64,000 nt of DNA from Muribaculaceae bacterium Zag1 (GTDB taxonomy: Bacteria; Bacteroidota; Bacteroidia; Bacteroidales; Muribaculaceae), in contig NWBJ01000136.1 of assembly GCA_002633115.1 (NCBI GenBank), positions 51,530 through 115,529 on the forward strand. The letters are read 5' to 3'. Made by a program: the position numbers and the translations under genes. Positions within the stretch are counted from its first letter, which is position 1. Every line of letters begins with the position of its first letter. Positions 1-64,000 of the stretch are shown here, piece by piece. Below the pieces are notes generated by a model. That model was not told where the DNA came from. It was given only the letters and a program-made list of their open reading frames with translations, and did no database searches.

Positions 1-145
1 CAACTCACGGGATTTAGTTGGTTTTTAGGATTTACAAACTTCTTTCTAACCTGAAGGCTTCTCGCCATCGGGTCGGTTGGCTATTGCTGGCGGAGGAGCC
101 AGGATTCTTCTAGGCGTTTGCGGAGGAGGAAGCCTTGGGAAGGAA
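1..145. repeat. Composite repeat: palindrome end, terminator-like hairpin and M1 aminopeptidase 3'-end remnant
   Basis: Bases 1-9 are the right arm end of the palindrome seen complete at 4185-4231 and 9306-9358. A spacer with 'ggatttac' follows, also found after the 9306 copy. Bases 48-135 align with 10512-10600, the terminator plus last codons of the intact M1 aminopeptidase. On the minus strand they read LLRKRLEESWLLRQQ-stop against LLRKLLEESWILRQQ-stop in the gene. The terminator loop is flipped (TTCTC here, GAGAA at the gene). The remnant has no upstream coding sequence, so it is a duplicated gene end rather than a gene. The repeat runs off the window start. Confidence 0.75.
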
Positions 146-154
146 GATACTCTA

Positions 155-242
155 CACGTTTTTCGTGGGAAAAGATGGTGTGTAATCACATTTTTCGTGG
201 GAAAAGTGTGATAATATACACATTTTTCGTGGGAAAAGTGTG
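155..242. repeat. Three-copy 32-bp hairpin repeat array
   Basis: The core TTTTCGTGGGAAAA occurs three times with exact 32-bp spacing (the C of TTTTCG at 164, 196 and 228). In copies 2 and 3 it is flanked by CACA and GTGTG, making a 10-bp stem around a GTGG loop. The array lies directly upstream of the -33/-7 promoter of the ATPase gene at 303, so it could be an operator for that gene. A second DUF4143 ATPase gene (8893, minus) has a 33-bp array of different sequence in the same kind of position. Confidence 0.7.
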
Positions 243-247
243 AATGG

Positions 248-279
248 TTTGTAAATAAAGAAATTAATTTGTACTTTTG
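248..279 (+). promoter_or_regulatory. Bacteroidetes-type promoter for the ATPase at 303
   Basis: TTTG at 248-251 and TACTTTTG at 272-279 match the -33 and -7 elements with a 20-bp gap. Transcription would start near 284, leaving a leader of about 20 nt. Confidence 0.7.
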
Positions 280-302
280 CGGTAAATAAAATTATCCTCT
301 AT

Positions 303-1601
303 ATGGACGAAAAGTATTTGCGTAGAGATATAATCGGCCCCCTTTTGGAATGGAAGGAGAGGCCAGACCGCAAGCCTCTGATTTTGGAAGGGGCTAGACA
401 GGTGGGAAAGACATGGGCGGTTGAACAATTCGCAAAAGAGCACTACCAAGATATCGCCTACATCAACTTTGAGGAAGAAAAAGCGTTGCGAGACATTTTC
501 AAGCAAGACTTTGACACGGAGCGGATTCTTCGCACCATTAGGGCTTTTACCAGTAGCCCATGCATCCCGGAGAAAACCCTTATTTTTCTGGATGAGATTC
601 AAGAGGCCGAGGGTGGGTTGACGGCACTAAAGTACTTCTGCGAGCGACAACGCGACCAGCATCTAATCGTTGCTGGTTCATTGCTCGGCATAGAGCTGCA
701 TAGGGGCACATCCTTTCCAGTAGGCAAGGTGAATTGGCTAAAAATGTATCCAATGTCCTTTTTTGAATTCCTTGAGGCCATGGACCAAACCTCACTGGCA
801 GAGGCTGTTAAAAATAAAGACTGGGACGTAGTGAAATTCGCCCACAACAAACTCATAGATTGGTTGAAACAATACTATGTGGTAGGAGGAATGCCTGAGG
901 TTGTGGCTAAATATGCACAAAAAGGCACTTTAGAACAAGTGCGCAAATTGCAAAACGATATCCTTAAGGATTATGAGAAGGATTTCTCAAAGCATGCTCC
1001 AAAAGAACTTGTGCCAAGGATTGAACAGATTTGGCATTCTTTGCCGCGCCAGCTGGCTCGGGAGAACAAGAAATTCCTGTTTGGCTTGGTAAAAGAGGGT
1101 GCTAGGGCGCGAGAATACGAACTTGCCCTAAAATGGTTGCAGGATTCTGGTTTGCTCTATCAAATTTTCAATGTGACTAAGCCAGGTCTCCCCTTGAAAT
1201 CCTATATCGATGACAAGGCATTTAAGATTTACACTCACGATGTGGGGCTGCTTGGAGCCTTAAGCGAACTTCCTCCACAAACCTTGCTCTATGGGTCTGA
1301 TATTTTTGTAGAGTTCAAAGGGGCACTTACCGAACAGTATGTGCTGCAGGAACTTATCCCTCACTACACCCCCTATTACTGGGCCAAGCCAAAATCAACA
1401 CAGGAAGTGGATTTCCTGGTTCAGAAAGAGAACTCCATCCTTCCCATAGAAGCCAAATCAGAGGAAAACCTAAAGGCTAAAAGCCTTAAGACTTTCATGG
1501 AGGAGCAGAAAATATCCCATGCTCTCAAACTCTCGACTAGACCCTACTGCTTGCAGCCAAATATCACCAATCTACCCCTCTACGCAGTATCAACCCTTTA
1601 G
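303..1601 (+). CDS. AAA ATPase with C-terminal DUF4143 domain
   Basis: 432 aa, a normal length for this large, mostly uncharacterised family. Residues 1-200 form the AAA core: Walker A GARQVGKT (about residues 30-37), Walker B LIFLDEIQ (about 93-100) and the following IVAGSLLG strand. The C-terminal DUF4143 part contains EVDFLV...PIEAKS, which resembles a PD-(D/E)XK nuclease active site, so DNA binding or cleavage is possible but unproven. It is a single-gene unit with its own promoter and a three-copy hairpin repeat upstream. A relative with the same architecture lies at 7544-8893. Such genes are often multicopy in Bacteroidales accessory DNA. Family confident, role unknown. Confidence 0.85.
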   Translation: MDEKYLRRDIIGPLLEWKERPDRKPLILEGARQVGKTWAVEQFAKEHYQDIAYINFEEEKALRDIFKQDFDTERILRTIRAFTSSPCIPEKTLIFLDEIQEAEGGLTALKYFCERQRDQHLIVAGSLLGIELHRGTSFPVGKVNWLKMYPMSFFEFLEAMDQTSLAEAVKNKDWDVVKFAHNKLIDWLKQYYVVGGMPEVVAKYAQKGTLEQVRKLQNDILKDYEKDFSKHAPKELVPRIEQIWHSLPRQLARENKKFLFGLVKEGARAREYELALKWLQDSGLLYQIFNVTKPGLPLKSYIDDKAFKIYTHDVGLLGALSELPPQTLLYGSDIFVEFKGALTEQYVLQELIPHYTPYYWAKPKSTQEVDFLVQKENSILPIEAKSEENLKAKSLKTFMEEQKISHALKLSTRPYCLQPNITNLPLYAVSTL

Positions 1602-1631
1602 ATCACATCAATTACCTCAATGGGGTGATCA
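1602..1631 (+). terminator. Weak hairpin after the ATPase gene
   Basis: GATCAC...GTGATC arms immediately follow the stop codon. There is no T tract, so termination activity is uncertain. Confidence 0.35.
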
Positions 1632-1766
1632 GCTTAGCCTAGATTTGAATTTCAATGATTAGAGAACGCCAGAACACTCGCCGCTCCCTATCATGGAGTT
1701 AAAGAAACTTTTTGGTATTAGGGATAAATTCCCACCAAAATATTTTCAAGGATCAGAAATAAATTG

Positions 1767-1774
1767 TAACTTTG
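1767..1774 (+). promoter_or_regulatory. Promoter -7 element for the long leader of the 2084 gene
   Basis: TAACTTTG is a strong Bacteroidetes -7 match and is followed by GCGG. Transcription from here would make a leader of about 305 nt before the ATG at 2084. The track ORF at 1693 overlaps this promoter and is probably not a gene. Confidence 0.65.
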
Positions 1775-1853
1775 CGGTGTTGATGGTGCAGTGGGCGTTG
1801 CTCGATGCCAGTCAGCACTCGGATGGCAGAGGCTGTCCGAAACCTACATATCG

Positions 1854-2036
1854 AAAAGAAAGCGTCTATGCTTATCTTGTCAACTGAAACCTGAGAAATT
1901 TCTTGTACACAAGGACAAGCATAGTAGAATCCACGCATGTACGTATGTGCGTGGGCTACTATACCCACATCTGTGTACAAGGGCAATCTCAGGGCCTCAG
2001 TTGAAGGCGTGGCATAGCAGTCCACGCATTTCTTTT
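1854..2036 (+). other. 183-nt extended imperfect hairpin in the 5' leader
   Basis: Nested complementary blocks fold the whole segment on itself. From outside in: AAAAGAAA/TTTCTTTT, GCGT/ACGC, CTATGC/GCATAG, TCAACTGA/TCAGTTGA, CCTGAGA/TCTCAGG, CTTGTACACA/TGTGTACAAG, ATAGTAG/CTACTAT and CCACGCA/TGCGTGG, around a loop of about 10 nt. The order of pairing is maintained throughout, which chance does not explain. It lies between a promoter at 1767 and the start codon at 2084. It could be a structured regulatory leader, a small RNA or a miniature inverted-repeat element. I recognise no known RNA family. Confidence 0.7.
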
Positions 2037-2083
2037 GTATTATTGTTTTATAGCAGAGAGGGCTGCTTTGCAACTACCATCTT

Positions 2084-3739
2084 ATGAAGCCAAAAATTCT
2101 ACTCTGGGTTCTTGTTTTTTTCTTGATGCCCAAACTGGCAGGAGCCTCTATGGTATGGGTAGGCGAAACAACTCGCTGCGATGCCACATCATCTGTTATT
2201 GGATCTACGAGCGACATTTCTTGGTCAACCAATGGAGGATACTTTTCTCTTAGCGGCTCCGGGTTCTATCGTGATGTAAAAGTCACTCAATACTTTTCCG
2301 GCTCAGCCACTGTAACCTGTTCTTGGAAATATCGTCTCACATCGAGTAGCCAATGGACCTCGACCTCTAAAACTTGGACTTTCACTTGCAAAGATAATCC
2401 AGCCTCAGTTTCTCCATCTACTCTTTCTCTTAAGGTTGATGACTCTTACCAATTAAGTTACTCCCACACTTATACTAATAGTTATACCTCCGCAGCTAAT
2501 GCCTACTTTAGCACAAACAGCACTTGCGTAACCGTAACTTCAAATGGATATGTAACAGCCGTAAGCCCAGGTACCGCCTATGTAACCTTGTATTCAAAAA
2601 TTTCCGCAAACAGCCCATCGTGCTTAGTTACAGTCACTGAGGATTCTAGTGGTTCTGGTAATACTGGAAATGGAAACACCAATACTAATACTGAGAGCCC
2701 AGGTGAGGCCATAGACTTGGGCTTATCTGTACTATGGGCCTCTTGTAATGTTGGAGCATCAAATCCAGAGGAGTATGGAGATTTCTATGCTTGGGGAGAA
2801 ACCAAAACAAAAACAATCTATGACTTTGATCATTATGTTGTGGATGAAGACGGATGCTGGACAGAAAAAGATCCAATGTACGATAAAGAGTATGGTGTAA
2901 TTTGGCCAATAGAAGAGACCAAGTTTGATGTAGCCAATGTTAAATGGGGAAGTGGTTGGAGAATGCCAACAGTTCTTGAAATAGAAGAACTTAAAGACAA
3001 ATGTACATGGACTGTTAGCACTCAAAACAATGTGAAAGGATTAAAATTTAAAGGTCCCAATGAAAATACAATTTTCATTCCCTTTGCGGGTGGTTATGAC
3101 GGTTCGTATTATCATAGTGATGGTTCGCAGTTTGAATTATGGTGTTCAGATGTTGTTCAAAATACAAAACTAAAGTGCGCTTATTGTTTATCATATTATT
3201 CTCAAGGAAACCTTAATTTAGAGTACTCGAGGAGAAATTATGGATTAAGCATAAGACCAGTGAAAGACAACCCCCAAAATAATACAAGCAGATGGTTTGT
3301 TGAAATTGATTGGGAAACATCTCCAGAATATCAACTGAAGAAGACCGATAATAAGAAGGTGTTTGAACTGGAAAATGTTACTATTGAAAAGCGATGGTTT
3401 CGGATAGCTACTTGGGAAGGAGAAATTGCCTTGATACCCCAAAGTTATGATATTATTTACAATGATCCAATACCTCTTACTGTTGCTACAGCTAAATCAA
3501 GCCCAAGTTATTTTACTTTAGAAACTTCTCCACAAACCTTAAAAAAGATTATATTAGATTTAAATGAAATGACATTGACATTAATTCATGAAGAAAATAG
3601 TATAAATACTATTACAGTTGACAATGAGAATACTGTCCACTACTATAATTTACAAGGAATAGAAGTTCTCAATGTAATACCAAATATGATTTATATTAAG
3701 GTGGTGAATGGAGAACCTCAGAAAATAGTTTTCCATTGA
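2084..3739 (+). CDS. Secreted protein with Ig-like (Big_2) and FISUMP domains
   Basis: 551 aa. Residues 1-22 are a signal peptide (MKPKILLWVLVFFLM, cut near AGA-S). Residues about 110-185 look like a bacterial Ig-like Big_2 domain (SVSPSTLSLKVDDSYQL...VTAVSPGTAYVTL). A Ser/Gly/Asn/Thr linker follows. Residues about 205-395 match the Fibrobacter succinogenes major paralogous domain (EAIDLGLSVLWASCNVGA, EEYGDFYAWGET, WGSGWRMPT, GLSIRPV). The C-terminus ends in a YNLQGIEVLN...IYIKVVNGE...KIV segment, like the sorting or extension tails of other secreted Bacteroidetes proteins. It is likely exported and surface-associated; adhesion or glycan binding is inference. The 3' half is notably AT-rich, suggesting recent acquisition. 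Confidence 0.8.
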   Translation: MKPKILLWVLVFFLMPKLAGASMVWVGETTRCDATSSVIGSTSDISWSTNGGYFSLSGSGFYRDVKVTQYFSGSATVTCSWKYRLTSSSQWTSTSKTWTFTCKDNPASVSPSTLSLKVDDSYQLSYSHTYTNSYTSAANAYFSTNSTCVTVTSNGYVTAVSPGTAYVTLYSKISANSPSCLVTVTEDSSGSGNTGNGNTNTNTESPGEAIDLGLSVLWASCNVGASNPEEYGDFYAWGETKTKTIYDFDHYVVDEDGCWTEKDPMYDKEYGVIWPIEETKFDVANVKWGSGWRMPTVLEIEELKDKCTWTVSTQNNVKGLKFKGPNENTIFIPFAGGYDGSYYHSDGSQFELWCSDVVQNTKLKCAYCLSYYSQGNLNLEYSRRNYGLSIRPVKDNPQNNTSRWFVEIDWETSPEYQLKKTDNKKVFELENVTIEKRWFRIATWEGEIALIPQSYDIIYNDPIPLTVATAKSSPSYFTLETSPQTLKKIILDLNEMTLTLIHEENSINTITVDNENTVHYYNLQGIEVLNVIPNMIYIKVVNGEPQKIVFH

Positions 3740-3743
3740 GGCC

Positions 3744-3783
3744 CTCTAACTGTCTTGGGTTGATCAACCCAAGACGGTTAGAG
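3744..3783 (+). terminator. Long stem-loop downstream of the FISUMP gene
   Basis: CTCTAACTGTCTTGGGTT and its near-perfect complement flank a GATC loop (18-bp arms with one wobble). No strong T run follows. Confidence 0.6.
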
Positions 3784-3875
3784 TTCACTTAAAAGTTAAT
3801 TATTTTTCAACTTTGGATTGAAATACAAGAGGTTTGAGTGAGGGATAAATATAAATACTTTGAAGAAGACAGGAG

Positions 3876-4145
3876 ATGAAAAGCTTGGATTATACATTCG
3901 AAGAAATGCTGGCCGCAGTGCCTAAGGAGATACAAGAGGAAGTGAATCTTGAGTTTGATGTGTCCAATAGGGTATATCAGTTCATGCAGGCAAAAGGAAT
4001 CACCAAAAAGGAATTGGCTGGCGCATTGGGGAAACGTCCGAGCGAGATAACCAAATGGCTTAGCGGACAACACAATTTCACTCTTCGCACCATAGCCATG
4101 TTTACAGCCTTCTTTGGCCAGACTATAATCCAAACGATAAAATGA
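3876..4145 (+). CDS. Orphan Xre-family antitoxin-like regulator
   Basis: 89 aa. A helical N-terminal segment is followed by an HTH_3/Xre domain at about residues 38-80 (GITKKELAGALGKRPSEITK). The ending WLSGQHNFTLRTIA closely resembles the antitoxin at 54414-54698 (WLGGTQNFTLKTIA), which does have a toxin partner. No toxin-size ORF lies next to this copy: upstream is the FISUMP terminator and downstream a palindromic repeat. It is probably a solitary antitoxin relic or a stand-alone DNA-binding regulator. A run AGGAG ahead of the ATG could help initiation. Confidence 0.75.
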   Translation: MKSLDYTFEEMLAAVPKEIQEEVNLEFDVSNRVYQFMQAKGITKKELAGALGKRPSEITKWLSGQHNFTLRTIAMFTAFFGQTIIQTIK

Positions 4146-4184
4146 GTATCGTTGAACTTGGGAATTAAACCTGTAAACCATCGT

Positions 4185-4231
4185 GAGTTGCGGCCAAATC
4201 GGTTAATTTTTAATCGATTTGGCCGCAACTC
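4185..4231. repeat. 47-bp palindrome, copy A
   Basis: Arms of 22 bp (GAGTTGCGGCCAAATCG...) flank a TTT loop with one wobble pair. Copy B at 9306-9358 is nearly identical, and a third right arm lies at 1-9. Homology between copies A and B also covers the preceding 'acctgtaaa.catc'. It sits between the orphan Xre gene and the Septu promoter and could act as a bidirectional terminator or a recombination site. Confidence 0.8.
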
Positions 4232-4334
4232 AGGGTGTTTTATTAATTTTCAGGGATTTATATACTCCCTATTAAAGAAGGATTAATATCCTCCTCTATA
4301 AGTGTGGACATCTCTTACAGAATTTCACGAAACA

Positions 4335-4366
4335 TTTGTAAATTCGGATAAAAAGACTTAACTTTG
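4335..4366 (+). promoter_or_regulatory. Promoter of the Septu operon
   Basis: TTTG at 4335-4338 and TAACTTTG at 4359-4366 have a 20-bp gap. The expected start of transcription (about 4371-4373) falls on the first ATG of the ORF track (4371), so the second ATG at 4389 is the better start codon. Confidence 0.75.
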
Positions 4367-4388
4367 TACCATGGATGAAATTAACGGT

Positions 4389-5681
4389 ATGAAAATCCAA
4401 AAGATAAATATCAAGGACTTCAGATGCTTCGGTGAATTTTCCCTAAATCTCAAACCAGGCATAAACTTGCTGGTAGGCGACAACGCCTCTGGTAAGACAT
4501 CGCTGCTTAAGGCTTGCAAATATGCTATAAGCTGTTTCTTCAGCGGTTTCAGCGATGACAACACTGCATGGGTTTATCCCTTGACCAATGATTTTAGGCA
4601 ATCAGAGGTCGGTGGAGTCTTGTTACAAGAGAGACCTATAGAGATAGAATTCAGCCTATTGGGACTTGGTCTCCCCGATTCTCCACAATCTTTGGTAATG
4701 AAAAGCGTGAAAAACAGTCGCCCCTTGCTTACGCCACTTAAGGACCTTAAGCTAAATGCGACCAAGCTTAAGGAGGCATACACCAATGGCAATGGTCAGA
4801 CTGAGCCCCTACCTCTGATTGAATGTTTCACCACTGAGGATATTCATGTACGCCGCTCCATCAGCCAATCGAAATTCAAAGAGACTCGACAGAAGCCTTC
4901 TTTCGGGTATTACGAATGCTTGGAGGGCAATGGCTTCCTGCCATATTGGGAGAAGAGACTGCTAGTTCTCAAAGAGGAAGACCCTGGCAATCAGGAATTG
5001 GCAATTGTGACCGCCGCAATTGCCAAAGCGTTGGGCCCAGCTGGATGCGGAATAATTGATGGTATAGTGGTACGCCCCAATGCCGGGAAAGTTTGCTATA
5101 GGTTTACCGACGGGCGCATCGTCGATTCTGACAAGCTTTCAGATGGATATCGGCGTCTCGTCAACCTTGTAACCAACTTGGCCTTTAGATGCGCTATTCT
5201 CAATCGAGGCATCTACGGCTTGGAAGCTTGCCGGAATACACAGGGTGTAGCCATCATTGACGAAGTGGACTTGCATCTTCACCCATCGCTTCAGGCTCGG
5301 GTGCTCCCATCACTGACATTGGCATTTCCCAATCTGCAAATCATAGCAAGTTCGCACTCCCCCATGGTTATGTCAGGCGTTGAAACTACCGAGCGCGATC
5401 AAGTGCTTAAGCTCGATTATGTGCCCCCTGCCTATTCAGCCCAACCAATACGGACCTACGGAATGGATCTGTCTTCCATCTCAAGCTTATGGCTTGGTGT
5501 AGCCCCTCGCGAACAGTCGACGCAGCATCGGCTTGATCGCCTATATTCTCTACTGGACCAAGAGCGGTATGATGAATTGGCTATAGAGCTCGAAAGAGCA
5601 AAACGAGAATATGGGGATACGCTCCCTGAACTGGATCGTCTCCAGACTGAGTTGGACTTTGAGCGAGGATTAGAGAGATGA
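4389..5681 (+). CDS. ptuA: Septu defence ATPase PtuA (AAA_21/COG3950 type)
   Basis: 430 aa from the ATG at 4389; the track start at 4371 coincides with the predicted transcription start. It is an SMC/ABC-like ATPase: Walker A GDNASGKTS (about residues 30-38), ABC signature-like LSDGYRRL (about 248), Walker B with AIIDEVDLHLHP (about 287-298) and IASSHSPMV as the switch region. In known Septu systems PtuA oligomerises, senses infection and controls the nuclease PtuB. Its stop codon overlaps the start of the HNH gene (ATGA), giving a tight operon. The pairing with a TIGR02646-type HNH protein is what makes Septu the preferred call. Other OLD-like ATPase defence families are less likely. Confidence 0.8.
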   Translation: MKIQKINIKDFRCFGEFSLNLKPGINLLVGDNASGKTSLLKACKYAISCFFSGFSDDNTAWVYPLTNDFRQSEVGGVLLQERPIEIEFSLLGLGLPDSPQSLVMKSVKNSRPLLTPLKDLKLNATKLKEAYTNGNGQTEPLPLIECFTTEDIHVRRSISQSKFKETRQKPSFGYYECLEGNGFLPYWEKRLLVLKEEDPGNQELAIVTAAIAKALGPAGCGIIDGIVVRPNAGKVCYRFTDGRIVDSDKLSDGYRRLVNLVTNLAFRCAILNRGIYGLEACRNTQGVAIIDEVDLHLHPSLQARVLPSLTLAFPNLQIIASSHSPMVMSGVETTERDQVLKLDYVPPAYSAQPIRTYGMDLSSISSLWLGVAPREQSTQHRLDRLYSLLDQERYDELAIELERAKREYGDTLPELDRLQTELDFERGLER

Positions 5682-6364
5682 AGCTAATCATAAAGGGTCA
5701 GGAACCCAAAGAATGGGTGGAACATCGTCTCACTCAGGGTGCAGTCTACGAGCCAATTCAACCGCTTCGAAACGCTCTGTATGGAGAACAGGGAGGAATT
5801 TGCGCCTACTGTATGCGCCGCCTACAAACCGAGCCAGACCTGGCTCATATCCAGACTAACCGCATTGAACATCTCAGTCCTCAAAGTACCGACTTAACGC
5901 ATACGATGGAGTATACCAATATGGTGATGTGTTGCAGTGGATGGTCACCATCAATTGAGACAAGGGACGAATGTCATTGCGACAATAATCGCGGCAACCA
6001 ACCACTTTCTCTATCTCCTCTCGACCCTAAAGTTATAGATTCTCTGAGTTATGGCAAAGATGGATCTTTAATCTCTAGCAACCTCCTATGGAATCAAGAG
6101 ATTAACACAATTCTCAACCTTAATAACAGGTGGTTAAAATCTGCGCGTTCACAGGTTAGAGAAGGTGTCATCAATAGCCTTAACCGTAAGATTAAGAATA
6201 AGATTAAGAATAAGAAAGGATCTAAAGATTGGACTGAAAAAATCTTGCGAGAAGAACTTCAATCCTGGGAAAAACGGGATGCCACTGGGCTTTTCAAGCC
6301 ATATTCTGGCATGGTCATCACCCTATTGAGAAAATACCTCAGAAAGGCCCAAAGCCAACGGTAA
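5678..6364 (+). CDS. ptuB: Septu HNH endonuclease PtuB (TIGR02646 family)
   Basis: 228 aa, typical length. The N-terminal half carries the HNH core: CAYC (residues 42-45), RIEHLSPQ with the catalytic-type His65, YTNMVMCC (Asn81, Cys85-86) and ECHCDNNRG. The Cys/His arrangement suggests a structural zinc. The C-terminal half is basic and helical, including a repeated KIKNKIKNK run. In the family it cleaves nucleic acid when released by the partner ATPase. It is translationally coupled to ptuA by a 4-bp overlap. No reverse transcriptase is nearby, so this is not the retron-linked form. Confidence 0.8.
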   Translation: MKLIIKGQEPKEWVEHRLTQGAVYEPIQPLRNALYGEQGGICAYCMRRLQTEPDLAHIQTNRIEHLSPQSTDLTHTMEYTNMVMCCSGWSPSIETRDECHCDNNRGNQPLSLSPLDPKVIDSLSYGKDGSLISSNLLWNQEINTILNLNNRWLKSARSQVREGVINSLNRKIKNKIKNKKGSKDWTEKILREELQSWEKRDATGLFKPYSGMVITLLRKYLRKAQSQR

Positions 6365-6384
6365 ATCAGAGTCTCCAGATAAAA

Positions 6385-6615
6385 ATGCCAAGGATTTTTG
6401 AGAAGGTGGGAAACACATCAAATTCCGCTCCTTCCAATAACAGTAATTCCCAGTTATGTGGATTCTGCAATGGGATTACAGCCATAGCTTGCACTCGCTG
6501 CGGAGGTTGCGGTCAGGTCTACAAAATGAATTTTGGATGGGTGTGCTGCGACCAATGTCAGGGCGTTGGTAACATTACATGCCCCAGATGTCACGGCTCA
6601 GGGCGTGCCTACTAA
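6385..6615 (+). CDS. Small DnaJ-type zinc-finger protein, third gene of the Septu operon
   Basis: 76 aa. After a Ser/Asn-rich N-terminus of about 25 residues come four cysteine knuckles like the central DnaJ zinc domain: CGFCNG, CTRCGGCG, CDQCQGVG and CPRCHGSG. There is no J-domain and no substrate-binding domain. It starts 20 bp after ptuB with no promoter between, so co-transcription is likely. DnaJ-like zinc domains bind unfolded or partner proteins; here it may stabilise, inhibit or recruit the Septu proteins. I do not know this protein as a standard Septu part. It could also be a passenger gene. Confidence 0.65.
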   Translation: MPRIFEKVGNTSNSAPSNNSNSQLCGFCNGITAIACTRCGGCGQVYKMNFGWVCCDQCQGVGNITCPRCHGSGRAY

Positions 6616-6642
6616 CCCCGTATTCTCTTACTTTATTTCTCT

Positions 6643-6689
6643 CATCTTCCGTAAACTCCTTGAAGAATCCTGGCTCCTCCGTCAGCAAT
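6643..6689 (+). repeat. M1 aminopeptidase 3'-end fragment, plus orientation
   Basis: On the plus strand this encodes RKLLEESWLLRQQ, matching the last codons of the M1 gene (RKLLEESWILRQQ), but in the opposite orientation to the intact gene. It abuts the stop codon of the Rpn fragment convergently, without its own stop. The same junction recurs at 9443-9462, so fragment and Rpn 3' end travel together. Confidence 0.75.
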
Positions 6690-7529
6690 TCAAAGGTCTT
6701 TTACTTCTTCGGAGGAGAGGCCGGTGTAGAGCATAATCTTTTCAATTGGCTCTCCGTTCTCTTTCATTATGCGGGCCATCTCTTTCTTGCTCTTGGCTTC
6801 GCCATGTGCCACGCCCTCAGCGTATGAGTCGTCGAGGGCTTCCTGCTCGTAGTAAACCGAGTCGAGGAAATCACGGTAGACCTTTTGCTCGGCCTTGGGC
6901 ATGGCGTCGTACTGGAGCCTGCTGCGCGCCTCGGGCAGCCCCGGCGCATCGTCGTCCTCGCCTATCTCGCCCGTCTTCAGGTAGTTCATCCACTGCTCCA
7001 GAGAGTTCTTGGTGACTTTCTTGTAGTCAAATTTTCCCACCCTCACCAGGTAGTAGACCGGGAAAATGTCTTCCGAAGAGAGGGTGATGAGAGTGTCCTG
7101 CTCGGTCTTGCGCTTGAAAGTGAATGTGTCGTGGGTGTGCACGCCCTTGAGCACCGCCTGGCCCTTGTACAGATAGTCCTTGCCTTGCAATCGGTCAATG
7201 CCGTAATCGGCGAAAGAGATGGTATAAGGGAGAAACGTATCGCCCTTGATGCGAAGGAATTTGGTGCCATCGGTAAGATAAGCCTTATATTCGCTGTGGG
7301 CGAAATCTACGTCGCCCATTATGTTGCCCTCGAAATAGAGGTTTGGATTCACGCACTACACATTCACCAACGCGCAAGGCGTGCCGTTGAGGTCCTTCCT
7401 GATCTTGTCCACAGTCAAGACATCCATGGTCAATTCCACAGATTTCACCGTCAGCTGCTGCGCGAAGCATAGCATGCAATAAAGGCAGGATTTGAGGAGC
7501 AAAAAGTATCTCACGACTAAATCTTTCAT
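6690..7529 (-). pseudogene. Chimeric pseudogene: PEGA-protein N-terminus fused to an Rpn nuclease C-terminus
   Basis: Reading from 7529 on the minus strand: an export signal and the start of a Bacteroidetes PEGA-type protein (AQQLTVKSVEL...NGTPCALVNV), then an in-frame TAG at 7358-7356, then the same protein continues (GNIMGDVDFA...TISFADYGIDRLQ). At about 7187 it switches to the Rpn-family sequence GKDYLYKGQAVLKGVH, nearly identical to the C-terminal two thirds of the intact gene at 9463-10350. The nuclease catalytic part is missing. It differs from the intact copy by lacking one GEAL tandem unit near the C-terminus. It is therefore a recombination product plus a nonsense mutation. The track ORF 6690-7352 is only its downstream part. 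Confidence 0.8.
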
Positions 7530-7543
7530 TGCTTTATTCTGAA

Positions 7544-8893
7544 CTATTCTTCGAATTTTACACTGGGCAACATAAAGCCCAGATAGAGAGGGAGGGTAAG
7601 CATGGGGCCTTCTTGACCGATGTTGTAATCGCCGAGCTTGATGGCGTGACGCACATGGTACTTTTCAGGATGCTTGAGGATAGTCTTGGCGCTCTTGGCG
7701 TTGCCGGTCTGCGCTTTGCACTCAACCAATACGCATTCGCCCTGGATTCTCAACAAGAAATCCACCTCCAAGCCTGTTTCCTTATGATAGTAGTATAGCT
7801 TCTTTCCGCTTTTGCCAAGGAAGTCTGCCATAAGATTTTCGAAGATTGCACCTTTATAGGTGTGTAGGTTACCCATGAGAATATCAGCCTGGGTTTCATC
7901 CTCAAGCATGCTGATCAGCAACCCAATGTCGGCCATGTACACTTTATATTCCGAATCGATGGCATTTCCATCAAGGGGCAATTCTGTGATGCTGACATTG
8001 TAGGCACGCCTAATTATAGCGGCATCTTCAATCCACTGCACAGCCCCTGCGTAGCGAGCAGAGGTTGCTCCCGTGCGCACGATTGAGTACTGAAATTTCT
8101 TATACTCGCGCCTCAATTGTTTTGGTATAGAATCAAAGCTTTCTCTAATCTTAGATTTGAGCTCCTTCGGGGCATACTTCAGCATATCGTCGCGATAACC
8201 ATTGACAATGCCGCGCTGCGCAAGCAACACCTGATTCATCTGCTTTGTGTCAAGATAAATGTTCACCGCTTCAGGCATGCCCCCCACTATGAGGTATCGC
8301 AGCAGAAGCTCCTTCATGCGCAAGTGGATGGGCGTGGGCACAGGGATTCTATTCTCCAAATTATGCCTAAGCAGCTGGAATACTTCCTCTGATATTCCAT
8401 TGGCCCATAAGAACTCTTCAAAGTCAAGCGGATACATATCTATTTGTGTCTCATACCCTATGGGGATGGAGACGGGCTTGTCTTCATTGTAACCTGAGAC
8501 ACCGAGCAACGAGCCCGTGGCGATGACATCGTATCTGCCATCAATGCAGAAAAACTTGAGGGCTGTGCGAGCTTGGGGACATTCCTGAATCTCATCGAGA
8601 ATGATGCATGTCCTGCCTGGCACAAAGCGCGTGTTTATATCCAACATTGTGGACAGATACATTATGATGTCATCGATTTTGAGAGACCCCTCGAAGGCTC
8701 GGCATAGCTCAGGCTGCTCTATGAAATTTATGCCTACCACATATTCGTAATTGGCCTCGGCGAATGCCGTTGCTGAGAAAGTCTTGCCGCACTGGCGGCA
8801 TCCCTTGATCACAAGAGGCTTGTGTTTGGGCGTCATTTTCCACTCTTTGAGAGTATCTTCTATCTTTCTTCTAAGCATATTGTTGCTAATCAA
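7544..8893 (-). CDS. AAA ATPase with C-terminal DUF4143 domain, second copy type
   Basis: 449 aa. Walker A GCRQCGKTF (about residues 30-38), Walker B CIILDEIQE (about 94-102), sensor strand VIATGSLLG, and a C-terminal DUF4143 domain with LEVDFLL...VLVECKA, a PD-(D/E)XK-like pattern. It has the same architecture as 303-1601 but is clearly diverged from it. Its promoter at 8989-9019 lies inside or above a three-copy 33-bp repeat array, so two repeat units are in the transcribed leader. It is convergent with no neighbour and flanked by pseudogenes on both sides. The biological role of this family is not established. Confidence 0.85.
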   Translation of the reverse strand: MISNNMLRRKIEDTLKEWKMTPKHKPLVIKGCRQCGKTFSATAFAEANYEYVVGINFIEQPELCRAFEGSLKIDDIIMYLSTMLDINTRFVPGRTCIILDEIQECPQARTALKFFCIDGRYDVIATGSLLGVSGYNEDKPVSIPIGYETQIDMYPLDFEEFLWANGISEEVFQLLRHNLENRIPVPTPIHLRMKELLLRYLIVGGMPEAVNIYLDTKQMNQVLLAQRGIVNGYRDDMLKYAPKELKSKIRESFDSIPKQLRREYKKFQYSIVRTGATSARYAGAVQWIEDAAIIRRAYNVSITELPLDGNAIDSEYKVYMADIGLLISMLEDETQADILMGNLHTYKGAIFENLMADFLGKSGKKLYYYHKETGLEVDFLLRIQGECVLVECKAQTGNAKSAKTILKHPEKYHVRHAIKLGDYNIGQEGPMLTLPLYLGFMLPSVKFEE

Positions 8894-8899
8894 TGGTTT

Positions 8900-8998
8900 G
8901 TCGATTTTCCAACCGACTTTTATGGTAATTATGTAGATTTTATAAGCGACTTTCAGGACCTATATGTCGATTTTCCAACCCACTTTTGCAAAGTTAGG
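8900..8998. repeat. Three-copy 33-bp repeat array before the second DUF4143 ATPase
   Basis: Units begin with GTCGATTTT/GTAGATTTT at 8900, 8933 and 8966, an exact 33-bp period. On the minus strand the best unit reads GTCGGTTGGAAAATCGAC, a 7-bp stem with a GGAA loop. The unit nearest the promoter contains the -7 box (8989-8996). Architecture parallels the 32-bp array at 155-242 although the sequences differ. Confidence 0.65.
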
Positions 8999-9019
8999 GA
9001 TAAATCGTGAATTCACAAA
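8989..9019 (-). promoter_or_regulatory. Promoter of the 7544-8893 ATPase
   Basis: On the minus strand TAACTTTG (8996-8989) lies 19 bp downstream of TTTG (9019-9016). The leader to the ATG at 8893 is about 90 nt and contains two repeat units. Confidence 0.65.
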
Positions 9020-9300
9020 ATCAATTTGACAATTTTTCAGATGTAAATAGCGAAACTTACCGCACCCAGTGCGGCTCACTCACCGAGGCCCAAATCGGAC
9101 TGCTCCGCGCCATCGCCAATGGCGAGCCTCAGCTCTCCTCTGCCGAGACCATCCGCAAATATCGCCTCAGAAGCTCCGCCGCTGTCAACAAAAACAGGCT
9201 CTCGCTCCGCAACTCCGACCTTATCGACAATTCCTCCAAGGAAGGCTGGGCCTTTCTTGACCCCATATTCAAGGCCTGGTTCCGCCAAAATTACCTGTAA
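9007..9300 (+). pseudogene. 3' fragment of an archaeal-type (ATPase_2) ATP-binding protein
   Basis: 97 codons from a GTG. From residue 24 on (SLTEAQIGLLRAIANGE...KYRLRSSAAVNKNR...FLDPIFKAWFRQ) it matches the C-terminal winged-helix end of ATPase_2 proteins, which are normally about 350-400 aa. The Walker motifs and the rest of the ATPase are absent. The first 23 codons look like unrelated sequence and overlap the divergent promoter of the 8893 gene. It ends exactly where palindrome copy B homology begins. A decayed remnant, probably not expressed as a functional protein. Confidence 0.65.
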
Positions 9301-9305
9301 AACAT

Positions 9306-9358
9306 CGTGAGTTGCGGCCAAATCGATTAATTTTTAATCGATTTGGCCGCAATTCACG
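9306..9358. repeat. Palindrome copy B
   Basis: CGTGAGTTGCGGCCAAATCG... pairs with its complement ending ...CAATTCACG: 25-bp arms with one mismatch around TTT. Near-identical to copy A (4185-4231). The spacer that follows (ggatttac-aactc) matches bases 25-45 of the window, so this copy belongs to the same composite unit as 1-145. Confidence 0.8.
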
Positions 9359-9403
9359 AAATTGAGAGTGATTTTCAAGGATTTACTAACTCCTTTTTTA
9401 TCT

Positions 9404-9462
9404 AACCAGATGGCGAGGAGCCATCGGGTCGGTTGGCTATTGCTGGCTCCTCCGTCAGCAGT
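9404..9462. repeat. M1 aminopeptidase 3'-end remnant with flipped hairpin loop
   Basis: 9404-9446 matches 48-90 (terminator hairpin GATGGC-GAGGA-GCCATC, stop codon and last codons of the M1 gene, minus orientation). At the CTGGC arm the sequence turns into CTCCTCCGTCAGCAG, the plus-orientation version found at 6670-6689. The intact form CTGGCGGAGGAGCCAG has the loop in the other direction, so the loop has been inverted. The intact Rpn gene follows at once. Confidence 0.7.
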
Positions 9463-10350
9463 TCAAAGGTCTTTTACTTCTTCGGAGGAGAGGCCGGTGT
9501 AGAGCATAATCTTTTCAATGGGCTCTCCGTTCTCTTTCATCATGCGGGCCATCTCTTTCTTGCTCTTCGCTTCGCCAAGAGCTTCGCCATGGGCCACGCC
9601 CTCAGCGTATGAGTCGTCGAGGGCTTCTTGCTCGTAGTAAACCGAGTCGAGGAAATCACGGTAGACCTTTTGCTCGGCCTTGGGCAGGGCGTCGTACTGG
9701 AGCCTGCTGCGCGCCTCGGGCAGCCCCGGCGCATCGTCGTCCTCGCCTATCTCGCCCGTCTTCAGGTAGTTCATCCACTGCTCCAGAGAGTTCTTGGTGA
9801 CTTTCTTGTAGTCAAATTTTCCCACCCTCACCAGGTAGTAGACCGGGAAAATGTCTTCCGAAGAGAGGGTGATGAGAGTGTCCTGCTCGGTCTTGCGCTT
9901 GAAAGTGAATGTGTCGTGGGTGTGCACGCCCTTGAGCACCGCCTGGCCCTTGTACAGATAGTCCTTGCCTTGGCCAAGGCCGAAATAAACAACCGATATT
10001 GTGTACACCTTGTGGATGTCCTTGTATGGATGGCCCAGGTCGACCTGCTCTTTCACGGTGTTGGCTGCCCCGAAGAGCATGCGCTCGATGAAGTCCATTT
10101 CCCTTATGGTCTGCACCTCGATTATCACCTTCTCGCCCTTGTCGTTGACCGCCCTTACGTCAACGCGGTTGAACTTCTGGTTGCTCTTCTCCTGGTTGCC
10201 CTCGCTCTCCTCAAGGCCAGTTATCTTCATGTTCTCGCCGGTGATGGCCGAGATAAAGCCCTCAAGGATAACAAAATTGGCCTTGTTGCGCAGTATGTGC
10301 TTGACCGCCCAGTCGAACCACACGTATTTCTTAACTTCTCTCTTAGCCAT
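9463..10350 (-). CDS. Rpn-family recombination-promoting nuclease (PD-(D/E)XK)
   Basis: 295 aa, full length for the PDDEXK_2/Rpn family. The N-terminus VKKYVWFDWAVKHILRN is typical. The nuclease core is RVDVRAVNDKGEKVIIEVQT (about residues 62-81), giving the D...ExQ/K catalytic pattern. The family includes E. coli RpnA-E, which cleave DNA and raise recA-independent recombination. The C-terminus has an acidic helix and a short GEAL/GEAK tandem stretch, then an LSSEEVKDL end. A promoter (TAATTTTG) lies 30 bp upstream. A 3' copy of this gene at 6690-7187 is fused to a PEGA gene. It may be active in reshuffling this locus; that is inference. Confidence 0.85.
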   Translation of the reverse strand: MAKREVKKYVWFDWAVKHILRNKANFVILEGFISAITGENMKITGLEESEGNQEKSNQKFNRVDVRAVNDKGEKVIIEVQTIREMDFIERMLFGAANTVKEQVDLGHPYKDIHKVYTISVVYFGLGQGKDYLYKGQAVLKGVHTHDTFTFKRKTEQDTLITLSSEDIFPVYYLVRVGKFDYKKVTKNSLEQWMNYLKTGEIGEDDDAPGLPEARSRLQYDALPKAEQKVYRDFLDSVYYEQEALDDSYAEGVAHGEALGEAKSKKEMARMMKENGEPIEKIMLYTGLSSEEVKDL

Positions 10351-10379
10351 AACTCAAACGCTTTAAATGGGTCACTTCG

Positions 10380-10387
10380 CAAAATTA
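10380..10387 (-). promoter_or_regulatory. Promoter -7 element of the Rpn gene
   Basis: Minus-strand TAATTTTG followed by CG, about 30 bp before the ATG at 10350. Confidence 0.55.
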
Positions 10388-10511
10388 CCAATTTTCCCCC
10401 ACAAATCCAAATCCCCATCGGAAATTGTTTCTGAGGTTAGAATAAACCACGTTTTCTAAACTCAACGCCCTCTTCTCTTCGACATAATAGTCCAAACATA
10501 TAAGTCAAGAA

Positions 10512-10538
10512 AACCCGAAGGCGAGAAGCCTTCGGGTT
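10512..10538 (-). terminator. Terminator of the M1 aminopeptidase operon
   Basis: AACCCGAAGGC-GAGAA-GCCTTCGGGTT, an 11-bp perfect stem, followed on the minus strand by TTTTCTT. It lies just after the M1 stop codon and is duplicated, in decayed form, at 48-75 and 9404-9430. Confidence 0.85.
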
Positions 10539-10544
10539 GGTTTG

Positions 10545-12896
10545 TTATTGCTGGCGGAGAATCCAGGACTCTTCGAGGAGTTTGCGGAGGAGGGGAGCGG
10601 GGAGGGTGGAGAGGGTTAGGTAATCATTGACGGCTTGGGCGGCTTGGGGGGAGGAGTGGCCAGAGAGGAGGGCGCGGAGCCATTGGGTGGGGAAGAAGAT
10701 GTCACCAGTGCGCTTTACCTCGGGGAGGAGCTCCAGGCCGAGGGGGAGGAAACGGTTGCTCTGCGGTTCGCGTGCCGGATGATTGAGCAGGGCAAGCATA
10801 GAGGCAGCCCATGGCTCGGTGCGGCGATTATTGGCATCCGCCAGGCTTAGCATCAGCGCATCCTGCTCATCAATCGATGGGGTGCAAGCTCGGCTCACAA
10901 AGTCAAACTCGGCGATGGCATCAGCATTGCTGAGACGCGCACGCTGCGCTGACAGAATCTCCTCAGTTTGCCCTGGCAGAATAATGGCCAAATGATAGGC
11001 CATAGCCATGAAATGGCGCTCGGTGAGCGACGGGTCAGAGCCATCCTGCCATATCGCAAAGATAGAATCCACCACTGACGGGGCCAGCGCATTGGTCGAC
11101 AGCCAGCGTACAGCCTTGGCGCGTTGCGCTGGCTCAGTGGCAGTAGCCTGCCATAGGGCTTCCTCAGCCTGGATGCGACCAGGGCCGCGCAATAATCCTA
11201 CCGATTTGGTGACCAAGTCCATAGGCATCAGTGCTGCGCTCTGGGACGAAAGTCCGCTAATCACATCAGATAACAATTGTGGCTCAGCCTTGCGGTCGCG
11301 ACACAGCGTCTCGTACAGGTTGCTCCAGGCAAGATAATGCTCGCGCTCTGAGTCAGTGGCATTGAGAGACTGGTCAATGCGCCTAAGCTTAGGCGAAAGT
11401 ATATGGCAAGCATAAGGCGCGCCAGCGATTGAATCAATAAATTGGGGAATCTCCGACCCACCGATTTGTTTGAAACTCTTCTCGCCCTTTACTGCGATGA
11501 CCGGCGCTCCGGCCTCATCGGCCCATACGTGACAGAACCCTTTGATATCCTTGCTGGGCGCATGGGCATCAAGGATATCAACCAAGTCGGACCATCGTGC
11601 ATTGCCATATTTGTAGCGCTGCAGATAGTCGCGCATGGCAGCGCGGAAAGCATCGCGACCCATCCGCTGCTCCACAGCGAGCATCATCATCGGGGCTTTG
11701 TCATATATTATATTGCCGTAAAGCAATCCAGCATCCTTAAGATTGACAAGCTCTTGACAGATAGGATGAGTGCCATCGGTGCGGTCGGTGTATAGGGCTG
11801 GAGTGCGATAAGTGCGCAAGAAATTGAGCGAAAGGGTCAAATCGTCGGGTGTATGGGCCATCGCCTTTTCAATTTTCTCGGCGAAATAATTAGCGAATAC
11901 CTCCTTGAGCCATACATCGTCGAACCACTGCATTGTCACGCAGTCGCCCCACCACAGATGGCTCACCTCGTGAGCGATTAGCTGTCGGCGATTGTGCAAT
12001 TCCTCCTCGGTAGGATTGGCTGGCAAGAAAATGCGCGAGGCATTAAGCTGTATGGCTCCGGGATGTTCCATGCCGCCAAACTGATACCCCGGCAGAAGCA
12101 CAAAGTTGACATTTGGGAAAGGGCACGGCATCCCGGTGTATGTCTCAATCCAACGGATGGCAAACTCAGCATCATCGGCCAAAGCGTCAATCTGTGCCAA
12201 ACGCTCAGGTTCGGTCTCGCGGCTATACACATTGATCAGCAAATCGTTGCGGGCAGCCAATGAATGAGTGTACTCTCCAGCTGCGAATGAGAATAGATAG
12301 GTGGGGATATGCTGCGCTGGCTCAAAGGTCACCACCTTGGTGCTGCGCCCCGAGCCGCACTCTTGGATGGGAGCTGGGCCCACTGCCTCCCAGTCGGCAG
12401 GGACTGTAAGAGTAAGCCTATACTCAGCCTTCAGGTCAGGCTGGTCAAAGCAGGGAAACACCGAGCGCGCTTTGTCGGGCACAAACAGCGTGTACATGTA
12501 ATCCTCGTTGCGATTGAGAGCATTGTCTGAGGATACAAACTTGACCGATATCGAGTTAGTCCCTACGCGCAGTGCATCCTCTGGGATAATGATATGCTCA
12601 TTTTGCCACTGCAACGGCCACGCTGAGCCATTGACAGTGATTATCGAATCCGCCTCCTCGCCGCAGTAATCAAGCTGCAACTCACCCAGGCCAGAGAGCG
12701 AGAATTCGAGCGTGAGAGCACCCTCGACTGGCTCGGCCAACTTTATAGGCACATTGAATGACAAGTCATAGACAACATCACTGATGCGTTGCGCCCTGTC
12801 TTGAGCCATCTCGCGCTCAACGCCCTCGATGGCTTCTGCACCATAAGTCCACAATCCTATGCAGCTCAGAGCGGCTGCCAACAGTATATTTTTCAT
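10545..12896 (-). CDS. Exported M1-family zinc aminopeptidase
   Basis: 783 aa with a signal peptide (residues 1-20, ending TYGAEA). The M1 signature is present: GGMEHPGA substrate-binding loop and HEVSHLWWGD (zinc ligands His, His, near residue 309), with the third ligand in the downstream WLKEVFANYF helix. The family removes N-terminal residues from peptides; here it acts in the periplasm or at the outer membrane. The C-terminal half is a long helical region. It is the last gene of the minus-strand operon and overlaps the upstream RyR gene by 4 bp (ATGA). Its 3' end has been copied several times into the neighbouring island. Confidence 0.9.
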   Translation of the reverse strand: MKNILLAAALSCIGLWTYGAEAIEGVEREMAQDRAQRISDVVYDLSFNVPIKLAEPVEGALTLEFSLSGLGELQLDYCGEEADSIITVNGSAWPLQWQNEHIIIPEDALRVGTNSISVKFVSSDNALNRNEDYMYTLFVPDKARSVFPCFDQPDLKAEYRLTLTVPADWEAVGPAPIQECGSGRSTKVVTFEPAQHIPTYLFSFAAGEYTHSLAARNDLLINVYSRETEPERLAQIDALADDAEFAIRWIETYTGMPCPFPNVNFVLLPGYQFGGMEHPGAIQLNASRIFLPANPTEEELHNRRQLIAHEVSHLWWGDCVTMQWFDDVWLKEVFANYFAEKIEKAMAHTPDDLTLSLNFLRTYRTPALYTDRTDGTHPICQELVNLKDAGLLYGNIIYDKAPMMMLAVEQRMGRDAFRAAMRDYLQRYKYGNARWSDLVDILDAHAPSKDIKGFCHVWADEAGAPVIAVKGEKSFKQIGGSEIPQFIDSIAGAPYACHILSPKLRRIDQSLNATDSEREHYLAWSNLYETLCRDRKAEPQLLSDVISGLSSQSAALMPMDLVTKSVGLLRGPGRIQAEEALWQATATEPAQRAKAVRWLSTNALAPSVVDSIFAIWQDGSDPSLTERHFMAMAYHLAIILPGQTEEILSAQRARLSNADAIAEFDFVSRACTPSIDEQDALMLSLADANNRRTEPWAASMLALLNHPAREPQSNRFLPLGLELLPEVKRTGDIFFPTQWLRALLSGHSSPQAAQAVNDYLTLSTLPAPLLRKLLEESWILRQQ

Positions 12897-15631
12897 TTTT
12901 CACTTTTCATTTTTGTTTCGCCTGTGGGCAACCCGGCGAGGTAAAGTCGCAGCGTGGTCTCCACCACGAGATAGTCAAACAGTTTGAAATCAGGATTGTA
13001 AGCGTAGCACGCTGGCTCATCTGGCGTAGGTACATAGACCGAAGCAAGAGATTCCTCGTCAAGCCCCTCCCAAGGTATCAAACAATTGTGCAGCTTGGTA
13101 AACTCATTGCAACCGTGCGCTTTGGCCTCGCCGTAGGGAGAATACCCCATCATCTCATGTGCGGCATTCCAACGAAGATGCTCGGTCTTGGCGAGGGTTG
13201 TCATCAGCTTCATCTCTGGGCTGTCGGGAGCCAAATCCTGATATGCCACCTTGCCTCCGTGATATAGGTCTCCACAGCGGCGCGAATCCAGATTCTTCAG
13301 AAACTTACAGGCAAAGTCATTGACATCGCCCATCTTTTGCTGCGCGAGAGTTCGTTCGAGCAAGCGCAGCTTTGTAGCGGCATGCAATGCGTTGGCCAAG
13401 TCTTGCGACTCAGAGCGGCGTAGCTTGCTCATATTCTTCCAAGTCGGCGAGGATTCCTCTGGCGGATTAATGATGAAGCGGACATTGCCGTCTTTGCTCT
13501 TGTCATACTCATGCGTCAACTCATCGGGCTTAAGCTTTCGGTAATACCCCATCAGGGTCAGTCGGCGTTGCTTCCAGTCGCCATTGTCAGACTCCCATCC
13601 CGGCTTTTGGCCCTCGCGATAGGTCTGGTAGTAGTCTATGGCCTGGCGTTGCAATCGGTCGTTGATGATCAGGTCGTAGGTGTAGATATCGGTCATCGAG
13701 CCGAAAGGCACAAGCACACGGTCGGCCGGAGCCGATGCGCCAAGCAGCATATTGTAATGGTCGGCTATGCTTTGCAGCAAAGCGGTGTTGGATTCGCCGT
13801 AGAGGCGCACATAGATCCTCAGCCCCTTGAGCGAAGCGCGTTTCCTCATACAGAGCTTCAACAACTCGATGCCGCAGTCCATATTGCGTTCGCTGTCACC
13901 AATGGCCACCACTGCGTAGTTGAGAGTTGGCGCAATCTTTTCGAGCAAATTATAATATTCTTGGCTGCCGGGAATATCCTTGAGCAGCTGGATATGCTCG
14001 GCTCCATCATTATTGGGTGAAAACACTGCCGGGGTAGAGGCGCGGAATTGCCCAGCGATATCATCCATCTCTTTGTCGATGGCGTAGGCGTAAAATGGAC
14101 TGCGCTTGGTCTCCTTATCATCGCTGCGGCTGTCGACAAAGGCGCTAAACTCATACAGAAAGCGCAGGGCATCCTGGCCCGTCTCGCCAAATCCAACTAT
14201 CAGGGCTGTGAAATCCGAGGCGGTAGTACCGGGCTTGTTGGGCGACAACTCAATCATATTGACCGGATGATGCTCGACATTCATTCTGAGCCAATCGATT
14301 GACAGGCGCGAATCATCAATCAGCTTAAGTGTGAGATTGGCCTTGGGCAGCGACTCCTCGAGCACACGCGATATGCTATCGGCGCGAGCCGAGTAGAAAA
14401 TCGTGGTCTCATATTCCTTGGCATCCATCGATGAGTCGTGGGCAAACTTAGTGGCCACTTTCACATTGTCCTGGCGGTCGGGACCAAGCAAGAATAGATA
14501 CAACTTGCTGCGGTTGTCCTTGCTGTCGGCATGGCCCAACTGCTCAAGCAGTTTGCCCACAGGCCTAAGACCCAAGCGCTCCCATATCGAACCCAGGGCA
14601 TCGGGCAGCTGAGCCACTGGCATATTGGCAACAGCGAGATAGGCGCCGGGGATAGCCTCGATGGCCTCGAATGTCTCGCGTCGATGGGTGAAGGCGTTGC
14701 CGATGGCCCCCATGCCGTCGGTCGATGATTCGCTGTTTGAGGCCAGGCTGTCGACAACGAATACTATGTTGGCTTTGGGGTCGCGCTTGTTGATGTCGCG
14801 AGCCAAAGCCGAGGAGGCTTGCGACAAGCCATAAAATATATACAGGTGATTATTGTCGGGGCGAATGCGCAGCGATTTAAGTCTGAGATATTGCTTTAGG
14901 CGGCTCACAAACAGGGCCACGAGCAAGAGGAAAGTCGATGCCGTTGCCGCCACTGTCAGGCCAGCTATCGCAGCGCGCATCACTGGCAATGCTCTGATGC
15001 TGTCAAACACATTGCCGTCAATGTTCATCACAAACATGCCCAAGGCGCACAGCGAGCCGCGCCAGTCGACCTCGGCACCGGTGGTGGCGCCCACGCTGAG
15101 GGCCATGCTGTAGACGAGCCATCCCCAAGCCCAAATCAGAGCCATCGAGCTGCACAGCAGCGCTGCGGGCGTTTGCGGAGTGCGGCGCGGGCCCAGCCAA
15201 CGCCACAAAGTGACGATGAAGGACAAGAGCGCCGTGTTGAGGGCAAAAATAGGCAGAGCGTTCCAAAAATCGCCGAGGCGGGGGTTATAGAAGGCAATAT
15301 CGGCCCCAAACAAAATGCAAGCAATCAGCACCAAGATGATGAATATAGTTTGGCCCTTGGAGCGCCCTAAGCTCCAAGCCATAGCGCGGAATCGACCGCT
15401 CAGATACAGGGCTAAGGCGATAAGCAGCCCTATGGCGTAAGGGTCGTCAAATCCGTTAGCTGCCGGACATTCGGCCCACACGGCCGAGGCTTGAATCATT
15501 TCGGGCGTGTCCGCGCCAATCCACAGCAGTGCAGTCAGCGCTGGCCATAATGGAGTGAATATCCACAGATAGCAGAACGCAGCTATCACAGTATCGGCGC
15601 AGATACGGAGAATGGTTTTAAGGTTTGGCAT
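12893..15631 (-). CDS. Multi-pass membrane protein with Rossmann-like and C-terminal RyR domains
   Basis: 912 aa. Residues 1-260 contain about six hydrophobic segments. Two nucleotide-binding-like regions follow: LYIFYGLSQASSALARDI (about 272-290) and ALIVGFGETGQDALRFL (about 480-496), the second a clear GxGxxG Rossmann/TrkA-N type strand-loop. Near the end, TEHLRWNAAHEMMGYSPYG and LHNCLIPWEGLDEE (about 815-860) match the RyR domain (EHxRWNA...PW). In prokaryotes RyR domains occur with TrkA-N and channel-like modules and are proposed to bind nucleotide-type ligands. It overlaps LAB_N by 14 bp upstream and M1 by 4 bp downstream. An ion channel or ligand-gated sensor is inferred; I know no assigned function. 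Confidence 0.75.
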   Translation of the reverse strand: MPNLKTILRICADTVIAAFCYLWIFTPLWPALTALLWIGADTPEMIQASAVWAECPAANGFDDPYAIGLLIALALYLSGRFRAMAWSLGRSKGQTIFIILVLIACILFGADIAFYNPRLGDFWNALPIFALNTALLSFIVTLWRWLGPRRTPQTPAALLCSSMALIWAWGWLVYSMALSVGATTGAEVDWRGSLCALGMFVMNIDGNVFDSIRALPVMRAAIAGLTVAATASTFLLLVALFVSRLKQYLRLKSLRIRPDNNHLYIFYGLSQASSALARDINKRDPKANIVFVVDSLASNSESSTDGMGAIGNAFTHRRETFEAIEAIPGAYLAVANMPVAQLPDALGSIWERLGLRPVGKLLEQLGHADSKDNRSKLYLFLLGPDRQDNVKVATKFAHDSSMDAKEYETTIFYSARADSISRVLEESLPKANLTLKLIDDSRLSIDWLRMNVEHHPVNMIELSPNKPGTTASDFTALIVGFGETGQDALRFLYEFSAFVDSRSDDKETKRSPFYAYAIDKEMDDIAGQFRASTPAVFSPNNDGAEHIQLLKDIPGSQEYYNLLEKIAPTLNYAVVAIGDSERNMDCGIELLKLCMRKRASLKGLRIYVRLYGESNTALLQSIADHYNMLLGASAPADRVLVPFGSMTDIYTYDLIINDRLQRQAIDYYQTYREGQKPGWESDNGDWKQRRLTLMGYYRKLKPDELTHEYDKSKDGNVRFIINPPEESSPTWKNMSKLRRSESQDLANALHAATKLRLLERTLAQQKMGDVNDFACKFLKNLDSRRCGDLYHGGKVAYQDLAPDSPEMKLMTTLAKTEHLRWNAAHEMMGYSPYGEAKAHGCNEFTKLHNCLIPWEGLDEESLASVYVPTPDEPACYAYNPDFKLFDYLVVETTLRLYLAGLPTGETKMKSEK

Positions 15632-16253
15632 ATTTTTCTGGATTTTGTTTTTGCCGAATCCCTATGATGAGATTTCGGATATAGGCTACTAATCCGCAAG
15701 CCTGGCCCAGGATTAGGACTGGGTCGAGGCGCACGATCGCATAGCTCACTATGATGATCGACCCCGCCAAACTGATGATCCAAAATCCTGGCGGAAGCAT
15801 AGATTCATGCTCAGCGCTGGAGTAGAGCCATTGGTATATAAATCTGAGAGTGAACAGCACTTGGCCAGCTGAGCCATACACCAACAGGCCGATGGGTATG
15901 TCTTCGTTGCGAAAAAATTCATTGACAAAAGTGCCAAAATTGTCAATGACAAATCCGATAGCCACTATGGGCGTCAGCACCAGCGCGGCTCGGAATATCC
16001 AAGGGATGCGGGGCCATACCCCCTTCATGTTGAGGTTCCACAGGTAGATGTAGTAGGATATGAATTGGCCGAGCACAATGGCGAAGTCGTGGCGCAGCCA
16101 GCCGTAGATGCACAGCAGGTAGGCTGCGGCAAGGCTCAGCTCCCAGAATATCGATGGCGAGAGCACGCGCTTAGCGCGCTCCGACATGATCCACTGCACC
16201 AGGATGCGCGCCGAGAACAGGGCTTGGGCCAAAAATCCAATTACATATATCAT
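15618..16253 (-). CDS. LAB_N (lipid-A-disaccharide synthase N-terminal) membrane protein
   Basis: 211 aa with about six membrane helices arranged as two LAB_N repeats: the first has AQALFSARILVQWIMSERAK, the second QVLFTLRFIYQWLYSSAEHE. This small integral membrane domain is found at the start of some LpxB proteins and as stand-alone proteins next to ArnC/ArnT-like genes. It is 15 bp downstream of the GT2 gene and overlaps the next gene by 14 bp. Context suggests a role in moving or modifying lipid-linked sugars at the inner membrane; no catalytic residues can be named. Confidence 0.8.
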   Translation of the reverse strand: MIYVIGFLAQALFSARILVQWIMSERAKRVLSPSIFWELSLAAAYLLCIYGWLRHDFAIVLGQFISYYIYLWNLNMKGVWPRIPWIFRAALVLTPIVAIGFVIDNFGTFVNEFFRNEDIPIGLLVYGSAGQVLFTLRFIYQWLYSSAEHESMLPPGFWIISLAGSIIIVSYAIVRLDPVLILGQACGLVAYIRNLIIGIRQKQNPEKYAKP

Positions 16254-16268
16254 AGGTCGAGGCAGAGA

Positions 16269-16991
16269 CTATTTTAGATTCTGGTCGGCGATGGTGTAAT
16301 TGATATAGCGTTTCTTCATCCACCGATAGGCGAAGCAGTCCATAAAGGGCGCTACCAGGCGATTCCACAGGTGGTATTTGCTCACACCCGCTGTGCGCGG
16401 GAAATGCCGCACTGGCACTTGCTTGACCTTGCCGCCGTCTTGCAACAATATCAGCGCCGGCAAGAATCGATGCATGCCCGTAAAGAAAGGCACGCGCTTG
16501 GCATAGTCGGTGTGCATGATCTTGAGCGGGCAGCCGGTGTCCTGCACCCCGTCGTGGGTCATCATGCGGCGGAATCCGTTGGCGATTTTGCTCTGCAGCT
16601 TTTTGAATCCGGTATCCTTGCGATTGGCGCGTATTCCCATCACCAGAGGGTAATCCTTGATATAGTCAACGAGCAGGTTGAAATCCTCGGGAGCAGTCTG
16701 CAGGTCAGCATCGATGTATCCCACGTAAGGCGAGGTGGCATGGTCGATGCCAGCCTTCATGGCCGCACTCAGTCCGCGATTTTGGGCGAAGGAGATGTAG
16801 TAGAAATCCTTATTGCGGGCGCAGATGTCCTTGATGAGAGGCAGACTCTTGTCTTTAGAGCCATCATCGACAAAAAGAACGCAAGCCGAGCATTTGCATG
16901 TTGGCAAAAACTTGCCCAAGCGCTCTTCGAGGGCCGGCATGTTGTCTTCTTCGTTGTAGACAGGCACTATAATCGTGAGGTCGTAATTCAT
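16269..16991 (-). CDS. GT2 glycosyltransferase, ArnC/DPM1-like
   Basis: 240 aa. A GT-A fold with TIIVPVYNEEDNM at the N-terminus, VLFVDDGSKD and the DADLQ metal-binding motif (about residues 93-97), then HTDYAKRVPFF and the late FPRTAGVSKYHLWNR typical of polyprenyl-phosphate sugar transferases. No C-terminal membrane helices are present, so it is probably a soluble or peripheral enzyme that makes a polyprenyl-phosphate sugar. The ArnT-like gene upstream would then use that donor. Sugar identity cannot be read from sequence. Confidence 0.85.
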   Translation of the reverse strand: MNYDLTIIVPVYNEEDNMPALEERLGKFLPTCKCSACVLFVDDGSKDKSLPLIKDICARNKDFYYISFAQNRGLSAAMKAGIDHATSPYVGYIDADLQTAPEDFNLLVDYIKDYPLVMGIRANRKDTGFKKLQSKIANGFRRMMTHDGVQDTGCPLKIMHTDYAKRVPFFTGMHRFLPALILLQDGGKVKQVPVRHFPRTAGVSKYHLWNRLVAPFMDCFAYRWMKKRYINYTIADQNLK

Positions 16992-17044
16992 AATTATGAA
17001 AGTCTAACTGTGGTAAGGTTTAAACGGTTTACTACCCTCTATTC

Positions 17045-18709
17045 TTATTGGCGAGGGGTGATTAAGTAGGCGTCATATAAAAATACGGGACTATGGCGCT
17101 TATTATTGCTTGGACGGCGGTTGTCGTCGTAAGTATCGATGTAGGCGCTGTCGGCATACTGCCATAGCTGAGCCGGCAGGTAGTTGCCAACAGGGCCATG
17201 AGTGAGTATCACAAATGGCATGAGGCGGCGCAGAGAGTCGGGCGCAGTCGAGGTCAAGGGCCGGATTTTGCGGTTGGCGGCGTAGACAAGCTCAATCCTC
17301 AGCGAATCCTGGGGCAATGAATAGAAAGGCACCCCCTGCAGGGCAGGTATCTGGCGCGTGGCCGCTATGCTATGCATCTCGGGGTTATTGATGATATTGC
17401 GGGTGCTGGGCATCACGCAACATTCGGCATAAACAAAGAGCATTGTTATGGCAACCACCATAGCAAGCGGTCTGAGCTTAATGGCTGACCATATCAGCCA
17501 TGCCGCAATGGCGGCGCATACCACAGTGAGCACTATCCATAGCGCCAAGGACATATAGCCCGGCTTAGTGGCAAACACCCATCCCAGGGCTGGGAGGGCC
17601 GCAACCACTGCCGACAAGAGGTAGGCATTGATGCGGAAACACACTCGGTCGGCCACTGTGCCTCGGGTATAAGAGGCGAATATGTCGCGCCAGTGCAATA
17701 TCAGGCAGCCCATCAGGTAGGCGGCCGGTATGAGTATTGGCAACAGGTAGCGGCTTTTCTTTTCGGGCAAGAACGACAACAGTATCAGAGACGCGAGCAT
17801 CCAAGCCAGGGAGAAAAGCCAAGGACGGGCAATCTTGCCAAAGTCGCGTTTCCAACTGCCAGTGACCGGCACCCAATAGCACATAGCGGTAATCAGCAGC
17901 AGCGACCAGCACCCGGTCTCGAGGAAGAATTTCCAATAGTACCACCATGGCCTAACGTTGCGATTGACCCACGAGCCCGACTCTTTCTCCACCACGGCTT
18001 GCAATGAATCAGAGTGGAGGAAATGAATCAGCCCATACCACCATCCGCCCACTACCAGGGCCACCACTATCATAGCTATCAGGGCCCACCATTTTCCTCG
18101 CATCGATGGGCGGTAAACTATCCAGAAAGAGATGAGGAATGGCAAGAACAAAGCATAGAGCGACACTGGGCCCTTGCTCATAATCGACAATCCCGTCATC
18201 AAGCCAGCAGCCAGCATGTTGAGCCAGGCTTTCTGGCCTGGTCCCTCCATCCAAGCTAAGGCGAAAAAGTAGATGCCGCCAAGCATGAAAGCATGGCAAT
18301 AGATGTCCCACGAGGCTGTGCGTCCCATCAGCACCACATTGTAGCATGTACACAGCAGCAACGTGGGCATCAGCGGGTCAATTTTAAGCACTCGGCGAGC
18401 CATCTTCCAGAAGAAGAACACCATCAGCAGAGCCGCCACAGCCGCCATTGAGCGCTGCATGGCTATGCTGTCGGGCCGGAGGATTTCGGCTATGGCGGTG
18501 CACCAAGTGGGCAGGGGAGGCTTTTCGAGACGCAAGTCGCCATTCATAGTGGTCACGATCCAATGGTTATCGTAGACCATCTCGCGAGCAGTAATGATGT
18601 TGCGCGATTCCATGATGTCGGGGGCTATGGTGTCGTTGTTCACAAAGAAAGTGGCGATGCAGACGAGCACCACCGCAACTATCACTATCTTGCGTTGCAA
18701 TCCTTCCAT
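17045..18709 (-). CDS. ArnT-like inner-membrane glycosyltransferase (PMT_2/GT83)
   Basis: 554 aa from the ATG at 18709. The track start (18760) is wrong because a promoter (TAACTTTG, 18740-18733) lies inside it. The N-terminus has one helix, then an acidic loop with IAPDIMESRNIITAREM and LEKPPLPTWCTAI, the pattern of ArnT/PMT enzymes (Asp/Glu in the first periplasmic loop). About 11-12 membrane helices follow and a soluble periplasmic C-terminal domain of about 120 residues. Family members transfer a sugar from a polyprenyl phosphate to lipid A or another acceptor on the periplasmic side. It is the first gene of the operon with GT2 and LAB_N. Confidence 0.85.
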   Translation of the reverse strand: MEGLQRKIVIVAVVLVCIATFFVNNDTIAPDIMESRNIITAREMVYDNHWIVTTMNGDLRLEKPPLPTWCTAIAEILRPDSIAMQRSMAAVAALLMVFFFWKMARRVLKIDPLMPTLLLCTCYNVVLMGRTASWDIYCHAFMLGGIYFFALAWMEGPGQKAWLNMLAAGLMTGLSIMSKGPVSLYALFLPFLISFWIVYRPSMRGKWWALIAMIVVALVVGGWWYGLIHFLHSDSLQAVVEKESGSWVNRNVRPWWYYWKFFLETGCWSLLLITAMCYWVPVTGSWKRDFGKIARPWLFSLAWMLASLILLSFLPEKKSRYLLPILIPAAYLMGCLILHWRDIFASYTRGTVADRVCFRINAYLLSAVVAALPALGWVFATKPGYMSLALWIVLTVVCAAIAAWLIWSAIKLRPLAMVVAITMLFVYAECCVMPSTRNIINNPEMHSIAATRQIPALQGVPFYSLPQDSLRIELVYAANRKIRPLTSTAPDSLRRLMPFVILTHGPVGNYLPAQLWQYADSAYIDTYDDNRRPSNNKRHSPVFLYDAYLITPRQ

Positions 18710-18732
18710 TTCTTTAAGCCTGATTGGAACTG

Positions 18733-18740
18733 CAAAGTTA
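18733..18740 (-). promoter_or_regulatory. Promoter of the ArnT-GT2-LAB_N-RyR-M1 operon
   Basis: Minus-strand TAACTTTG followed by C, 24 bp above the ATG at 18709. It fixes the start codon of the ArnT-like gene. Confidence 0.7.
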
Positions 18741-18914
18741 CTGAAAAAAAGCGTACTCACCGCTCAATAATGAATAAAAAAGATTAAGAAGTGTGGTCAA
18801 AAGGGAGGGTAAAATAGTCTGAAAAGCGTCACTATTCGACCAATTGGCAAAAATTATGGAATAAATGGGTATTATTTAGGTTACAGTCACAATCACCAAT
18901 TAAATGAAAATCCG

Positions 18915-18922
18915 TAACTTTG
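18915..18922 (+). promoter_or_regulatory. Promoter of the RND efflux operon
   Basis: TAACTTTG followed by CGC. It overlaps the first codon of the track ORF (18920), so translation must begin later, at 18998 or 19001. Confidence 0.7.
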
Positions 18923-18997
18923 CGCACAGTAAAAGATCACATTTCTGATCGGCAAGAAAAAGTATTTATCAATCCATTTATATTGGCAATAATCACC

Positions 18998-20062
18998 ATG
19001 ATGAAAAGGCTAATGTTGGCAGCAGCCGTGGCTGCGATGCTGATTACCACCGGATGCGACAAGACCCAGAGCACCGAGCAGGTGCGCACGGTCATAGTGT
19101 CTACTCCCCAGCTCGCTGGGAGCGGAGGAGGCCAAGTGAGTCTCCCCGGCGTAGTGAAAGAAGCGCAAAATGTAAAAGCCGCCTTCAAGTCGGCTGGTCA
19201 GCTCATGACTATCCAGGTCAAGGAGGGCGACTATGTAAGCAAAGGGCAATTGATCGCCACGCTCGACGATGTGGACTATCAGATAGCGCTCGATGCGGCG
19301 CAGTCGCAATACACCCAGCTAAAAAGCGAGGTGGGGCGCGTTAAGCAGCTCTATGAGCGCGGCAGCGTCTCGGCCAACGAATATGAGAAAGCCCAGTCGG
19401 GCCTCGAACAAGCCGAAGCTCAGATGAAAGCCAAGCAAAACCAAGTAGACTATACTCGCCTCTACTCGCCCGCCAGCGGATATGTCGAGGATGTGTTTTT
19501 CCATACCGGCGAGATGGTCGATGCCGGTACCCCGGTGTTGTCGCTCATAGATGCCACAGATATGCAAGTCGAGGTGAACATTCCCGTCGACATCTATCGC
19601 CAGCGCCAGGCGCTGAGCGGATTTCAAGCCCAGATTGGCGACCAAAACTATGACATGAGCCTGGTCAGCATCACTCCCAAGACCGATGGCACACAGATGT
19701 ACAAGATGCTGCTGCGCTTCCCGTCATCAGCCAATATGGCCATGGCATCGGGCGCAAACGCTGCAGTGACATTCAATGTCAGTGGCACCGAGGAGCAAAC
19801 GGCCACTGCCTGGTCAATCCCCATGACTGCCCTATTCTACGAGGGCGCAACCCCATGCGTATGGGTAGTAGGCGATGATGCAACAGTGCAGAAGCGCGAA
19901 CTGCGCCTGTCAACTCTCAGCACCGACGGCATGGCCGTGGTCGAGCAGGGCATCAGCGGAGCTGACCGCGTGGTTAAGGCTGGCGTGAAGCATCTGCACC
20001 AAGGCGACAAAGTAGAGATTTTGGACCGCGAATGTAGCACCAACGTAGGAGGACTGCTCTGA
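18998..20062 (+). CDS. RND efflux periplasmic adaptor (membrane fusion protein)
   Basis: 354 aa from the ATGATG at 18998. The signal peptide MKRLMLAAAVAAMLITTGC resembles a lipoprotein signal with Cys as the first mature residue. Domain order fits HlyD/AcrA: beta-barrel start (VSLPGVVKEAQNVKAAFKSA), lipoyl half (IQVKEGDYVSKGQLIATLDD), coiled-coil hairpin with AQSQYTQLKSEVGRVKQLYE, second lipoyl half (YSPASGYVEDVFFHTGEMV), then the beta-barrel and membrane-proximal domains. It bridges the inner-membrane pump and the outer-membrane channel. Its stop codon overlaps the permease start (TGATG). Confidence 0.9.
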   Translation: MMKRLMLAAAVAAMLITTGCDKTQSTEQVRTVIVSTPQLAGSGGGQVSLPGVVKEAQNVKAAFKSAGQLMTIQVKEGDYVSKGQLIATLDDVDYQIALDAAQSQYTQLKSEVGRVKQLYERGSVSANEYEKAQSGLEQAEAQMKAKQNQVDYTRLYSPASGYVEDVFFHTGEMVDAGTPVLSLIDATDMQVEVNIPVDIYRQRQALSGFQAQIGDQNYDMSLVSITPKTDGTQMYKMLLRFPSSANMAMASGANAAVTFNVSGTEEQTATAWSIPMTALFYEGATPCVWVVGDDATVQKRELRLSTLSTDGMAVVEQGISGADRVVKAGVKHLHQGDKVEILDRECSTNVGGLL

Positions 20063-23000
20063 TGAAGATAGTTAAATATTTGGTGAATCACCCCACGTTG
20101 ATGTGGTCGCTGCTGGCAGCCATAGTCATAGGCGGAGTGTTGTCATTCATGAGGATGCCAAAACTCGAAGACCCGGCTGTGCCTGTCAAGCAAGTGATGA
20201 TGGTGGTGGCTCGGCCCGGAGCCAGTGTCCATGAGATGGAGCTGCAAGTGGCTCAGCCTGTTGAGGATGCGCTGCGCACCCTGCCCGATGTCAAGAAAAT
20301 CAAGACCGATGTGCAGCAAGGCATGGTGATGTTTACGGTCGAGCTTGAGATGACCGTGCTGATGGAGGACCTGGAGCAGCATTTCGACCTGTTGCGTCGC
20401 AAGGCCAACGATATCCAAGCCTCATTGCCGAGCGGTTGCGTAGCCACCATGGTCATCGATGATCAGATGGATGTCTATGGCATCTTCTATTCGCTGCAAG
20501 GCGAGGGTTACGACTACCCCGAATTGTATGAATACGCCAAGCTGATACGCCGCGAACTCGTGGCCATCAAGGGCGTGAAGCGCGTCAATATCGTGGGCGA
20601 CCGCGAGGAGACTGTCAATATCACCCTCGACAAAGCCATGATTTCGCAAAACGGCATCCTGCCGACCCAAATCATGTTGGCGCTACAGGATGTTGGCAAA
20701 CCGGTTGATTCTGGCCTATTCTCAGTCGACAATCAGCGCATAGCCATGCGTGTGGATACGATGATCAATACAGTCGACGACGTACGCAACCTGTACATCC
20801 CCACTATGGATGGGCGCCGCATACGTCTTGGCGATGTAGCCACGGTCGAGCGCGCATTCAAGCAGCCTCACAGCAATGGCTTCTTCGTCAACGGCCAACC
20901 GGCTCTCGCTATCTGCCTTGCTTTGGAGGACGATGTAGTGGTGCCTGACCTGGGCAAAGAGGTTGATGCCAAGCTCGCCGAGGTGATGCAGCGCTTGCCG
21001 GTAGGCTTGACAACCGAAAAGATATTTTTCCAGCCCGACAAAGTGAGCGAGGCCATCAACTCGTTTATGGTCAATCTGGTCGAGTCGGTGCTGATTGTGA
21101 TTCTGCTCTTGGTGTTCTCGATGGGATGGCGCGGAGGCGTGATAATCGGCGTAGGCCTGATTCTGACTATTTGCGCCTCATTCCCGATACTGATGCAGCT
21201 CGGCACTACGCTGCAGCGCATCTCGCTGGGAGCCTTCATCGTGGCTATGGGCATGCTTGTCGATAACGCTATTGTGGTGATGGACGGCATACTCAAGGAT
21301 CGCAAGCGCGGTCTGCCCATGAACCAGTGGCTATATCGCACAGGCCGAGTCACGGCTATGCCTCTGCTCGGCGCAACCATAATCGCTGCCACGACATTTA
21401 TCAGCGTATTCTTGTCGCCTGACTCAACTGGCGAATATGCCCATGACCTATTCTTGGTGCTGGCAGTGAGCTTGTTGGTGAGCTGGGTGCTGGCTTTGGT
21501 GCAAGTGCCATTTTTCTGCAAGAGATTTTTGCCGAGAGAGGAAAAGACAAAGGCGCAAAGGCGCAAAGGCGCAAAGGAGAGTGCCGACGAGGATGCTCAG
21601 ATTTACAGCGGTCCCGTGTACAGCACTATGCGCACGGCTGTGACCTGGGTCACCGGCCATACCAAGACATCGTTGGTGGCTGCCTTGATGGTGCTGGGTC
21701 TGGCTCTGGTGTGCATGAATTTCGTAAAGAATCGCTTCTTCCCCGACTTTGAATACAAACAATTCGTGGTGGAATATCAGATGCCGCCGCAGACCAGTCC
21801 CGACCAAGTCAAGACCGACCTGCTCGCTATCTCTGACACCCTGATGCGCATGCCCGGCATTGAGAGGGTAGCGGCAAGCGTGGGCGGACCTCCAGCTCGC
21901 TATTGCTTGGTGCGCCCGATGAACAATGGCGGCACAGCTTATGGCGAACTCATTATCGACTGCCCCGACTACAATGGGGTGATGGCTGTGATACCTCAAG
22001 TGAGGGATTATATCCGCAACAATTATCCCGATGCCTACGCTCGCATACGCAAGTATAACTTCTCGATTGCCACATCGCATACCGTCGAGGTGCAATTCTC
22101 CGGTCCCGACCCCGAAGTACTGCGCGACCTCAGCGCTCAGGCCCAGGCGATAATGCGAGATTGCAAGTATGTGGATGCTTATTCGGTGCAAGACAACTGG
22201 AAGCCTCGCACAGCATCATGGACATTTGACTATGACACCAGCGATGGCGCCCGCTCGGGCATCAAGCGCAGCGACATTGCCAACGCTCTGCAAGCCGCCA
22301 CCGAGGGCATGACCGTGGGCGTAATGTCGGATGCCGACAAGATGCTGATGGTCAACCTGCAAGTGCGCAATGCAGATGGCTCGCTTATCACCGATCCCGC
22401 AGAAATGCCAGTGTGGAACATGGCTGGCACAGTAGCTACCGTGGGTAGCGTGGTGCGCGGTCATCATCTGATGTCGGAGGAGAACGCTATCTACCGTCTC
22501 AATGGCGCTCGCGCTATCGAGGTGGAGTGTGACCCCGATGGTGACAACGAATTTGCCACCCCGGCCAAAATCCTTGAGGACATCACCGATAAGATTGAGG
22601 CTATCCCCTTGCCGCAAGGCTATTCTATGAAATGGGTGGGCGAGCAAGAACTGCAAAACGAAGCCATGGGCAATCTCTATGGATATATGCCATTGATGTT
22701 TTTCATCATGATAGTAGTGTTGTTGTTGCTCTTCGACCGCTGGAAGCGCGCGATTGTGATTCTGCTCTGCTTGCCGTTTATCCTGTGCGGCATCACTCCG
22801 GCATTGTTCTTCACCTCTACGCCGTTCACCTTCATGGCCATCATCGGCATGATGGGTCTGATGGGCATGATGACCAAGAATACCATCGTGCTTGTCGACG
22901 AGGCCGATCGTTTGATGCGTGAGAAAGGGTATGCAGTAAGACAAGCAGCCATCGAGGCCACCATTTCACGCGTTAGGCCAGTGCTCTTGGCATCACTCAC

Positions 23001-23271
23001 TACCATTGTGGGTATGATACCCCTGATTCCAGACCCGATGTACGGCTCGTTGGCCATCACCATCATGGGCGGATTGCTGGTGGGCACATTGATTACCCTG
23101 CTCCTCTTACCTCTGCTTTACGTAGTGTTTATTTCTGACGGAGATGTAGCAAAATCGAACCCTGAAAATAATGATGACGATGAAAACTATGATAATGGGC
23201 GCCGCGTTGCTGGCCGTGATAGCCATGCAGGCGCAGTCGCCGATGAGGCTCTCGCACCAGCAATGCATTGA
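20062..23271 (+). CDS. RND-family efflux permease (AcrB/HAE type)
   Basis: 1069 aa, with 12 expected membrane helices and two large periplasmic loops. The proton-relay helix has MLVDNAIVVMDGIL (Asp in TM4). The second half contains GMMGLMGMMTKNTIVLVDEA. The cytoplasmic loop near residue 500 carries KTKAQRRKGAKE, encoded by three tandem GCGCAAAG octamers, an interspersed Bacteroidetes repeat captured in frame. The C-terminal tail (about 35 residues, Asn/Asp-rich) lies over the start of the outer-membrane gene in another frame. Substrate is unknown; the subgroup resembles pumps for hydrophobic or amphiphilic compounds. Middle gene of the operon. Confidence 0.9.
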   Translation: MKIVKYLVNHPTLMWSLLAAIVIGGVLSFMRMPKLEDPAVPVKQVMMVVARPGASVHEMELQVAQPVEDALRTLPDVKKIKTDVQQGMVMFTVELEMTVLMEDLEQHFDLLRRKANDIQASLPSGCVATMVIDDQMDVYGIFYSLQGEGYDYPELYEYAKLIRRELVAIKGVKRVNIVGDREETVNITLDKAMISQNGILPTQIMLALQDVGKPVDSGLFSVDNQRIAMRVDTMINTVDDVRNLYIPTMDGRRIRLGDVATVERAFKQPHSNGFFVNGQPALAICLALEDDVVVPDLGKEVDAKLAEVMQRLPVGLTTEKIFFQPDKVSEAINSFMVNLVESVLIVILLLVFSMGWRGGVIIGVGLILTICASFPILMQLGTTLQRISLGAFIVAMGMLVDNAIVVMDGILKDRKRGLPMNQWLYRTGRVTAMPLLGATIIAATTFISVFLSPDSTGEYAHDLFLVLAVSLLVSWVLALVQVPFFCKRFLPREEKTKAQRRKGAKESADEDAQIYSGPVYSTMRTAVTWVTGHTKTSLVAALMVLGLALVCMNFVKNRFFPDFEYKQFVVEYQMPPQTSPDQVKTDLLAISDTLMRMPGIERVAASVGGPPARYCLVRPMNNGGTAYGELIIDCPDYNGVMAVIPQVRDYIRNNYPDAYARIRKYNFSIATSHTVEVQFSGPDPEVLRDLSAQAQAIMRDCKYVDAYSVQDNWKPRTASWTFDYDTSDGARSGIKRSDIANALQAATEGMTVGVMSDADKMLMVNLQVRNADGSLITDPAEMPVWNMAGTVATVGSVVRGHHLMSEENAIYRLNGARAIEVECDPDGDNEFATPAKILEDITDKIEAIPLPQGYSMKWVGEQELQNEAMGNLYGYMPLMFFIMIVVLLLLFDRWKRAIVILLCLPFILCGITPALFFTSTPFTFMAIIGMMGLMGMMTKNTIVLVDEADRLMREKGYAVRQAAIEATISRVRPVLLASLTTIVGMIPLIPDPMYGSLAITIMGGLLVGTLITLLLLPLLYVVFISDGDVAKSNPENNDDDENYDNGRRVAGRDSHAGAVADEALAPAMH

Positions 23272-24493
23272 GATGGCCGTAGCCTCGAGCCAGGACGTGG
23301 CTATCGCCCGCAACGAGGCCACGCAGGGCTCGCTCGATGTGGGCGTGGCCAAGACAAACCGTTTGCCTCGCCTGTCGGGCTCGGCCATGGGATTCTATAT
23401 GGCTCCCAACATGGATATGAGCGGCATGGACTTTGTGATGCACGGCGCTTGGTCAGCCGGTCTGAGCCTGACTCAGCCAGTGTGGGCCGGAGGCAAGATT
23501 ACAGCCGGAATCAAGCTGGCTGAGATTGGCCGCGATGCCAAGCAGCTGCAATCGACCGCTACGCGGCTCGATGTGGTGTGCGATGCCGACAATGCCTATT
23601 GGACATACATAGCCGTGCTCGAAAAGCAGCAGATGCTCCTGTCTTTGCTGCAGTATGTCGAGGAGGCTTATCAACAGGTCGAGGCATCGGTGTCGGCCGA
23701 AATGTCAACACGCGCCGATATGCTCCGCCTTGAGGCCAAGCGCAGTGATGTGAAGTACCAGATCGAAAAGGTAGAGAGCGGCATCGACATGTGCCGCATG
23801 GGCCTGTGCCGCATCATCGGCGTGGACTATGACACCCCAATCGAGCCAACAGATACGGCTATGACAATTGCCAGCCCTATGGAGTTTTTCTCGCTTGGCC
23901 GGGGAGCTGAGGATAGACCGGAGTACCAGTTGCTCAACAAGCAAATCCAGGCAGCTCAGCAGCAAGTGAAGCTTACTCGCGGCGATTTCCTGCCCACGGT
24001 GGGCTTGTCGGCAATGTACAATTGGTATGGCAATATGAAGCTCAAAGGCACTGCCAGCGATGGCATGGGAGGGTACATACCTTATACTCAGAAGATAAAT
24101 GATAACTTTGGCCTCGCTGTCCTGTCAGTAAACATTCCGCTGGTCAACTGGGGCGAAGGCTGCAAAAAGGTGAAGCAAAAGAAGATAGCAGTGCAGAATG
24201 CCCAACTCGAACTGGAAAAGAATACCAAACTGCTCGACTTGCAGCTGCGCAACTCGCGCCAGAATCTGACCACTGCCTATTCGATGATCGCTACGGCATC
24301 GACCGGTTTGGAGCAAGCGGCCGAGGCTCTGAGGGTAGTGCAAGACCGATTTGACGTGGGCCTATGCACAGTGACCGATCTGCTCGAGGCCCAGAGCCAA
24401 TGGCACCAAGCGCGTTCCAACCTCATCGAGGCTCGCACTCAATACAAGATTTACGAAACCGAATACCTGAGAGCAGCAGGACGACTGGAGTGA
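23180..24493 (+). CDS. TolC-family outer-membrane efflux channel
   Basis: 437 aa from the ATG at 23180 (MKTMIMGAALLAVIAMQAQS, a good signal peptide); the track start at 23171 adds three residues. Two OEP repeats are visible, each with helical hairpins: LSHQQCIEMAVASSQDVAIA...YWTYIAVLEKQQ and YQLLNKQIQAAQQQVKLTRG...VQDRFDVGLCTVTDLLEAQ. Length is right for the family. The gene overlaps the permease by about 90 bp, an unusually long overlap that suggests either tight coupling or a lengthened permease tail. A strong hairpin follows at 24515-24579. Confidence 0.9.
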   Translation: MKTMIMGAALLAVIAMQAQSPMRLSHQQCIEMAVASSQDVAIARNEATQGSLDVGVAKTNRLPRLSGSAMGFYMAPNMDMSGMDFVMHGAWSAGLSLTQPVWAGGKITAGIKLAEIGRDAKQLQSTATRLDVVCDADNAYWTYIAVLEKQQMLLSLLQYVEEAYQQVEASVSAEMSTRADMLRLEAKRSDVKYQIEKVESGIDMCRMGLCRIIGVDYDTPIEPTDTAMTIASPMEFFSLGRGAEDRPEYQLLNKQIQAAQQQVKLTRGDFLPTVGLSAMYNWYGNMKLKGTASDGMGGYIPYTQKINDNFGLAVLSVNIPLVNWGEGCKKVKQKKIAVQNAQLELEKNTKLLDLQLRNSRQNLTTAYSMIATASTGLEQAAEALRVVQDRFDVGLCTVTDLLEAQSQWHQARSNLIEARTQYKIYETEYLRAAGRLE

Positions 24494-24514
24494 AGAATGA
24501 AAAATGAAGAATGA

Positions 24515-24579
24515 AAAATGAAGAATGAAAAATGGCCATCCGGATTGAGCCCGGATGGCCATTTTTCATTCTTCATTTT
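24515..24579. terminator. Bidirectional terminator with 29-bp perfect arms
   Basis: AAAATGAAGAATGAAAAATG + GCCATCCGG pairs perfectly with its complement across the loop ATTGAGC. It sits between the convergent efflux operon and GH3 gene. The same GC core and loop recur at 42894-42932, and partial cores recur at 24603-24615 and 42967-42985. It looks like a dispersed terminator-type repeat. Confidence 0.85.
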
Positions 24580-24638
24580 TAATTTTTCATTTCAATTTGA
24601 AGCCGGATGGCCATTTTCCATTCTTCATTCTTCATTTT

Positions 24639-26879
24639 TCATTTCAATTTGAAGGTGGCAGAAGATTTTATATCTGTGGCTGAGGCAGCGGCGTGAGCGA
24701 TAAATTCGCCTGGCTCGGCTACCCATTGATGGGCTGCCGCGTCGAAATAGCTAAGCTCATCCTTGCCGATGGTGATGGTCACATCCTTGGTTTCGCCAGG
24801 TGCGAGGCTCACCTTTGCAAACCCTTTAAGCTCCTTGACCGGACGGTCGACCGAGCATTTCTTGTCGGTGATGTAAAGTTGCACAATCTCGCTGCCGGGG
24901 CGTGAGCCGGTGTTGGTCACCGGGATGGTGAAGGTAATCTGGTCGTCAGCACCCATCTCATTCTTGTCGGCAGTGATTTTGCCGTAAGCAAAAGTGGTGT
25001 AGCTCAGGCCGTGCCCGAAGGGGAAGAGAGGCTTAAGCTTTTGCTTATCGGCCCAACGATAGCCCACATAGATGCCCTCGGTGTATTCCTCATCGAGGAT
25101 GTTGCTGCCATCGTTGCGAGGAATGCCTGGGTAGGCCTTCTCGCCAAAGCTGTGGGCGCCAACGTCGGAGAGGCGCTGCGGGAAGGTGAAAGGCAGTTTG
25201 CCCGAGGGGTTCACGGCACCGTAGAGCACATCGGCAATCGAGTTGCCAGCCTCAGAGCCGAGGAACCAAGCCTGCACGATGGCTGGCACCTTATTCACCC
25301 AAGGCATTGCCACAGCGTTGCCCGAGATATTGACCACCACCAGGTTGGGGTTGGCCTTGGCGAGAGCCTCGATCAGGGCATCCTGAGCGTAGGGAAGTTC
25401 GAGGCCAGCGCGGTCGCTGTCTTCGCAATCCTGGTGAGCAGCCTTGTTGAGACCGCCAACAAAGATTACATAATCGGCATTTTTAGCCTCGGCAACAGCC
25501 TCGTCAACAAGCTCTTGCTCAGAGCGAGATTCTCTCAGGTCTTGGCCAGTGGTAACGCCATTGTATTCACCGCCTACATCGCCCACGTATCCGCGCACCC
25601 AGTCGACTTGGCAACCAGCCGGAGCTGAAGCGCGCAAGCCATCGAGGGGAGATACTTCGCGTTGCACCTTGAGCGAGGACGAGCCACCGCCTACGGTCAT
25701 CATCTTCACAGCGTTTTCACCCACCACGAGGATTCGCTTGGGCGCACCTGAGATGGGGAGGACAGCGCCGTCATTCTTGAGCAGCACGATGCCTTCGTTG
25801 CCAATCTGGCGAGCGGCGTCATAATGCTCGGGCGAGAGCATCGAGCCCCAGGGGCGATTGCGGTCCATAGCAGTGCGCATTATCAGGCGCAATACGCGGC
25901 GAGCCTTGTCATCGAGTTCGTCGGTGCCTACTTCGCCATTGACAATCTTCTGGAAATAGGGTTGAGCCAGATAGTAGTTGTCATAAGCGTTGCTGGCGCC
26001 GTTGGCCAGACCGTCGGTCCAAGAGCCGAACTCCATATCCAGGCCGTTGGCGATAGCCTGGTCCGTATCGTGGGTACCGCCCCAGTCGCTCACCACCACG
26101 CCGTCAAATCCCCATTCCTTCTTAAGGATGTCGTTGAGGGTGTATTGGTTGTGACACAGGTGCTGGTCTTTGTACAAGTTGTAAGCGCCCATGATAGCCC
26201 AAGCGCCGCCCTCTTGCACAGCGGCCTTGAAAGCCGGCAGGTAGATCTCATAGAGGGTGCGGTCATCGATGAGCACATTGGTGGTGTGACGATTCACCTC
26301 TTGGTTGTTGAGGCAGTAATGCTTCACGCATGCCGACACGCCGTTAGACTGTAGTCCTTGGATATAAGGCACCACCATCTTTGAGGCCAAGTAGGGGTCT
26401 TCGCCCATGTATTCAAAGTTGCGGCCGTTGAGGGGAGTGCGGTAGATGTTGATGCCGGGGCCGAGGAGCATCTGCTTGTTGCGATAGCGAGCCTCTTCGC
26501 CCACAGCTACGCCGTAGATGCGCGACATCTCAGGATTCCAGGTGGCGGCGAGAGCGGTGAGGGCTGGGAAAGCCACGCACGAGTCGTTGGTCCAGCCTGC
26601 TTGGTCCCACTCGTCCCATAGCACCTCGGGGCGCACGCCGTGAGGGCCGTCGTCGGTCCAAACCTCGGGAATGCCGAGGCGCTTTACGCCAGGCGAACCG
26701 AATTTTGACTGAGCATGGATGATAGCGATTTTCTCGGCAGTTGTCATGCGCGAGAGGGCGTCATCGACGCGCTGCTCGATGGGGAGAGTATCATCGAGGT
26801 ATGGCGCGGTCGACTTAGCGAAGATAGTGTTGGCGCTAAGCGCCAGCACTATCGATATAGAAATTGAAAACCTGTTCAT
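24639..26879 (-). CDS. Glycoside hydrolase family 3 beta-glucosidase
   Basis: 746 aa with a signal peptide (residues 1-21). The GH3 N-terminal barrel has TDDGPHGVRPE and KHYCLNNQE, and VVSDWGGTHD holds the nucleophile Asp. The second domain has MMTVGGGSSSLKV and a C-terminal fibronectin III-like domain starting near GSEIVQLYI. The family releases glucose from beta-glucan oligosaccharides, usually in the periplasm. It is the last gene of the PUL operon, 2 bp after the SGBP gene. A 16-bp copy of its 3' end (TCATTTCAATTTGAAG) recurs at 24587-24602. Confidence 0.9.
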   Translation of the reverse strand: MNRFSISISIVLALSANTIFAKSTAPYLDDTLPIEQRVDDALSRMTTAEKIAIIHAQSKFGSPGVKRLGIPEVWTDDGPHGVRPEVLWDEWDQAGWTNDSCVAFPALTALAATWNPEMSRIYGVAVGEEARYRNKQMLLGPGINIYRTPLNGRNFEYMGEDPYLASKMVVPYIQGLQSNGVSACVKHYCLNNQEVNRHTTNVLIDDRTLYEIYLPAFKAAVQEGGAWAIMGAYNLYKDQHLCHNQYTLNDILKKEWGFDGVVVSDWGGTHDTDQAIANGLDMEFGSWTDGLANGASNAYDNYYLAQPYFQKIVNGEVGTDELDDKARRVLRLIMRTAMDRNRPWGSMLSPEHYDAARQIGNEGIVLLKNDGAVLPISGAPKRILVVGENAVKMMTVGGGSSSLKVQREVSPLDGLRASAPAGCQVDWVRGYVGDVGGEYNGVTTGQDLRESRSEQELVDEAVAEAKNADYVIFVGGLNKAAHQDCEDSDRAGLELPYAQDALIEALAKANPNLVVVNISGNAVAMPWVNKVPAIVQAWFLGSEAGNSIADVLYGAVNPSGKLPFTFPQRLSDVGAHSFGEKAYPGIPRNDGSNILDEEYTEGIYVGYRWADKQKLKPLFPFGHGLSYTTFAYGKITADKNEMGADDQITFTIPVTNTGSRPGSEIVQLYITDKKCSVDRPVKELKGFAKVSLAPGETKDVTITIGKDELSYFDAAAHQWVAEPGEFIAHAAASATDIKSSATFKLK

Positions 26880-26880
26880 T

Positions 26881-28926
26881 TTATCGGGTTACAGAGAAGG
26901 AGAATTTGGGTGAATCCTCACCGGCGGTGAGGTCGAGACGGATGGTGATGAAGTCGCCCTCTTGCACATCATGGCCATCGACGTAGGTGAAATCGCCATT
27001 GTCGGGGTTGATGTAATTGGCGGCATCGCCTATGAATTCGCAAGCGTTGGCAGCGTACTCGTGGCCCCAGCTCTTGTCTTGATAGAATTTGAACTGCACG
27101 TAGTCGTAGCGGAGCTTGTCGCCATTGTTGGAGCCGCTTTCCGGCCCGGCATAGTCAGAGTATTGGAACACATTGGGCTCAACCTCGGCCAAGCAGAGAG
27201 CAGTGTCGGTGCTCCAGCCATTCTGGTAGCTCTGGTTGGGAAATCCTACGCCCCAGCCGAGCATATAGATGGCATGCGAGGTGGCATAGTCGGCATCAGA
27301 GCCATCGGGGTTGAGGCGTGCTACGCTCACAGCCTTTTGGGTCACGTTGAGAGTGATGCGATAGTAGCCGTCGAGCGGACGGAATGTCACAGTGTCGTTG
27401 TCATCGGCGCAAACAAAGTAGTCGTAGTCGAAGAAATACTCGCTCAGATCGCTGATGCCGGTCAGTTCGATGGCCTCGCCCTGCGAGAGGTTGGTGCTGA
27501 TAGTGTAGAGAGCGTTGTCGTAGGTAGTCATCTTCTGGCCGTTGAGGTAGGCGCGCTTCTCGGTGAATTGCTCTTCGCCATCGGCATAGGCCGAGAATTT
27601 AGCCGCATTGATGCCTCCAGTCAGATCGACTACGAAGCGGTAGATAGTGTTGGCCGAGAGGGTCACGCCGTCGAGCAGGTAGAGGTTGCCATCGTCGTGG
27701 CCGTTGCCATCGCCTACGCCAACGATTGAGCTGTTGATCTCGGTGAAATTCTCGCTGCCTTTCAGCTCCACGCCCCAGCCCATCTGGCCGAAGAATTTGA
27801 AGTTGATCTGGTCGCAGTCGATAGTCTTGCCGCCGGTCACGGTCAGTTGGTACACCTTGTCAGATACCTGAGCCATGCACAGAGCGTTCTCGGTGGTCCA
27901 GCCTACGGCGTTGGTCGATGATGAGGGCTTGCCTACATTCTCGCCAATCACCCACAGGGCACCGCTGCCGTCATCGGCCAGAGTTGCGGCCTCGCCAGTT
28001 GAGTTGAGAGCGTAGACGCGGAAATATAGCTTGCTCTGGTCGGCGATGATACGATATTTGCCGCCTACGGGCAGGAAGGTGAGAGTCTCATCGTCGTTGA
28101 GAGTGAAATAGTCGGGATCGATCCACCAGTCGCTGAAGTTGGGGAACCCAGCCGGAGTGATGATTTCGCCTTGGCTGAGGGTGAGGTCAAGTTGAGCCAG
28201 GTCGCCCTCGGTAGCTACAAACTCCTCGCCATCAAACGACAGGGTAACGAAAGGCGAACCCACGAATGAGAAAGTATTGAACGAAATAGTGTATCGGCCA
28301 GCCTTGGAGTTGGAGAATGGGATAGGATTCTCAGCGCCCACAATGATAGAATTGCTTTGGTAGCCAAAAGTGAGCTCGTTGCCATTCTCGCCATAAGCGG
28401 GAGCCACGATGTATCCCTTCATCTTCTGGGGCAGCTTGTCAGTAAACTCGTACACGTATTGCTGCTTGCGCTGCATGGTGTACTCGCCGGGATTGTCACT
28501 GTCGGCGCTCACAAAGGCGAGATAGTCGTAATCGGGATGTGAGATAGGCACCAGATACTCCTGCTCGGTAATGGTGAAGTTGATGTTCTGGAGCTGCAGA
28601 CGCAGAGTGGCGCGGCCATCGGGTATGTTGGCGTAGTAGGGCACGTAGAGCGCAAACTCGTAGTCCTGGCCGCTGACCTTGGTGCGCACAACCTCGCTCG
28701 ACACAATCTCCTCGCCAAAGTAGAGATCGGCGTGGATAGTCGACAGAGGCACCTCGGCATCTGAGGCATTGATGGTGATGCGCAGGCTGTCGCCAAAGCA
28801 AGCACTCGACAGGGTGGTCTTGACATCCATTATAGGATTGCCGGGAGCCTTGATGTCATCGTCAGAGCAAGATGCAAGCACCATGGCTGCGCCCAAAGAT
28901 ATGATAGGAAGATATTTGAATGTCAT
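26881..28926 (-). CDS. Surface glycan-binding lipoprotein (SusE/SusF position)
   Basis: 681 aa. A lipoprotein signal ends LASC with SDDD after the Cys, an acidic motif that favours surface export in Bacteroidetes. Two related modules are visible, at about residues 275-430 and 500-665 (GKYRIIADQSKLYFRVYALN...ENVGKPS and GYYRITLNVTQKAVSVARLN...WGVGFPN), fitting tandem beta-sandwich binding domains. Position between GH30 and GH3 matches the surface binding protein of the Bacteroides beta-1,6-glucan locus. It has no catalytic motif. Glycan specificity is inferred from context only. Confidence 0.8.
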   Translation of the reverse strand: MTFKYLPIISLGAAMVLASCSDDDIKAPGNPIMDVKTTLSSACFGDSLRITINASDAEVPLSTIHADLYFGEEIVSSEVVRTKVSGQDYEFALYVPYYANIPDGRATLRLQLQNINFTITEQEYLVPISHPDYDYLAFVSADSDNPGEYTMQRKQQYVYEFTDKLPQKMKGYIVAPAYGENGNELTFGYQSNSIIVGAENPIPFSNSKAGRYTISFNTFSFVGSPFVTLSFDGEEFVATEGDLAQLDLTLSQGEIITPAGFPNFSDWWIDPDYFTLNDDETLTFLPVGGKYRIIADQSKLYFRVYALNSTGEAATLADDGSGALWVIGENVGKPSSSTNAVGWTTENALCMAQVSDKVYQLTVTGGKTIDCDQINFKFFGQMGWGVELKGSENFTEINSSIVGVGDGNGHDDGNLYLLDGVTLSANTIYRFVVDLTGGINAAKFSAYADGEEQFTEKRAYLNGQKMTTYDNALYTISTNLSQGEAIELTGISDLSEYFFDYDYFVCADDNDTVTFRPLDGYYRITLNVTQKAVSVARLNPDGSDADYATSHAIYMLGWGVGFPNQSYQNGWSTDTALCLAEVEPNVFQYSDYAGPESGSNNGDKLRYDYVQFKFYQDKSWGHEYAANACEFIGDAANYINPDNGDFTYVDGHDVQEGDFITIRLDLTAGEDSPKFSFSVTR

Positions 28927-29014
28927 TGTATATTAGTCTTTGCGACGATAATCGACAAGAATCGCCAATATCGTCAGAAGTCAAATAATAGGTGGGTGAA
29001 TACAAAAATCAATA

Positions 29015-30505
29015 TTACCACATCAGAGATACGGCGCTGTTGGCGGGCATCGAGTAGTAGAAATGGTGAGTGCCGTCGTCGACAGTAAATTTGATAGTCT
29101 CAGAGGTGCTGTTGTTGGCCACCAGAGCGTAGGTGCCGTCAGTATTTTGGAATGCTGAGTAGGTGAGGCCGGTAGCGGTGAATCCCGAGGTGCCGATGCG
29201 CACGGCGCCGGGCTTAACCACTGATGAGAGGTGGGCGATGATGTAGTAGTGGCTGTTGCGGGTAATAGTGGTGTAGTCGTGGTTGATGTCGACAGCGCCA
29301 AAGCAGGTGGTGCAGCCGCCGGGACGGTTGGGACCGCGCTCCTCGTCGAGCATCAGGTTCCATACGATCACACCCTTGCACCATTGGTTGACAGTGCCGA
29401 GAGCTACCTCTTGCATATCCTCAGACAGGCGTTTTGACAAGTCTTGGCCATTATTCCAGGTACCGATCGAGGTCTCTGAGAATACCAAGTCCATGCCGGG
29501 AGCGGCATTGTGCACAGCGGTCAGCTCATTCTTGTCGCCGCCATAGTTGTGGAATGCGGCTCCAGCCAGATATTGGGCAGCCTCTGCATCCTCATAGATG
29601 TTGACGGGATAGTTCTTTTGATCGGCGATATCATCGTAGTTGTAGTTGTGGTCAAAAGCGTAGATCTTGGTCGAGATTCCAGCTTTCTGGAAAGCCGGAC
29701 CCAGAGCGGTCTTCACAAAGTCGCGCTCTTGTTCCCAAGGCATGTACATCGAGGCTGAATTGCCACGGTTGAGGGGTTCGTTCTGCGGAGTGATTGAGTA
29801 GATGCTGATGCCATTGCGGTTGAAAGCCTCAATCCACTTCACGAAATACTGAGCGTAATCCTCATAGTATTTGGGGTTGAGTTGGCCCGAGGTCCAGCTG
29901 TAGTAGGGGTAGAGGTTGGTGAGATTGTCAACCTTCATCCAGCGGGGAGCGGTCCAGGGGGTGCCCATGATTTTGAGCTCGGGATTGACCGCGAGAATCT
30001 CTTTGAGAATTGGAATCACGTAGATGTTTTCCTCATCGGTGAGGGCGAAATTGTCGATGCCCTCGGTGTCGCAGCAGGTGTATTCGCTGAGCGAGAAGTC
30101 GCTGCAGCCGATGGCTACGCGCACATAGCTGAAACCGTAGCCTGAGGAGGGGGAGAATGTGAGTTCGATAAATGCCTTGCGATCCTCGGGGCTCATCTGC
30201 ATCAGGTTGTAGCAGGTGCTGCCGGTGATTGCCACGCCGAACCCGTCCATTGTCTGGTATTGCTCGGTGGCGTCGAGGCGGATGGTCGAGGGCGACATGT
30301 TGTCCTTCTCGCTGAAATCAAGGTAGCTTACAGCCAGATCCTTGCTGCGCGAGCTGGTAGTGGTGATTACTTTGACATCCTTGACCTCAATCGGGGTCTG
30401 GACCGGGGTGTCGGTGGTCTTTGGGTCGCTGTCGCTGCATGAGCACATGGTCATGGCGCCGAGCAGTGAGATGGCGCATACGGCGCCTATGGGGAGATTT
30501 GTCAT
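29015..30505 (-). CDS. GH30 endo-beta-1,6-glucanase-like lipoprotein
   Basis: 496 aa. A lipoprotein signal ends MTMCSC followed by SDSDPK, so it is probably on the cell surface. The GH30 barrel shows TMDGFGVAITGSTC near the start, the acid/base Glu in SITPQNEPLNRG (about residue 245) and the nucleophile Glu in LVFSETSIGTWN (about 335). The C-terminal beta domain follows (SAFQNTDGTYALVANNSTSE). GH30 subfamily 3 members in this gene order cut beta-1,6-glucan; other GH30 activities (glucosylceramidase, xylanase) are possible from sequence alone. Confidence 0.85.
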   Translation of the reverse strand: MTNLPIGAVCAISLLGAMTMCSCSDSDPKTTDTPVQTPIEVKDVKVITTTSSRSKDLAVSYLDFSEKDNMSPSTIRLDATEQYQTMDGFGVAITGSTCYNLMQMSPEDRKAFIELTFSPSSGYGFSYVRVAIGCSDFSLSEYTCCDTEGIDNFALTDEENIYVIPILKEILAVNPELKIMGTPWTAPRWMKVDNLTNLYPYYSWTSGQLNPKYYEDYAQYFVKWIEAFNRNGISIYSITPQNEPLNRGNSASMYMPWEQERDFVKTALGPAFQKAGISTKIYAFDHNYNYDDIADQKNYPVNIYEDAEAAQYLAGAAFHNYGGDKNELTAVHNAAPGMDLVFSETSIGTWNNGQDLSKRLSEDMQEVALGTVNQWCKGVIVWNLMLDEERGPNRPGGCTTCFGAVDINHDYTTITRNSHYYIIAHLSSVVKPGAVRIGTSGFTATGLTYSAFQNTDGTYALVANNSTSETIKFTVDDGTHHFYYSMPANSAVSLMW

Positions 30506-30530
30506 TGGTATTCTTTTTTATCGGGAGCTG

Positions 30531-30572
30531 AGGACCGCCGCGGTGAAACCGCGTGGCACTCAACTGCCCTAT
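30531..30572. repeat. Dispersed repeat, copy 1
   Basis: Inverted relative to 39871-39907. The shared core AGTGCCACGCGGTTTCACC can form small hairpins (CGCGGT/ACCGCG). It lies between the GH30 and SusD genes next to 'ttattact' low-complexity sequence and codes for nothing convincing. Confidence 0.6.
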
Positions 30573-30612
30573 GGGTTATTGTTATTCACTATTCACTCTT
30601 ACTTATTACTTA

Positions 30613-32124
30613 TCAATAGCCGGGGTTTTGTACCAGGTTGTCGTTTTGGTCGATGGCAGCCTGGGGGATTGGCAAGCGATATGAGTTGGCGTTGTAGATG
30701 TTGCGCTGGGCTTTGCGGCCGCTGTCCTTGGCGTAGACGGCATTCATCACCTCTTCTACCTTGTCGAGGCGCACCAGGTCAAACCAGCGCTGGCCCTCGA
30801 AGCAGAGCTCCATGCGGCGCTCGTCGAGATAGGCGTTGAGCAAGCTCTCCTTGCTGCCGCGCACTGTGCTGGTGAGTTTCTTGAGGCCTACGCGAGCGCG
30901 CACTTGGTCGATGATGTCGGCTGCGGCGCTGAGGTTGTCGGTCATCAGATAAGCCTCGGCTTTGAGCAGCAGGATGTCGGCATAGCGCATCTTGATCATC
31001 GAATTGGCTCCCGAGCGGTATTTGTACATAAATGCGTAATTGTCCATCGGGTAGTAGTTGCTCCAGGTGCACTCGCGCCATACTACTGACTCGCTGTAGC
31101 GCACGTTGTCGCCTTGAGAGGTGAAGAGAGAGTTGAGGTCGCGGCTCGGAGTCACCCATTTAGCCCAGGTGAAGGAGTTGTCCCAGTCGAGCTCGTCGCG
31201 GCCAAACATCCAGCTTACCCAGTTGCCTGAGCCGGGCGAATAGTGAGCCTCGTAGATAGCCTCGACAGTGTTGCGGGCCTTGGCATCGGTGCCAGAGGCA
31301 TTCATGCCGAAGAGGTCGGTGAAATCGTCGCACAAGTCATAGCCGTTGGCGGCGAGCATGTCGGCGTAGGTGATCACCTTTGAGTAGTCGCGGATAGGCT
31401 TCTCGGCGTAAACCTTGGCGAGCATAGCGTAAGCCACATCCTTGGTGAGCTGGCTCTTGTCAGCAGCACCGTTGGGAGCGTACTGGGCGGCAAAGAGCAG
31501 GTCCTCTTCGATAGCCTCATAAGCCTCGAGCTCGGTGCTCTGCTTAGGGAAGTAGGCGAAGTATATGTCTTCGATGTTGTCCTCGGTGATATTGCCGGCA
31601 ACAGTCTTGATCACGGGGATATCACCCCACAGACGAGTCATGTCAAACCAAATCATAGCTCTGAGCAGACGAGCCTGGGCTTGGTAGGTGCGGGCCTCAG
31701 AGGCGCTTACGCCGGGGGTGTACTCGACCTCGCCAATCAGCACATTGGCCACAGCCACGTCCTCAAGGAATCGGTTCCAGTCGCGCTCTATCACCGAGTT
31801 GGAGCCTTCGATCGAGTTGTCCTCGTAAGGCACAACCTCGGCGCCGGTGGTGCCAACGTAAGCGTTGTCGCTGTGGCAGTCGGCAATCAGGAGTTGGTCG
31901 AGATACCAGTGCTCCTGGCGGTCATGGTATTTTTGGAGAATGCTGCTCTGCAGATATGAATCTACGTCGTCCTTCGACTGGAAGCGTGATGCTTCCTCGC
32001 TCGAATCGGTTGGCGGGATGGTGGCGTCGGAGTAGTCGCCGACGGGCTCATAGTCGAGGTTGCAGGAGGCGAGCAGTGCCAAAGCTCCTGCGCTGATATA
32101 TGGTATGATATATTTTGATTTCAT
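30613..32124 (-). CDS. susD-like: SusD-family outer-membrane glycan-binding lipoprotein
   Basis: 503 aa. A lipoprotein signal ends LLASC followed by NLDYEP. TPR-like SusD fold signs include LRAMIWFDMTRLWGDIPVI, the MRYADILLLKAEAYL helix and the RMELCFEGQRWFDLVRL ending helix. It pairs with the SusC transporter just upstream to bind and take in the oligosaccharide. Standard length and order. Position next to GH30/GH3 suggests beta-glucan. Confidence 0.9.
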   Translation of the reverse strand: MKSKYIIPYISAGALALLASCNLDYEPVGDYSDATIPPTDSSEEASRFQSKDDVDSYLQSSILQKYHDRQEHWYLDQLLIADCHSDNAYVGTTGAEVVPYEDNSIEGSNSVIERDWNRFLEDVAVANVLIGEVEYTPGVSASEARTYQAQARLLRAMIWFDMTRLWGDIPVIKTVAGNITEDNIEDIYFAYFPKQSTELEAYEAIEEDLLFAAQYAPNGAADKSQLTKDVAYAMLAKVYAEKPIRDYSKVITYADMLAANGYDLCDDFTDLFGMNASGTDAKARNTVEAIYEAHYSPGSGNWVSWMFGRDELDWDNSFTWAKWVTPSRDLNSLFTSQGDNVRYSESVVWRECTWSNYYPMDNYAFMYKYRSGANSMIKMRYADILLLKAEAYLMTDNLSAAADIIDQVRARVGLKKLTSTVRGSKESLLNAYLDERRMELCFEGQRWFDLVRLDKVEEVMNAVYAKDSGRKAQRNIYNANSYRLPIPQAAIDQNDNLVQNPGY

Positions 32125-32166
32125 TGCGATAGCTTATTACTCATTACTTATTACTCAATACTTATC

Positions 32167-35145
32167 TTAGAACTCGATGTTGAGACCGAAGATAAAGCTG
32201 CGGCTTTGAGGATAGGTGCCGTAGTCTATGCCTTGCACTGCGCCGCTGTCGCCGTACTGGTTGACCTCAGGATCATAGCCTGAGTATTTGGTCCAGGTGA
32301 GCAGGTTGGTAGCGGTCACGTAGGGCTGAATCTTGCTGATTCCGGCGCGCTTCATCCAGTTGCCTTTGACATCATAGCTGAGCGAGATGTCCTTGACGCG
32401 CAGGTAGCTGCCATCCTCGATAAAGTAGGTCGAGGTCTTCATGTCGAATCCAGCCTTGGGCACGTCGGTGATTTGGCCGGGTATGCGCCAGCGGTCGAGT
32501 ACGCGGGTCGATTGGTTCATGCCGTTGTACATGCCCTCGGTGTCCATGCGGCCAACATTGAGAATGTCGTTGCCGTAGCTGCCCTGGAGGAAGATTGAGA
32601 GGTTGAAGCCTTTCCAGGAGAAGTTGTTGGTCATACCGAAGGTGAAATCGGGATTGGGGTCGCCGATGTAGGTACGGTCAGATGACGAGATGCGTCCGTC
32701 GCCGTTGAGGTCGCGATACATGAGTTCGCCAGTCTCGGGGTCAACGCCATCGCTGATGTAGCCATAGAATCCGCCGAGAGGACGGCCGGGCTCGTTGCGT
32801 ACGGGCTTTTCGTTGACATAGTCGTTGGTCGAGCCACCGTAGTAAACTTGCTGCAGAGCCAGTTTGTCAAGACGGTTTTTGTTGAACGACATGTTGTAGC
32901 TGGTGCTCCAAGAGAAGTCGCCCTCGAATTGGTGAGAGGTGATCGAGAACTCGATACCTTTGTTCGACATCTCGCCTTCGTTGCGTTGGATCGAGCTTGC
33001 AGCAGCTGAGCCAGAGGGGAGAGATACCCACATGAGCATGTCGGTAGTCTTTTTGTAATAGACATCGCCAGTGAATGAGAGGCGACCGTTGAGCAATGAG
33101 AGGTCAACACCGACATTGGTCTGGGTGGTGCGTTCCCATTTGAGGTCCTCGGTGCGCAGGTTGGCCTGAACGAGGCCCGGCACGGCGTTGGCGTAGTCAA
33201 ATGTGTCGCCTTCGGCCGGGGTCTTGTACCACTCTACATAGCTGAAGTTGTAGCGCTGCAGGTAGGCGTAGTCGCCGATGCCGCCTTGGTTGCCAGTCTG
33301 GCCCCAGCCGGCGCGGAGCTTAAGGTCGGTGAGCCAACGCTTGTCTCTGAGGAATGATTCCTGCGAGAGGCGCCAAGCGGCAGAAACCGAGGGGAAGGTC
33401 GACCAGCGGTGGTCGGGGTGGAGTTTGCTCGAGCCGTCGACACGTATGTTGGCGGTGAGCAGGTAGCGGCTGTCGTAGTTGTAGCTTACGCGGCCAAAGA
33501 ATGATTGGATAGCCCACTCAGAGGCTGAAGAGCCGGCTGCGCCGAGAGCAATCTTGTTGGCGCCGTTGAGGGTCTGTACTTGGTCGTCGCGATATTTCGA
33601 GCCGTTGATCCATGAGTTGCGATAGTCGCTGTCGGTCCAAGAGGTACCGGCCATGAAGTCGAATGAGTTGTTTCCGGCTTGCAGTTTGTAGTTGAGCACG
33701 TTGTCCCAGGTGAGCACAGTGTTGACGTTGCGCTCGTCGCTGCCAGTGCCGCCTTGCTCGCGACCGTAGGTGGTGTGCACGGGGTCGAGGAAGGTTGTCT
33801 TGAGGTAGTTGCGACGGTCAAGGGTGAATTTGGTCTGGAATTGCAGCCCCTTAGCCAGATGCAGAATCATTTCGCCAGTGGCGAGGATTCGGTTTTCCTT
33901 AGCCTTGTCATATTTTGTGCGGGCTAGGTTGTCGAGAGGGTGGGTGAGACCGCTCACGCCGTAGAAGTTATTATAGTAGTAGTCAGGGTTGGTGGTATCC
34001 CAGATAGGAGCGTAGGTCGGAGTCTGGATGCATGAGATGATCACGCCGCCGCGCGAACCGCCGTTGCCCGAGATGATGCCGCCATTGCTGGTGTAGTCGC
34101 TGTATGAGATGTTGGCGCGCACCTCGAGCCAAGAGCGGAGGGTGCCCTCGATATTGGCGCGGAAGTTGAAGCGCTCAAAGTTGGAGTAGCGGATGGTACC
34201 GTCTTCGCGAGTATAGCCGCCCGACAGGTAGTAGCGCATCTTGTCGGCGCTCTGCGAGATAGCCAGCTGGTAATTCTGGGTGCGGCCGGTGCGGAACACC
34301 TCGTCAAACCAGTTAGTCTGGTCGGTCAGGTCGTCGGGGAGACTTACGATGCCGATTTCCTCCATCAGCTCGCGATATTGAGCGGTGTTGAGGGGCTTGA
34401 TCTTGTTCTCGACATTGGTAATGCCATAATATGCGTTGAGCGAAATCTTGGCATCCTTTGACTGACCACCCTTGGTGGTGATGAGCACTACGCCATTGGC
34501 GCCGCGCGAGCCATAAATCGCTGCCGATGAGGCATCTTTGAGAATCTGCATTGATTCAATATCGCTGGCAGCAAGGAAATCGATATTGTCGACTGGCACG
34601 CCGTCGACTACATAGAGGGGCGAGTTGGAGCCGTTCATCGAGGTGGTACCGCGCACGCGGATCTGGGGAGCCGAACCCGGCGAACCATTGGGTGACATCA
34701 CATTGACACCAGCGGCCTTGCCCTGGATACCCTGGGCAGCGGATACGATAGGACGATTAGCAAGCTCTTTTTCCGATACAGATGATACTGCAGTGGTGAC
34801 ATCGCCACGCTTTACTGTGCCATAGCCGATGACCACCACCTCGTCGAGCAGGGCGTTGTCGTCGTGCAGCACTACCCGCATATTATCAGCAGCGGGCATC
34901 TCGAGTGTTTGGAAGCCGACAGAGCTGAACACCAGTATGGTGCCGGGCTCGGCTTGGATGCGGAAGTTACCGTCTATGTCGGTGTTGACACCTCCGGTAT
35001 GTCCCTTTACGCTTACGATGGCTCCGATCACAGGATCGTCGGTGCCATCCATCACAGTGCCGTTAATCACCGCTTGCGCCCAAGCCGCCGGGGCCAAGAA
35101 CAAGAGTGACATCGACATCATTGCTTGCAATAATGACTTTTTCAT
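32167..35145 (-). CDS. susC-like: SusC-family TonB-dependent transporter
   Basis: 992 aa. Signal peptide (ends AWAQA), then a carboxypeptidase-like regulatory domain (INGTVMDGTDDPVIGAIVSV), a TonB-box-like region (LDEVVVIGYGTVKRGDV), the plug domain (VSAAQGIQGKAAGVNVM) and a large beta-barrel ending in SFIFGLNIEF with a terminal Phe. It imports oligosaccharides across the outer membrane using TonB energy. First gene of the PUL operon, with a promoter at 35239-35246. 42 bp separate it from susD. Confidence 0.92.
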   Translation of the reverse strand: MKKSLLQAMMSMSLLFLAPAAWAQAVINGTVMDGTDDPVIGAIVSVKGHTGGVNTDIDGNFRIQAEPGTILVFSSVGFQTLEMPAADNMRVVLHDDNALLDEVVVIGYGTVKRGDVTTAVSSVSEKELANRPIVSAAQGIQGKAAGVNVMSPNGSPGSAPQIRVRGTTSMNGSNSPLYVVDGVPVDNIDFLAASDIESMQILKDASSAAIYGSRGANGVVLITTKGGQSKDAKISLNAYYGITNVENKIKPLNTAQYRELMEEIGIVSLPDDLTDQTNWFDEVFRTGRTQNYQLAISQSADKMRYYLSGGYTREDGTIRYSNFERFNFRANIEGTLRSWLEVRANISYSDYTSNGGIISGNGGSRGGVIISCIQTPTYAPIWDTTNPDYYYNNFYGVSGLTHPLDNLARTKYDKAKENRILATGEMILHLAKGLQFQTKFTLDRRNYLKTTFLDPVHTTYGREQGGTGSDERNVNTVLTWDNVLNYKLQAGNNSFDFMAGTSWTDSDYRNSWINGSKYRDDQVQTLNGANKIALGAAGSSASEWAIQSFFGRVSYNYDSRYLLTANIRVDGSSKLHPDHRWSTFPSVSAAWRLSQESFLRDKRWLTDLKLRAGWGQTGNQGGIGDYAYLQRYNFSYVEWYKTPAEGDTFDYANAVPGLVQANLRTEDLKWERTTQTNVGVDLSLLNGRLSFTGDVYYKKTTDMLMWVSLPSGSAAASSIQRNEGEMSNKGIEFSITSHQFEGDFSWSTSYNMSFNKNRLDKLALQQVYYGGSTNDYVNEKPVRNEPGRPLGGFYGYISDGVDPETGELMYRDLNGDGRISSSDRTYIGDPNPDFTFGMTNNFSWKGFNLSIFLQGSYGNDILNVGRMDTEGMYNGMNQSTRVLDRWRIPGQITDVPKAGFDMKTSTYFIEDGSYLRVKDISLSYDVKGNWMKRAGISKIQPYVTATNLLTWTKYSGYDPEVNQYGDSGAVQGIDYGTYPQSRSFIFGLNIEF

Positions 35146-35238
35146 TACAGATTGAGTATGGAATAGGGGTTTAATATTGATTCTAAAGATAAGGGGTTGA
35201 TTTAAGGCTTAGGGTGAGCGTGCGTTCAATCAACGATG

Positions 35239-35246
35239 CAAAGTTA
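35239..35246 (-). promoter_or_regulatory. Promoter of the susC operon
   Basis: Minus-strand TAACTTTG followed by C, about 95 bp above the SusC start codon. Confidence 0.7.
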
Positions 35247-35302
35247 CGAATTAATAAAGGAAGCAGAAAGGGGTGGTAGAAGTGGGAGGTAGAAATGGAA
35301 AA

Positions 35303-35335
35303 AGGGCAATGCTTTGACTGTCAAAGCATTGCCCT
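35303..35335 (-). terminator. Terminator of the PUL regulator gene
   Basis: AGGGCAATGCTTTGA-CTG-TCAAAGCATTGCCCT, a perfect 15-bp stem. A T run follows on the minus strand, and the stop codon of the regulator is 68 bp upstream of it. Confidence 0.85.
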
Positions 35336-35403
35336 CGGTGGAGTAAGCAGTTTAGGTAACTTTTGGGAGGAGGGGAGAGAATTTGGATTCTTTGCTGAAA
35401 GGC

Positions 35404-37110
35404 TCAATCAGCGTGGGCGTGGCCCAGGTTTTTCACTCGGCGTATGAGCTGCTCCTTGTCAAGGCCCGAGAGATTGCGTATGCGCAGCATCTTGTTGTAC
35501 ACGGTCTGCGGGGCGCAGTGCAGCACGGTGGCAATCTTCATGCTGTCGGTGATGCCGAGGCGCACCAAGGCGAAGATGCGCAGCTCGGTGTTGAGCTGGT
35601 CAGGCTGCCGCAGGGTGATTTGCTCATTGGCTGGGAGCAGGGTATTGAAGTCGGCCACGAAGTCGGGATAGATGTTTAGGAAGATTGAGTCGAACTGGGC
35701 ATAGAAGTCCTTGAGTTCGTTTTGAGCCAGTTCGGTCGAGGCAGCCAGCGCCTGGGTGTCTTCATACTGCTTGGCCTTGAGCTTGCGCACCACCTGCTTG
35801 CGGAAATCGTTGCTGCGGTTGATGTAGGTCGAGCAGATCGAGAATATGTTGCCGATGCATTTCACCTTCACGATGTCGCTCTCGGCCAGACTCTCGTTGG
35901 CCTCTTGCAGCTGCTCGGTCACTTGGATGAGTTTGTCGTTGTTTTCAGCGAGCTTCATATAGGCGTGGGTCAATTGGCCCACTTTCTTTGAGAGCTCGTC
36001 GTTTGAACCATTGAGTTCTTTGTTGACCATGCTCAGTTTGCGTCCCTGTTGCCATATATAGAGGATGGCGCCAATTAGGATGATGATGAGGCCAATCAGG
36101 CCGTACATGAGCCAGCGCGACTGGCGCTGCAATCTGTCTACCTTTTCCTGATACATCTTTGAGATTTCGCTTTGCAACGTGGCCACGTGCAACACGCGCA
36201 CGCGATTTTTGAGCAACTCGGCGCATTGCAGGGCGTTCTCGATATAGCGGTAGGCTCGGCTCAGGTCGCCCTCTCGCTGCAGGATGGTGGCAAGCTCCTC
36301 GAGTGATGCTATGTCGCGGTTGGCAGTGCGGGCATCGGCCAGGGCCGAGAGAGTGAGGTAACGGATCTGATTCTCTTCATCGCCGATCGAGGCGTAGATT
36401 TGCGATATTGCCCAGGCCAAGCGAGCGTCTTGTCGCGAATCGTAGGCGCGGGCTGCCAGTACCGGTTCCAAGGCAGCCAGGACCTGAGGGATGGAATCGC
36501 CGGTAATCAGAGAGTTGTAAGCTTGGTAGTACCAGTAGTCGGGATGGGTTGGGCAAGCGGTGCTGGCAAGGGTCTGCAGTGTGCGCTTCACCTTGGCGGC
36601 TTGCTTGCTCGGTGCGGCCACGATGTCGCGGTATTGGTTCTCGTGGGTAGTCTGGTACACTTTTTGGTCGAGATAGGTCGAGTAGGACAAGGAGTCGAGA
36701 GCCAAAGTGTCGACTGCCTCCCATTGGGCGCGGCTCTGCTCCAGCAGTCCGGCAGCTGCCATGGCGTAGGCGTTGAGCAGGCGTATGTCGTTGGTGAGGT
36801 CGGCGCGCTTCAGGGCCTGTGCCACGCTCAGCGCCTCGCGGCCGTAGGCTTGGGCCGAATCGCTGTCGTACACGCTGTATTCGTCGAGCACCTTGCGCAG
36901 GTACCAGTACCTCTCTTCGGGCGATGAAGCCAGCTGCGCTTGATGCTTAAGCTGCTCGATGCGCATCTCTTTTTTGAGTTCGTGCTCGTGGGTCAGCTCC
37001 AGTTCATGGTCAAGCTGTCGCAAGAGCGCCTTGTTGCTTTGCGACATGCTCATAGCGCACAGGGGCGCCAGTATGAGTAAGAATAATAAGGTATAATTGT
37101 TATGTTTCAT
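35404..37110 (-). CDS. TPR/DUF6377 membrane-anchored transcription regulator of the PUL
   Basis: 568 aa from the ATG at 37110 (MKHNNYTLLFLLILAPLCAM, signal peptide). The longer track ORF only reads through the DUF2752 gene. A periplasmic helical-repeat (TPR-like) domain spans about residues 25-330, then one membrane helix (LIGLIIILIGAILYIW), a coiled coil (NKELNGSNDELSKKVGQL) and a cytoplasmic DUF6377 region ending in an HTH-like motif (MKIATVLHCAPQTVYNKMLRIR). Such hybrid regulators sense the sugar in the periplasm and control the adjacent susC operon. It overlaps the DUF2752 gene by 4 bp. Confidence 0.8.
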   Translation of the reverse strand: MKHNNYTLLFLLILAPLCAMSMSQSNKALLRQLDHELELTHEHELKKEMRIEQLKHQAQLASSPEERYWYLRKVLDEYSVYDSDSAQAYGREALSVAQALKRADLTNDIRLLNAYAMAAAGLLEQSRAQWEAVDTLALDSLSYSTYLDQKVYQTTHENQYRDIVAAPSKQAAKVKRTLQTLASTACPTHPDYWYYQAYNSLITGDSIPQVLAALEPVLAARAYDSRQDARLAWAISQIYASIGDEENQIRYLTLSALADARTANRDIASLEELATILQREGDLSRAYRYIENALQCAELLKNRVRVLHVATLQSEISKMYQEKVDRLQRQSRWLMYGLIGLIIILIGAILYIWQQGRKLSMVNKELNGSNDELSKKVGQLTHAYMKLAENNDKLIQVTEQLQEANESLAESDIVKVKCIGNIFSICSTYINRSNDFRKQVVRKLKAKQYEDTQALAASTELAQNELKDFYAQFDSIFLNIYPDFVADFNTLLPANEQITLRQPDQLNTELRIFALVRLGITDSMKIATVLHCAPQTVYNKMLRIRNLSGLDKEQLIRRVKNLGHAHAD

Positions 37111-37490
37111 AAGTCGAGGAGGTTGCGGGCTATCCACCAGATGAAGAATAGCGCAGCGTAAGACAATAATACCCAGGGCTGGAATACCCAGGAGCGGATT
37201 CGGGCCGCTGTGGCCGAGGCCGACAGTGAGGCGTAAGCGGCAGCCGCGAGCAGGGGCAGCGACACCAGCATGAAATAATTGTGGCGCAATGCCTCGATGG
37301 GATGGCCGTGGAGCAGCGCATGCAGAGCGCGGGTAGACCCGCAACTCGGGCACCGCAGCCCCGTGAAATGATGCCACCAGCATCGGGGCAGCCACCAGGT
37401 GTGCTGGGGGTCGGCGCCGTATGCCACAAAACATACGACGAGGGCCGCAACCAAGGCGACCAGTGCCCATATATGACGATTAACGACCAA
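37107..37490 (-). CDS. DUF2752 small membrane protein
   Basis: 127 aa with three hydrophobic stretches. The family signature CPSCGSTRALHALLHGHP (about residues 47-64) contains the conserved Cys pair and Arg. Function unknown. It is translationally coupled (ATGA) to the downstream PUL regulator, although DUF2752 genes are also common elsewhere. Confidence 0.8.
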   Translation of the reverse strand: MVVNRHIWALVALVAALVVCFVAYGADPQHTWWLPRCWWHHFTGLRCPSCGSTRALHALLHGHPIEALRHNYFMLVSLPLLAAAAYASLSASATAARIRSWVFQPWVLLSYAALFFIWWIARNLLDL

Positions 37491-37532
37491 AATAACGCAA
37501 AAAGTATTTTAACACCCCAAAGTTAGGAAAAA

Positions 37533-37564
37533 TTTGTGAGAATGAAAAAAAATTCGTAACTTTG
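37533..37564 (+). promoter_or_regulatory. Promoter of rpsP
   Basis: TTTG at 37533-37536, 20-bp gap, TAACTTTG at 37557-37564. A small hairpin CGTTGA/TCAACG lies at the expected transcript start (37568-37583). Confidence 0.8.
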
Positions 37565-37617
37565 CGCCGTTGAAAAATCAACGACAATACAAAACCAATA
37601 AAAACAAACCAAGTTAG

Positions 37618-38145
37618 ATGGCAACAAAAATTAGACTGCAACGTCATGGTCGCAAGAACTATGCGTTCTATCCTATTGTTATCGCCGATAGCAGGGCACC
37701 ACGAGATGGTAGATTTATTGAAAGGATAGGTTCCTATAATCCGAACACTAATCCTGCTACAATCACTCTAAACTTCGAGCGGGCTTTGTATTGGGTCAAC
37801 GTAGGAGCACAACCCACCGAGACAGTGCGCACCATCCTCTCGCACGAGGGTGTGCTGCTGATGAAACACCTGCAGGGAGGCGTCAAGAAGGGCGCTTTCG
37901 ACGAGGCTGAAGCACAGCGCCGTTTCGACGCCTGGAAGAAAGCTCGCCAGGCCAAGGTCGACAAGATGAAAGTGAGCATGGCCAGCAAGAAAGAGGAAGA
38001 TGCTAAGGCACGCCTCGAGGCTGAGCAGGCCAAGAACAAAGCCAAGGCTGCTGCCGTGGCTAAGAAGAAAGCCGAACTCGCTGCCGCTAAGGCAGAGGCT
38101 GAGGCTGCTCCCGCCGCTGAAGAGGCAGCTCCCGCTGCTGAATAA
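37618..38145 (+). CDS. rpsP: 30S ribosomal protein S16 with Ala/Lys/Glu-rich C-terminal extension
   Basis: 175 aa. Residues 1-80 are ordinary S16 ([51 protein letters not shown]). After residue 85 comes an extension of about 90 residues, rich in Lys, Ala and Glu and predicted to be helical ([20 protein letters not shown]), ending in AAPAAE repeats. Long S16 tails are common in Bacteroidetes. It is a single-gene unit with a strong promoter and terminator. Confidence 0.95.
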
Positions 38146-38172
38146 TTCGGCCATTCCATCGCCAACCTATCA

Positions 38173-38204
38173 AGCTCTTGCTGCCGACCACGGCTCCAAG
38201 AGCT
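38173..38204 (+). terminator. rpsP terminator
   Basis: AGCTCTTG...CAAGAGCT stem followed by seven T. Confidence 0.85.
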
Positions 38205-38279
38205 TTTTTTTGAACCAATATATTCATTTTGCAAAGAAAAATGTGTAAATTTGCACTCTAATACATTCACTCGCAAAGC

Positions 38280-38825
38280 ATGGAGCATAAACCGCGCAAC
38301 GTATACCACCGAGGGGCCATGGATGGCCTGGCTATGGGAGCTTACCTGACTCTCATCTTTTTTGTGCAAGTCCTGGGCTTGCACTCTGGCATAATGCTGC
38401 TCGCGAGCGAAGTGTTGATTTTGGGCGTGCCGGTGCTCGCCTACATACTTTTGCGCCGAGCCTATCTGCAAGAGGGCCCGACATATCAATATTCAGCCAT
38501 CTGGATGCAGGGAATCACGATGTTTATCTGCGGATGCTTGATTTTGGGCCTAATAGCCTACATCTTCTTCAGATTCATCCGGCCTACCTTCATCGCCGAG
38601 CTGGTTGAGACTGTGGCCAACGTGTATCGGTCGCTTGGCACCGAGGAGGGCGACCGCCTGGCCCGCATTTTCCAAAACATGGAGCAGCGCCATCTGCTGC
38701 CCAAGCCCATTGAGTTTGCCTTCAGCATGATGTGGGTTGGGAGCTTTGCCGGGGCGATGCTGTCGATGGTGCTGGCTGGGCTGCTCAAGCTCACCTGCCG
38801 CAAGAAGATGCGCATACCCAAGTAG
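38280..38825 (+). CDS. DUF4199 membrane protein
   Basis: 181 aa with four membrane helices and a conserved soluble loop between helices 3 and 4 (ETVANVYRSLGTEEGDRLAR). This matches DUF4199, a Bacteroidetes family of unknown function that commonly precedes a GT2 gene, as here. Promoter TAAATTTG at 38246-38253. The downstream GT2 starts about 57 bp later and is probably co-transcribed. Confidence 0.8.
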   Translation: MEHKPRNVYHRGAMDGLAMGAYLTLIFFVQVLGLHSGIMLLASEVLILGVPVLAYILLRRAYLQEGPTYQYSAIWMQGITMFICGCLILGLIAYIFFRFIRPTFIAELVETVANVYRSLGTEEGDRLARIFQNMEQRHLLPKPIEFAFSMMWVGSFAGAMLSMVLAGLLKLTCRKKMRIPK

Positions 38826-38881
38826 ACCCTCTCCTCCCCTCCCCAGTTACTTATTACTCATTCCTTATTACTTGTATAGGT

Positions 38882-39835
38882 TTGGACATATCGTTAGTAA
38901 TACCATTATATAATGAAGCTGAATCGCTGCCTGAGCTGCAGCAGTGGATCCATCGGGTGATGGATGAGCACGGCTTTGAATACGAGGCCATCTATGTCGA
39001 CGATGGCAGCACCGATGATTCGTGGCAAGTGATTCAGCGCCTCAGGGAGCAGTATCCCAATGAGGTGAGGGGAGTGTCGTTTCGCCGCAATTACGGCAAG
39101 TCGCCCGCTCTCAACACCGGGTTTGCCCGCGCCCAGGGGCGCGTGGTCATTACTATGGATGCCGACCTGCAAGACAGCCCCGATGAGATACCTGAGCTGT
39201 ACCGCATGGTCACCGAGGATGGCTACGACTTGGTGTCGGGGTACAAGAAGAAACGCTACGACCCACTGTCAAAGACCATACCCACCAAGCTATTCAACGC
39301 TACGGCTCGCAAGGTGAGCGGCATCAAGAATCTGCACGATTTCAATTGCGGCCTCAAAGCATACCGCGCCGAGGTGGTAAAGCGCATTGAGCTCGGGGCC
39401 GATATGCACCGCTACATACCCTATCTGGCCAAGCTGGCCGGATTCAATCGCATAGGCGAGAAGGTGGTGCAGCATCAGGCGCGCAAATACGGCAAGACCA
39501 AATTCGGCCTCGACCGTTTTGTCAACGGCTATCTCGACCTGGCTACCCTATGGTTTACGGGCAAATTTGGCAAGAAGCCGATGCATTTGTTCGGGCTGCT
39601 TGGGTCGCTGATGTTTTTCCTTGGATTCGTAGCTGTGGCTATTGTGGGCTTTGTCAAGCTCTACAATATGCACCATGGCAATCCCTATACATTGGTTACC
39701 AATTCGCCTTATTTCTACTTGGCATTGACGTTGATGCTGCTGGGGTCGCAGCTGTTCCTGGCTGGATTCTTGGGCGAATTGATAGCACGCAACTCCCCAA
39801 CCCGCAATTCTTACGAAATACAAGAAGAGATATAA
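38882..39835 (+). CDS. GT2 glycosyltransferase with C-terminal membrane helices (DPM1/GtrB-like)
   Basis: 317 aa if translation begins at the TTG at 38882 (L/M-DISLVIPLYNEAESLP). The long track ORF reads back into DUF4199, and no ATG lies near the domain start. GT-A motifs: AIYVDDGSTDDSW, VVITMDADLQDSPDE (metal-binding DAD) and QHQARKYGKTKFGLDR before two C-terminal membrane helices. It probably makes a polyprenyl-phosphate sugar for envelope glycans. A low-complexity 'ttattact' repeat separates it from DUF4199. Confidence 0.8.
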   Translation: MDISLVIPLYNEAESLPELQQWIHRVMDEHGFEYEAIYVDDGSTDDSWQVIQRLREQYPNEVRGVSFRRNYGKSPALNTGFARAQGRVVITMDADLQDSPDEIPELYRMVTEDGYDLVSGYKKKRYDPLSKTIPTKLFNATARKVSGIKNLHDFNCGLKAYRAEVVKRIELGADMHRYIPYLAKLAGFNRIGEKVVQHQARKYGKTKFGLDRFVNGYLDLATLWFTGKFGKKPMHLFGLLGSLMFFLGFVAVAIVGFVKLYNMHHGNPYTLVTNSPYFYLALTLMLLGSQLFLAGFLGELIARNSPTRNSYEIQEEI

Positions 39836-39870
39836 AGTAAGTAATAAGTAATGAGGAATAAGTAACAAGT

Positions 39871-39907
39871 AGGGCAGTCGAGTGCCACGCGGTTTCACCT
39901 CGGCGGT
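39871..39907. repeat. Dispersed repeat, copy 2
   Basis: AGTGCCACGCGGTTTCACC core, reverse-complement of 30531-30572 with two differences over about 35 bp. Here it sits between the GT2 and nitroreductase genes, again next to 'taagtaat' low-complexity sequence. Confidence 0.6.
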
Positions 39908-39930
39908 ATCCGCCTATAAATATATATAAT

Positions 39931-40446
39931 ATGGAAGATTTTGATTTCATAGGCCTATGCGAGCGGCGCTATTCTTGCCGCAACTATTCAGACCTGAAGA
40001 TAGAGAAGGAAACTCTGGATACTATACTGCGCGCCGCACAGTTGGCTCCATCGGCTTGCAATCGTCAGCCTTGGAGATTTTACATTGTCGAGGATGCCGA
40101 TAAGCGCGCCGAGTTGTTGGCCAAGTCAAAGCCGGCATTCCTGGCCGCACCGGTGGTGATAGCTGCTGTGGGGCTGCATGATGTGGCTTGGCATCGCCCA
40201 TCAGATGGCAAGGATCATACCGACATCGATGTGGCCATCGCCGTAGAGCACATCTGCTTGGCAGCAGCCGACCAGGGCGTGGGCAGTTGCTGGGTGTGCT
40301 CGTTTGATGTCGAGGCCGCTCGCCGAGTGCTCAAGCTCACCGAGGGCGAGGAGCCGATTGCGCTCATACCTCTGGGTTATCCCTCTGATGCCGCAATCCC
40401 CAACAAAGACCGCAAACCTCTACACGAAATCATTAGGCATGCGTAA
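39931..40446 (+). CDS. Nitroreductase-family flavoprotein
   Basis: 171 aa. FMN-binding signs: ERRYSCRNYSD near the N-terminus, LAPSACNRQPWRFYIV, and GVGSCWVCSFDVEAARRVL with IALIPLGYPSD near the C-terminus. It is a short member of the NAD(P)H:FMN oxidoreductase-like nitroreductase family. Substrate unknown. It overlaps the next gene by 8 bp. Confidence 0.85.
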   Translation: MEDFDFIGLCERRYSCRNYSDLKIEKETLDTILRAAQLAPSACNRQPWRFYIVEDADKRAELLAKSKPAFLAAPVVIAAVGLHDVAWHRPSDGKDHTDIDVAIAVEHICLAAADQGVGSCWVCSFDVEAARRVLKLTEGEEPIALIPLGYPSDAAIPNKDRKPLHEIIRHA

Positions 40447-41050
40447 TAGCCGCATTGGCATATTCCTAATCGCGCTGCTGATGCTGGCAGCTGCCGCTTG
40501 TAACTCATCGGGCTGCTTGGAGAATCGCAACTCTGTGCCTTTGGCCGGATTTTACGATGCTTCGACTGGCAGCGCCATCACCCTCGACTCGGTGCAAATC
40601 ACCGGCTTGGGCATGGCCGATGATGACCCGCTCTCGGCAGCTGGCACAAGCATCAGCTCGATATACTTGCCGATGCGGTCGACCGAGCAATCGACAACCT
40701 GGATCTTCAGTTACAAATGGTCGTATCTCGACTATCCGCAGCTGTGCGACACTCTGAGCTTTGACTATGAGTCGACCCCGTATTTCGCCTCAAACGACTG
40801 CGGTGTGATTTACAAGTATCTGATCACCCATTTCAGCTACACTACCCATCTGATTGATTCGGTCGCTCTGTCCGACTCTCTGATCACCAATGTCGATATC
40901 GAGCAGATACAGATTTATTTCCGCACTGCTACCGATGATGACGAGGGCGATGAGGAAGAAGAGGTTGAGGAAGATAACAGCGAAGACGAGGACGAGGGCA
41001 CTGATGAGGATGACGGCAGTGAGGATGAGGAAGGAGGCGACGATGAGTAG
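40439..41050 (+). CDS. DUF6452 lipoprotein with acidic tail
   Basis: 203 aa from the ATG at 40439; the track start is upstream inside the nitroreductase. Lipoprotein-like signal (IGIFLIALLMLAAAAC), a beta-rich DUF6452 domain, and a C-terminal tail of about 45 residues that is almost all Glu and Asp. DUF6452 is regularly paired with DUF6048 in Bacteroidetes, as here (8-bp overlap), suggesting a shared envelope function that is not known. Confidence 0.75.
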   Translation: MRNSRIGIFLIALLMLAAAACNSSGCLENRNSVPLAGFYDASTGSAITLDSVQITGLGMADDDPLSAAGTSISSIYLPMRSTEQSTTWIFSYKWSYLDYPQLCDTLSFDYESTPYFASNDCGVIYKYLITHFSYTTHLIDSVALSDSLITNVDIEQIQIYFRTATDDDEGDEEEEVEEDNSEDEDEGTDEDDGSEDEEGGDDE

Positions 41051-42023
41051 GGCTCGAATCATAGCTGCCATAGTGGCGGTGCTCTGCTTGGTCACTGCTT
41101 TGTCGGGTTGGAGTCAACGCAAGGTGACGCCCATCAACACGCCGGCTACCGCTACGCAGCCTATCAATGAGTTTGGCAACGACACTGCCCGCATCAATGC
41201 GCGCATGCGCGCCACGATGGTGCACTATCACGATGAGAATGGCAATGTGATATATGTCGACACCATCACGGGTCGCGAGTGGCGCGACTCTACAGCCATG
41301 AAAGCCAAGAAGCCTATGCAATACCCCCTGTGGCATGCAGTGAGCGTAGGCGTGGATATCTGGAACCCGGTGATGCGAGCCTTTGGTCAGCATTTCGGCC
41401 TTATAGATTTTTCGGCCCAGCTGAGCATACACAATCGCTACAAGCCAGTGTTTGAGACTGGCCTGGGCTTGGCCAACAATACCCCGGCTGACAACAACTT
41501 TACCTACAAGTCGCCCCTGAGTGTCTATTTCCGCTTGGGCATGGACTATAATTTCCTATACAATTCCTCGCCCGACTATCAGTTCCTGGGCGGTCTGCGC
41601 TTCGGCTTCTCGCCTTTCAGCTATTCAATCGAGGATATCACTATCTCATCGACCTATTGGGATCTGGATGCGCATCCCACCATACCGGCGCAGCATGCCA
41701 CCGTGCTGTGGTGGGAAGTGGCCATAGGTCTGCGCGTGAAGCTATGGGGGCCTATCTCGGCTGGATGGACATTCCGATTCCACAGCATAATGCACGATTA
41801 CAAGGGCGAATACGGACGCCCATGGTACATACCCGGCTATGGCTCGCGCGGCGGTGCCATCAATGGCTCATTCACTATCGCCTACACGATACCGCTGAAC
41901 AAAAAGCAGCCCCCCAAGGTTAATTTAAGTGAAGACAATTCCACTCTCTATTTCCCAGAAGACACTGGGCAGCCTAATCCCGAGCAGATTTATCAGGGCA
42001 AGGATGCGCAGAACCCAGAGTAG
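41043..42023 (+). CDS. DUF6048 outer-membrane-type protein
   Basis: 326 aa from the ATG at 41043. Signal peptide ends LSGWSQ. The rest alternates short beta strands (WHAVSVGVDIWNPVMRAFG, SVYFRLGMDYNFLYNSS, WWEVAIGLRVKLWGPISAGW), suggesting a small beta-barrel. It matches DUF6048. It follows DUF6452 with an ATGAGTAG overlap, so the two are very likely made together. Confidence 0.75.
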   Translation: MSRARIIAAIVAVLCLVTALSGWSQRKVTPINTPATATQPINEFGNDTARINARMRATMVHYHDENGNVIYVDTITGREWRDSTAMKAKKPMQYPLWHAVSVGVDIWNPVMRAFGQHFGLIDFSAQLSIHNRYKPVFETGLGLANNTPADNNFTYKSPLSVYFRLGMDYNFLYNSSPDYQFLGGLRFGFSPFSYSIEDITISSTYWDLDAHPTIPAQHATVLWWEVAIGLRVKLWGPISAGWTFRFHSIMHDYKGEYGRPWYIPGYGSRGGAINGSFTIAYTIPLNKKQPPKVNLSEDNSTLYFPEDTGQPNPEQIYQGKDAQNPE

Positions 42024-42130
42024 GGGGAGCAATTCACAATTCACAATTCAGAATGCACAATGCATTTATTGGTGATGTGTGGATTCAGAGGCGGAATTGT
42101 GAATTTTGAATTGTGAATTTTGAATTGATT

Positions 42131-42868
42131 ATGAAGCGGATTGTGATTGTAGGGGCGAGCAGCGGCATAGGGCGGCGCATCGCCATAGATTTTGCCCGCA
42201 AGGGCTGGGGAGTGGCAATAGCCGCTCGCCGTGAAGAGAAGCTTAAAGAGGTGGCGGACCTGTTTCCCGATCAAATCGAGTATGAGGCTATCGATGTGAC
42301 CGCGCAAGATGCGGTGACACGCTTCAACAATTTGATTGAGCGCAACGGAGGCATGGATGTGCTGCTTTTTGCTTCGGGCGTTGGGTTTGCAAATCCCGAA
42401 TTGCGCCAGGGCCTCGATGATGAGATCCTGGCTGTCAATGTCAAGGGATTTACTAAAATCATCAATGCGGCATACAAGTACTATAAGAATACTGAGAATG
42501 TAGGGCGCGGTCGCATAGCCGCCATAACCTCGGTGGCTGGCACTAAGGGATTGGGAATTGCGCCAACTTACAGTGCCTCAAAGCGCTATCAGCAGACTTA
42601 TCTCCAGGCCATCGACCAATTGGCCCATTTGCAATGCGTGGCAGTCGATGTCACGGATATCCGACCGGGATTTATACGCACAGCGCTGCTGGATCCCCAC
42701 AAGCAGTATCCATTGACCATGGCTGTCGACTACGCCGCACCGCTTATCGAGAAGGCTATCGAGCGCGGTTGCCGCGTGGCCACCATCGACTGGCGTTGGG
42801 GCCTCATCGAGGGCCTGTGGCGCCTAATCCCCAATTGCATCTGGCCCTTGCTACCCATCAAAGTGTAA
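42131..42868 (+). CDS. Short-chain dehydrogenase/reductase
   Basis: 245 aa from the ATG at 42131 (MKRIVIVGASSGIGRRIA); the six upstream residues in the track derive from low-complexity DNA. NAD(P) motif GASSGIG, catalytic SVAG...YSASK(RY) with Ser, Tyr and Lys, and RPGFIRTALLD. The C-terminus has a hydrophobic stretch (GLIEGLWRLIPNCIWPLL), suggesting membrane association. Substrate unknown. Confidence 0.88.
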   Translation: MKRIVIVGASSGIGRRIAIDFARKGWGVAIAARREEKLKEVADLFPDQIEYEAIDVTAQDAVTRFNNLIERNGGMDVLLFASGVGFANPELRQGLDDEILAVNVKGFTKIINAAYKYYKNTENVGRGRIAAITSVAGTKGLGIAPTYSASKRYQQTYLQAIDQLAHLQCVAVDVTDIRPGFIRTALLDPHKQYPLTMAVDYAAPLIEKAIERGCRVATIDWRWGLIEGLWRLIPNCIWPLLPIKV

Positions 42869-42893
42869 ATGAAAAATGAAAAGTGAATAATGA

Positions 42894-42932
42894 AAAAATG
42901 GCCATCCGGATTGAGCCCGGATGGCCATTTTT
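42894..42932. terminator. Terminator hairpin, same core as 24515-24579
   Basis: AAAAATGGCCATCCGG-ATTGAGC-CCGGATGGCCATTTTT between the convergent SDR and GH35 genes. A half copy (ATCCGGATGGCCATTTTT) follows at 42967-42985. Confidence 0.85.
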
Positions 42933-43004
42933 ATATTTCCCATCAAAATACTCCTACGGGGTAGCTATCCGGATGGCCATTTTTCATTATTCATTATTCG
43001 TTTT

Positions 43005-45320
43005 TCATTTGTAGAGGTAGACCTTGTAGTCTTTGATTGAGCCGGGAGCGCCTTGCTCAGCGCGGGGCAGGTACTGGATGCCAGTGACTGTCTGCTCCGA
43101 GCCCAGGTCGATGACGATCAGGTGGGGCAGTGTGGCTCCGGGCACTGTCTGCCAATAGGTGCTCTCTTGCAGGTCGTAGACCTTGTCGGCAGTGTGGTTG
43201 CCCTGTTCCTTCTCGCTGTCGGCGTATTTGGCAGTCCATGGTTCGCGGCTTAGGCGCTGGCCCTTTGAGTCGAGAGCGTAGAGCTCGGCGAGGGCTACTT
43301 GATCCTTGCCATTCTGGGTCGACAGTGCCTCGATAGCCAGATAGCGGCCAGTGGCAGGTGAGTCAAACTTCACAGTCTGCCAACCATTGCCAGCGGCGAA
43401 TTGTCCAGCTGCAGCCGGTGTGGCTGAGTTGAGGTCGGGACGGTCGCCAGGATTGTTGTGCAGGTTGGTCTTCTCCAGGTTGAGATTGTCGAGCTTAGGC
43501 TCTTTTAGACCAACGCTCACAGCCTCGGTCGGACCTACGATGTCGAGCACGACCACTTCGTTTTGGCCTTTCTTGAGCCATGGGCCAGGCACGTAGAGGG
43601 TCTGTTGCGGGCCGATGCTCCAGATGCGTCCCAGAGGATGGCCATTGACCCATACTTGGCCTTTGCCCCAAGTCGAGAAGTCGAGGAATGTGTCGCCAGT
43701 CTTCTTGAGGTTGAATGTGCCGCGATAGTAGCCGCGCTCCTTGGCCGGAGCAGCCGGTGCCTCAAGAGCAGCCACTGCGATCTCATAATCGTCGGGAATA
43801 AGGCTGATTGTCCAATTCTTCAGGTCATAAGTAACCTCGTGGCCCTCATCATCAGCCTGGATGGTCACGCCATCGGTGATGCCCTTGAAGTCCTTGATGG
43901 CACGGCCGAAGTTGATGCGGCCCATAGCCTCGACCAAGATTGAGAGGGTGTCGCCCTTGGCGCAGCGCGGTATTGCGATGGCCTTGTCATTTTTCACGCG
44001 GTCGATCTTGCCAATGTATTGGCCATTGAGGAATACCTGCGAGAAATCATGCGAATCGTTGATAAACAAGGTGCCTCCCATGGGCAGAGCCGGGAGAATG
44101 GTCTGGTAGACAGCGCAACCCCAGCCCATATCAAGGGCCTCAAATGTCTCGACATCGCGGCTCTGGGTAGAGCGTTGCACGCCAGCGCTAAGGGGTGCGA
44201 ACTCGGTGAATTCAAACTGCGGCACCTCGATGATGGCATTTGCTTTGGGAGGAGCCGGGAGTTTCTTGTCAGAATATTTCTGCAGAGTAGTGCGCAGCAA
44301 GTCGTATTTGGGCGTAACGGTGCCCCACTCGGTGATGGGCGCGTCGTAGTCATAACTGGTCACATCGGGAGCGAAGCCTGGGCTGTTGGCGCCAGCCCAG
44401 TGGCCAAACGATGTGCCGCCGTGAGTCATGTAGAGTGAGAAGCTGATGCCCTTGGAGAGCATTTCATCGATGCCCTCGACCATGTCCTTGGCATCGCGGG
44501 TCTCATGGTTGGCTCCCCATTTGTCGAACCAGCCGCTCCAGAACTCAGAGCACATCAGCGGCGAATTGGGTCGCAGCTCTTTGAGCTTGGCAAATTGCTC
44601 GTCGATGTTGGCACCGGTGCCGAAATTCATGGTCCACACCAGGTCGTCGAGGCCGTTGTTGGTGAAGTTGCTCGACCAGTCGCACTGGAACGGGGTTACG
44701 TTGTCAAATCCGGCCTCCTTCACGATGTCGCGAATAGCGCTCACATAGGGCTTGTCGACGCCGTAGGAACCGTATTCGTTTTCAACCTGCACCATGATGA
44801 TGGGGCCTCCATTCTCGATGGTGAGGGGAGTGAGCTGCTTGCCCACCTCCTGTTCAAACAGCTTGACGCGCTCCATGAAGTACGGGTCTTGCTCGCGCAG
44901 GGCGATGTCTTTTTTCTTTAGCAGCCACCACGGCAGACCGCCCATTTCCCACTCGGCGCATACGTAGGGGCCGGGGCGCACGATAACCTTCATGTCGTGC
45001 TTTTGGGCCAAGCGGCAAAACTCGGCAATGTCGTTCTGGCCCTCGAAGTCGAATTGGCCTTCCTGTGGCTCATGGATATTCCAGAACACGTAGAGGCAGA
45101 CGGTGTTCATGCCCAGGGCCTTGACCATCTGGATGCGGTGCTCCCAGTATTCCTTGGGGATGCGGGGGTAGTGGAGCTCGGCGGCTTTCACCACAAAAGG
45201 CTCGTCATTAAGCAAGAATGTGCCATCGCCAACGGCGAACGTGTCGGCCATTGCCCCATTGGCGCCTAAGCCCAGGGCTGCCGCCACGGCAAGGCTCTTA
45301 AAGAGTAGGTTGGTTTTCAT
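43005..45320 (-). CDS. Glycoside hydrolase family 35 beta-galactosidase
   Basis: 771 aa with a signal peptide (ends NGAMA). GH35 motifs: YPRIPKEYWEHRIQMVKALG, the acid/base Glu in MVQVENEYGSYG (about residue 183) and the nucleophile Glu in LMCSEFWSGWFDKWG (about 260). Beta-sandwich domains follow, including GKGQVWVNGHPLGRIW, and the C-terminus (residues about 640-771) looks like an F5/8-type carbohydrate-binding domain. It removes terminal beta-galactose from glycans, probably in the periplasm. It stands alone, away from the PUL. Confidence 0.9.
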   Translation of the reverse strand: MKTNLLFKSLAVAAALGLGANGAMADTFAVGDGTFLLNDEPFVVKAAELHYPRIPKEYWEHRIQMVKALGMNTVCLYVFWNIHEPQEGQFDFEGQNDIAEFCRLAQKHDMKVIVRPGPYVCAEWEMGGLPWWLLKKKDIALREQDPYFMERVKLFEQEVGKQLTPLTIENGGPIIMVQVENEYGSYGVDKPYVSAIRDIVKEAGFDNVTPFQCDWSSNFTNNGLDDLVWTMNFGTGANIDEQFAKLKELRPNSPLMCSEFWSGWFDKWGANHETRDAKDMVEGIDEMLSKGISFSLYMTHGGTSFGHWAGANSPGFAPDVTSYDYDAPITEWGTVTPKYDLLRTTLQKYSDKKLPAPPKANAIIEVPQFEFTEFAPLSAGVQRSTQSRDVETFEALDMGWGCAVYQTILPALPMGGTLFINDSHDFSQVFLNGQYIGKIDRVKNDKAIAIPRCAKGDTLSILVEAMGRINFGRAIKDFKGITDGVTIQADDEGHEVTYDLKNWTISLIPDDYEIAVAALEAPAAPAKERGYYRGTFNLKKTGDTFLDFSTWGKGQVWVNGHPLGRIWSIGPQQTLYVPGPWLKKGQNEVVVLDIVGPTEAVSVGLKEPKLDNLNLEKTNLHNNPGDRPDLNSATPAAAGQFAAGNGWQTVKFDSPATGRYLAIEALSTQNGKDQVALAELYALDSKGQRLSREPWTAKYADSEKEQGNHTADKVYDLQESTYWQTVPGATLPHLIVIDLGSEQTVTGIQYLPRAEQGAPGSIKDYKVYLYK

Positions 45321-45471
45321 AAGTCAAATTTAAGAGTAGAATCTATTGCAAAGATATTGCAAAATATCCACACAGGGGTAAAGTGTTAAATCAAATAGGG
45401 TAGAAAAATCATTCAAACAGCTGAAAAATGGTGGAAAAATGGATGAATCTTAACTGTAGCAGGGAGCGAGG

Positions 45472-46194
45472 TTACAATTTTCCGTGTTCGGCGTAGCTGA
45501 AATAGCCAGCATCAGTGATGATCAGGTGGTCATTGACACGGATGTCAAAAAGCATGGCCGCCTCATAGAGTTTGTCGGTGATATCATCGTCTTCTTTGCT
45601 CGGACGCATCTGGCCCGAGGGATGATTGTGGAATATCACCATGCTGTTGGCCATGCACTCGAGAGCTGAGCGCACCACCAGTTTCACATCGACCGGGGTG
45701 TAGTTGGTGGTGCCGATCGAGAATCTCTCCTCGTGAATCACCTTGCCGCCCCGGTTGAGAAACATAGCCCAGAATTGCTCATGATCGTTCCACTCAAAGT
45801 GGTGCCTCATCCAGTCGTAAGAGTCTTTGGCAGTGCGGATCACTTTCTTCTCGGCTAGAGATTTGGCATCTTTTGCGGCTCGGGCGCCAAGGCGCAGGGC
45901 GGCGAGCAGGGTGATGGCTTTGACTTGGCCTACGCCCTTGAATCTGTTTACCAGGTCACCCACTGTGCGCTTTGCCAGCAGGGAGAGATGGCCGCCGTTT
46001 TGCTCAAGCATCTCTTCGCACAGGGCCACTACGCCCTTGCCCAGGGTGCCGGTGCCAAAGATTATGGCCATTAATTCGGCATCGGTTAGTGAGTCAAATC
46101 CATGGGCCATTGCCTTTTCGCGAGGGCGCAAGTCGAGGTCGGTCTCGCGCATGAGGCGGATTCCTCCGCTTGGAGTGAGATCGTATTCTTTCAT
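45472..46194 (-). CDS. radC: RadC/JAB-domain protein
   Basis: 240 aa from the ATG at 46194, which overlaps the stop of the GT2 gene (ATGA). The longer track ORF reads back into that gene. An N-terminal UPF0758 helical domain with helix-hairpin-helix (FKGVGQVKAITLLAALRLG) precedes the JAMM metalloprotease-like core: FLNRGGKVIHEERFSIG and VIFHNHPSGQMRPSKEDDD (HxHPSG...D). Despite the name, a repair role is not established; JAMM chemistry is expected. Confidence 0.9.
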   Translation of the reverse strand: MKEYDLTPSGGIRLMRETDLDLRPREKAMAHGFDSLTDAELMAIIFGTGTLGKGVVALCEEMLEQNGGHLSLLAKRTVGDLVNRFKGVGQVKAITLLAALRLGARAAKDAKSLAEKKVIRTAKDSYDWMRHHFEWNDHEQFWAMFLNRGGKVIHEERFSIGTTNYTPVDVKLVVRSALECMANSMVIFHNHPSGQMRPSKEDDDITDKLYEAAMLFDIRVNDHLIITDAGYFSYAEHGKL

Positions 46195-47186
46195 TTTTTT
46201 CTTCGGATTTCGATTTCTTCTTCTATGTCTCGGCCACGGCCGAGGATTATTTTTGTAACATAAGCTTTGATGAATCCAGTGCCGTAGCCCCATAGCTGGA
46301 TTAGCGAGGCTGGCACGGCCAGAGCGCCAATCTTGAGCGAGCGCGTAGAGATTACCGCGGTGATGAAAATGGCCAGCAGATACACGGCCAGGGGCAACAG
46401 CCACCAAGGTGAGCAGAATATAGCTAATAAAAGTAGAGCAATGCAGCCCAGCACAAACAGGGCTGGGAGCCAATGCACAAGCTTCATCGAGCCAGGATAG
46501 AGCAACTGCAATGTGATGCGCGACATGCCGAAGACATGCACCTGGCGGAAAAATTTCTTGAAATCAATCCTGCGCTTGTGCCATACCTTAGCCGGGCGAA
46601 TCAGTCCGATTGTGAATCCGGCATTGCGGATACGCGTGCTCATGTCGATATCCTCAGAGAACATCTCGCGGAAACCGCCCACTCGGTTGTAGACCATGCG
46701 TGAGAATCCCATGTTGAATGTGCGAGGAGTGAATTTCTCGAGTTGCACCTTGCCGCCGCGTATGCCGCCGGTGGTGAGGAATGAGGTCATCGAGTAGTTG
46801 ATGGCCTTTTGGGTATCAGAAAATGAGTCATGGGCCGCGTCGGGACCGCCGTAGCAGTCGAGGGGATGCTTGCGCAGATAGCCCGATACGATCTGGAAAT
46901 AGTCGGGGGGAATAACGCAGTCGCTGTCGAAAAACACTAAGTAATCCCCCTTGGAGCGCTCCATGCCATAGTTGCGGGCAATGGAGCGGCCTTCGTTTTC
47001 TTTGTAATAGTATCTGACATTGGCGCTGTCGGCAAATTCCTCGGCTGCGGTGCGGCACGGTTCTGACGAACCGTCCTCGACTATTATGGTCTCGAAATCG
47101 CGCACCGACTGAGCGGCGAGGCTGGCGAGCAAGTCGCGCACTTCGTCAATGCGGTTGTAGACGGGTACTATTACTGAGAATTTCAT
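46191..47186 (-). CDS. GT2 glycosyltransferase with C-terminal membrane helices
   Basis: 331 aa. FSVIVPVYNRIDEVRDLL, FETIIVEDGSS and YLVFFDSDCVIPPDYF (metal-binding DSD) mark the GT-A domain. Two to three hydrophobic helices lie at residues 230-300. It sits between nspC and radC with 4-bp overlaps on both sides, so the three genes form a tight operon although their roles look unrelated. Acceptor unknown. Confidence 0.87.
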   Translation of the reverse strand: MKFSVIVPVYNRIDEVRDLLASLAAQSVRDFETIIVEDGSSEPCRTAAEEFADSANVRYYYKENEGRSIARNYGMERSKGDYLVFFDSDCVIPPDYFQIVSGYLRKHPLDCYGGPDAAHDSFSDTQKAINYSMTSFLTTGGIRGGKVQLEKFTPRTFNMGFSRMVYNRVGGFREMFSEDIDMSTRIRNAGFTIGLIRPAKVWHKRRIDFKKFFRQVHVFGMSRITLQLLYPGSMKLVHWLPALFVLGCIALLLLAIFCSPWWLLPLAVYLLAIFITAVISTRSLKIGALAVPASLIQLWGYGTGFIKAYVTKIILGRGRDIEEEIEIRRKK

Positions 47187-48292
47187 GACATGCGGCTCTT
47201 GTAGTCGTCGTAAGTGAATTCGCGCAGGGTCTGGACCGAGCCATCGGCACGCTGCAGCACTATGGCGGGGTGCTGTATGCCGTTGAACATCGTGGTCTTG
47301 ACCGTAGTGTAGTGGTTCATGTCGCAGAGGGTGAGCAGGTCGCCAGCCTTGAGAGGCTTGTCAAAGTGCCAAGGGCCGCAATAGTCGCCGCTAAGGCAAG
47401 AATTGCCGCCGAGCATATAGGGGATTCCCTCCTCGCTGCTCTCGGCAATGGCCGGCTGGTAGGGCATCTCGAGGGTGTCGGGCATGTGGCAAGCAAATGA
47501 GGCATCGATGATGGCGGTCTTGACTCCATCGTTCTCCACCACATCTACCACCGAGGTGATCAGGTCGCCGGTCTGCCAGGTAAATGCGCTGCCAGGCTCA
47601 AGTATCACTTTAAGCCAAGGATATCGCTTGCGGAAATCTTGCAGCAGCCTCACCAGATGGTCGGTATCGTAGCCCTTGCGCGTCATCAGGTGGCCGCCGC
47701 CCATGTTGATCCATTTCACTTGGGGCAACAGGTGGCCGAACTGCTCCTCAAATGCCGCGAGTACGCGCTCCAGGTCGTAGGATGTGCTCTCGCACAGGGC
47801 GTGGAAATGCAGTCCCTCGATGCCGTCGGGTAGCTTCTCGCCGATTTGCTCAGCGCTGGCGCCGAATCGCGAACCGGGCAAGGCGGGATTGTAGATGTCT
47901 GTCTCGATTACCGAGCAATGGGGATTGACCCGGAGCCCGGCGCTTACCTCGGGGTATTCTTTGAGTTTTTCTTTGTGTTGCTCGAACTGGCTCAGCGAAT
48001 TGAAGGTGATGTGACTGCTGCCCTGCAGATACTCGTCGATAGTGGCTGAGGTATAGGCTGGGCAATAACTGTGAGCCTTGGGGGCGAGGAATTCTCGGCC
48101 AAGGCGCAGCTCGTTGAGCGATGAAGCGGTAAAGCCCACGCCGTACTCGCGCAGTATCGGGAAGGTCTTCCAGAGGGCGTTGGCCTTGAAAGCCATTATT
48201 ATTTCGGCGCCGCTGCGGCGGCTCACATCGGAGATGAGGTCGAGGTTGCGCCTCAGCTTATCCTCATATACTATATAGTAGGGAGTTTCCAT
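47183..48292 (-). CDS. nspC: Carboxynorspermidine/carboxyspermidine decarboxylase
   Basis: 369 aa, a fold III PLP decarboxylase. MAFKANALWKTFPIL holds the PLP lysine region, HFHALCEST and NMGGGHLMTRKGYD form the phosphate site, and LGGNSCLSGDYCG contains the Cys and Asp of the second active-site half. It catalyses the last step of spermidine or norspermidine synthesis from the carboxy-polyamine. First gene of the nspC-GT2-radC operon. Confidence 0.9.
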   Translation of the reverse strand: METPYYIVYEDKLRRNLDLISDVSRRSGAEIIMAFKANALWKTFPILREYGVGFTASSLNELRLGREFLAPKAHSYCPAYTSATIDEYLQGSSHITFNSLSQFEQHKEKLKEYPEVSAGLRVNPHCSVIETDIYNPALPGSRFGASAEQIGEKLPDGIEGLHFHALCESTSYDLERVLAAFEEQFGHLLPQVKWINMGGGHLMTRKGYDTDHLVRLLQDFRKRYPWLKVILEPGSAFTWQTGDLITSVVDVVENDGVKTAIIDASFACHMPDTLEMPYQPAIAESSEEGIPYMLGGNSCLSGDYCGPWHFDKPLKAGDLLTLCDMNHYTTVKTTMFNGIQHPAIVLQRADGSVQTLREFTYDDYKSRMS

Positions 48293-48299
48293 GATAATT

Positions 48300-48440
48300 A
48301 AAAATTAAGAATGAAAAATGAAAAATGAAAAATGAAGAATGAAGAATGAAAAATGAAGAATGAAGAATATTCTAATAGGGGGATTAGGGGGTATCAAAGA
48401 GGTCATTTTTCATTCTTCATTTTTCATTTTTCATTATTCA
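48300..48440. repeat. Low-complexity 'aatgaaaaatgaag' repeat between nspC and the helicase gene
   Basis: Imperfect 7-bp units (ATGAAAA/ATGAAGA) on one side and their complement on the other can pair around a short unique centre. The same satellite flanks terminators at 24500-24650 and 42868-43010. It overlaps the helicase stop codon. Confidence 0.6.
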
Positions 48441-50806
48441 TTGATTATTGTGAATTTGGCGTATTTGAGCATTATGGTTTTGACATCGGTGTTGTCAAAG
48501 CTTACGCGTATGCGGGCATCGGGCTGCGAGGTGTCGACATCAACAATCGTGCCTCGGCCAAAGCGGCTGTGCACAATGTGCATGCCGGGCTCAAGCTCTG
48601 AGGCGGTATGGGAGCCCCCTCCGCCCCCTAAAGGGGGGACTGCTGAAGAGAATCCCCTCAACGGAACTCCCCCTTTAGGGGGCTGGGGGGCTGCAGTCCT
48701 CAACGGAGCTCCCCCTTTAGGGGGCTGGGGGGCTGCAGTCCTCAACGGAGCTCCCCCTTTAGGGGGTTGGGGGGCTGAATGATAGCTGCTGCGGAATTGG
48801 TCGTAGTTGGTGGGCTGGGGGAGCTTGGCGCCATCGACCATGTGGAGCCAGCGCGGGTCAATGTCGTGGAGAAAGCGCGAAGGCTTGGTGGTAGCTGTCA
48901 TGCCGTTGCGGAAGCGCGAACCGGCATAACTAATCATGCAGAATCGCTTGGCGCGAGTGATGGCCACGTAGAGCAGGCGACGCTCCTCCTCGACCTCCCA
49001 GGGATTGTCCATAGCCATGGCTGAGGGCAGAAGTTCCTCCTCGACGCCAACGATCCATACGTTGCCAAACTCCAGGCCCTTGGCGGCGTGGATGGTCATC
49101 AGGGTAATCTTCTCTTGCGGGTCGTCGTCCTGGGTATCCTGGTCGGTGGCAAGCGACACCTCGCCCAGGAAATTGGGCATATAGATGTCTTCGATGTTGC
49201 CCTCCTCCATCTTGTCGGCTACGAATTGCTTCACGCCGTTGAGCAGCTCCTGCAGGTTTTCTTGCTTTGAGATGCTTTCGGGGGTGCGGTCTGAGACGAG
49301 TTCTGACAGCAACTTGGTGTCGGTGATGATGCGCGTGGCCACTTGGTCGGCATCCGCTCCCTGTTTGTTTAGGTCGATGAATCCCTGGATAAGTGTGCGG
49401 AAATCTCCAAGGCGCGTGCGAGCGGCCTTGTTGAGGTCAACGGGGTAACTGTCGAGGTCGGAGAGCACCTGCCAGATGCTAACCCTCTGGTCAATGGCAG
49501 CGCGAGTGAGTTTCTTGATGGTGGTCTCGCCGATTCCGCGCGCCGGATAGTTGATGATGCGCTTGAGGGCTTCGTCGTCGTGGGGGTTGATCGACATGCG
49601 GAAATAGGCAATGGCATCCTTGACCTCCTTGCGCTGGTAGAACGACAAGCCTCCATATATGCGGTAGGGGATGTTGCGCTTGCGCAGGGCCTCCTCGAGC
49701 ACGCGGCTCTGGGCATTGGTGCGGTAGAGGATGGCAAAGTCTTCGTAGCTGTCGCCCGTGGTCATGTGCACCTGCGAGATGCGGTTTGAGACCAGGAATG
49801 CCTCTTCAAAGTCGCTATAGCTGCGCACCACCTCGATGCGTTCGCCTTGGCTGTTGCGCGAGTAGACTTTCTTGGGTATCTGCTCTTTGTTCTTCTCAAT
49901 CAGCGAATTGGCGGCATTGATGATGCTCTGGGTTGAGCGGTAGTTTTGCTCGAGTTTGTGTATTGCCAGGTTGGGGTAGGCTTTCTTGAGGTTGAGGATG
50001 TTGCGGATGTTGGCGCCACGGAACGAGTAGATGCTCTGAGCATCGTCGCCCACTACGCACAGGTTCTTGCTGCCGGCGGTGAGCTGGGATACGATCAGGT
50101 GCTGGGCGAAGTTGGTGTCTTGGTACTCATCGACCAACACATAGCGGAAGTATTCCTGATAGTGGCGCAACACGTCGGGGTTGTCGCGCAGCAGCACGTT
50201 GGTGAAGTAGAGCAGGTCGTCAAAGTCCATGGCTCCAGCCACATGGCAGCGGTTGCAGTAGGCGGCGTATAGCTCGGCCATGCGCGGACGCTTGGCGTGG
50301 CGGTCAGCCTCCTGCAGGTCGCGGTCGGCGGCGTAAGCGTCAGGGCCGATGAGCGAGTTTTTGGCGTTGGAGATGGCGTTGAGCACGACCGATGGCTTGT
50401 AGACCTTGTCGTCGAGGTCCATATCCTTGATTATCATCTTGACCAACGACTTTGAATCGTTGGTATCGTAGATGGTGAAGTTGCTCGGAAATCCGATGCG
50501 GGCGGCGTTGATGCGCAGGATGCGGGCGAAGATTGAGTGAAAGGTGCCCATCCACAGCTTCGAGGCGGTCTGGGGTCCGGTGAGGGCCTCGATGCGCTCG
50601 CGCATCTCGCGAGCGGCCTTGTTGGTGAATGTCAGGGCCAGGATTCGCCAAGGCTCGTAGCCGTGGGCCAGCAAGTGCACTATCTTGTAGGTGAGGACGC
50701 GCGTCTTGCCCGAACCGGCGCCGGCGATTACCAGCTGTGGCCCGGAGCAATACTCTACGGCTATGCGTTGCTGCTCGTTGAGCTTTGATAGATAGTCGGC
50801 CTCCAT
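48434..50806 (-). CDS. UvrD/PcrA-type superfamily 1 DNA helicase
   Basis: 790 aa from the ATG at 50806; the track start is a TTG two codons earlier. Motifs: VIAGAGSGKTRVL (I), TFTNKAAREM (Ia), VDEYQDTN (II), VGDDAQSIYSFRGA (III), QNYRST (IV), TIHAAKGLEF (V) and YVAITRAK (VI). It unwinds DNA in repair and replication restart. Between the helicase core and the C-terminal Tudor-like domain (GMHIVHSRFGRGTI) the linker contains three 14-residue repeats (APQPPKGGAPLRTA). Its start overlaps the stop of the DUF4250 gene (TGATG). Confidence 0.92.
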   Translation of the reverse strand: MEADYLSKLNEQQRIAVEYCSGPQLVIAGAGSGKTRVLTYKIVHLLAHGYEPWRILALTFTNKAAREMRERIEALTGPQTASKLWMGTFHSIFARILRINAARIGFPSNFTIYDTNDSKSLVKMIIKDMDLDDKVYKPSVVLNAISNAKNSLIGPDAYAADRDLQEADRHAKRPRMAELYAAYCNRCHVAGAMDFDDLLYFTNVLLRDNPDVLRHYQEYFRYVLVDEYQDTNFAQHLIVSQLTAGSKNLCVVGDDAQSIYSFRGANIRNILNLKKAYPNLAIHKLEQNYRSTQSIINAANSLIEKNKEQIPKKVYSRNSQGERIEVVRSYSDFEEAFLVSNRISQVHMTTGDSYEDFAILYRTNAQSRVLEEALRKRNIPYRIYGGLSFYQRKEVKDAIAYFRMSINPHDDEALKRIINYPARGIGETTIKKLTRAAIDQRVSIWQVLSDLDSYPVDLNKAARTRLGDFRTLIQGFIDLNKQGADADQVATRIITDTKLLSELVSDRTPESISKQENLQELLNGVKQFVADKMEEGNIEDIYMPNFLGEVSLATDQDTQDDDPQEKITLMTIHAAKGLEFGNVWIVGVEEELLPSAMAMDNPWEVEEERRLLYVAITRAKRFCMISYAGSRFRNGMTATTKPSRFLHDIDPRWLHMVDGAKLPQPTNYDQFRSSYHSAPQPPKGGAPLRTAAPQPPKGGAPLRTAAPQPPKGGVPLRGFSSAVPPLGGGGGSHTASELEPGMHIVHSRFGRGTIVDVDTSQPDARIRVSFDNTDVKTIMLKYAKFTIINE
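48657..48775. repeat. Three tandem 42-bp repeats inside the helicase gene
   Basis: Units begin at 48657, 48699 and 48741 (CTCAACGGA...), an exact 42-bp period that keeps frame. Each contains the palindrome CCCCCTTTAGGGGG. On the coding strand they give Pro/Lys/Gly-rich linker residues. A diverged half unit lies at 48618-48640. It resembles a dispersed GC-rich Bacteroidetes repeat inserted in frame. Confidence 0.85.
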
Positions 50807-50982
50807 CACCAAAATTTGTTGTTCTTGGGTGAGTATTCAAAACCGCCTTTGGCCAGGCGCTCTTCGAGCTCATGGCGGTCGAGGTGCATGTCGTCGCAGA
50901 GGGCGTCAAGCGAGGGGTATATGTCGCGCAGCTTGGTGTTGATGTAGCTCATCAGCATCGCTGGGTCTTGGGGTAAGTCCAT
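50806..50982 (-). CDS. DUF4250 small protein
   Basis: 58 aa, too short for the ORF track. The translation starts MDLPQDPAMLMSYINTKLRD and ends EYSPKNNKFW, a full-length match to DUF4250 (conserved DLPxDPxMLxS and FEYxxxxNxFW ends). Its stop overlaps the helicase ATG, implying coupled expression. Function unknown. Confidence 0.85.
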   Translation of the reverse strand: MDLPQDPAMLMSYINTKLRDIYPSLDALCDDMHLDRHELEERLAKGGFEYSPKNNKFW

Positions 50983-51147
50983 TTTTTTTCGTAATCTTGC
51001 TTTTAACTTGCAAATTTACGAAATTTCTTTCATTTCCTCCCGATTTACAAAAAATTTCAATAATTTATGGTTAAACAATAATTTATGGTTAAACACGGAG
51101 AGCTCGGAGATTCACAGAGTTCTCGGAGGTTTTCTCTCTGCGTTAGT

Positions 51148-51269
51148 AGAATCGGTCACTGAGGCCGCGGTGCGGCAGCAGAGGTCACTGAGCGTGAGGT
51201 AAACTTATGAAGAACGTATTAGGGCTCTGTGGCCTCTGCTGCGGCCTTGCCGCCTCCATGACCGATTTC
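51148..51269. repeat. Long inverted repeat in the 400-bp gap upstream of DUF4250
   Basis: 51148-51192 (AGAATCGGTCACTGAGG...) pairs imperfectly with 51225-51269 (...CATGACCGATTTC) over about 45 bp, with a 32-bp loop. A second hairpin (GGTCTCAG/CTGAGACC) lies at 51304-51327, and a direct repeat TAATTTATGGTTAAACA occurs twice at 51058-51094. No ORF is convincing here. Confidence 0.65.
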
Positions 51270-51383
51270 AGAGCGCAAAAGACACAGAAAGATAAACCAC
51301 CGTGGTCTCAGTGCCTCTCTGAGACCTCCGTGGTAAAATTAAAAATGTGGTGAGCAACTATTATCTAACTAATTAATTATCAA

Positions 51384-52174
51384 TATGTTATCTTCCCAAC
51401 CCCAATTCGAAAAAGATTGGAATTAAGGTTGTAGCCATATTAGCGCTAATCCTATCCTCGGGGCTTGGGTCTGACATCCAAGCCAAGACTGCTGCCGAGA
51501 TAGCTCCTCGCACAGTCGATTTCAGCACCATTCTCACAACATCCTACATGGGCCTTCCAAAGGAAAGGGTCGGGCTGGGACCTAATAGACTCCACCACCA
51601 ACAGCTCGCTCTACTATTGGGACTCTTCGCGCCAATGCCTGCGCTGCTCATCACAACGCCTCTCAACTGCTGAGGAATCACGTGTCTACTTAGTGGGAAT
51701 GTGTCGGGCGGTAAGGCTGAGGTTGATTTAGGGGCTACATATTGCGCTCCTGCCGATGTGGCTATTCTGGTTAAGGAAGCAGTGGATCAAGGGGTCACTG
51801 AGTTCAGCATCTCGGGCGACATTCAGTCGCTTGGCTTTGGCACGGCCAATTGCGTGTTCAGGGATGAGATTTTAGGCGCCTCTGGCCAAATCAAGCTTGA
51901 TTTCACCAATGCCGAAGGGTGGCCAGTTGACGAAAACGGCTACGCGCAGGTGCCTGACGAAGCTTTCAAGTCGGTGCAAGCGATCAAGGAGAATGTGCTG
52001 TATCTCACATCGCCGGATGAAATTGAGATTGATAATGTGCCTTTTGGCTTCCAATCTCGCGAGACTGTGCTTCATCTCAACATCAACAAAGAAGACGAAG
52101 TTGAATCCGAGCCCTACCTCCCCTACAAGATTTGGCGCACCCTCCGCTTCAAAGACATCATCTTCGAAGAATAG
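51384..52174 (+). pseudogene. Frameshifted secreted-protein gene
   Basis: Coding sense continues through three frames. A signal-peptide-like start (KVVAILALILSSGLG) appears after an early frameshift near 51415, a middle part (WDLIDSTTNSSLYYWDSS) in another frame, and the open part 51701-52174 (157 codons, ending RTLRFKDIIFEE) in a third. The last part could be the end of a surface leucine-rich or beta-rich protein, but I cannot name the family. At least two frame breaks make it non-functional unless the sequence is in error. Confidence 0.6.
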
Positions 52175-52280
52175 ATTAATTCCTAAAGAGACCTATAGAG
52201 TGGTTGTTGCAAATTTTGCCATAACCACTCTATTCAATTTATCTCTTACTCTAATATTTTCGTGTAAAGAAAAAAATCAG

Positions 52281-52288
52281 TATATTTG
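52281..52288 (+). promoter_or_regulatory. Promoter of the AAA-ATPase/nuclease gene at 52306
   Basis: TATATTTG followed by CAG, 17 bp before the ATG. Confidence 0.6.
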
Positions 52289-52305
52289 CAGAAAATTTGT
52301 GACAG

Positions 52306-53925
52306 ATGGAAGAGCAGGATGAGATAATGTATCCCGTAGGATGGCAATCTTTTGAGGAGGTAAGGAAATACAATGCTCCCTATGTAGATAAGACCTCATA
52401 TATACGTAAACTGTTACGTACCACCCGGTATGCTTTTCTTTCCAGGCCGCGGCGGTTTGGGAAGAGCCTCTTTATATCTACTCTGGAGGCCTTTTTCCTT
52501 GGAAAAAAGGAGCTCTTCGAGGGTCTAAGGATAAGTGATACCGAAACGGAATGGAAGCGTTACCCGGTATTGCATTTTGATATGAGTCGATCGGAATGTA
52601 CCGATCCAGATGACTTAGAGAAATATCTTAATAACCAATTAGGGTATTATGAAGACCTGTTTAAGGTGCCTAAACCCTCGGAATCATGTTCGGTAGGCTT
52701 ACGCTTCGGCACTCTTCTGGAAAACATTCATCGCTATAATGGTGAGCAATCCGTTATCTTGATAGATGAATACGATAAGGGCATAGTAGAGGTCATAAAC
52801 AATGCTCCTGCTTTGACTCGCAATCAAAATATCCTGCGCCCATTCTTCTCGCAATTGAAGACGATGGATTCACATATCCGATTCGCTTTCATAACGGGCG
52901 TGTCGAGATTTCGCCATTATACTTTGTTTTCGGGAATGAACAATCCTGATGACATTTCTTTTGATCCCAATTATGCCGCTATATGCGGTTTTACTCTAGA
53001 AGAAGTAAAGCAAACCTACGAAGAGAGTCTTAAGATTTTGGCCAAAGAATATGAGACTTCAGTTGAAGACATAACTCAACGTATTTTGCAGAAATATGAC
53101 GGGTATCGTTTCTCACGCAGCGAAACTCATGTTCTAAATCCATTCGGGCTATTGAAAGCTTTTAAAGAGTGTACGTTGGATGAATATTGGTTGATGACAG
53201 CTACCTCTAAGGTATTTGTGGATTTCTTGAAACAATCTACTTATGACCTCACCAATCTTGGAGAAAACTGGGTGACAAAAGCTCAGCTAAGTGCTCTCTA
53301 CGACACTAAAGATCCACTTCCCCTTTTATTTCAAACCGGGTATCTCACTATCTCGGATTTTGACAGGGAATTTGGATACAAACTCAAAATACCTAATGGG
53401 GAAGTAAGAAGCGCCCTACTGAACGACTTAGCTCCAATGTATCTCGGAATCTCTGCCAGAGAAAGCAACCAATATGCCAAACAGATACGTAAATGCTTGG
53501 AAGAGTGTGATTTGACAAGCTTTGTTAGGATTGTTGACTCCATGATTGCCAAAGTCCCCTATCCCATACTCAATGTAGATAGTAATGAGGATGCCTATCA
53601 TTTAATTGTCTATTCTATCTGCATGGCCATAGGCGTGAATATTCGATGTGAAGAGCCCCAGGCAGACGGGCGTCCCGACCTCATAGCGTTTACAAAGAAT
53701 TATATTTACATTATTGAGTTTAAGCTTGATCAATCGGCAAAAAGCGCCCTCAAACAGATTGAAGACAATGAGTACGCTCGTCCCTACTTGACTGATGGAC
53801 GACCTATTTATCTTATTGGGGCTTCATTTTCATCAGAGAAACGTAACATCAAGCAATGGTTGATACAGGCCCCTGACGGTGCTGTCACCAATATTCAGAT
53901 TAAGAATAACCCCACAAAGAAATAG
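52306..53925 (+). CDS. AAA-ATPase-like protein with C-terminal PD-(D/E)XK nuclease domain
   Basis: 539 aa. The N-terminal AAA-ATPase_like domain (PF09820 type) begins YPVGWQSFEEVRKYNAPYVDKT and has RPRRFGKSLF as the Walker A equivalent and VILIDEYDKG as Walker B. The C-terminal PDDEXK_9 domain has GRPDLIAFTKNYIYIIEFKLD, with D...ExK. Such proteins are frequent, often multicopy, in gut Bacteroidales, and a role in defence or mobile DNA is suspected but not shown. Start at 52306 or the ATG at 52327. It is followed by a tRNA-Gln fragment. Confidence 0.88.
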   Translation: MEEQDEIMYPVGWQSFEEVRKYNAPYVDKTSYIRKLLRTTRYAFLSRPRRFGKSLFISTLEAFFLGKKELFEGLRISDTETEWKRYPVLHFDMSRSECTDPDDLEKYLNNQLGYYEDLFKVPKPSESCSVGLRFGTLLENIHRYNGEQSVILIDEYDKGIVEVINNAPALTRNQNILRPFFSQLKTMDSHIRFAFITGVSRFRHYTLFSGMNNPDDISFDPNYAAICGFTLEEVKQTYEESLKILAKEYETSVEDITQRILQKYDGYRFSRSETHVLNPFGLLKAFKECTLDEYWLMTATSKVFVDFLKQSTYDLTNLGENWVTKAQLSALYDTKDPLPLLFQTGYLTISDFDREFGYKLKIPNGEVRSALLNDLAPMYLGISARESNQYAKQIRKCLEECDLTSFVRIVDSMIAKVPYPILNVDSNEDAYHLIVYSICMAIGVNIRCEEPQADGRPDLIAFTKNYIYIIEFKLDQSAKSALKQIEDNEYARPYLTDGRPIYLIGASFSSEKRNIKQWLIQAPDGAVTNIQIKNNPTKK

Positions 53926-53946
53926 AGCAACCTATTCTTTTAACCA

Positions 53947-53974
53947 GAGGGTTCGAATCCTTCCAAGGCAACAA
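53947..53974 (+). other. 28-bp copy of the tRNA-Gln 3' end (tRNA remnant or att scar)
   Basis: GAGGGTTCGAATCCTTCCAA + GGCAACAA is identical to the T-arm and acceptor 3' strand plus flank of tRNA-Gln(CTG) at 59127-59197, but lies on the opposite strand. The preceding bases (GAGCAACCTATTCTTTTAACC) hint at a decayed tRNA body, but no full cloverleaf forms. Integrases commonly leave such 3' tRNA copies; the inverted orientation here does not fit a simple attL/attR pair with the tRNA at 59 kb. Confidence 0.7.
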
Positions 53975-53977
53975 TTC

Positions 53978-54017
53978 TAAATTCCCAAATCTTCATACAA
54001 AGATTTGGGAATTTTCT
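53978..54017. terminator. Bidirectional terminator
   Basis: AAATTCCCAAATCTT and AAGATTTGGGAATTT flank a CATACA loop, with TTTCTTTTT following on the plus strand. Confidence 0.85.
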
Positions 54018-54024
54018 TTTTATG

Positions 54025-54225
54025 TCAAGTACGGGTCTGGGTGTCGTATTTCCATTCAATGTCAAAGCCACTCTCGGATTGCAACAGTTCAGGCCATTGA
54101 CTTTTGGGGAGATTCTCTTTGATAAGTCTTATGGACTCAATCACATCTGCTTTGCAGTCCTCTATTGTATCCCCTGCTCCATAGATGCCATCAGTGTTAA
54201 TAGCGAATGCTCCGTAGGGGGTCAT
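54025..54225 (-). pseudogene. HicB-like antitoxin fragment
   Basis: 66 codons. TPYGAFAINTDGIYGAGDTIEDCKADVIESI matches the N-terminal partial RNase-H fold of HicB antitoxins (DGIYGAGDTxEEA). The C-terminal DNA-binding part is missing and the ORF ends at the terminator next to the tRNA fragment. No intact HicA toxin is seen in the adjacent 190 bp. It appears truncated at the element boundary. Confidence 0.6.
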
Positions 54226-54413
54226 CGCTTGCTCCTATTTGTATGATAAGCTTCTCCATAAAATTAAGTCAAGGTGAATTTCAAAGAGGCATTTTACCGC
54301 CAATACCTTCCCTATGAATTTCATCGGCTTGACGGGACTTCCGTGCCGTGTTACTGCCAAATTGTCATAAAGCTTAATGAAAGTGGCTGTGGGAATGACA
54401 TGTCGGGTGATAG

Positions 54414-54698
54414 TCAAAGAGGAATTGTCATAGTGCGAGGAACGACAATTAGGGGTTCCCCCAAGAAACATTGGATTAAAGCAATGGTTTTGAGAGTAAA
54501 ATTTTGAGTTCCTCCAAGCCATTTCGACACTTCTGCCTCCGTGCGGCCCATCCCTTTGGCTAGGTCGCGTTGAGTCATGCCTTTCTCCTTTAGAATGGCA
54601 GCAATTCTGTCGGACACATCGTATGCCAAACTAGAAATGGCTTTACTTTCGGGAGAAAGTCTCTCTATGCTTCTTTGAAGTACTGGATTGTGTATCAT
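54414..54698 (-). CDS. Xre-type antitoxin (HigA-like)
   Basis: 94 aa with an HTH_3 domain at about residues 38-80 (KGMTQRDLAKGMGRTEAEVSKWL). Second gene of a toxin-first pair; it overlaps the toxin by 4 bp (ATGA). It should neutralise the upstream toxin and bind its promoter, where a palindromic operator is visible. Related to the orphan protein at 3876-4145. Confidence 0.8.
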   Translation of the reverse strand: MIHNPVLQRSIERLSPESKAISSLAYDVSDRIAAILKEKGMTQRDLAKGMGRTEAEVSKWLGGTQNFTLKTIALIQCFLGEPLIVVPRTMTIPL

Positions 54699-55168
54699 AA
54701 CTCAAAATTTATGTTGTCAATTCCTTCGATTTTACAATGACTCACTTTAAGGTGTCCTGATTTTTCAAATTTCCGGAGAAGATTATCTAACTTCTGAAGA
54801 TTGATTACATAACCTCTTAGGTCATTTCTTTCTTCATAAGTGCGACAATTCTTCACTCCTCCATTTCCAACAATCAACACGCTGTCAGAAAGGCGTAAAC
54901 AATAAAGGCGCAATGCTCCTCCGTCAATGGGCAACGCCCCTAAGCGATCCTTGAATTTGCCCTCAGGACGGAAATATCGTTCCAAAGATCCATGTTTAAA
55001 GATTCGTATAATTGCATTGATTATGATTTCATAATCAGGTTTGTATTCAACGTTCTCCTCAAATTTCTCAAGGAACTTTTGAAATTCAGGTATGTTGCCC
55101 GAGGCAAATTGCAACGAATAGATTGCACATTTGTCAGATTCGTCAAAGAGTGAAACTTTAGCATCCAT
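54695..55168 (-). CDS. RelE/HigB-like toxin of a type II toxin-antitoxin pair
   Basis: 157 aa. The segment GSLERYFRPEGKFKDRLGALPIDGGALRLYCLRLSDSVLIVGNGG has the pattern of the Gp49/HigB RelE-like core (small basic-aromatic strand plus LRLYCLR). The N-terminal 60 residues are a helical extension common in Bacteroidetes members. Likely a ribosome-dependent mRNA interferase; catalytic residues cannot be assigned with certainty. First gene of the operon, with promoter and operator at 55186-55224. Confidence 0.75.
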   Translation of the reverse strand: MDAKVSLFDESDKCAIYSLQFASGNIPEFQKFLEKFEENVEYKPDYEIIINAIIRIFKHGSLERYFRPEGKFKDRLGALPIDGGALRLYCLRLSDSVLIVGNGGVKNCRTYEERNDLRGYVINLQKLDNLLRKFEKSGHLKVSHCKIEGIDNINFEL

Positions 55169-55185
55169 ATTATTAAATTTTAATG

Positions 55186-55224
55186 CAAAGATACTAAATC
55201 TTTCTGACTTAACTCATAAGTTAA
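55186..55224 (-). promoter_or_regulatory. Promoter and palindromic operator of the HigBA-like operon
   Basis: Minus-strand TATCTTTG (55193-55186) is the -7 box. TTAACTCATAAGTTAA (55209-55224), a 16-bp near-perfect palindrome, covers the -33 region, as expected for toxin-antitoxin autoregulation. Confidence 0.65.
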
Positions 55225-55305
55225 ACAATCTTTTTCCACAAAAAGTTTATTTCTGATGAAGGGGCTGAACGTTATCTTTTCTTTTGTGGGGAAGAAAAAA
55301 ATCGT

Positions 55306-55313
55306 TACATTTG
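55306..55313 (+). promoter_or_regulatory. Promoter of the flavoprotein gene
   Basis: TACATTTG, with TTTG at 55283-55286 and a 19-bp gap. The track start (55284) lies upstream of it, so the ATG at 55344 is used. Confidence 0.65.
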
Positions 55314-55343
55314 CAGCTGGAAAATAAGATAATCCTTAACGAC

Positions 55344-55877
55344 ATGAAGATAACAGTGATAACGGGGAGCGCGCATCGCCATGGCACATCGGCGATGATG
55401 GCTGATGAGTTCATCAAGGGTGCCCAGGAGGCTGGGCACGAGGTGTACTGCTTTGACGCGGCATTCAAGGATGTGCATCCTTGCATAGGGTGCGACACAT
55501 GCATCAATCTGGGAAAGGGATGCGTATACAAGGACGATATGCTCGAGCTCAATCCCCACATCCTTGAGGCAGACGTGCTGGTGTTTGCCTCGCCGATATA
55601 CTATTACAACATCAACGCCCAGATCAAGGCGGTGATGGACAGATTCTATGCCAACAATGCGGCATTGCAAGGCCATAAGAAGGCTGCATTGCTGCTGACT
55701 ATGGCTGACGAAACTCGCGAATCGGCCGATGGCCCCGAAGTATTCTTTGACCGTTATGCTGCCTATATGCAGTGGGAGAATCTCGGCGTGATAGCCGCCA
55801 CCAGTTGTTGGACGGTGGATGATATAAAGAAGACTGATTTTCCTCGCCAAGCTTACGAGTTGGGCAAAAGCATTTAA
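55344..55877 (+). CDS. Flavodoxin-like FMN-dependent NADPH oxidoreductase
   Basis: 177 aa from the ATG at 55344. ITVITGSAHRHGTSAMMADEF is the FMN-phosphate loop, CIGCDTCINLGKGCVYKDDM is the cysteine-bearing segment typical of iron-sulfur flavoprotein relatives, and FASPIYYYNINAQIKAVMDR is the second flavin loop. It probably reduces quinones or other small molecules. Single-gene unit with its own promoter. Confidence 0.87.
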   Translation: MKITVITGSAHRHGTSAMMADEFIKGAQEAGHEVYCFDAAFKDVHPCIGCDTCINLGKGCVYKDDMLELNPHILEADVLVFASPIYYYNINAQIKAVMDRFYANNAALQGHKKAALLLTMADETRESADGPEVFFDRYAAYMQWENLGVIAATSCWTVDDIKKTDFPRQAYELGKSI

Positions 55878-55984
55878 GGGCTTTTGGTTTTTAGTTTTTG
55901 GTATTAGGAAACATTACCATCCTATATCGTAATCATTTGGTTGCATTAGCAGGAAAGGTCTTGTTTTCACAAACTTCTTAGATT

Positions 55985-56446
55985 ATGGAAGAGATAGAAC
56001 TTAACGCGCATAATAAGGAGGAGTATCCTCCGATGCATACGGCTGAGCATTTGCTCAACGGATTGGTGGCTAAGCGATTTGGCTGCGGCAGGGCTTTTTC
56101 ATCGCATGTCGAACGGAAGAAGTCTAAGCTTGACTACCGCTTGGCTCAGCCAATGACTGATGCCGAGATTAGGCAATTGGAGGAGGATATCAATAAAATT
56201 ATCGCCGAGGATGTGCCAGTGTGGACTGAGATGGCCCGCAAGGAGGATGTGGCCGCTCGCTTCGACATGGAGCGGCTGCCCGATGATGCCTCCGAGACGG
56301 TGCGCATAGTGCATGTGGGCGATTATGACGAATGCCTATGCGTAGGCACCCATGTGGCCCACACTGCCGAAATCGGCCGATTCCGCATCAGCAGCAGTCG
56401 ATGGCAAGACGGCGTGCAACGCTTAGTCTTTAGATTGGATAAATGA
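55985..56446 (+). CDS. AlaX-type alanyl-tRNA editing domain protein
   Basis: 153 aa. PPMHTAEHLLNGLV gives the HxxxH zinc motif and DECLCVGTHVAHTAEIGRF gives CxxxH, the four metal ligands of the AlaRS editing domain. It is expected to hydrolyse Ser-tRNA(Ala) or Gly-tRNA(Ala) in trans. Length fits the compact AlaX group. Followed after 7 bp by the DUF1847 fragment. Confidence 0.87.
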   Translation: MEEIELNAHNKEEYPPMHTAEHLLNGLVAKRFGCGRAFSSHVERKKSKLDYRLAQPMTDAEIRQLEEDINKIIAEDVPVWTEMARKEDVAARFDMERLPDDASETVRIVHVGDYDECLCVGTHVAHTAEIGRFRISSSRWQDGVQRLVFRLDK

Positions 56447-56453
56447 TGAGGCC

Positions 56454-56681
56454 ATGTGCAACCCCAAGATGCAGGCTCAGTTCCTCAACGAGGCTGGTGC
56501 CGAGCTGTTTATCAGCTGCGGCCTATGCGTTGGCCACGATGCCATCTTCAGCGCTAATTGCAAGGGGCCAGTGACCGTGCTGGTGGCCAAGGACCGCGTC
56601 CTGGCCCACAATCCCCTCGGCGCCGTCTACAGCCGCTATTGGAAAAAGAAGCTCAAAATCCAAGACCCCGACGAGGTGTGA
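56454..56681 (+). pseudogene. C-terminal fragment of a DUF1847 metal-binding protein
   Basis: 75 codons. FISCGLCVGHDAIF and VLVAKDRVLAHNPLGAVYSRY match the end of DUF1847 proteins, which are normally near 200 aa and start with a cysteine-rich metal-binding domain that is missing here. The ATG is the internal Met of the family's MCNP motif. A terminator follows. It is probably a relic; a short functional form cannot be excluded. Confidence 0.65.
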
Positions 56682-56708
56682 TGCATCTAAGGACCAATTT
56701 GTTCCCTA

Positions 56709-56733
56709 GGACTGTCTGATAGTCCGATTTTTT
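56709..56733 (+). terminator. Terminator after the AlaX/DUF1847 unit
   Basis: GGACT-GTCTGAT-AGTCC followed by GA and eight T. Confidence 0.75.
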
Positions 56734-56757
56734 TTAGGAGTTCATATCAGAATATTA

Positions 56758-56838
56758 CACTTTAAAGTGATTATAAATTTGTTGGATTCAATTTATTTCA
56801 TTAACTTTGTGATGGTCTAATAAACTTTAAAATGATTA
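56758..56838 (+). promoter_or_regulatory. Promoter with flanking operator repeats for the MqsR/Panacea toxin-antitoxin operon
   Basis: TTTG (56778-56781), 20-bp gap, TAACTTTG (56802-56809). The 15-mer ACTTTAAA(G/A)TGATTA occurs on each side of it (56759-56773 and 56824-56838). The upstream copy includes the 12-bp palindrome CACTTTAAAGTG. The downstream copy overlaps the toxin start codon at 56832. Confidence 0.7.
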
Positions 56839-57179
56839 AACCCTTAAAAGAAGTTGAGCGTTTTATTATTGACTTAAGGAATAAGATGAGGTTTTACGAC
56901 ATCGTATTTCTAGATAGAGATAAAAACAGAGAAACTATACGTATCTTAGGTATAAGAGTTGGTGAAAGAAAAGAAATCGTATCGACTATCGAGAAGAAAG
57001 ATTATGTAGAAACCTTTGAAGATTCGTTAGATTTTCCAAGGCAAGCCTTATGGGTTTTTGGAAAGGCCATACAAGGCAAAGAAGTATACATAAAGATAAC
57101 CCTTGGGAGACCCAATAGTAATGTAATATGTATATCCTTCCACATTGCAGAAAGACCGTTAATATATCCTTACAAGTAA
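56832..57179 (+). CDS. MqsR-like toxin
   Basis: 115 aa. The C-terminal half, ALWVFGKAIQGKEVYIKITL + VICISFHIAERPL, has the MqsR/RelE-fold pattern (W.F...GxxVYIKI...V..SFH). The N-terminus is a helix with EVERFIIDLRNKM. MqsR-family toxins are mRNA interferases. It is followed after 8 bp by its antitoxin, toxin first, the MqsRA order. AT-rich compared with neighbours, suggesting transfer. Confidence 0.78.
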   Translation: MIKPLKEVERFIIDLRNKMRFYDIVFLDRDKNRETIRILGIRVGERKEIVSTIEKKDYVETFEDSLDFPRQALWVFGKAIQGKEVYIKITLGRPNSNVICISFHIAERPLIYPYK

Positions 57180-57187
57180 AGAAATAT

Positions 57188-58180
57188 ATGGAACGTAAAA
57201 CAACAATCAAAAGCCCTTTTACAGGAGGGGAGGTGATAGAACGTTGGATTCAAGATGAGATGGAATTCAGAGGTGAAAAGTACGTTGTGCATCGCCGATT
57301 CTACAAATGTCTTGATACCGGTGAACAATTCACCTCAACCGAACAAGATGAGTTATGGACTAATGAACTCTATTCTCAATACTTGCTACACCATGGACTT
57401 CCTTTCCCAGATGAAGTAGTGGATATACGTTCCAAATATGGATTGACCCTCAATCAGATAACTAAAATTCTTGGGTTTGGAGTGAACCAGTATTCTCAAT
57501 ACGAGAAAGGTCGCGTACCTTCTGAATCAAATGGAAAATTGATTCTTTCGATGAAGGATTCTAAAATGGCATTGACTTTACTCGCTAGTAGCAAAAGCGA
57601 ATTCTCAGAGTCTGAATACCAAGAATGCCTGGAGAAAATATCAAATGCTAATAAAATCGCCCAACAGGACAGCGATTCTGCCATAGTGTATGGTGGATTG
57701 CAACGCTCTGCGGCTAATGGATATGCTCCACTCTCTACCCAAAGGCTTTCAGAAATGGTGAACCGAATCCTCAAATTAGCCGGGGAGAGTTTTGCTACCA
57801 AGCTAAATAAACTGATGTTTTATTGCGACTTCCTTCATTATCGTAATTTTGGGAATTCCATTAGTGGATTGGCCTATAAAGCTTTACAATATGGCCCGGT
57901 TCCAATAAGGTATTCAACAGTTTATGATAACCTTAAGGGAATTGAAGCTAAAGAAATATTGGCCCATGGAATGGCTTCAATCGTTTATTCTCCAAAATTA
58001 TCATTGGAAGGGACTAGTCTAACGGAGAATGAAAAGGATAGTATTGATTCTATAATCCATGCTTTTGGTGGTATGTCCGTGACTGAAATAGTAGAAACCA
58101 GTCATAAAGAATCAGTCTGGAAAGAATATCTTGGTCGATTGATTCCATATTCCGAGGCTTTCAATCTATCTCAGATATAA
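57188..58180 (+). CDS. Panacea-domain (DUF4065) antitoxin with MqsA-like N-terminus
   Basis: 330 aa from the ATG at 57188; the track start lies inside the toxin. Residues 1-60 resemble the MqsA/YgiT-type N-domain (KSPFTGGEVIER...FYKCLDTGEQFTSTE) but with few of the zinc cysteines. Residues about 75-125 are an HTH (YGLTLNQITKILGFGVNQYSQYE). Residues about 195-320 are a Panacea/SocA-like domain (LNKLMFYCDFLHYRNFGNSI, LAYKALQYGPVPI). In PanAT systems Panacea domains neutralise many unrelated toxins. Function: neutralise the toxin and repress the operon. Confidence 0.82.
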   Translation: MERKTTIKSPFTGGEVIERWIQDEMEFRGEKYVVHRRFYKCLDTGEQFTSTEQDELWTNELYSQYLLHHGLPFPDEVVDIRSKYGLTLNQITKILGFGVNQYSQYEKGRVPSESNGKLILSMKDSKMALTLLASSKSEFSESEYQECLEKISNANKIAQQDSDSAIVYGGLQRSAANGYAPLSTQRLSEMVNRILKLAGESFATKLNKLMFYCDFLHYRNFGNSISGLAYKALQYGPVPIRYSTVYDNLKGIEAKEILAHGMASIVYSPKLSLEGTSLTENEKDSIDSIIHAFGGMSVTEIVETSHKESVWKEYLGRLIPYSEAFNLSQI

Positions 58181-58228
58181 CCTCTGTGTCAAATTTTCAA
58201 GTGTGTGCCATAAGGATCCGTATAAAAT

Positions 58229-58263
58229 ATAAGCGGCTCCCTCGGGGGTGGTGAGGGGACCGC
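58229..58263 (-). terminator. Hairpin between the convergent antitoxin and proline-rich genes
   Basis: AAGCGG-TCCCTC / GAGGGGA-CCGCTT stem just after the minus-strand proline-rich gene, followed by an AT-rich run. Confidence 0.6.
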
Positions 58264-58278
58264 TTGGTGGATAGAAGC

Positions 58279-58626
58279 TCATTTGCGAGTGGGGGAAGGG
58301 TGGGTGCTGCTGCCCGGTTGGGGAGTGTTGTTTCCTGGTTGAGGAGTATTGCTTCCAGGTTGGTTGCCCGGTTTGGAATCCTGTTTGGGAGTGGGCTGAT
58401 ACTTGTCGTTGTGGTGCTTGGGCTCGGGTTTTGGCTCGGGCTTGTGGTTGGGCTTAGGTTCTGGCTTTGGAGTGGGTTGGCCTGGGTCTGGAGTGCCGAT
58501 GCTGGTGGTGATATTCACTCCGCCAGTGCCAACTGATATTGAGAGGAAAGATGAGCCATAGTTGCAAATTGGAGAGATGATCAACAGGCTGAGCACCGTG
58601 GTCAGGATGATAGTAAAGCGCTTCAT
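58279..58626 (-). CDS. Small secreted proline-rich protein
   Basis: 115 aa. Signal peptide (RFTIILTTVLSLLIISPICN), a short hydrophobic/glycine segment, then a Pro/Lys/Glu-rich repeat region (PKPEPKPNHKPEPKPEPK) and a Pro/Gly/Asn/Thr tail with QPGNNTPQPGSS repeats. No family recognised. It is likely exported and extended, like a wall- or envelope-spanning linker. Coding status is supported by the signal peptide and a following hairpin but remains moderate because of low complexity. Confidence 0.55.
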   Translation of the reverse strand: MKRFTIILTTVLSLLIISPICNYGSSFLSISVGTGGVNITTSIGTPDPGQPTPKPEPKPNHKPEPKPEPKHHNDKYQPTPKQDSKPGNQPGSNTPQPGNNTPQPGSSTHPSPTRK

Positions 58627-58776
58627 AATCGTATGGTTTTAAAGGGTGAGTAAATTAATGTTCTTTACTCTTCTGACCCTCGCCATTTGCCAAAGTTTAA
58701 TTCATTCGACCTTTCGACCAACGATTTGGTAAAAATGTCGAATACGTCCCCATCCTCCACCCCTCAATTGACACAA

Positions 58777-58813
58777 TGGTTCACAATTTTGTGGTCCACA
58801 AAGTTGTGAACCA
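58777..58813. other. 37-bp dyad in a 500-bp gene-free gap
   Basis: TGGTTCACAATTTTGTGG-T-CCACAAAGTTGTGAACCA: 18-bp arms with one mismatch and a single-base centre. The remaining gap (58627-59094) is GC-rich in its right half and contains no ORF I can support. The dyad may be a protein-binding site or a cruciform/terminator. Confidence 0.65.
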
Positions 58814-59096
58814 TCAGATTTTCTTTTCGAGGAGGACGAGGCGAACGGATTTATTGATGGCTCCTTTTCGTTTAGCTGAAGAAAAGTGCCCGCACAAACC
58901 AGCGCAAAGACCTGTCAGAACGCTCAGCCACTTCACCCGCTATTGCCAGCGCCATTTGGGCGTGCCCCCTTCGCGGCTACGGCCATAACCAGGGAACCTC
59001 CAGGTTGGGAAGCGCGTTGCGCCATCCAACATGGGGTTAATGTAAGTTCCGAACTTGACTTTGGGCGCATGGCTTTGCCAATGGCAGACAAAAAAA

Positions 59097-59118
59097 CAGC
59101 TCCAATCGATTGGAGCTG
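59097..59118 (-). terminator. tRNA-Gln terminator
   Basis: CAGCTCCAATCGATTGGAGCTG palindrome with T runs on both sides, directly downstream of the tRNA. Confidence 0.8.
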
Positions 59119-59126
59119 CTTTTTTG

Positions 59127-59197
59127 TTGCCTTGGAAGGATTCGAACCCTCACAGGCGGAACCAGAATCCGACGTGCTACCATTACACCACAAGGCA
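59127..59197 (-). tRNA. tRNA-Gln (anticodon CTG)
   Basis: Acceptor TGCCTTG/CAAGGCA, D arm GTG...CAC with AATGGTAG loop, anticodon loop TTCTGGT (CTG, reads CAG), T arm GAGGG-TTCGAAT-CCTTC, discriminator A. CCA is not encoded. One mismatch at the base of the anticodon stem. A promoter TAACTTTG lies at 59230-59237. Its 3' end is copied at 53947-53974. Confidence 0.9.
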
Positions 59198-59294
59198 ATC
59201 TGTGGGTAATCGCTTTCCGATTACGGGTGCAAAGTTACAGCCTTTTTTTGATTCCACCAAATTTTTTCCGCATTTTTTTGAAAAAATTTCGTTT

Positions 59295-59321
59295 CTCCCT
59301 GTGGGGGGCTGTCGCAGGGAG
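59295..59321 (-). terminator. Terminator of the two-component operon
   Basis: CTCCCTG...CAGGGAG stem followed on the minus strand by AAACGAAATTTTTTC, 22 bp after the kinase stop codon. Confidence 0.65.
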
Positions 59322-59342
59322 CTTTGGGTGGAGAGTGGCAGC

Positions 59343-60505
59343 TTACAATGTGAGGGTGAAGCGGGTGCGGGGGAGGCGAGTCAGAGTGAGGGAGCCGCCG
59401 TTGGCGATGGCATAGCGACGACTGAGGCTCAGGCCGATGCCCGAGCCATCGGGGCGCGTGGTGAAGAATGGTACGAAGATATGGTCGGCTATATCGGCGG
59501 GGATTGTCGGTCCGTCGTTTTCCACAATCACCGATACGCTTTCGTCGGGATTCTGCTGAGCCGAGATCCTGATCTCCTTGGAGGGAGCCTCGACAGCATT
59601 TTTCACCAGGTTTACCAGCAATTGGTGAATCATTCCCTGGTCGGCATAGAGCATCAGCTCGGGAGGATCGACCTCGAGAGCGAAATGAATGCCTGGGTTT
59701 AGCCCTTGGCCCAAGGCGACAATGCCGCGCAGGAAAGGCAAAACCTCGAAGGCTGCGGGCTTGGGCTCGGGAATGATTGTGAATTTCCGAAAATTGGCCA
59801 CGAATTGCATCAGGCTGCGATTGCATGCCGATATGGTGAGCAGCGACTCATGGAGCTTTTCCTTAGAGATTGAGTTGTCCTGAATCAGGGTGTCGGTGAT
59901 AGATGTGACGGGGGTGAGTGAATTCATAATTTCGTGGGTCAAGACACGGGTGAGCTTCACCCACGATTCATCCTCCTTTGATTGCAAGGGGCGGCTGATG
60001 TCGTTGATGGCTATGATGCGCAGGTGCTGGCTGCCCATGGTGGTCTCCGTCATTGCCAGCGACAGCGATTTGCTGTCGATTGAGCAGGATGGCAGATTCA
60101 TGGCGATGGCGGTGCCCACGGTAGGGCGCTGGCGGTGGATTTGCGACAGATGGGTGAGCACATCCATATCCAGCAGCCGCAGAGCCGCGGCATTGCAGTG
60201 CGTCACATTGTCGGCATCGTCGACGATGATGATGCCCGTGACCGTCTGGTCGAGTATCAGGCCGTAGTAAGCGTCGGTATTGCGAGCCTTGTCGGTGAGA
60301 GCGTGCAGGTGGTCAACGATCTGGTTGAGAGTGACATTCAGCTCATCAGCGCTGTTGAAACGATACGAGAAATCCTGACTGAGCGTGGCATCAAACACAT
60401 AGCGCAACTTGCGCTGGGCGCTGCGTGCGCGCCTCCAGTAATACAGAGCCAAGCACAAGGCCACAAGCGCTACTGCCGCCACTGATATCTCAATCCACAA
60501 CTCGC

Positions 60506-60509
<4 letters not shown>
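59343..60509 (-). CDS. NtrY-like sensor histidine kinase
   Basis: 388 aa. One N-terminal membrane helix (ISVAAVALVALCLALYYW), a HAMP/PAS-like region with TGIIIVDDADNVTHCNAAAL, the H-box LTHEIMNSLTPVTSI (phospho-acceptor His near residue 191), N-box QLLVNLVKNAVEAP and G-box DGSGIGLSLSRRYA. It has no periplasmic sensor domain, so it probably senses a cytoplasmic or membrane signal. It overlaps the response regulator stop by 4 bp and is the second gene of the pair. Confidence 0.88.
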
Positions 60510-61840
<1,331 letters not shown>

Positions 61841-61944
61841 ACCGCAAATTTACTAATATTTTCCCGACCAGTAACCAATCGTTTTCTAAAAATAATCTGT
61901 GTAAATCTGTGTTAATCTGTGGTTCCTTACTAGAGTGTCTGTGG

Positions 61945-62607
61945 TTAGTCTTGGATTTGGCCGTCGAATAGGCGTATGATGCGGTGGGCATACTGGGCAT
62001 CATGGTCGCTGTGGGTCACCATTACGATGGTGGCGCCATCGCGATTGAGTTCGGTGAGCAGGCGCATCACTTCCTTGCCGTTTTTGGAATCGAGGTTGCC
62101 CGTAGGTTCGTCGGCGAGAATCAATTTTGGATTGGCCACCACGGCGCGGGCAATGGCTGCGCGCTGCTGCTGGCCGCCGCTTAGTTGTTGCGGAAAGTGC
62201 TTTGCGCGGTGGCTGATCTGCATGCGCTCGAGCACCTCGGCAACTTTCCGTTTGCGCTCGGCAGCCTTCACGCCGAGATAGTTCAGGGGAAGCTCAACAT
62301 TTTCCTCGATGTTGAGTTCGTCGATCAGATTGAAGTTTTGAAACACGAATCCGATCTGGCCTTTGCGCAGGGCTGTACGTCCTTTTTCCTTTAGGTCGCC
62401 CACTTCGCGGCCATCGAGGATGTATTTGCCCGATGTGGGATTGTCCAGTAGGCCCAGGATATTTAGCAGGGTGGATTTGCCGCAGCCGCTGGGGCCCATG
62501 ATGGCCACGAATTCGCCATCGGCGACTTCGAGATTCACATTGCGCAGAGCCAGAGTTTCCACATCCTCGGTGCGGAATGTCTTTGTGAGGTTTTCTACTT
62601 TCAGCAT
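61945..62607 (-). CDS. ABC transporter ATP-binding protein (MacB/LolD-like)
   Basis: 220 aa. Walker A GPSGCGKST, Q-loop FVFQNFNLIDEL, signature LSGGQQQRAAIARA, Walker B LILADEPTGNLDS and H-loop VTHSDH. The PTGNLDS ending and size fit the MacB/LolD/FtsE group that works with FtsX-type permeases, consistent with the permease 20 bp upstream. These act in mechanotransmission (export or lipoprotein release) rather than in classical transport. Confidence 0.92.
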   Translation of the reverse strand: MLKVENLTKTFRTEDVETLALRNVNLEVADGEFVAIMGPSGCGKSTLLNILGLLDNPTSGKYILDGREVGDLKEKGRTALRKGQIGFVFQNFNLIDELNIEENVELPLNYLGVKAAERKRKVAEVLERMQISHRAKHFPQQLSGGQQQRAAIARAVVANPKLILADEPTGNLDSKNGKEVMRLLTELNRDGATIVMVTHSDHDAQYAHRIIRLFDGQIQD

Positions 62608-62627
62608 ATTTGTAGGTTTTTATGTTT

Positions 62628-63998
62628 TTATTCGTTGGCGGAGAGAGCGATGGTGGGATTTGCCGATGCGGCCTTGGATGCCCGTATCAACACGATGGCG
62701 AGCACGATGGCGTAAAGGGCGATGACTACGATTAAGAACCAGAAGATGCCCAAATCGATGGCGACTGAGAATTTCTGCAGCCATAAGCCCGAAGCAAAGT
62801 AGGCTCCGGCAGCGCCCACGATCAAGGCTGGGATGGCGCAGTAAGAGATGTCGCGCGTGAATAGGCGACGGATGTCGCTGGCCTCAGCGCCGTTGACACG
62901 GCGTACGGCTATCTCCTTGCTCCGGCGGTTGACATTGTCTTGCACATAAGCCCATAGGCCTATCAGAGTGATAATCAGAGCAATCACGCTGCAGATCGTG
63001 ATAGAGTCGCGCAGATTCTTTTCCTCTTGGCTGTATTGCGCCATATAGGCCGAGTAGGAGGTTGCCTCCAGGTTGCAATCGGGATACATGCGCTCTATGG
63101 CATCATATACGCCCTTGGCACTCTCGGCATCCATGCTCTTTAATTTTATCAATATCTCGTCGGCGTTGGCCGAATGGCGCTCACTCTCTTCAAAGAATAC
63201 TACCGATGGGCGCTCGTCGGTTGATCGAGCCGTGCCCAGGCGGAAATCCTCGTACACGCCTATTACCTCGTAGGTGGGCTGTGTGGCATTGCAATGCTCA
63301 GTGACCACGAAGTTATGACCCACGATCGAACCCTTGATATCGGTGAGCTGGTGGATTTTGTCAACAAACTTGCGGCTTACCATCATCTTGCCGCCTTGGT
63401 CGCGCCCTGTCTGGAAACGGCACCCTTCGATGATGGGAATCTCCATGACGTCAAAGTAGTTATCCGACACTGAGTACAGGTCGGCGATATTGAAGAGTTC
63501 TTGGTTAGAGTCTGGCAAATAGACATTATTGCCCGAAGCTCTGTCGATAGGCAGAGTATGGCAATAGGCCACATCCTCGATGCTGCTCTGGGCCTTGAGT
63601 TCATCGCCGAGCAGTCGGCGTTCGTCATCGGTAAGCTGGGTGGCCGGGCAGATGTAGAGATTCTCAAATGCGTAACCTGGATCGCTGTGGTTGATATGGC
63701 GGTATTGGCGGGCGATGGTCACGAGCATTGCTACAATGAAGCCGGTGGCCAGCAATTGCACTACCAAGAGGGCAGTCTTCCAGACCCGATTGTTTTTCTT
63801 GTGCGATCGGAATGCAGCCGAGACCGGTATGTTGCCGTATGCATAGGCTGGGGCCAATGATGTTATGATTAGCACGGCTATGCAAATCGCAGCAATGATG
63901 ATCCAAGCCTTGCCGGAGAGCAGGGCGCTGAGCGGGGCAGATAGCAGCCCCTCGGCAATCCCCCGGAACAGGAATATCAGGCCCGCTGCCAGTAGCAA
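62628..63998 (-). CDS. FtsX/MacB-type ABC permease, partial at the window edge
   Basis: At least 456 aa, open to the window end, so the first Met is probably internal. Visible: a membrane helix pair, the periplasmic MacB-PCD-like domain (residues about 115-325, YFDVMEIPIIEGCRF) and the C-terminal FtsX bundle (LRDSITICSVIALIITLIGLW, RRSKEIAVRRVNGA, ending NPTIALSANE). Bacteroidetes members carry two FtsX halves in about 780 aa; the first half lies outside. Partner of the ATPase at 61945. Confidence 0.88.
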   Translation of the reverse strand: MLLAAGLIFLFRGIAEGLLSAPLSALLSGKAWIIIAAICIAVLIITSLAPAYAYGNIPVSAAFRSHKKNNRVWKTALLVVQLLATGFIVAMLVTIARQYRHINHSDPGYAFENLYICPATQLTDDERRLLGDELKAQSSIEDVAYCHTLPIDRASGNNVYLPDSNQELFNIADLYSVSDNYFDVMEIPIIEGCRFQTGRDQGGKMMVSRKFVDKIHQLTDIKGSIVGHNFVVTEHCNATQPTYEVIGVYEDFRLGTARSTDERPSVVFFEESERHSANADEILIKLKSMDAESAKGVYDAIERMYPDCNLEATSYSAYMAQYSQEEKNLRDSITICSVIALIITLIGLWAYVQDNVNRRSKEIAVRRVNGAEASDIRRLFTRDISYCAIPALIVGAAGAYFASGLWLQKFSVAIDLGIFWFLIVVIALYAIVLAIVLIRASKAASANPTIALSANE

Positions 63999-64000
63999 CG

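What the first reader, a model, noticed from the sequence alone, without database searches (positions are those of the whole stretch)
12893..15631. RyR-domain membrane protein inside a lipid A modification operon
A 912-aa protein with about six N-terminal helices, a Rossmann/TrkA-N-like GFGETG motif and a C-terminal RyR domain overlaps its neighbours on both sides. RyR domains in bacteria are linked to ligand sensing and stress systems. Finding one between LAB_N and an exported aminopeptidase suggests a nucleotide-gated channel or envelope-stress sensor acting with lipid A modification.
Basis: partly seen in the sequence, partly recalled or inferred. Interest (0 to 1): 0.6.

Follow-up and report, generated by a model that had tools for sequence, protein, structure and literature searches.

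The report
Nucleotide-sensing RCK channel with RyR domain
A gut-type Bacteroidales bacterium carries a membrane protein that looks like a ligand-gated ion channel fitted with a ryanodine-receptor domain, and because many of its relatives sit beside TIR immune-signalling genes it is probably a pore opened by an ADP-ribose-type alarm nucleotide rather than a part of the lipid A machinery it happens to sit next to.

Summary
A 912-aa minus-strand ORF (12893-15631) overlaps a LAB_N gene by 14 nt and an M1 aminopeptidase gene by 4 nt. It has N-terminal helices, GFGETG at 480-485 and a C-terminal RyR domain. Pfam misses the RyR domain in this protein, but 38 of 62 homologues match PF02026, and a family profile finds the B. 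thetaiotaomicron RyR protein and human RyR3 R12. AlphaFold gives outer helix, short pore-like helix, long inner helix, two RCK domains, then RyR. The best PDB matches are the nucleotide-gated channel GsuK and Slo1. The four residues that bind cyclic ADP-ribose in phage RyDEP are kept (H818, W821, D886 in 62/62; H848 in 61/62), as is the RCK2 nucleotide motif GxGxxG...D.

The lipid A link is not supported: among 79 homologous loci only a 97%-identical twin has that operon. Instead 41 have a TIR gene nearby and 37 another RyR gene (44 TIR genes seen, about 0.9 expected). I conclude it is an RCK-type ion channel gated by an ADP-ribose-family nucleotide, in relatives a likely TIR-signalling effector. 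It lacks the K+ filter, so selectivity is unknown. Here it stands alone, without TIR or another RyR nearby, under strong purifying selection (dN/dS 0.04).

The parts
12893..15631 (-). 912-aa membrane protein: N-terminal helices, pore-like hairpin, two RCK-type Rossmann domains, C-terminal RyR domain
14873..15169 (-). Pore-like module, residues 155-253: outer helix 155-179, short helix 185-201, loop with conserved F200 and D205, long inner helix 216-252; no TVGYG filter
   Evidence: AlphaFold model; filter alignment; conservation
14237..14848 (-). RCK1-type Rossmann domain, residues 262-465, degenerate nucleotide motif
13562..14236 (-). RCK2-type Rossmann domain, residues 466-690, with GFGETG (480-485) and D519, the GxGxxG...D nucleotide motif
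   Evidence: G480, G485 and D519 in 62/62; TrkA_N and NAD_binding_7 in relatives
12932..13219 (-). RyR (R12-type) domain, residues 805-900, with H818, W821, H848, D886
   Evidence: RyDEP ligand residues from PMC13232231
10545..12896 (-). Exported M1 aminopeptidase, downstream gene of the operon, 4-nt overlap; in the genus found only in this genome and its twin
15618..16253 (-). LAB_N (double) membrane protein, upstream gene, 14-nt overlap
16269..16991 (-). GT2 glycosyltransferase (ArnC/PgfS-like)
17045..18760 (-). GT83/PMT_2 ArnT-like glycosyltransferase, first gene of the operon

Best explanation
The gene encodes one subunit of a probably tetrameric ligand-gated ion channel built like GsuK/Slo: outer helix - pore helix - loop - inner helix, then two RCK domains forming a cytosolic gating ring, with an added C-terminal RyR (R12-type) domain. 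The RyR domain binds an ADP-ribose-family nucleotide (2'cADPR, 3'cADPR or linear ADPR), and the RCK2 GxGxxG...D site may bind NAD+ or another adenine nucleotide. Binding moves the ring, opens the pore and dissipates ion gradients. In much of the family the signal would come from neighbouring TIR NADases, so the channel would be the membrane effector of a Thoeris-like defence or stress circuit, with separate small RyR proteins buffering or clearing the signal. In the window's lineage the gene has left that setting and is co-transcribed with an envelope-glycan operon, where it may answer to the two distant TIR proteins or to ADPR/NAD+ changes in general. Shown by computation: domain order, fold class, conserved ligand residues, TIR/RyR linkage in relatives, purifying selection. 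Inferred: channel activity, ligand, ion, effector role, pairing in this genome.
For: AlphaFold from 62 homologues: pLDDT 82, pTM 0.78 for the full protein; 86 and 0.80 for the core. Foldseek: the first 12 PDB matches of the full model are RCK/potassium channels (GsuK, Slo1/BK, Slo2.2, one entry titled only 'potassium channels'), probability 0.99-1.00; for the core the top three are GsuK (E 5e-8 to 3e-6), with Slo1 and the LjCASTOR gating ring lower. GsuK carries GxGxxG...D/E in RCK2 and is activated by ADP and NAD+ (PMC3510474); the same motif is here in RCK2. RyR profile hits to solved RyR domains. RyDEP residues H75, W78, H100, D117 bind cADPR-type ligands (PMC13232231); canonical RyR proteins of the loci have exactly that spacing, and aligned to them are H818, W821, H848 and D886, kept in 62, 62, 61 and 62 of 62. 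TIR gene in 41 of 79 loci, other RyR in 37, either in 50; 44 TIR genes in 1.02 Mb against about 0.9 expected, other RyR about 0.45 expected. In 26 loci a TIR or RyR ORF lies within 150 bp on the same strand, often overlapping. The window pair nests among TIR/RyR-linked relatives in the tree. dN/dS 0.039 against the twin.
Against: No K+ filter and no filter of known selectivity. Global TM-scores to GsuK/Slo are at most about 0.5 because domain arrangement differs. No oligomer was modelled. 29 of 79 loci, the window's twin among them, have neither TIR nor another RyR nearby; some Bacteroides copies sit among housekeeping genes. The window genome has only two TIR genes, on other contigs, and no other RyR gene. 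PMC13232231 is a preprint about phage proteins; not every RyR domain tested there bound the signals.
Confidence: 0.55

Rival explanations
1. General NAD+/ADPR-responsive channel for ion or turgor homeostasis, like GsuK, with TIR genes nearby only because many copies lie in defence islands.
For: 29 of 79 loci have neither TIR nor RyR nearby; the window copy and Bacteroides copies (L032, L035, L038, L053) lie among ordinary genes. GsuK itself answers to NAD+/ADP. Strong purifying selection in the stand-alone copy.
Against: Adjacent, often overlapping, same-strand TIR or RyR genes in 26 loci are more than island co-location; distribution is patchy (a match in 17 of 295 genomes of the order), unlike a housekeeping channel.
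Confidence: 0.25
2. Envelope-stress sensor or channel working with lipid A / polyprenyl-glycan modification.
For: Tight operon GT83-GT2-LAB_N-channel-M1 with 14-nt and 4-nt overlaps, kept in the twin genome with low dN/dS.
Against: Only the twin shares the arrangement among 79 loci; the GT2-LAB_N-GT83 core lives without this gene in other Bacteroidales.
Confidence: 0.08
3. Not a channel: a membrane-anchored Rossmann/RyR receptor that binds or degrades the nucleotide (RyDEP-like hydrolase or sink at the membrane).
For: H818 and D886 match the RyDEP catalytic dyad (H75, D117); no known selectivity filter.
Against: Of eight further phage RyR homologues tested in the preprint six bind cADPR isomers and none degrades them, so binding without catalysis is the common case; the short pore-like helix and the long inner helix joined straight to RCK1 repeat channel anatomy.
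Confidence: 0.12

Closest known systems
GsuK and Slo/BK RCK-gated channels (PDB 4gx0, 4gx5, 8ghg)
   Same: Outer helix - short helix - inner helix followed by two RCK domains; GxGxxG...D in RCK2, as in GsuK; best fold matches
   Different: No TVGYG filter; extra N-terminal helices; extra C-terminal RyR domain; sequence identity about 12%
RyR / R12 domain family PF02026 (3nrt of B. thetaiotaomicron, human RyR3 R12, phage RyDEP)
   Same: Significant profile match and all four ligand residues
   Different: Diverged core (EHLRW for VHEVW), below Pfam's cut-off in the window protein, insertion between H848 and D886; fused to an RCK channel
Thoeris (TIR ThsB plus nucleotide-activated ThsA effector)
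   Same: In relatives, a TIR gene beside a membrane protein with a domain known in phage proteins to bind the Thoeris signals
   Different: No SIR2-SLOG or Macro-TM effector; TIR proteins only weakly like ThsB; the window copy has no TIR partner nearby
CASTOR/POLLUX (DMI1) plant channels
   Same: Two RCK domains behind a pore with a non-canonical filter; LjCASTOR gating ring among fold matches
   Different: No Pfam match to that family; no RyR domain in CASTOR; filter motif differs (CASTOR filter from memory)

Membership tests
RCK-gated K+ channel (GsuK/Slo) | Two tandem RCK-type Rossmann domains after the inner helix | tested here: met
   AlphaFold secondary structure and Foldseek matches; TrkA_N/NAD_binding_7 in relatives
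RCK-gated K+ channel (GsuK/Slo) | Helix - pore helix - filter - helix module | tested here: inconclusive
   Helices 155-179, 185-201, 216-252 fit, but only a monomer model; re-entrance not measured
RCK-gated K+ channel (GsuK/Slo) | K+ selectivity filter T-x-G-Y/F-G | tested here: not met
   Absent in all 62 homologues
RCK-gated K+ channel (GsuK/Slo) | Nucleotide motif GxGxxG...D/E in RCK2 | tested here: met
   G480, G485, D519 invariant; G482 in 51/62
RyR domain PF02026 | Match to the curated family model | tested here: inconclusive
   Window protein none; 38 of 62 relatives match weakly, two above cut-off; family profile against PDB RyR E 4.7e-13
RyR domain PF02026 | Ligand residues H, W, H, D of RyDEP/RyR R12 | tested here: met
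   H818, W821, H848, D886 (residues)
RyR domain PF02026 | Binding of cADPR isomers or adenine nucleotides | not testable with these tools
   Needs purified protein
Thoeris | TIR (ThsB) gene in the same locus | tested here: not met
   Window: none nearby, the genome's two TIR genes lie on other contigs. Relatives: met in 41 of 79 loci
Thoeris | Known ThsA effector type (SIR2-SLOG, Macro-TM) | tested here: not met
   No such domain by Pfam or PADLOC
Lipid A modification system | Conserved linkage with LAB_N / GT2 / ArnT-like genes | tested here: not met
   Only the twin genome among 79 loci

The most novel reading that the evidence does not exclude
A previously undescribed Bacteroidales channel family in which a ryanodine-receptor R12 domain gates an RCK-type pore in answer to TIR-made cyclic ADP-ribose signals: a new effector type of TIR immunity, and a bacterial counterpart of cADPR-controlled ryanodine receptor channels.
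Probability: 0.4. Interest if true: 0.88.

Novelty: new variant of a known kind. Interest (0 to 1): 0.68.

Why it matters
It would join three known things not known to meet: TIR-made cyclic ADP-ribose signals, the RyR domain reported in 2026 to bind them in phage proteins, and RCK-gated ion channels. It gives a simple bacterial protein in which to test the old open question whether cADPR acts on a channel directly through an RyR domain, and it offers a candidate new effector for TIR-based phage defence in gut bacteria.

Tried and rejected
Pfam, NCBIfam, PADLOC and PDB searches with the window protein alone gave nothing usable; only the family alignment did. Lipid A linkage was tested and dropped. 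The weak profile matches of the membrane part to two-pore channels and TRPV6 (E 0.1-1) are not significant and are not used. The family was sought on plasmids, phages and viral contigs: none. Outside the order it is nearly absent (one weak partial match in the phylum sample). Viral fold library: no significant match. Papers on bacterial RyR channels in the held library: none found; comparative-genomics work on nucleotide-centred conflict systems that I recall from 2015 is not held and may mention RyR domains.

Full report
What is there. The finding's ORF is real: 12893-15631, minus strand, 912 aa. It is the fourth of five tightly packed genes read in one direction: ArnT-like GT83/PMT_2 (17045-18760), GT2 (16269-16991), LAB_N (15618-16253), this gene, and an M1 aminopeptidase (10545-12896). 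It overlaps LAB_N by 14 nt and the peptidase by 4 nt. A near relative (G006/L011, 97% identical protein) has the same order. Between the two genomes the gene has dN 0.0145, dS 0.375, ratio 0.039, within the range of its neighbours (0.008-0.074), so it is a maintained, functional gene.

What the protein is. Alone it matches no Pfam, PADLOC or PDB sequence. A scan of public genomes found 153 relatives, of which 79 loci were kept, practically all named as Bacteroidales (three records are titled Clostridium, Clostridiales or Lachnoclostridium, MAG names that may be wrong). In samples of whole genomes a match is found in 17 of 295 of the order, some partial, and almost none in the rest of the phylum. 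With 62 aligned relatives, Pfam sees the RyR domain in 38, TrkA_N in 8 and NAD_binding_7 in 10, and the profile matches solved RyR domains: the 6uhi chimera E 4.7e-13, the putative ryanodine receptor protein 3nrt 2.7e-6, human RyR3 R12 about 5e-4.

Structure. The AlphaFold model has mean pLDDT 82 and pTM 0.78, with residues 1-120 poor. After the N-terminal helices come helix 155-179, a short helix 185-201, a 14-residue loop and a 37-residue helix 216-252 that runs into the first Rossmann domain; a second Rossmann domain, a long helix and the RyR domain follow. In the PDB the first 12 matches are all RCK-type channels, GsuK first. The core alone (residues 150-690, pLDDT 86) again gives GsuK as the top three, with Slo1 and the LjCASTOR gating ring lower and many NAD-binding Rossmann enzymes between. 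TM-scores are at most about 0.5, so this shows fold class and domain order, not closeness. No member has the K+ filter; the region instead carries conserved F200 and mostly D205. I therefore do not call it a K+ channel.

Ligand sites. GsuK has GxGxxG...D/E in RCK2 and is activated by ADP and NAD+ (PMC3510474). Here RCK2 has GFGETG at 480-485 and D519; G480, G485 and D519 are in all 62. [quoted passage not shown] Canonical small RyR proteins from our loci have exactly this spacing (3, 22, 17), and in an alignment with them the channel family has H818, W821, H848 and D886, present in 62, 62, 61 and 62 of 62. This is the strongest single clue to the ligand.

Neighbourhoods. Among 79 loci the window's operon occurs only in the twin, and LAB_N in other Bacteroidales sits with GT2 and often GT83 but without this gene. 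By contrast a TIR gene lies in the flanks of 41 loci and another RyR gene in 37, either in 50. Background counts in 39 of the same genomes (103 TIR_2 and about 51 other RyR genes in about 116 Mb) predict about 0.9 TIR and 0.45 RyR genes in the 1.02 Mb of flanks; 44 TIR genes were seen. My TIR search was not the Pfam model, and relatives are not independent, but neither is likely to produce a forty-fold excess. In 26 loci the TIR or RyR ORF is within 150 bp on the same strand, many overlapping. Most of these TIR domains keep an aromatic-x-x-x-E motif, which from memory holds the catalytic Glu of bacterial TIR NADases. In the tree the window pair sits inside a clade whose other members are often TIR- or RyR-linked. 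Its own genome has two TIR genes on other contigs and no other RyR (the same search rang in 36 of 39 relatives' genomes).

Mechanism. Most likely a nucleotide-gated channel: an ADP-ribose-type signal binds the RyR domain, with RCK2 as a second nucleotide site, and the gating ring opens a pore. In relatives the signal plausibly comes from the adjacent TIR protein, making the channel a membrane effector; the small RyR proteins would bind or clear the signal. My confidence by step: RCK-type membrane protein 0.9; works as a channel 0.75; RyR domain binds an ADPR-family nucleotide 0.65; TIR effector in the family 0.5; TIR-dependent in the window's genome 0.25. All of these are inferences from sequence and predicted structure; no activity was measured.

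Verdict. I file it as a new variant: RCK-channel anatomy, non-K+ filter, RyR sensor, TIR linkage. It is not filed as a K+ channel or as Thoeris, because a defining feature of each was tested and not met.

Noticed in passing
window 4371-5681 and 5678-6364 (+): A PtuA/PtuB (Septu) anti-phage pair, PADLOC E 9e-153 and 9e-54, in a low-GC stretch (0.38-0.47 against about 0.54).
   Followed up: partly
window 6690-7352 and 9463-10350 (-): Two nearly identical copies of a PD-(D/E)XK (PDDEXK_2/Rpn-like) transposase-family gene, the first shorter, flank an AAA_14/DUF4143 ATPase gene (7544-8893).
   Followed up: no
L012:3708-4655, L040:6319-7314, L061:6584-7711: A second RyR protein class near the channel and TIR genes: Peptidase_C39_2-like domain fused to a canonical RyR domain, about 315-375 aa.
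   Followed up: partly
L058:10282-10839 and similar in 10 loci: A 185-aa protein looking like an ECF sigma factor directly follows several channel genes, although Pfam gives no hit.
   Followed up: no
L032, L035, L038, L053: In several Bacteroides species the channel sits at one conserved place among housekeeping genes, without TIR or RyR partner, which hints at a non-defence use.
   Followed up: no
whole genome G000: This genome and its twin G006 are about 4.1-4.5 Mb while the other sampled members of the genus are 1.9-2.9 Mb; LAB_N is in 3 and the M1 peptidase in 2 of 41 genus genomes.
   Followed up: no
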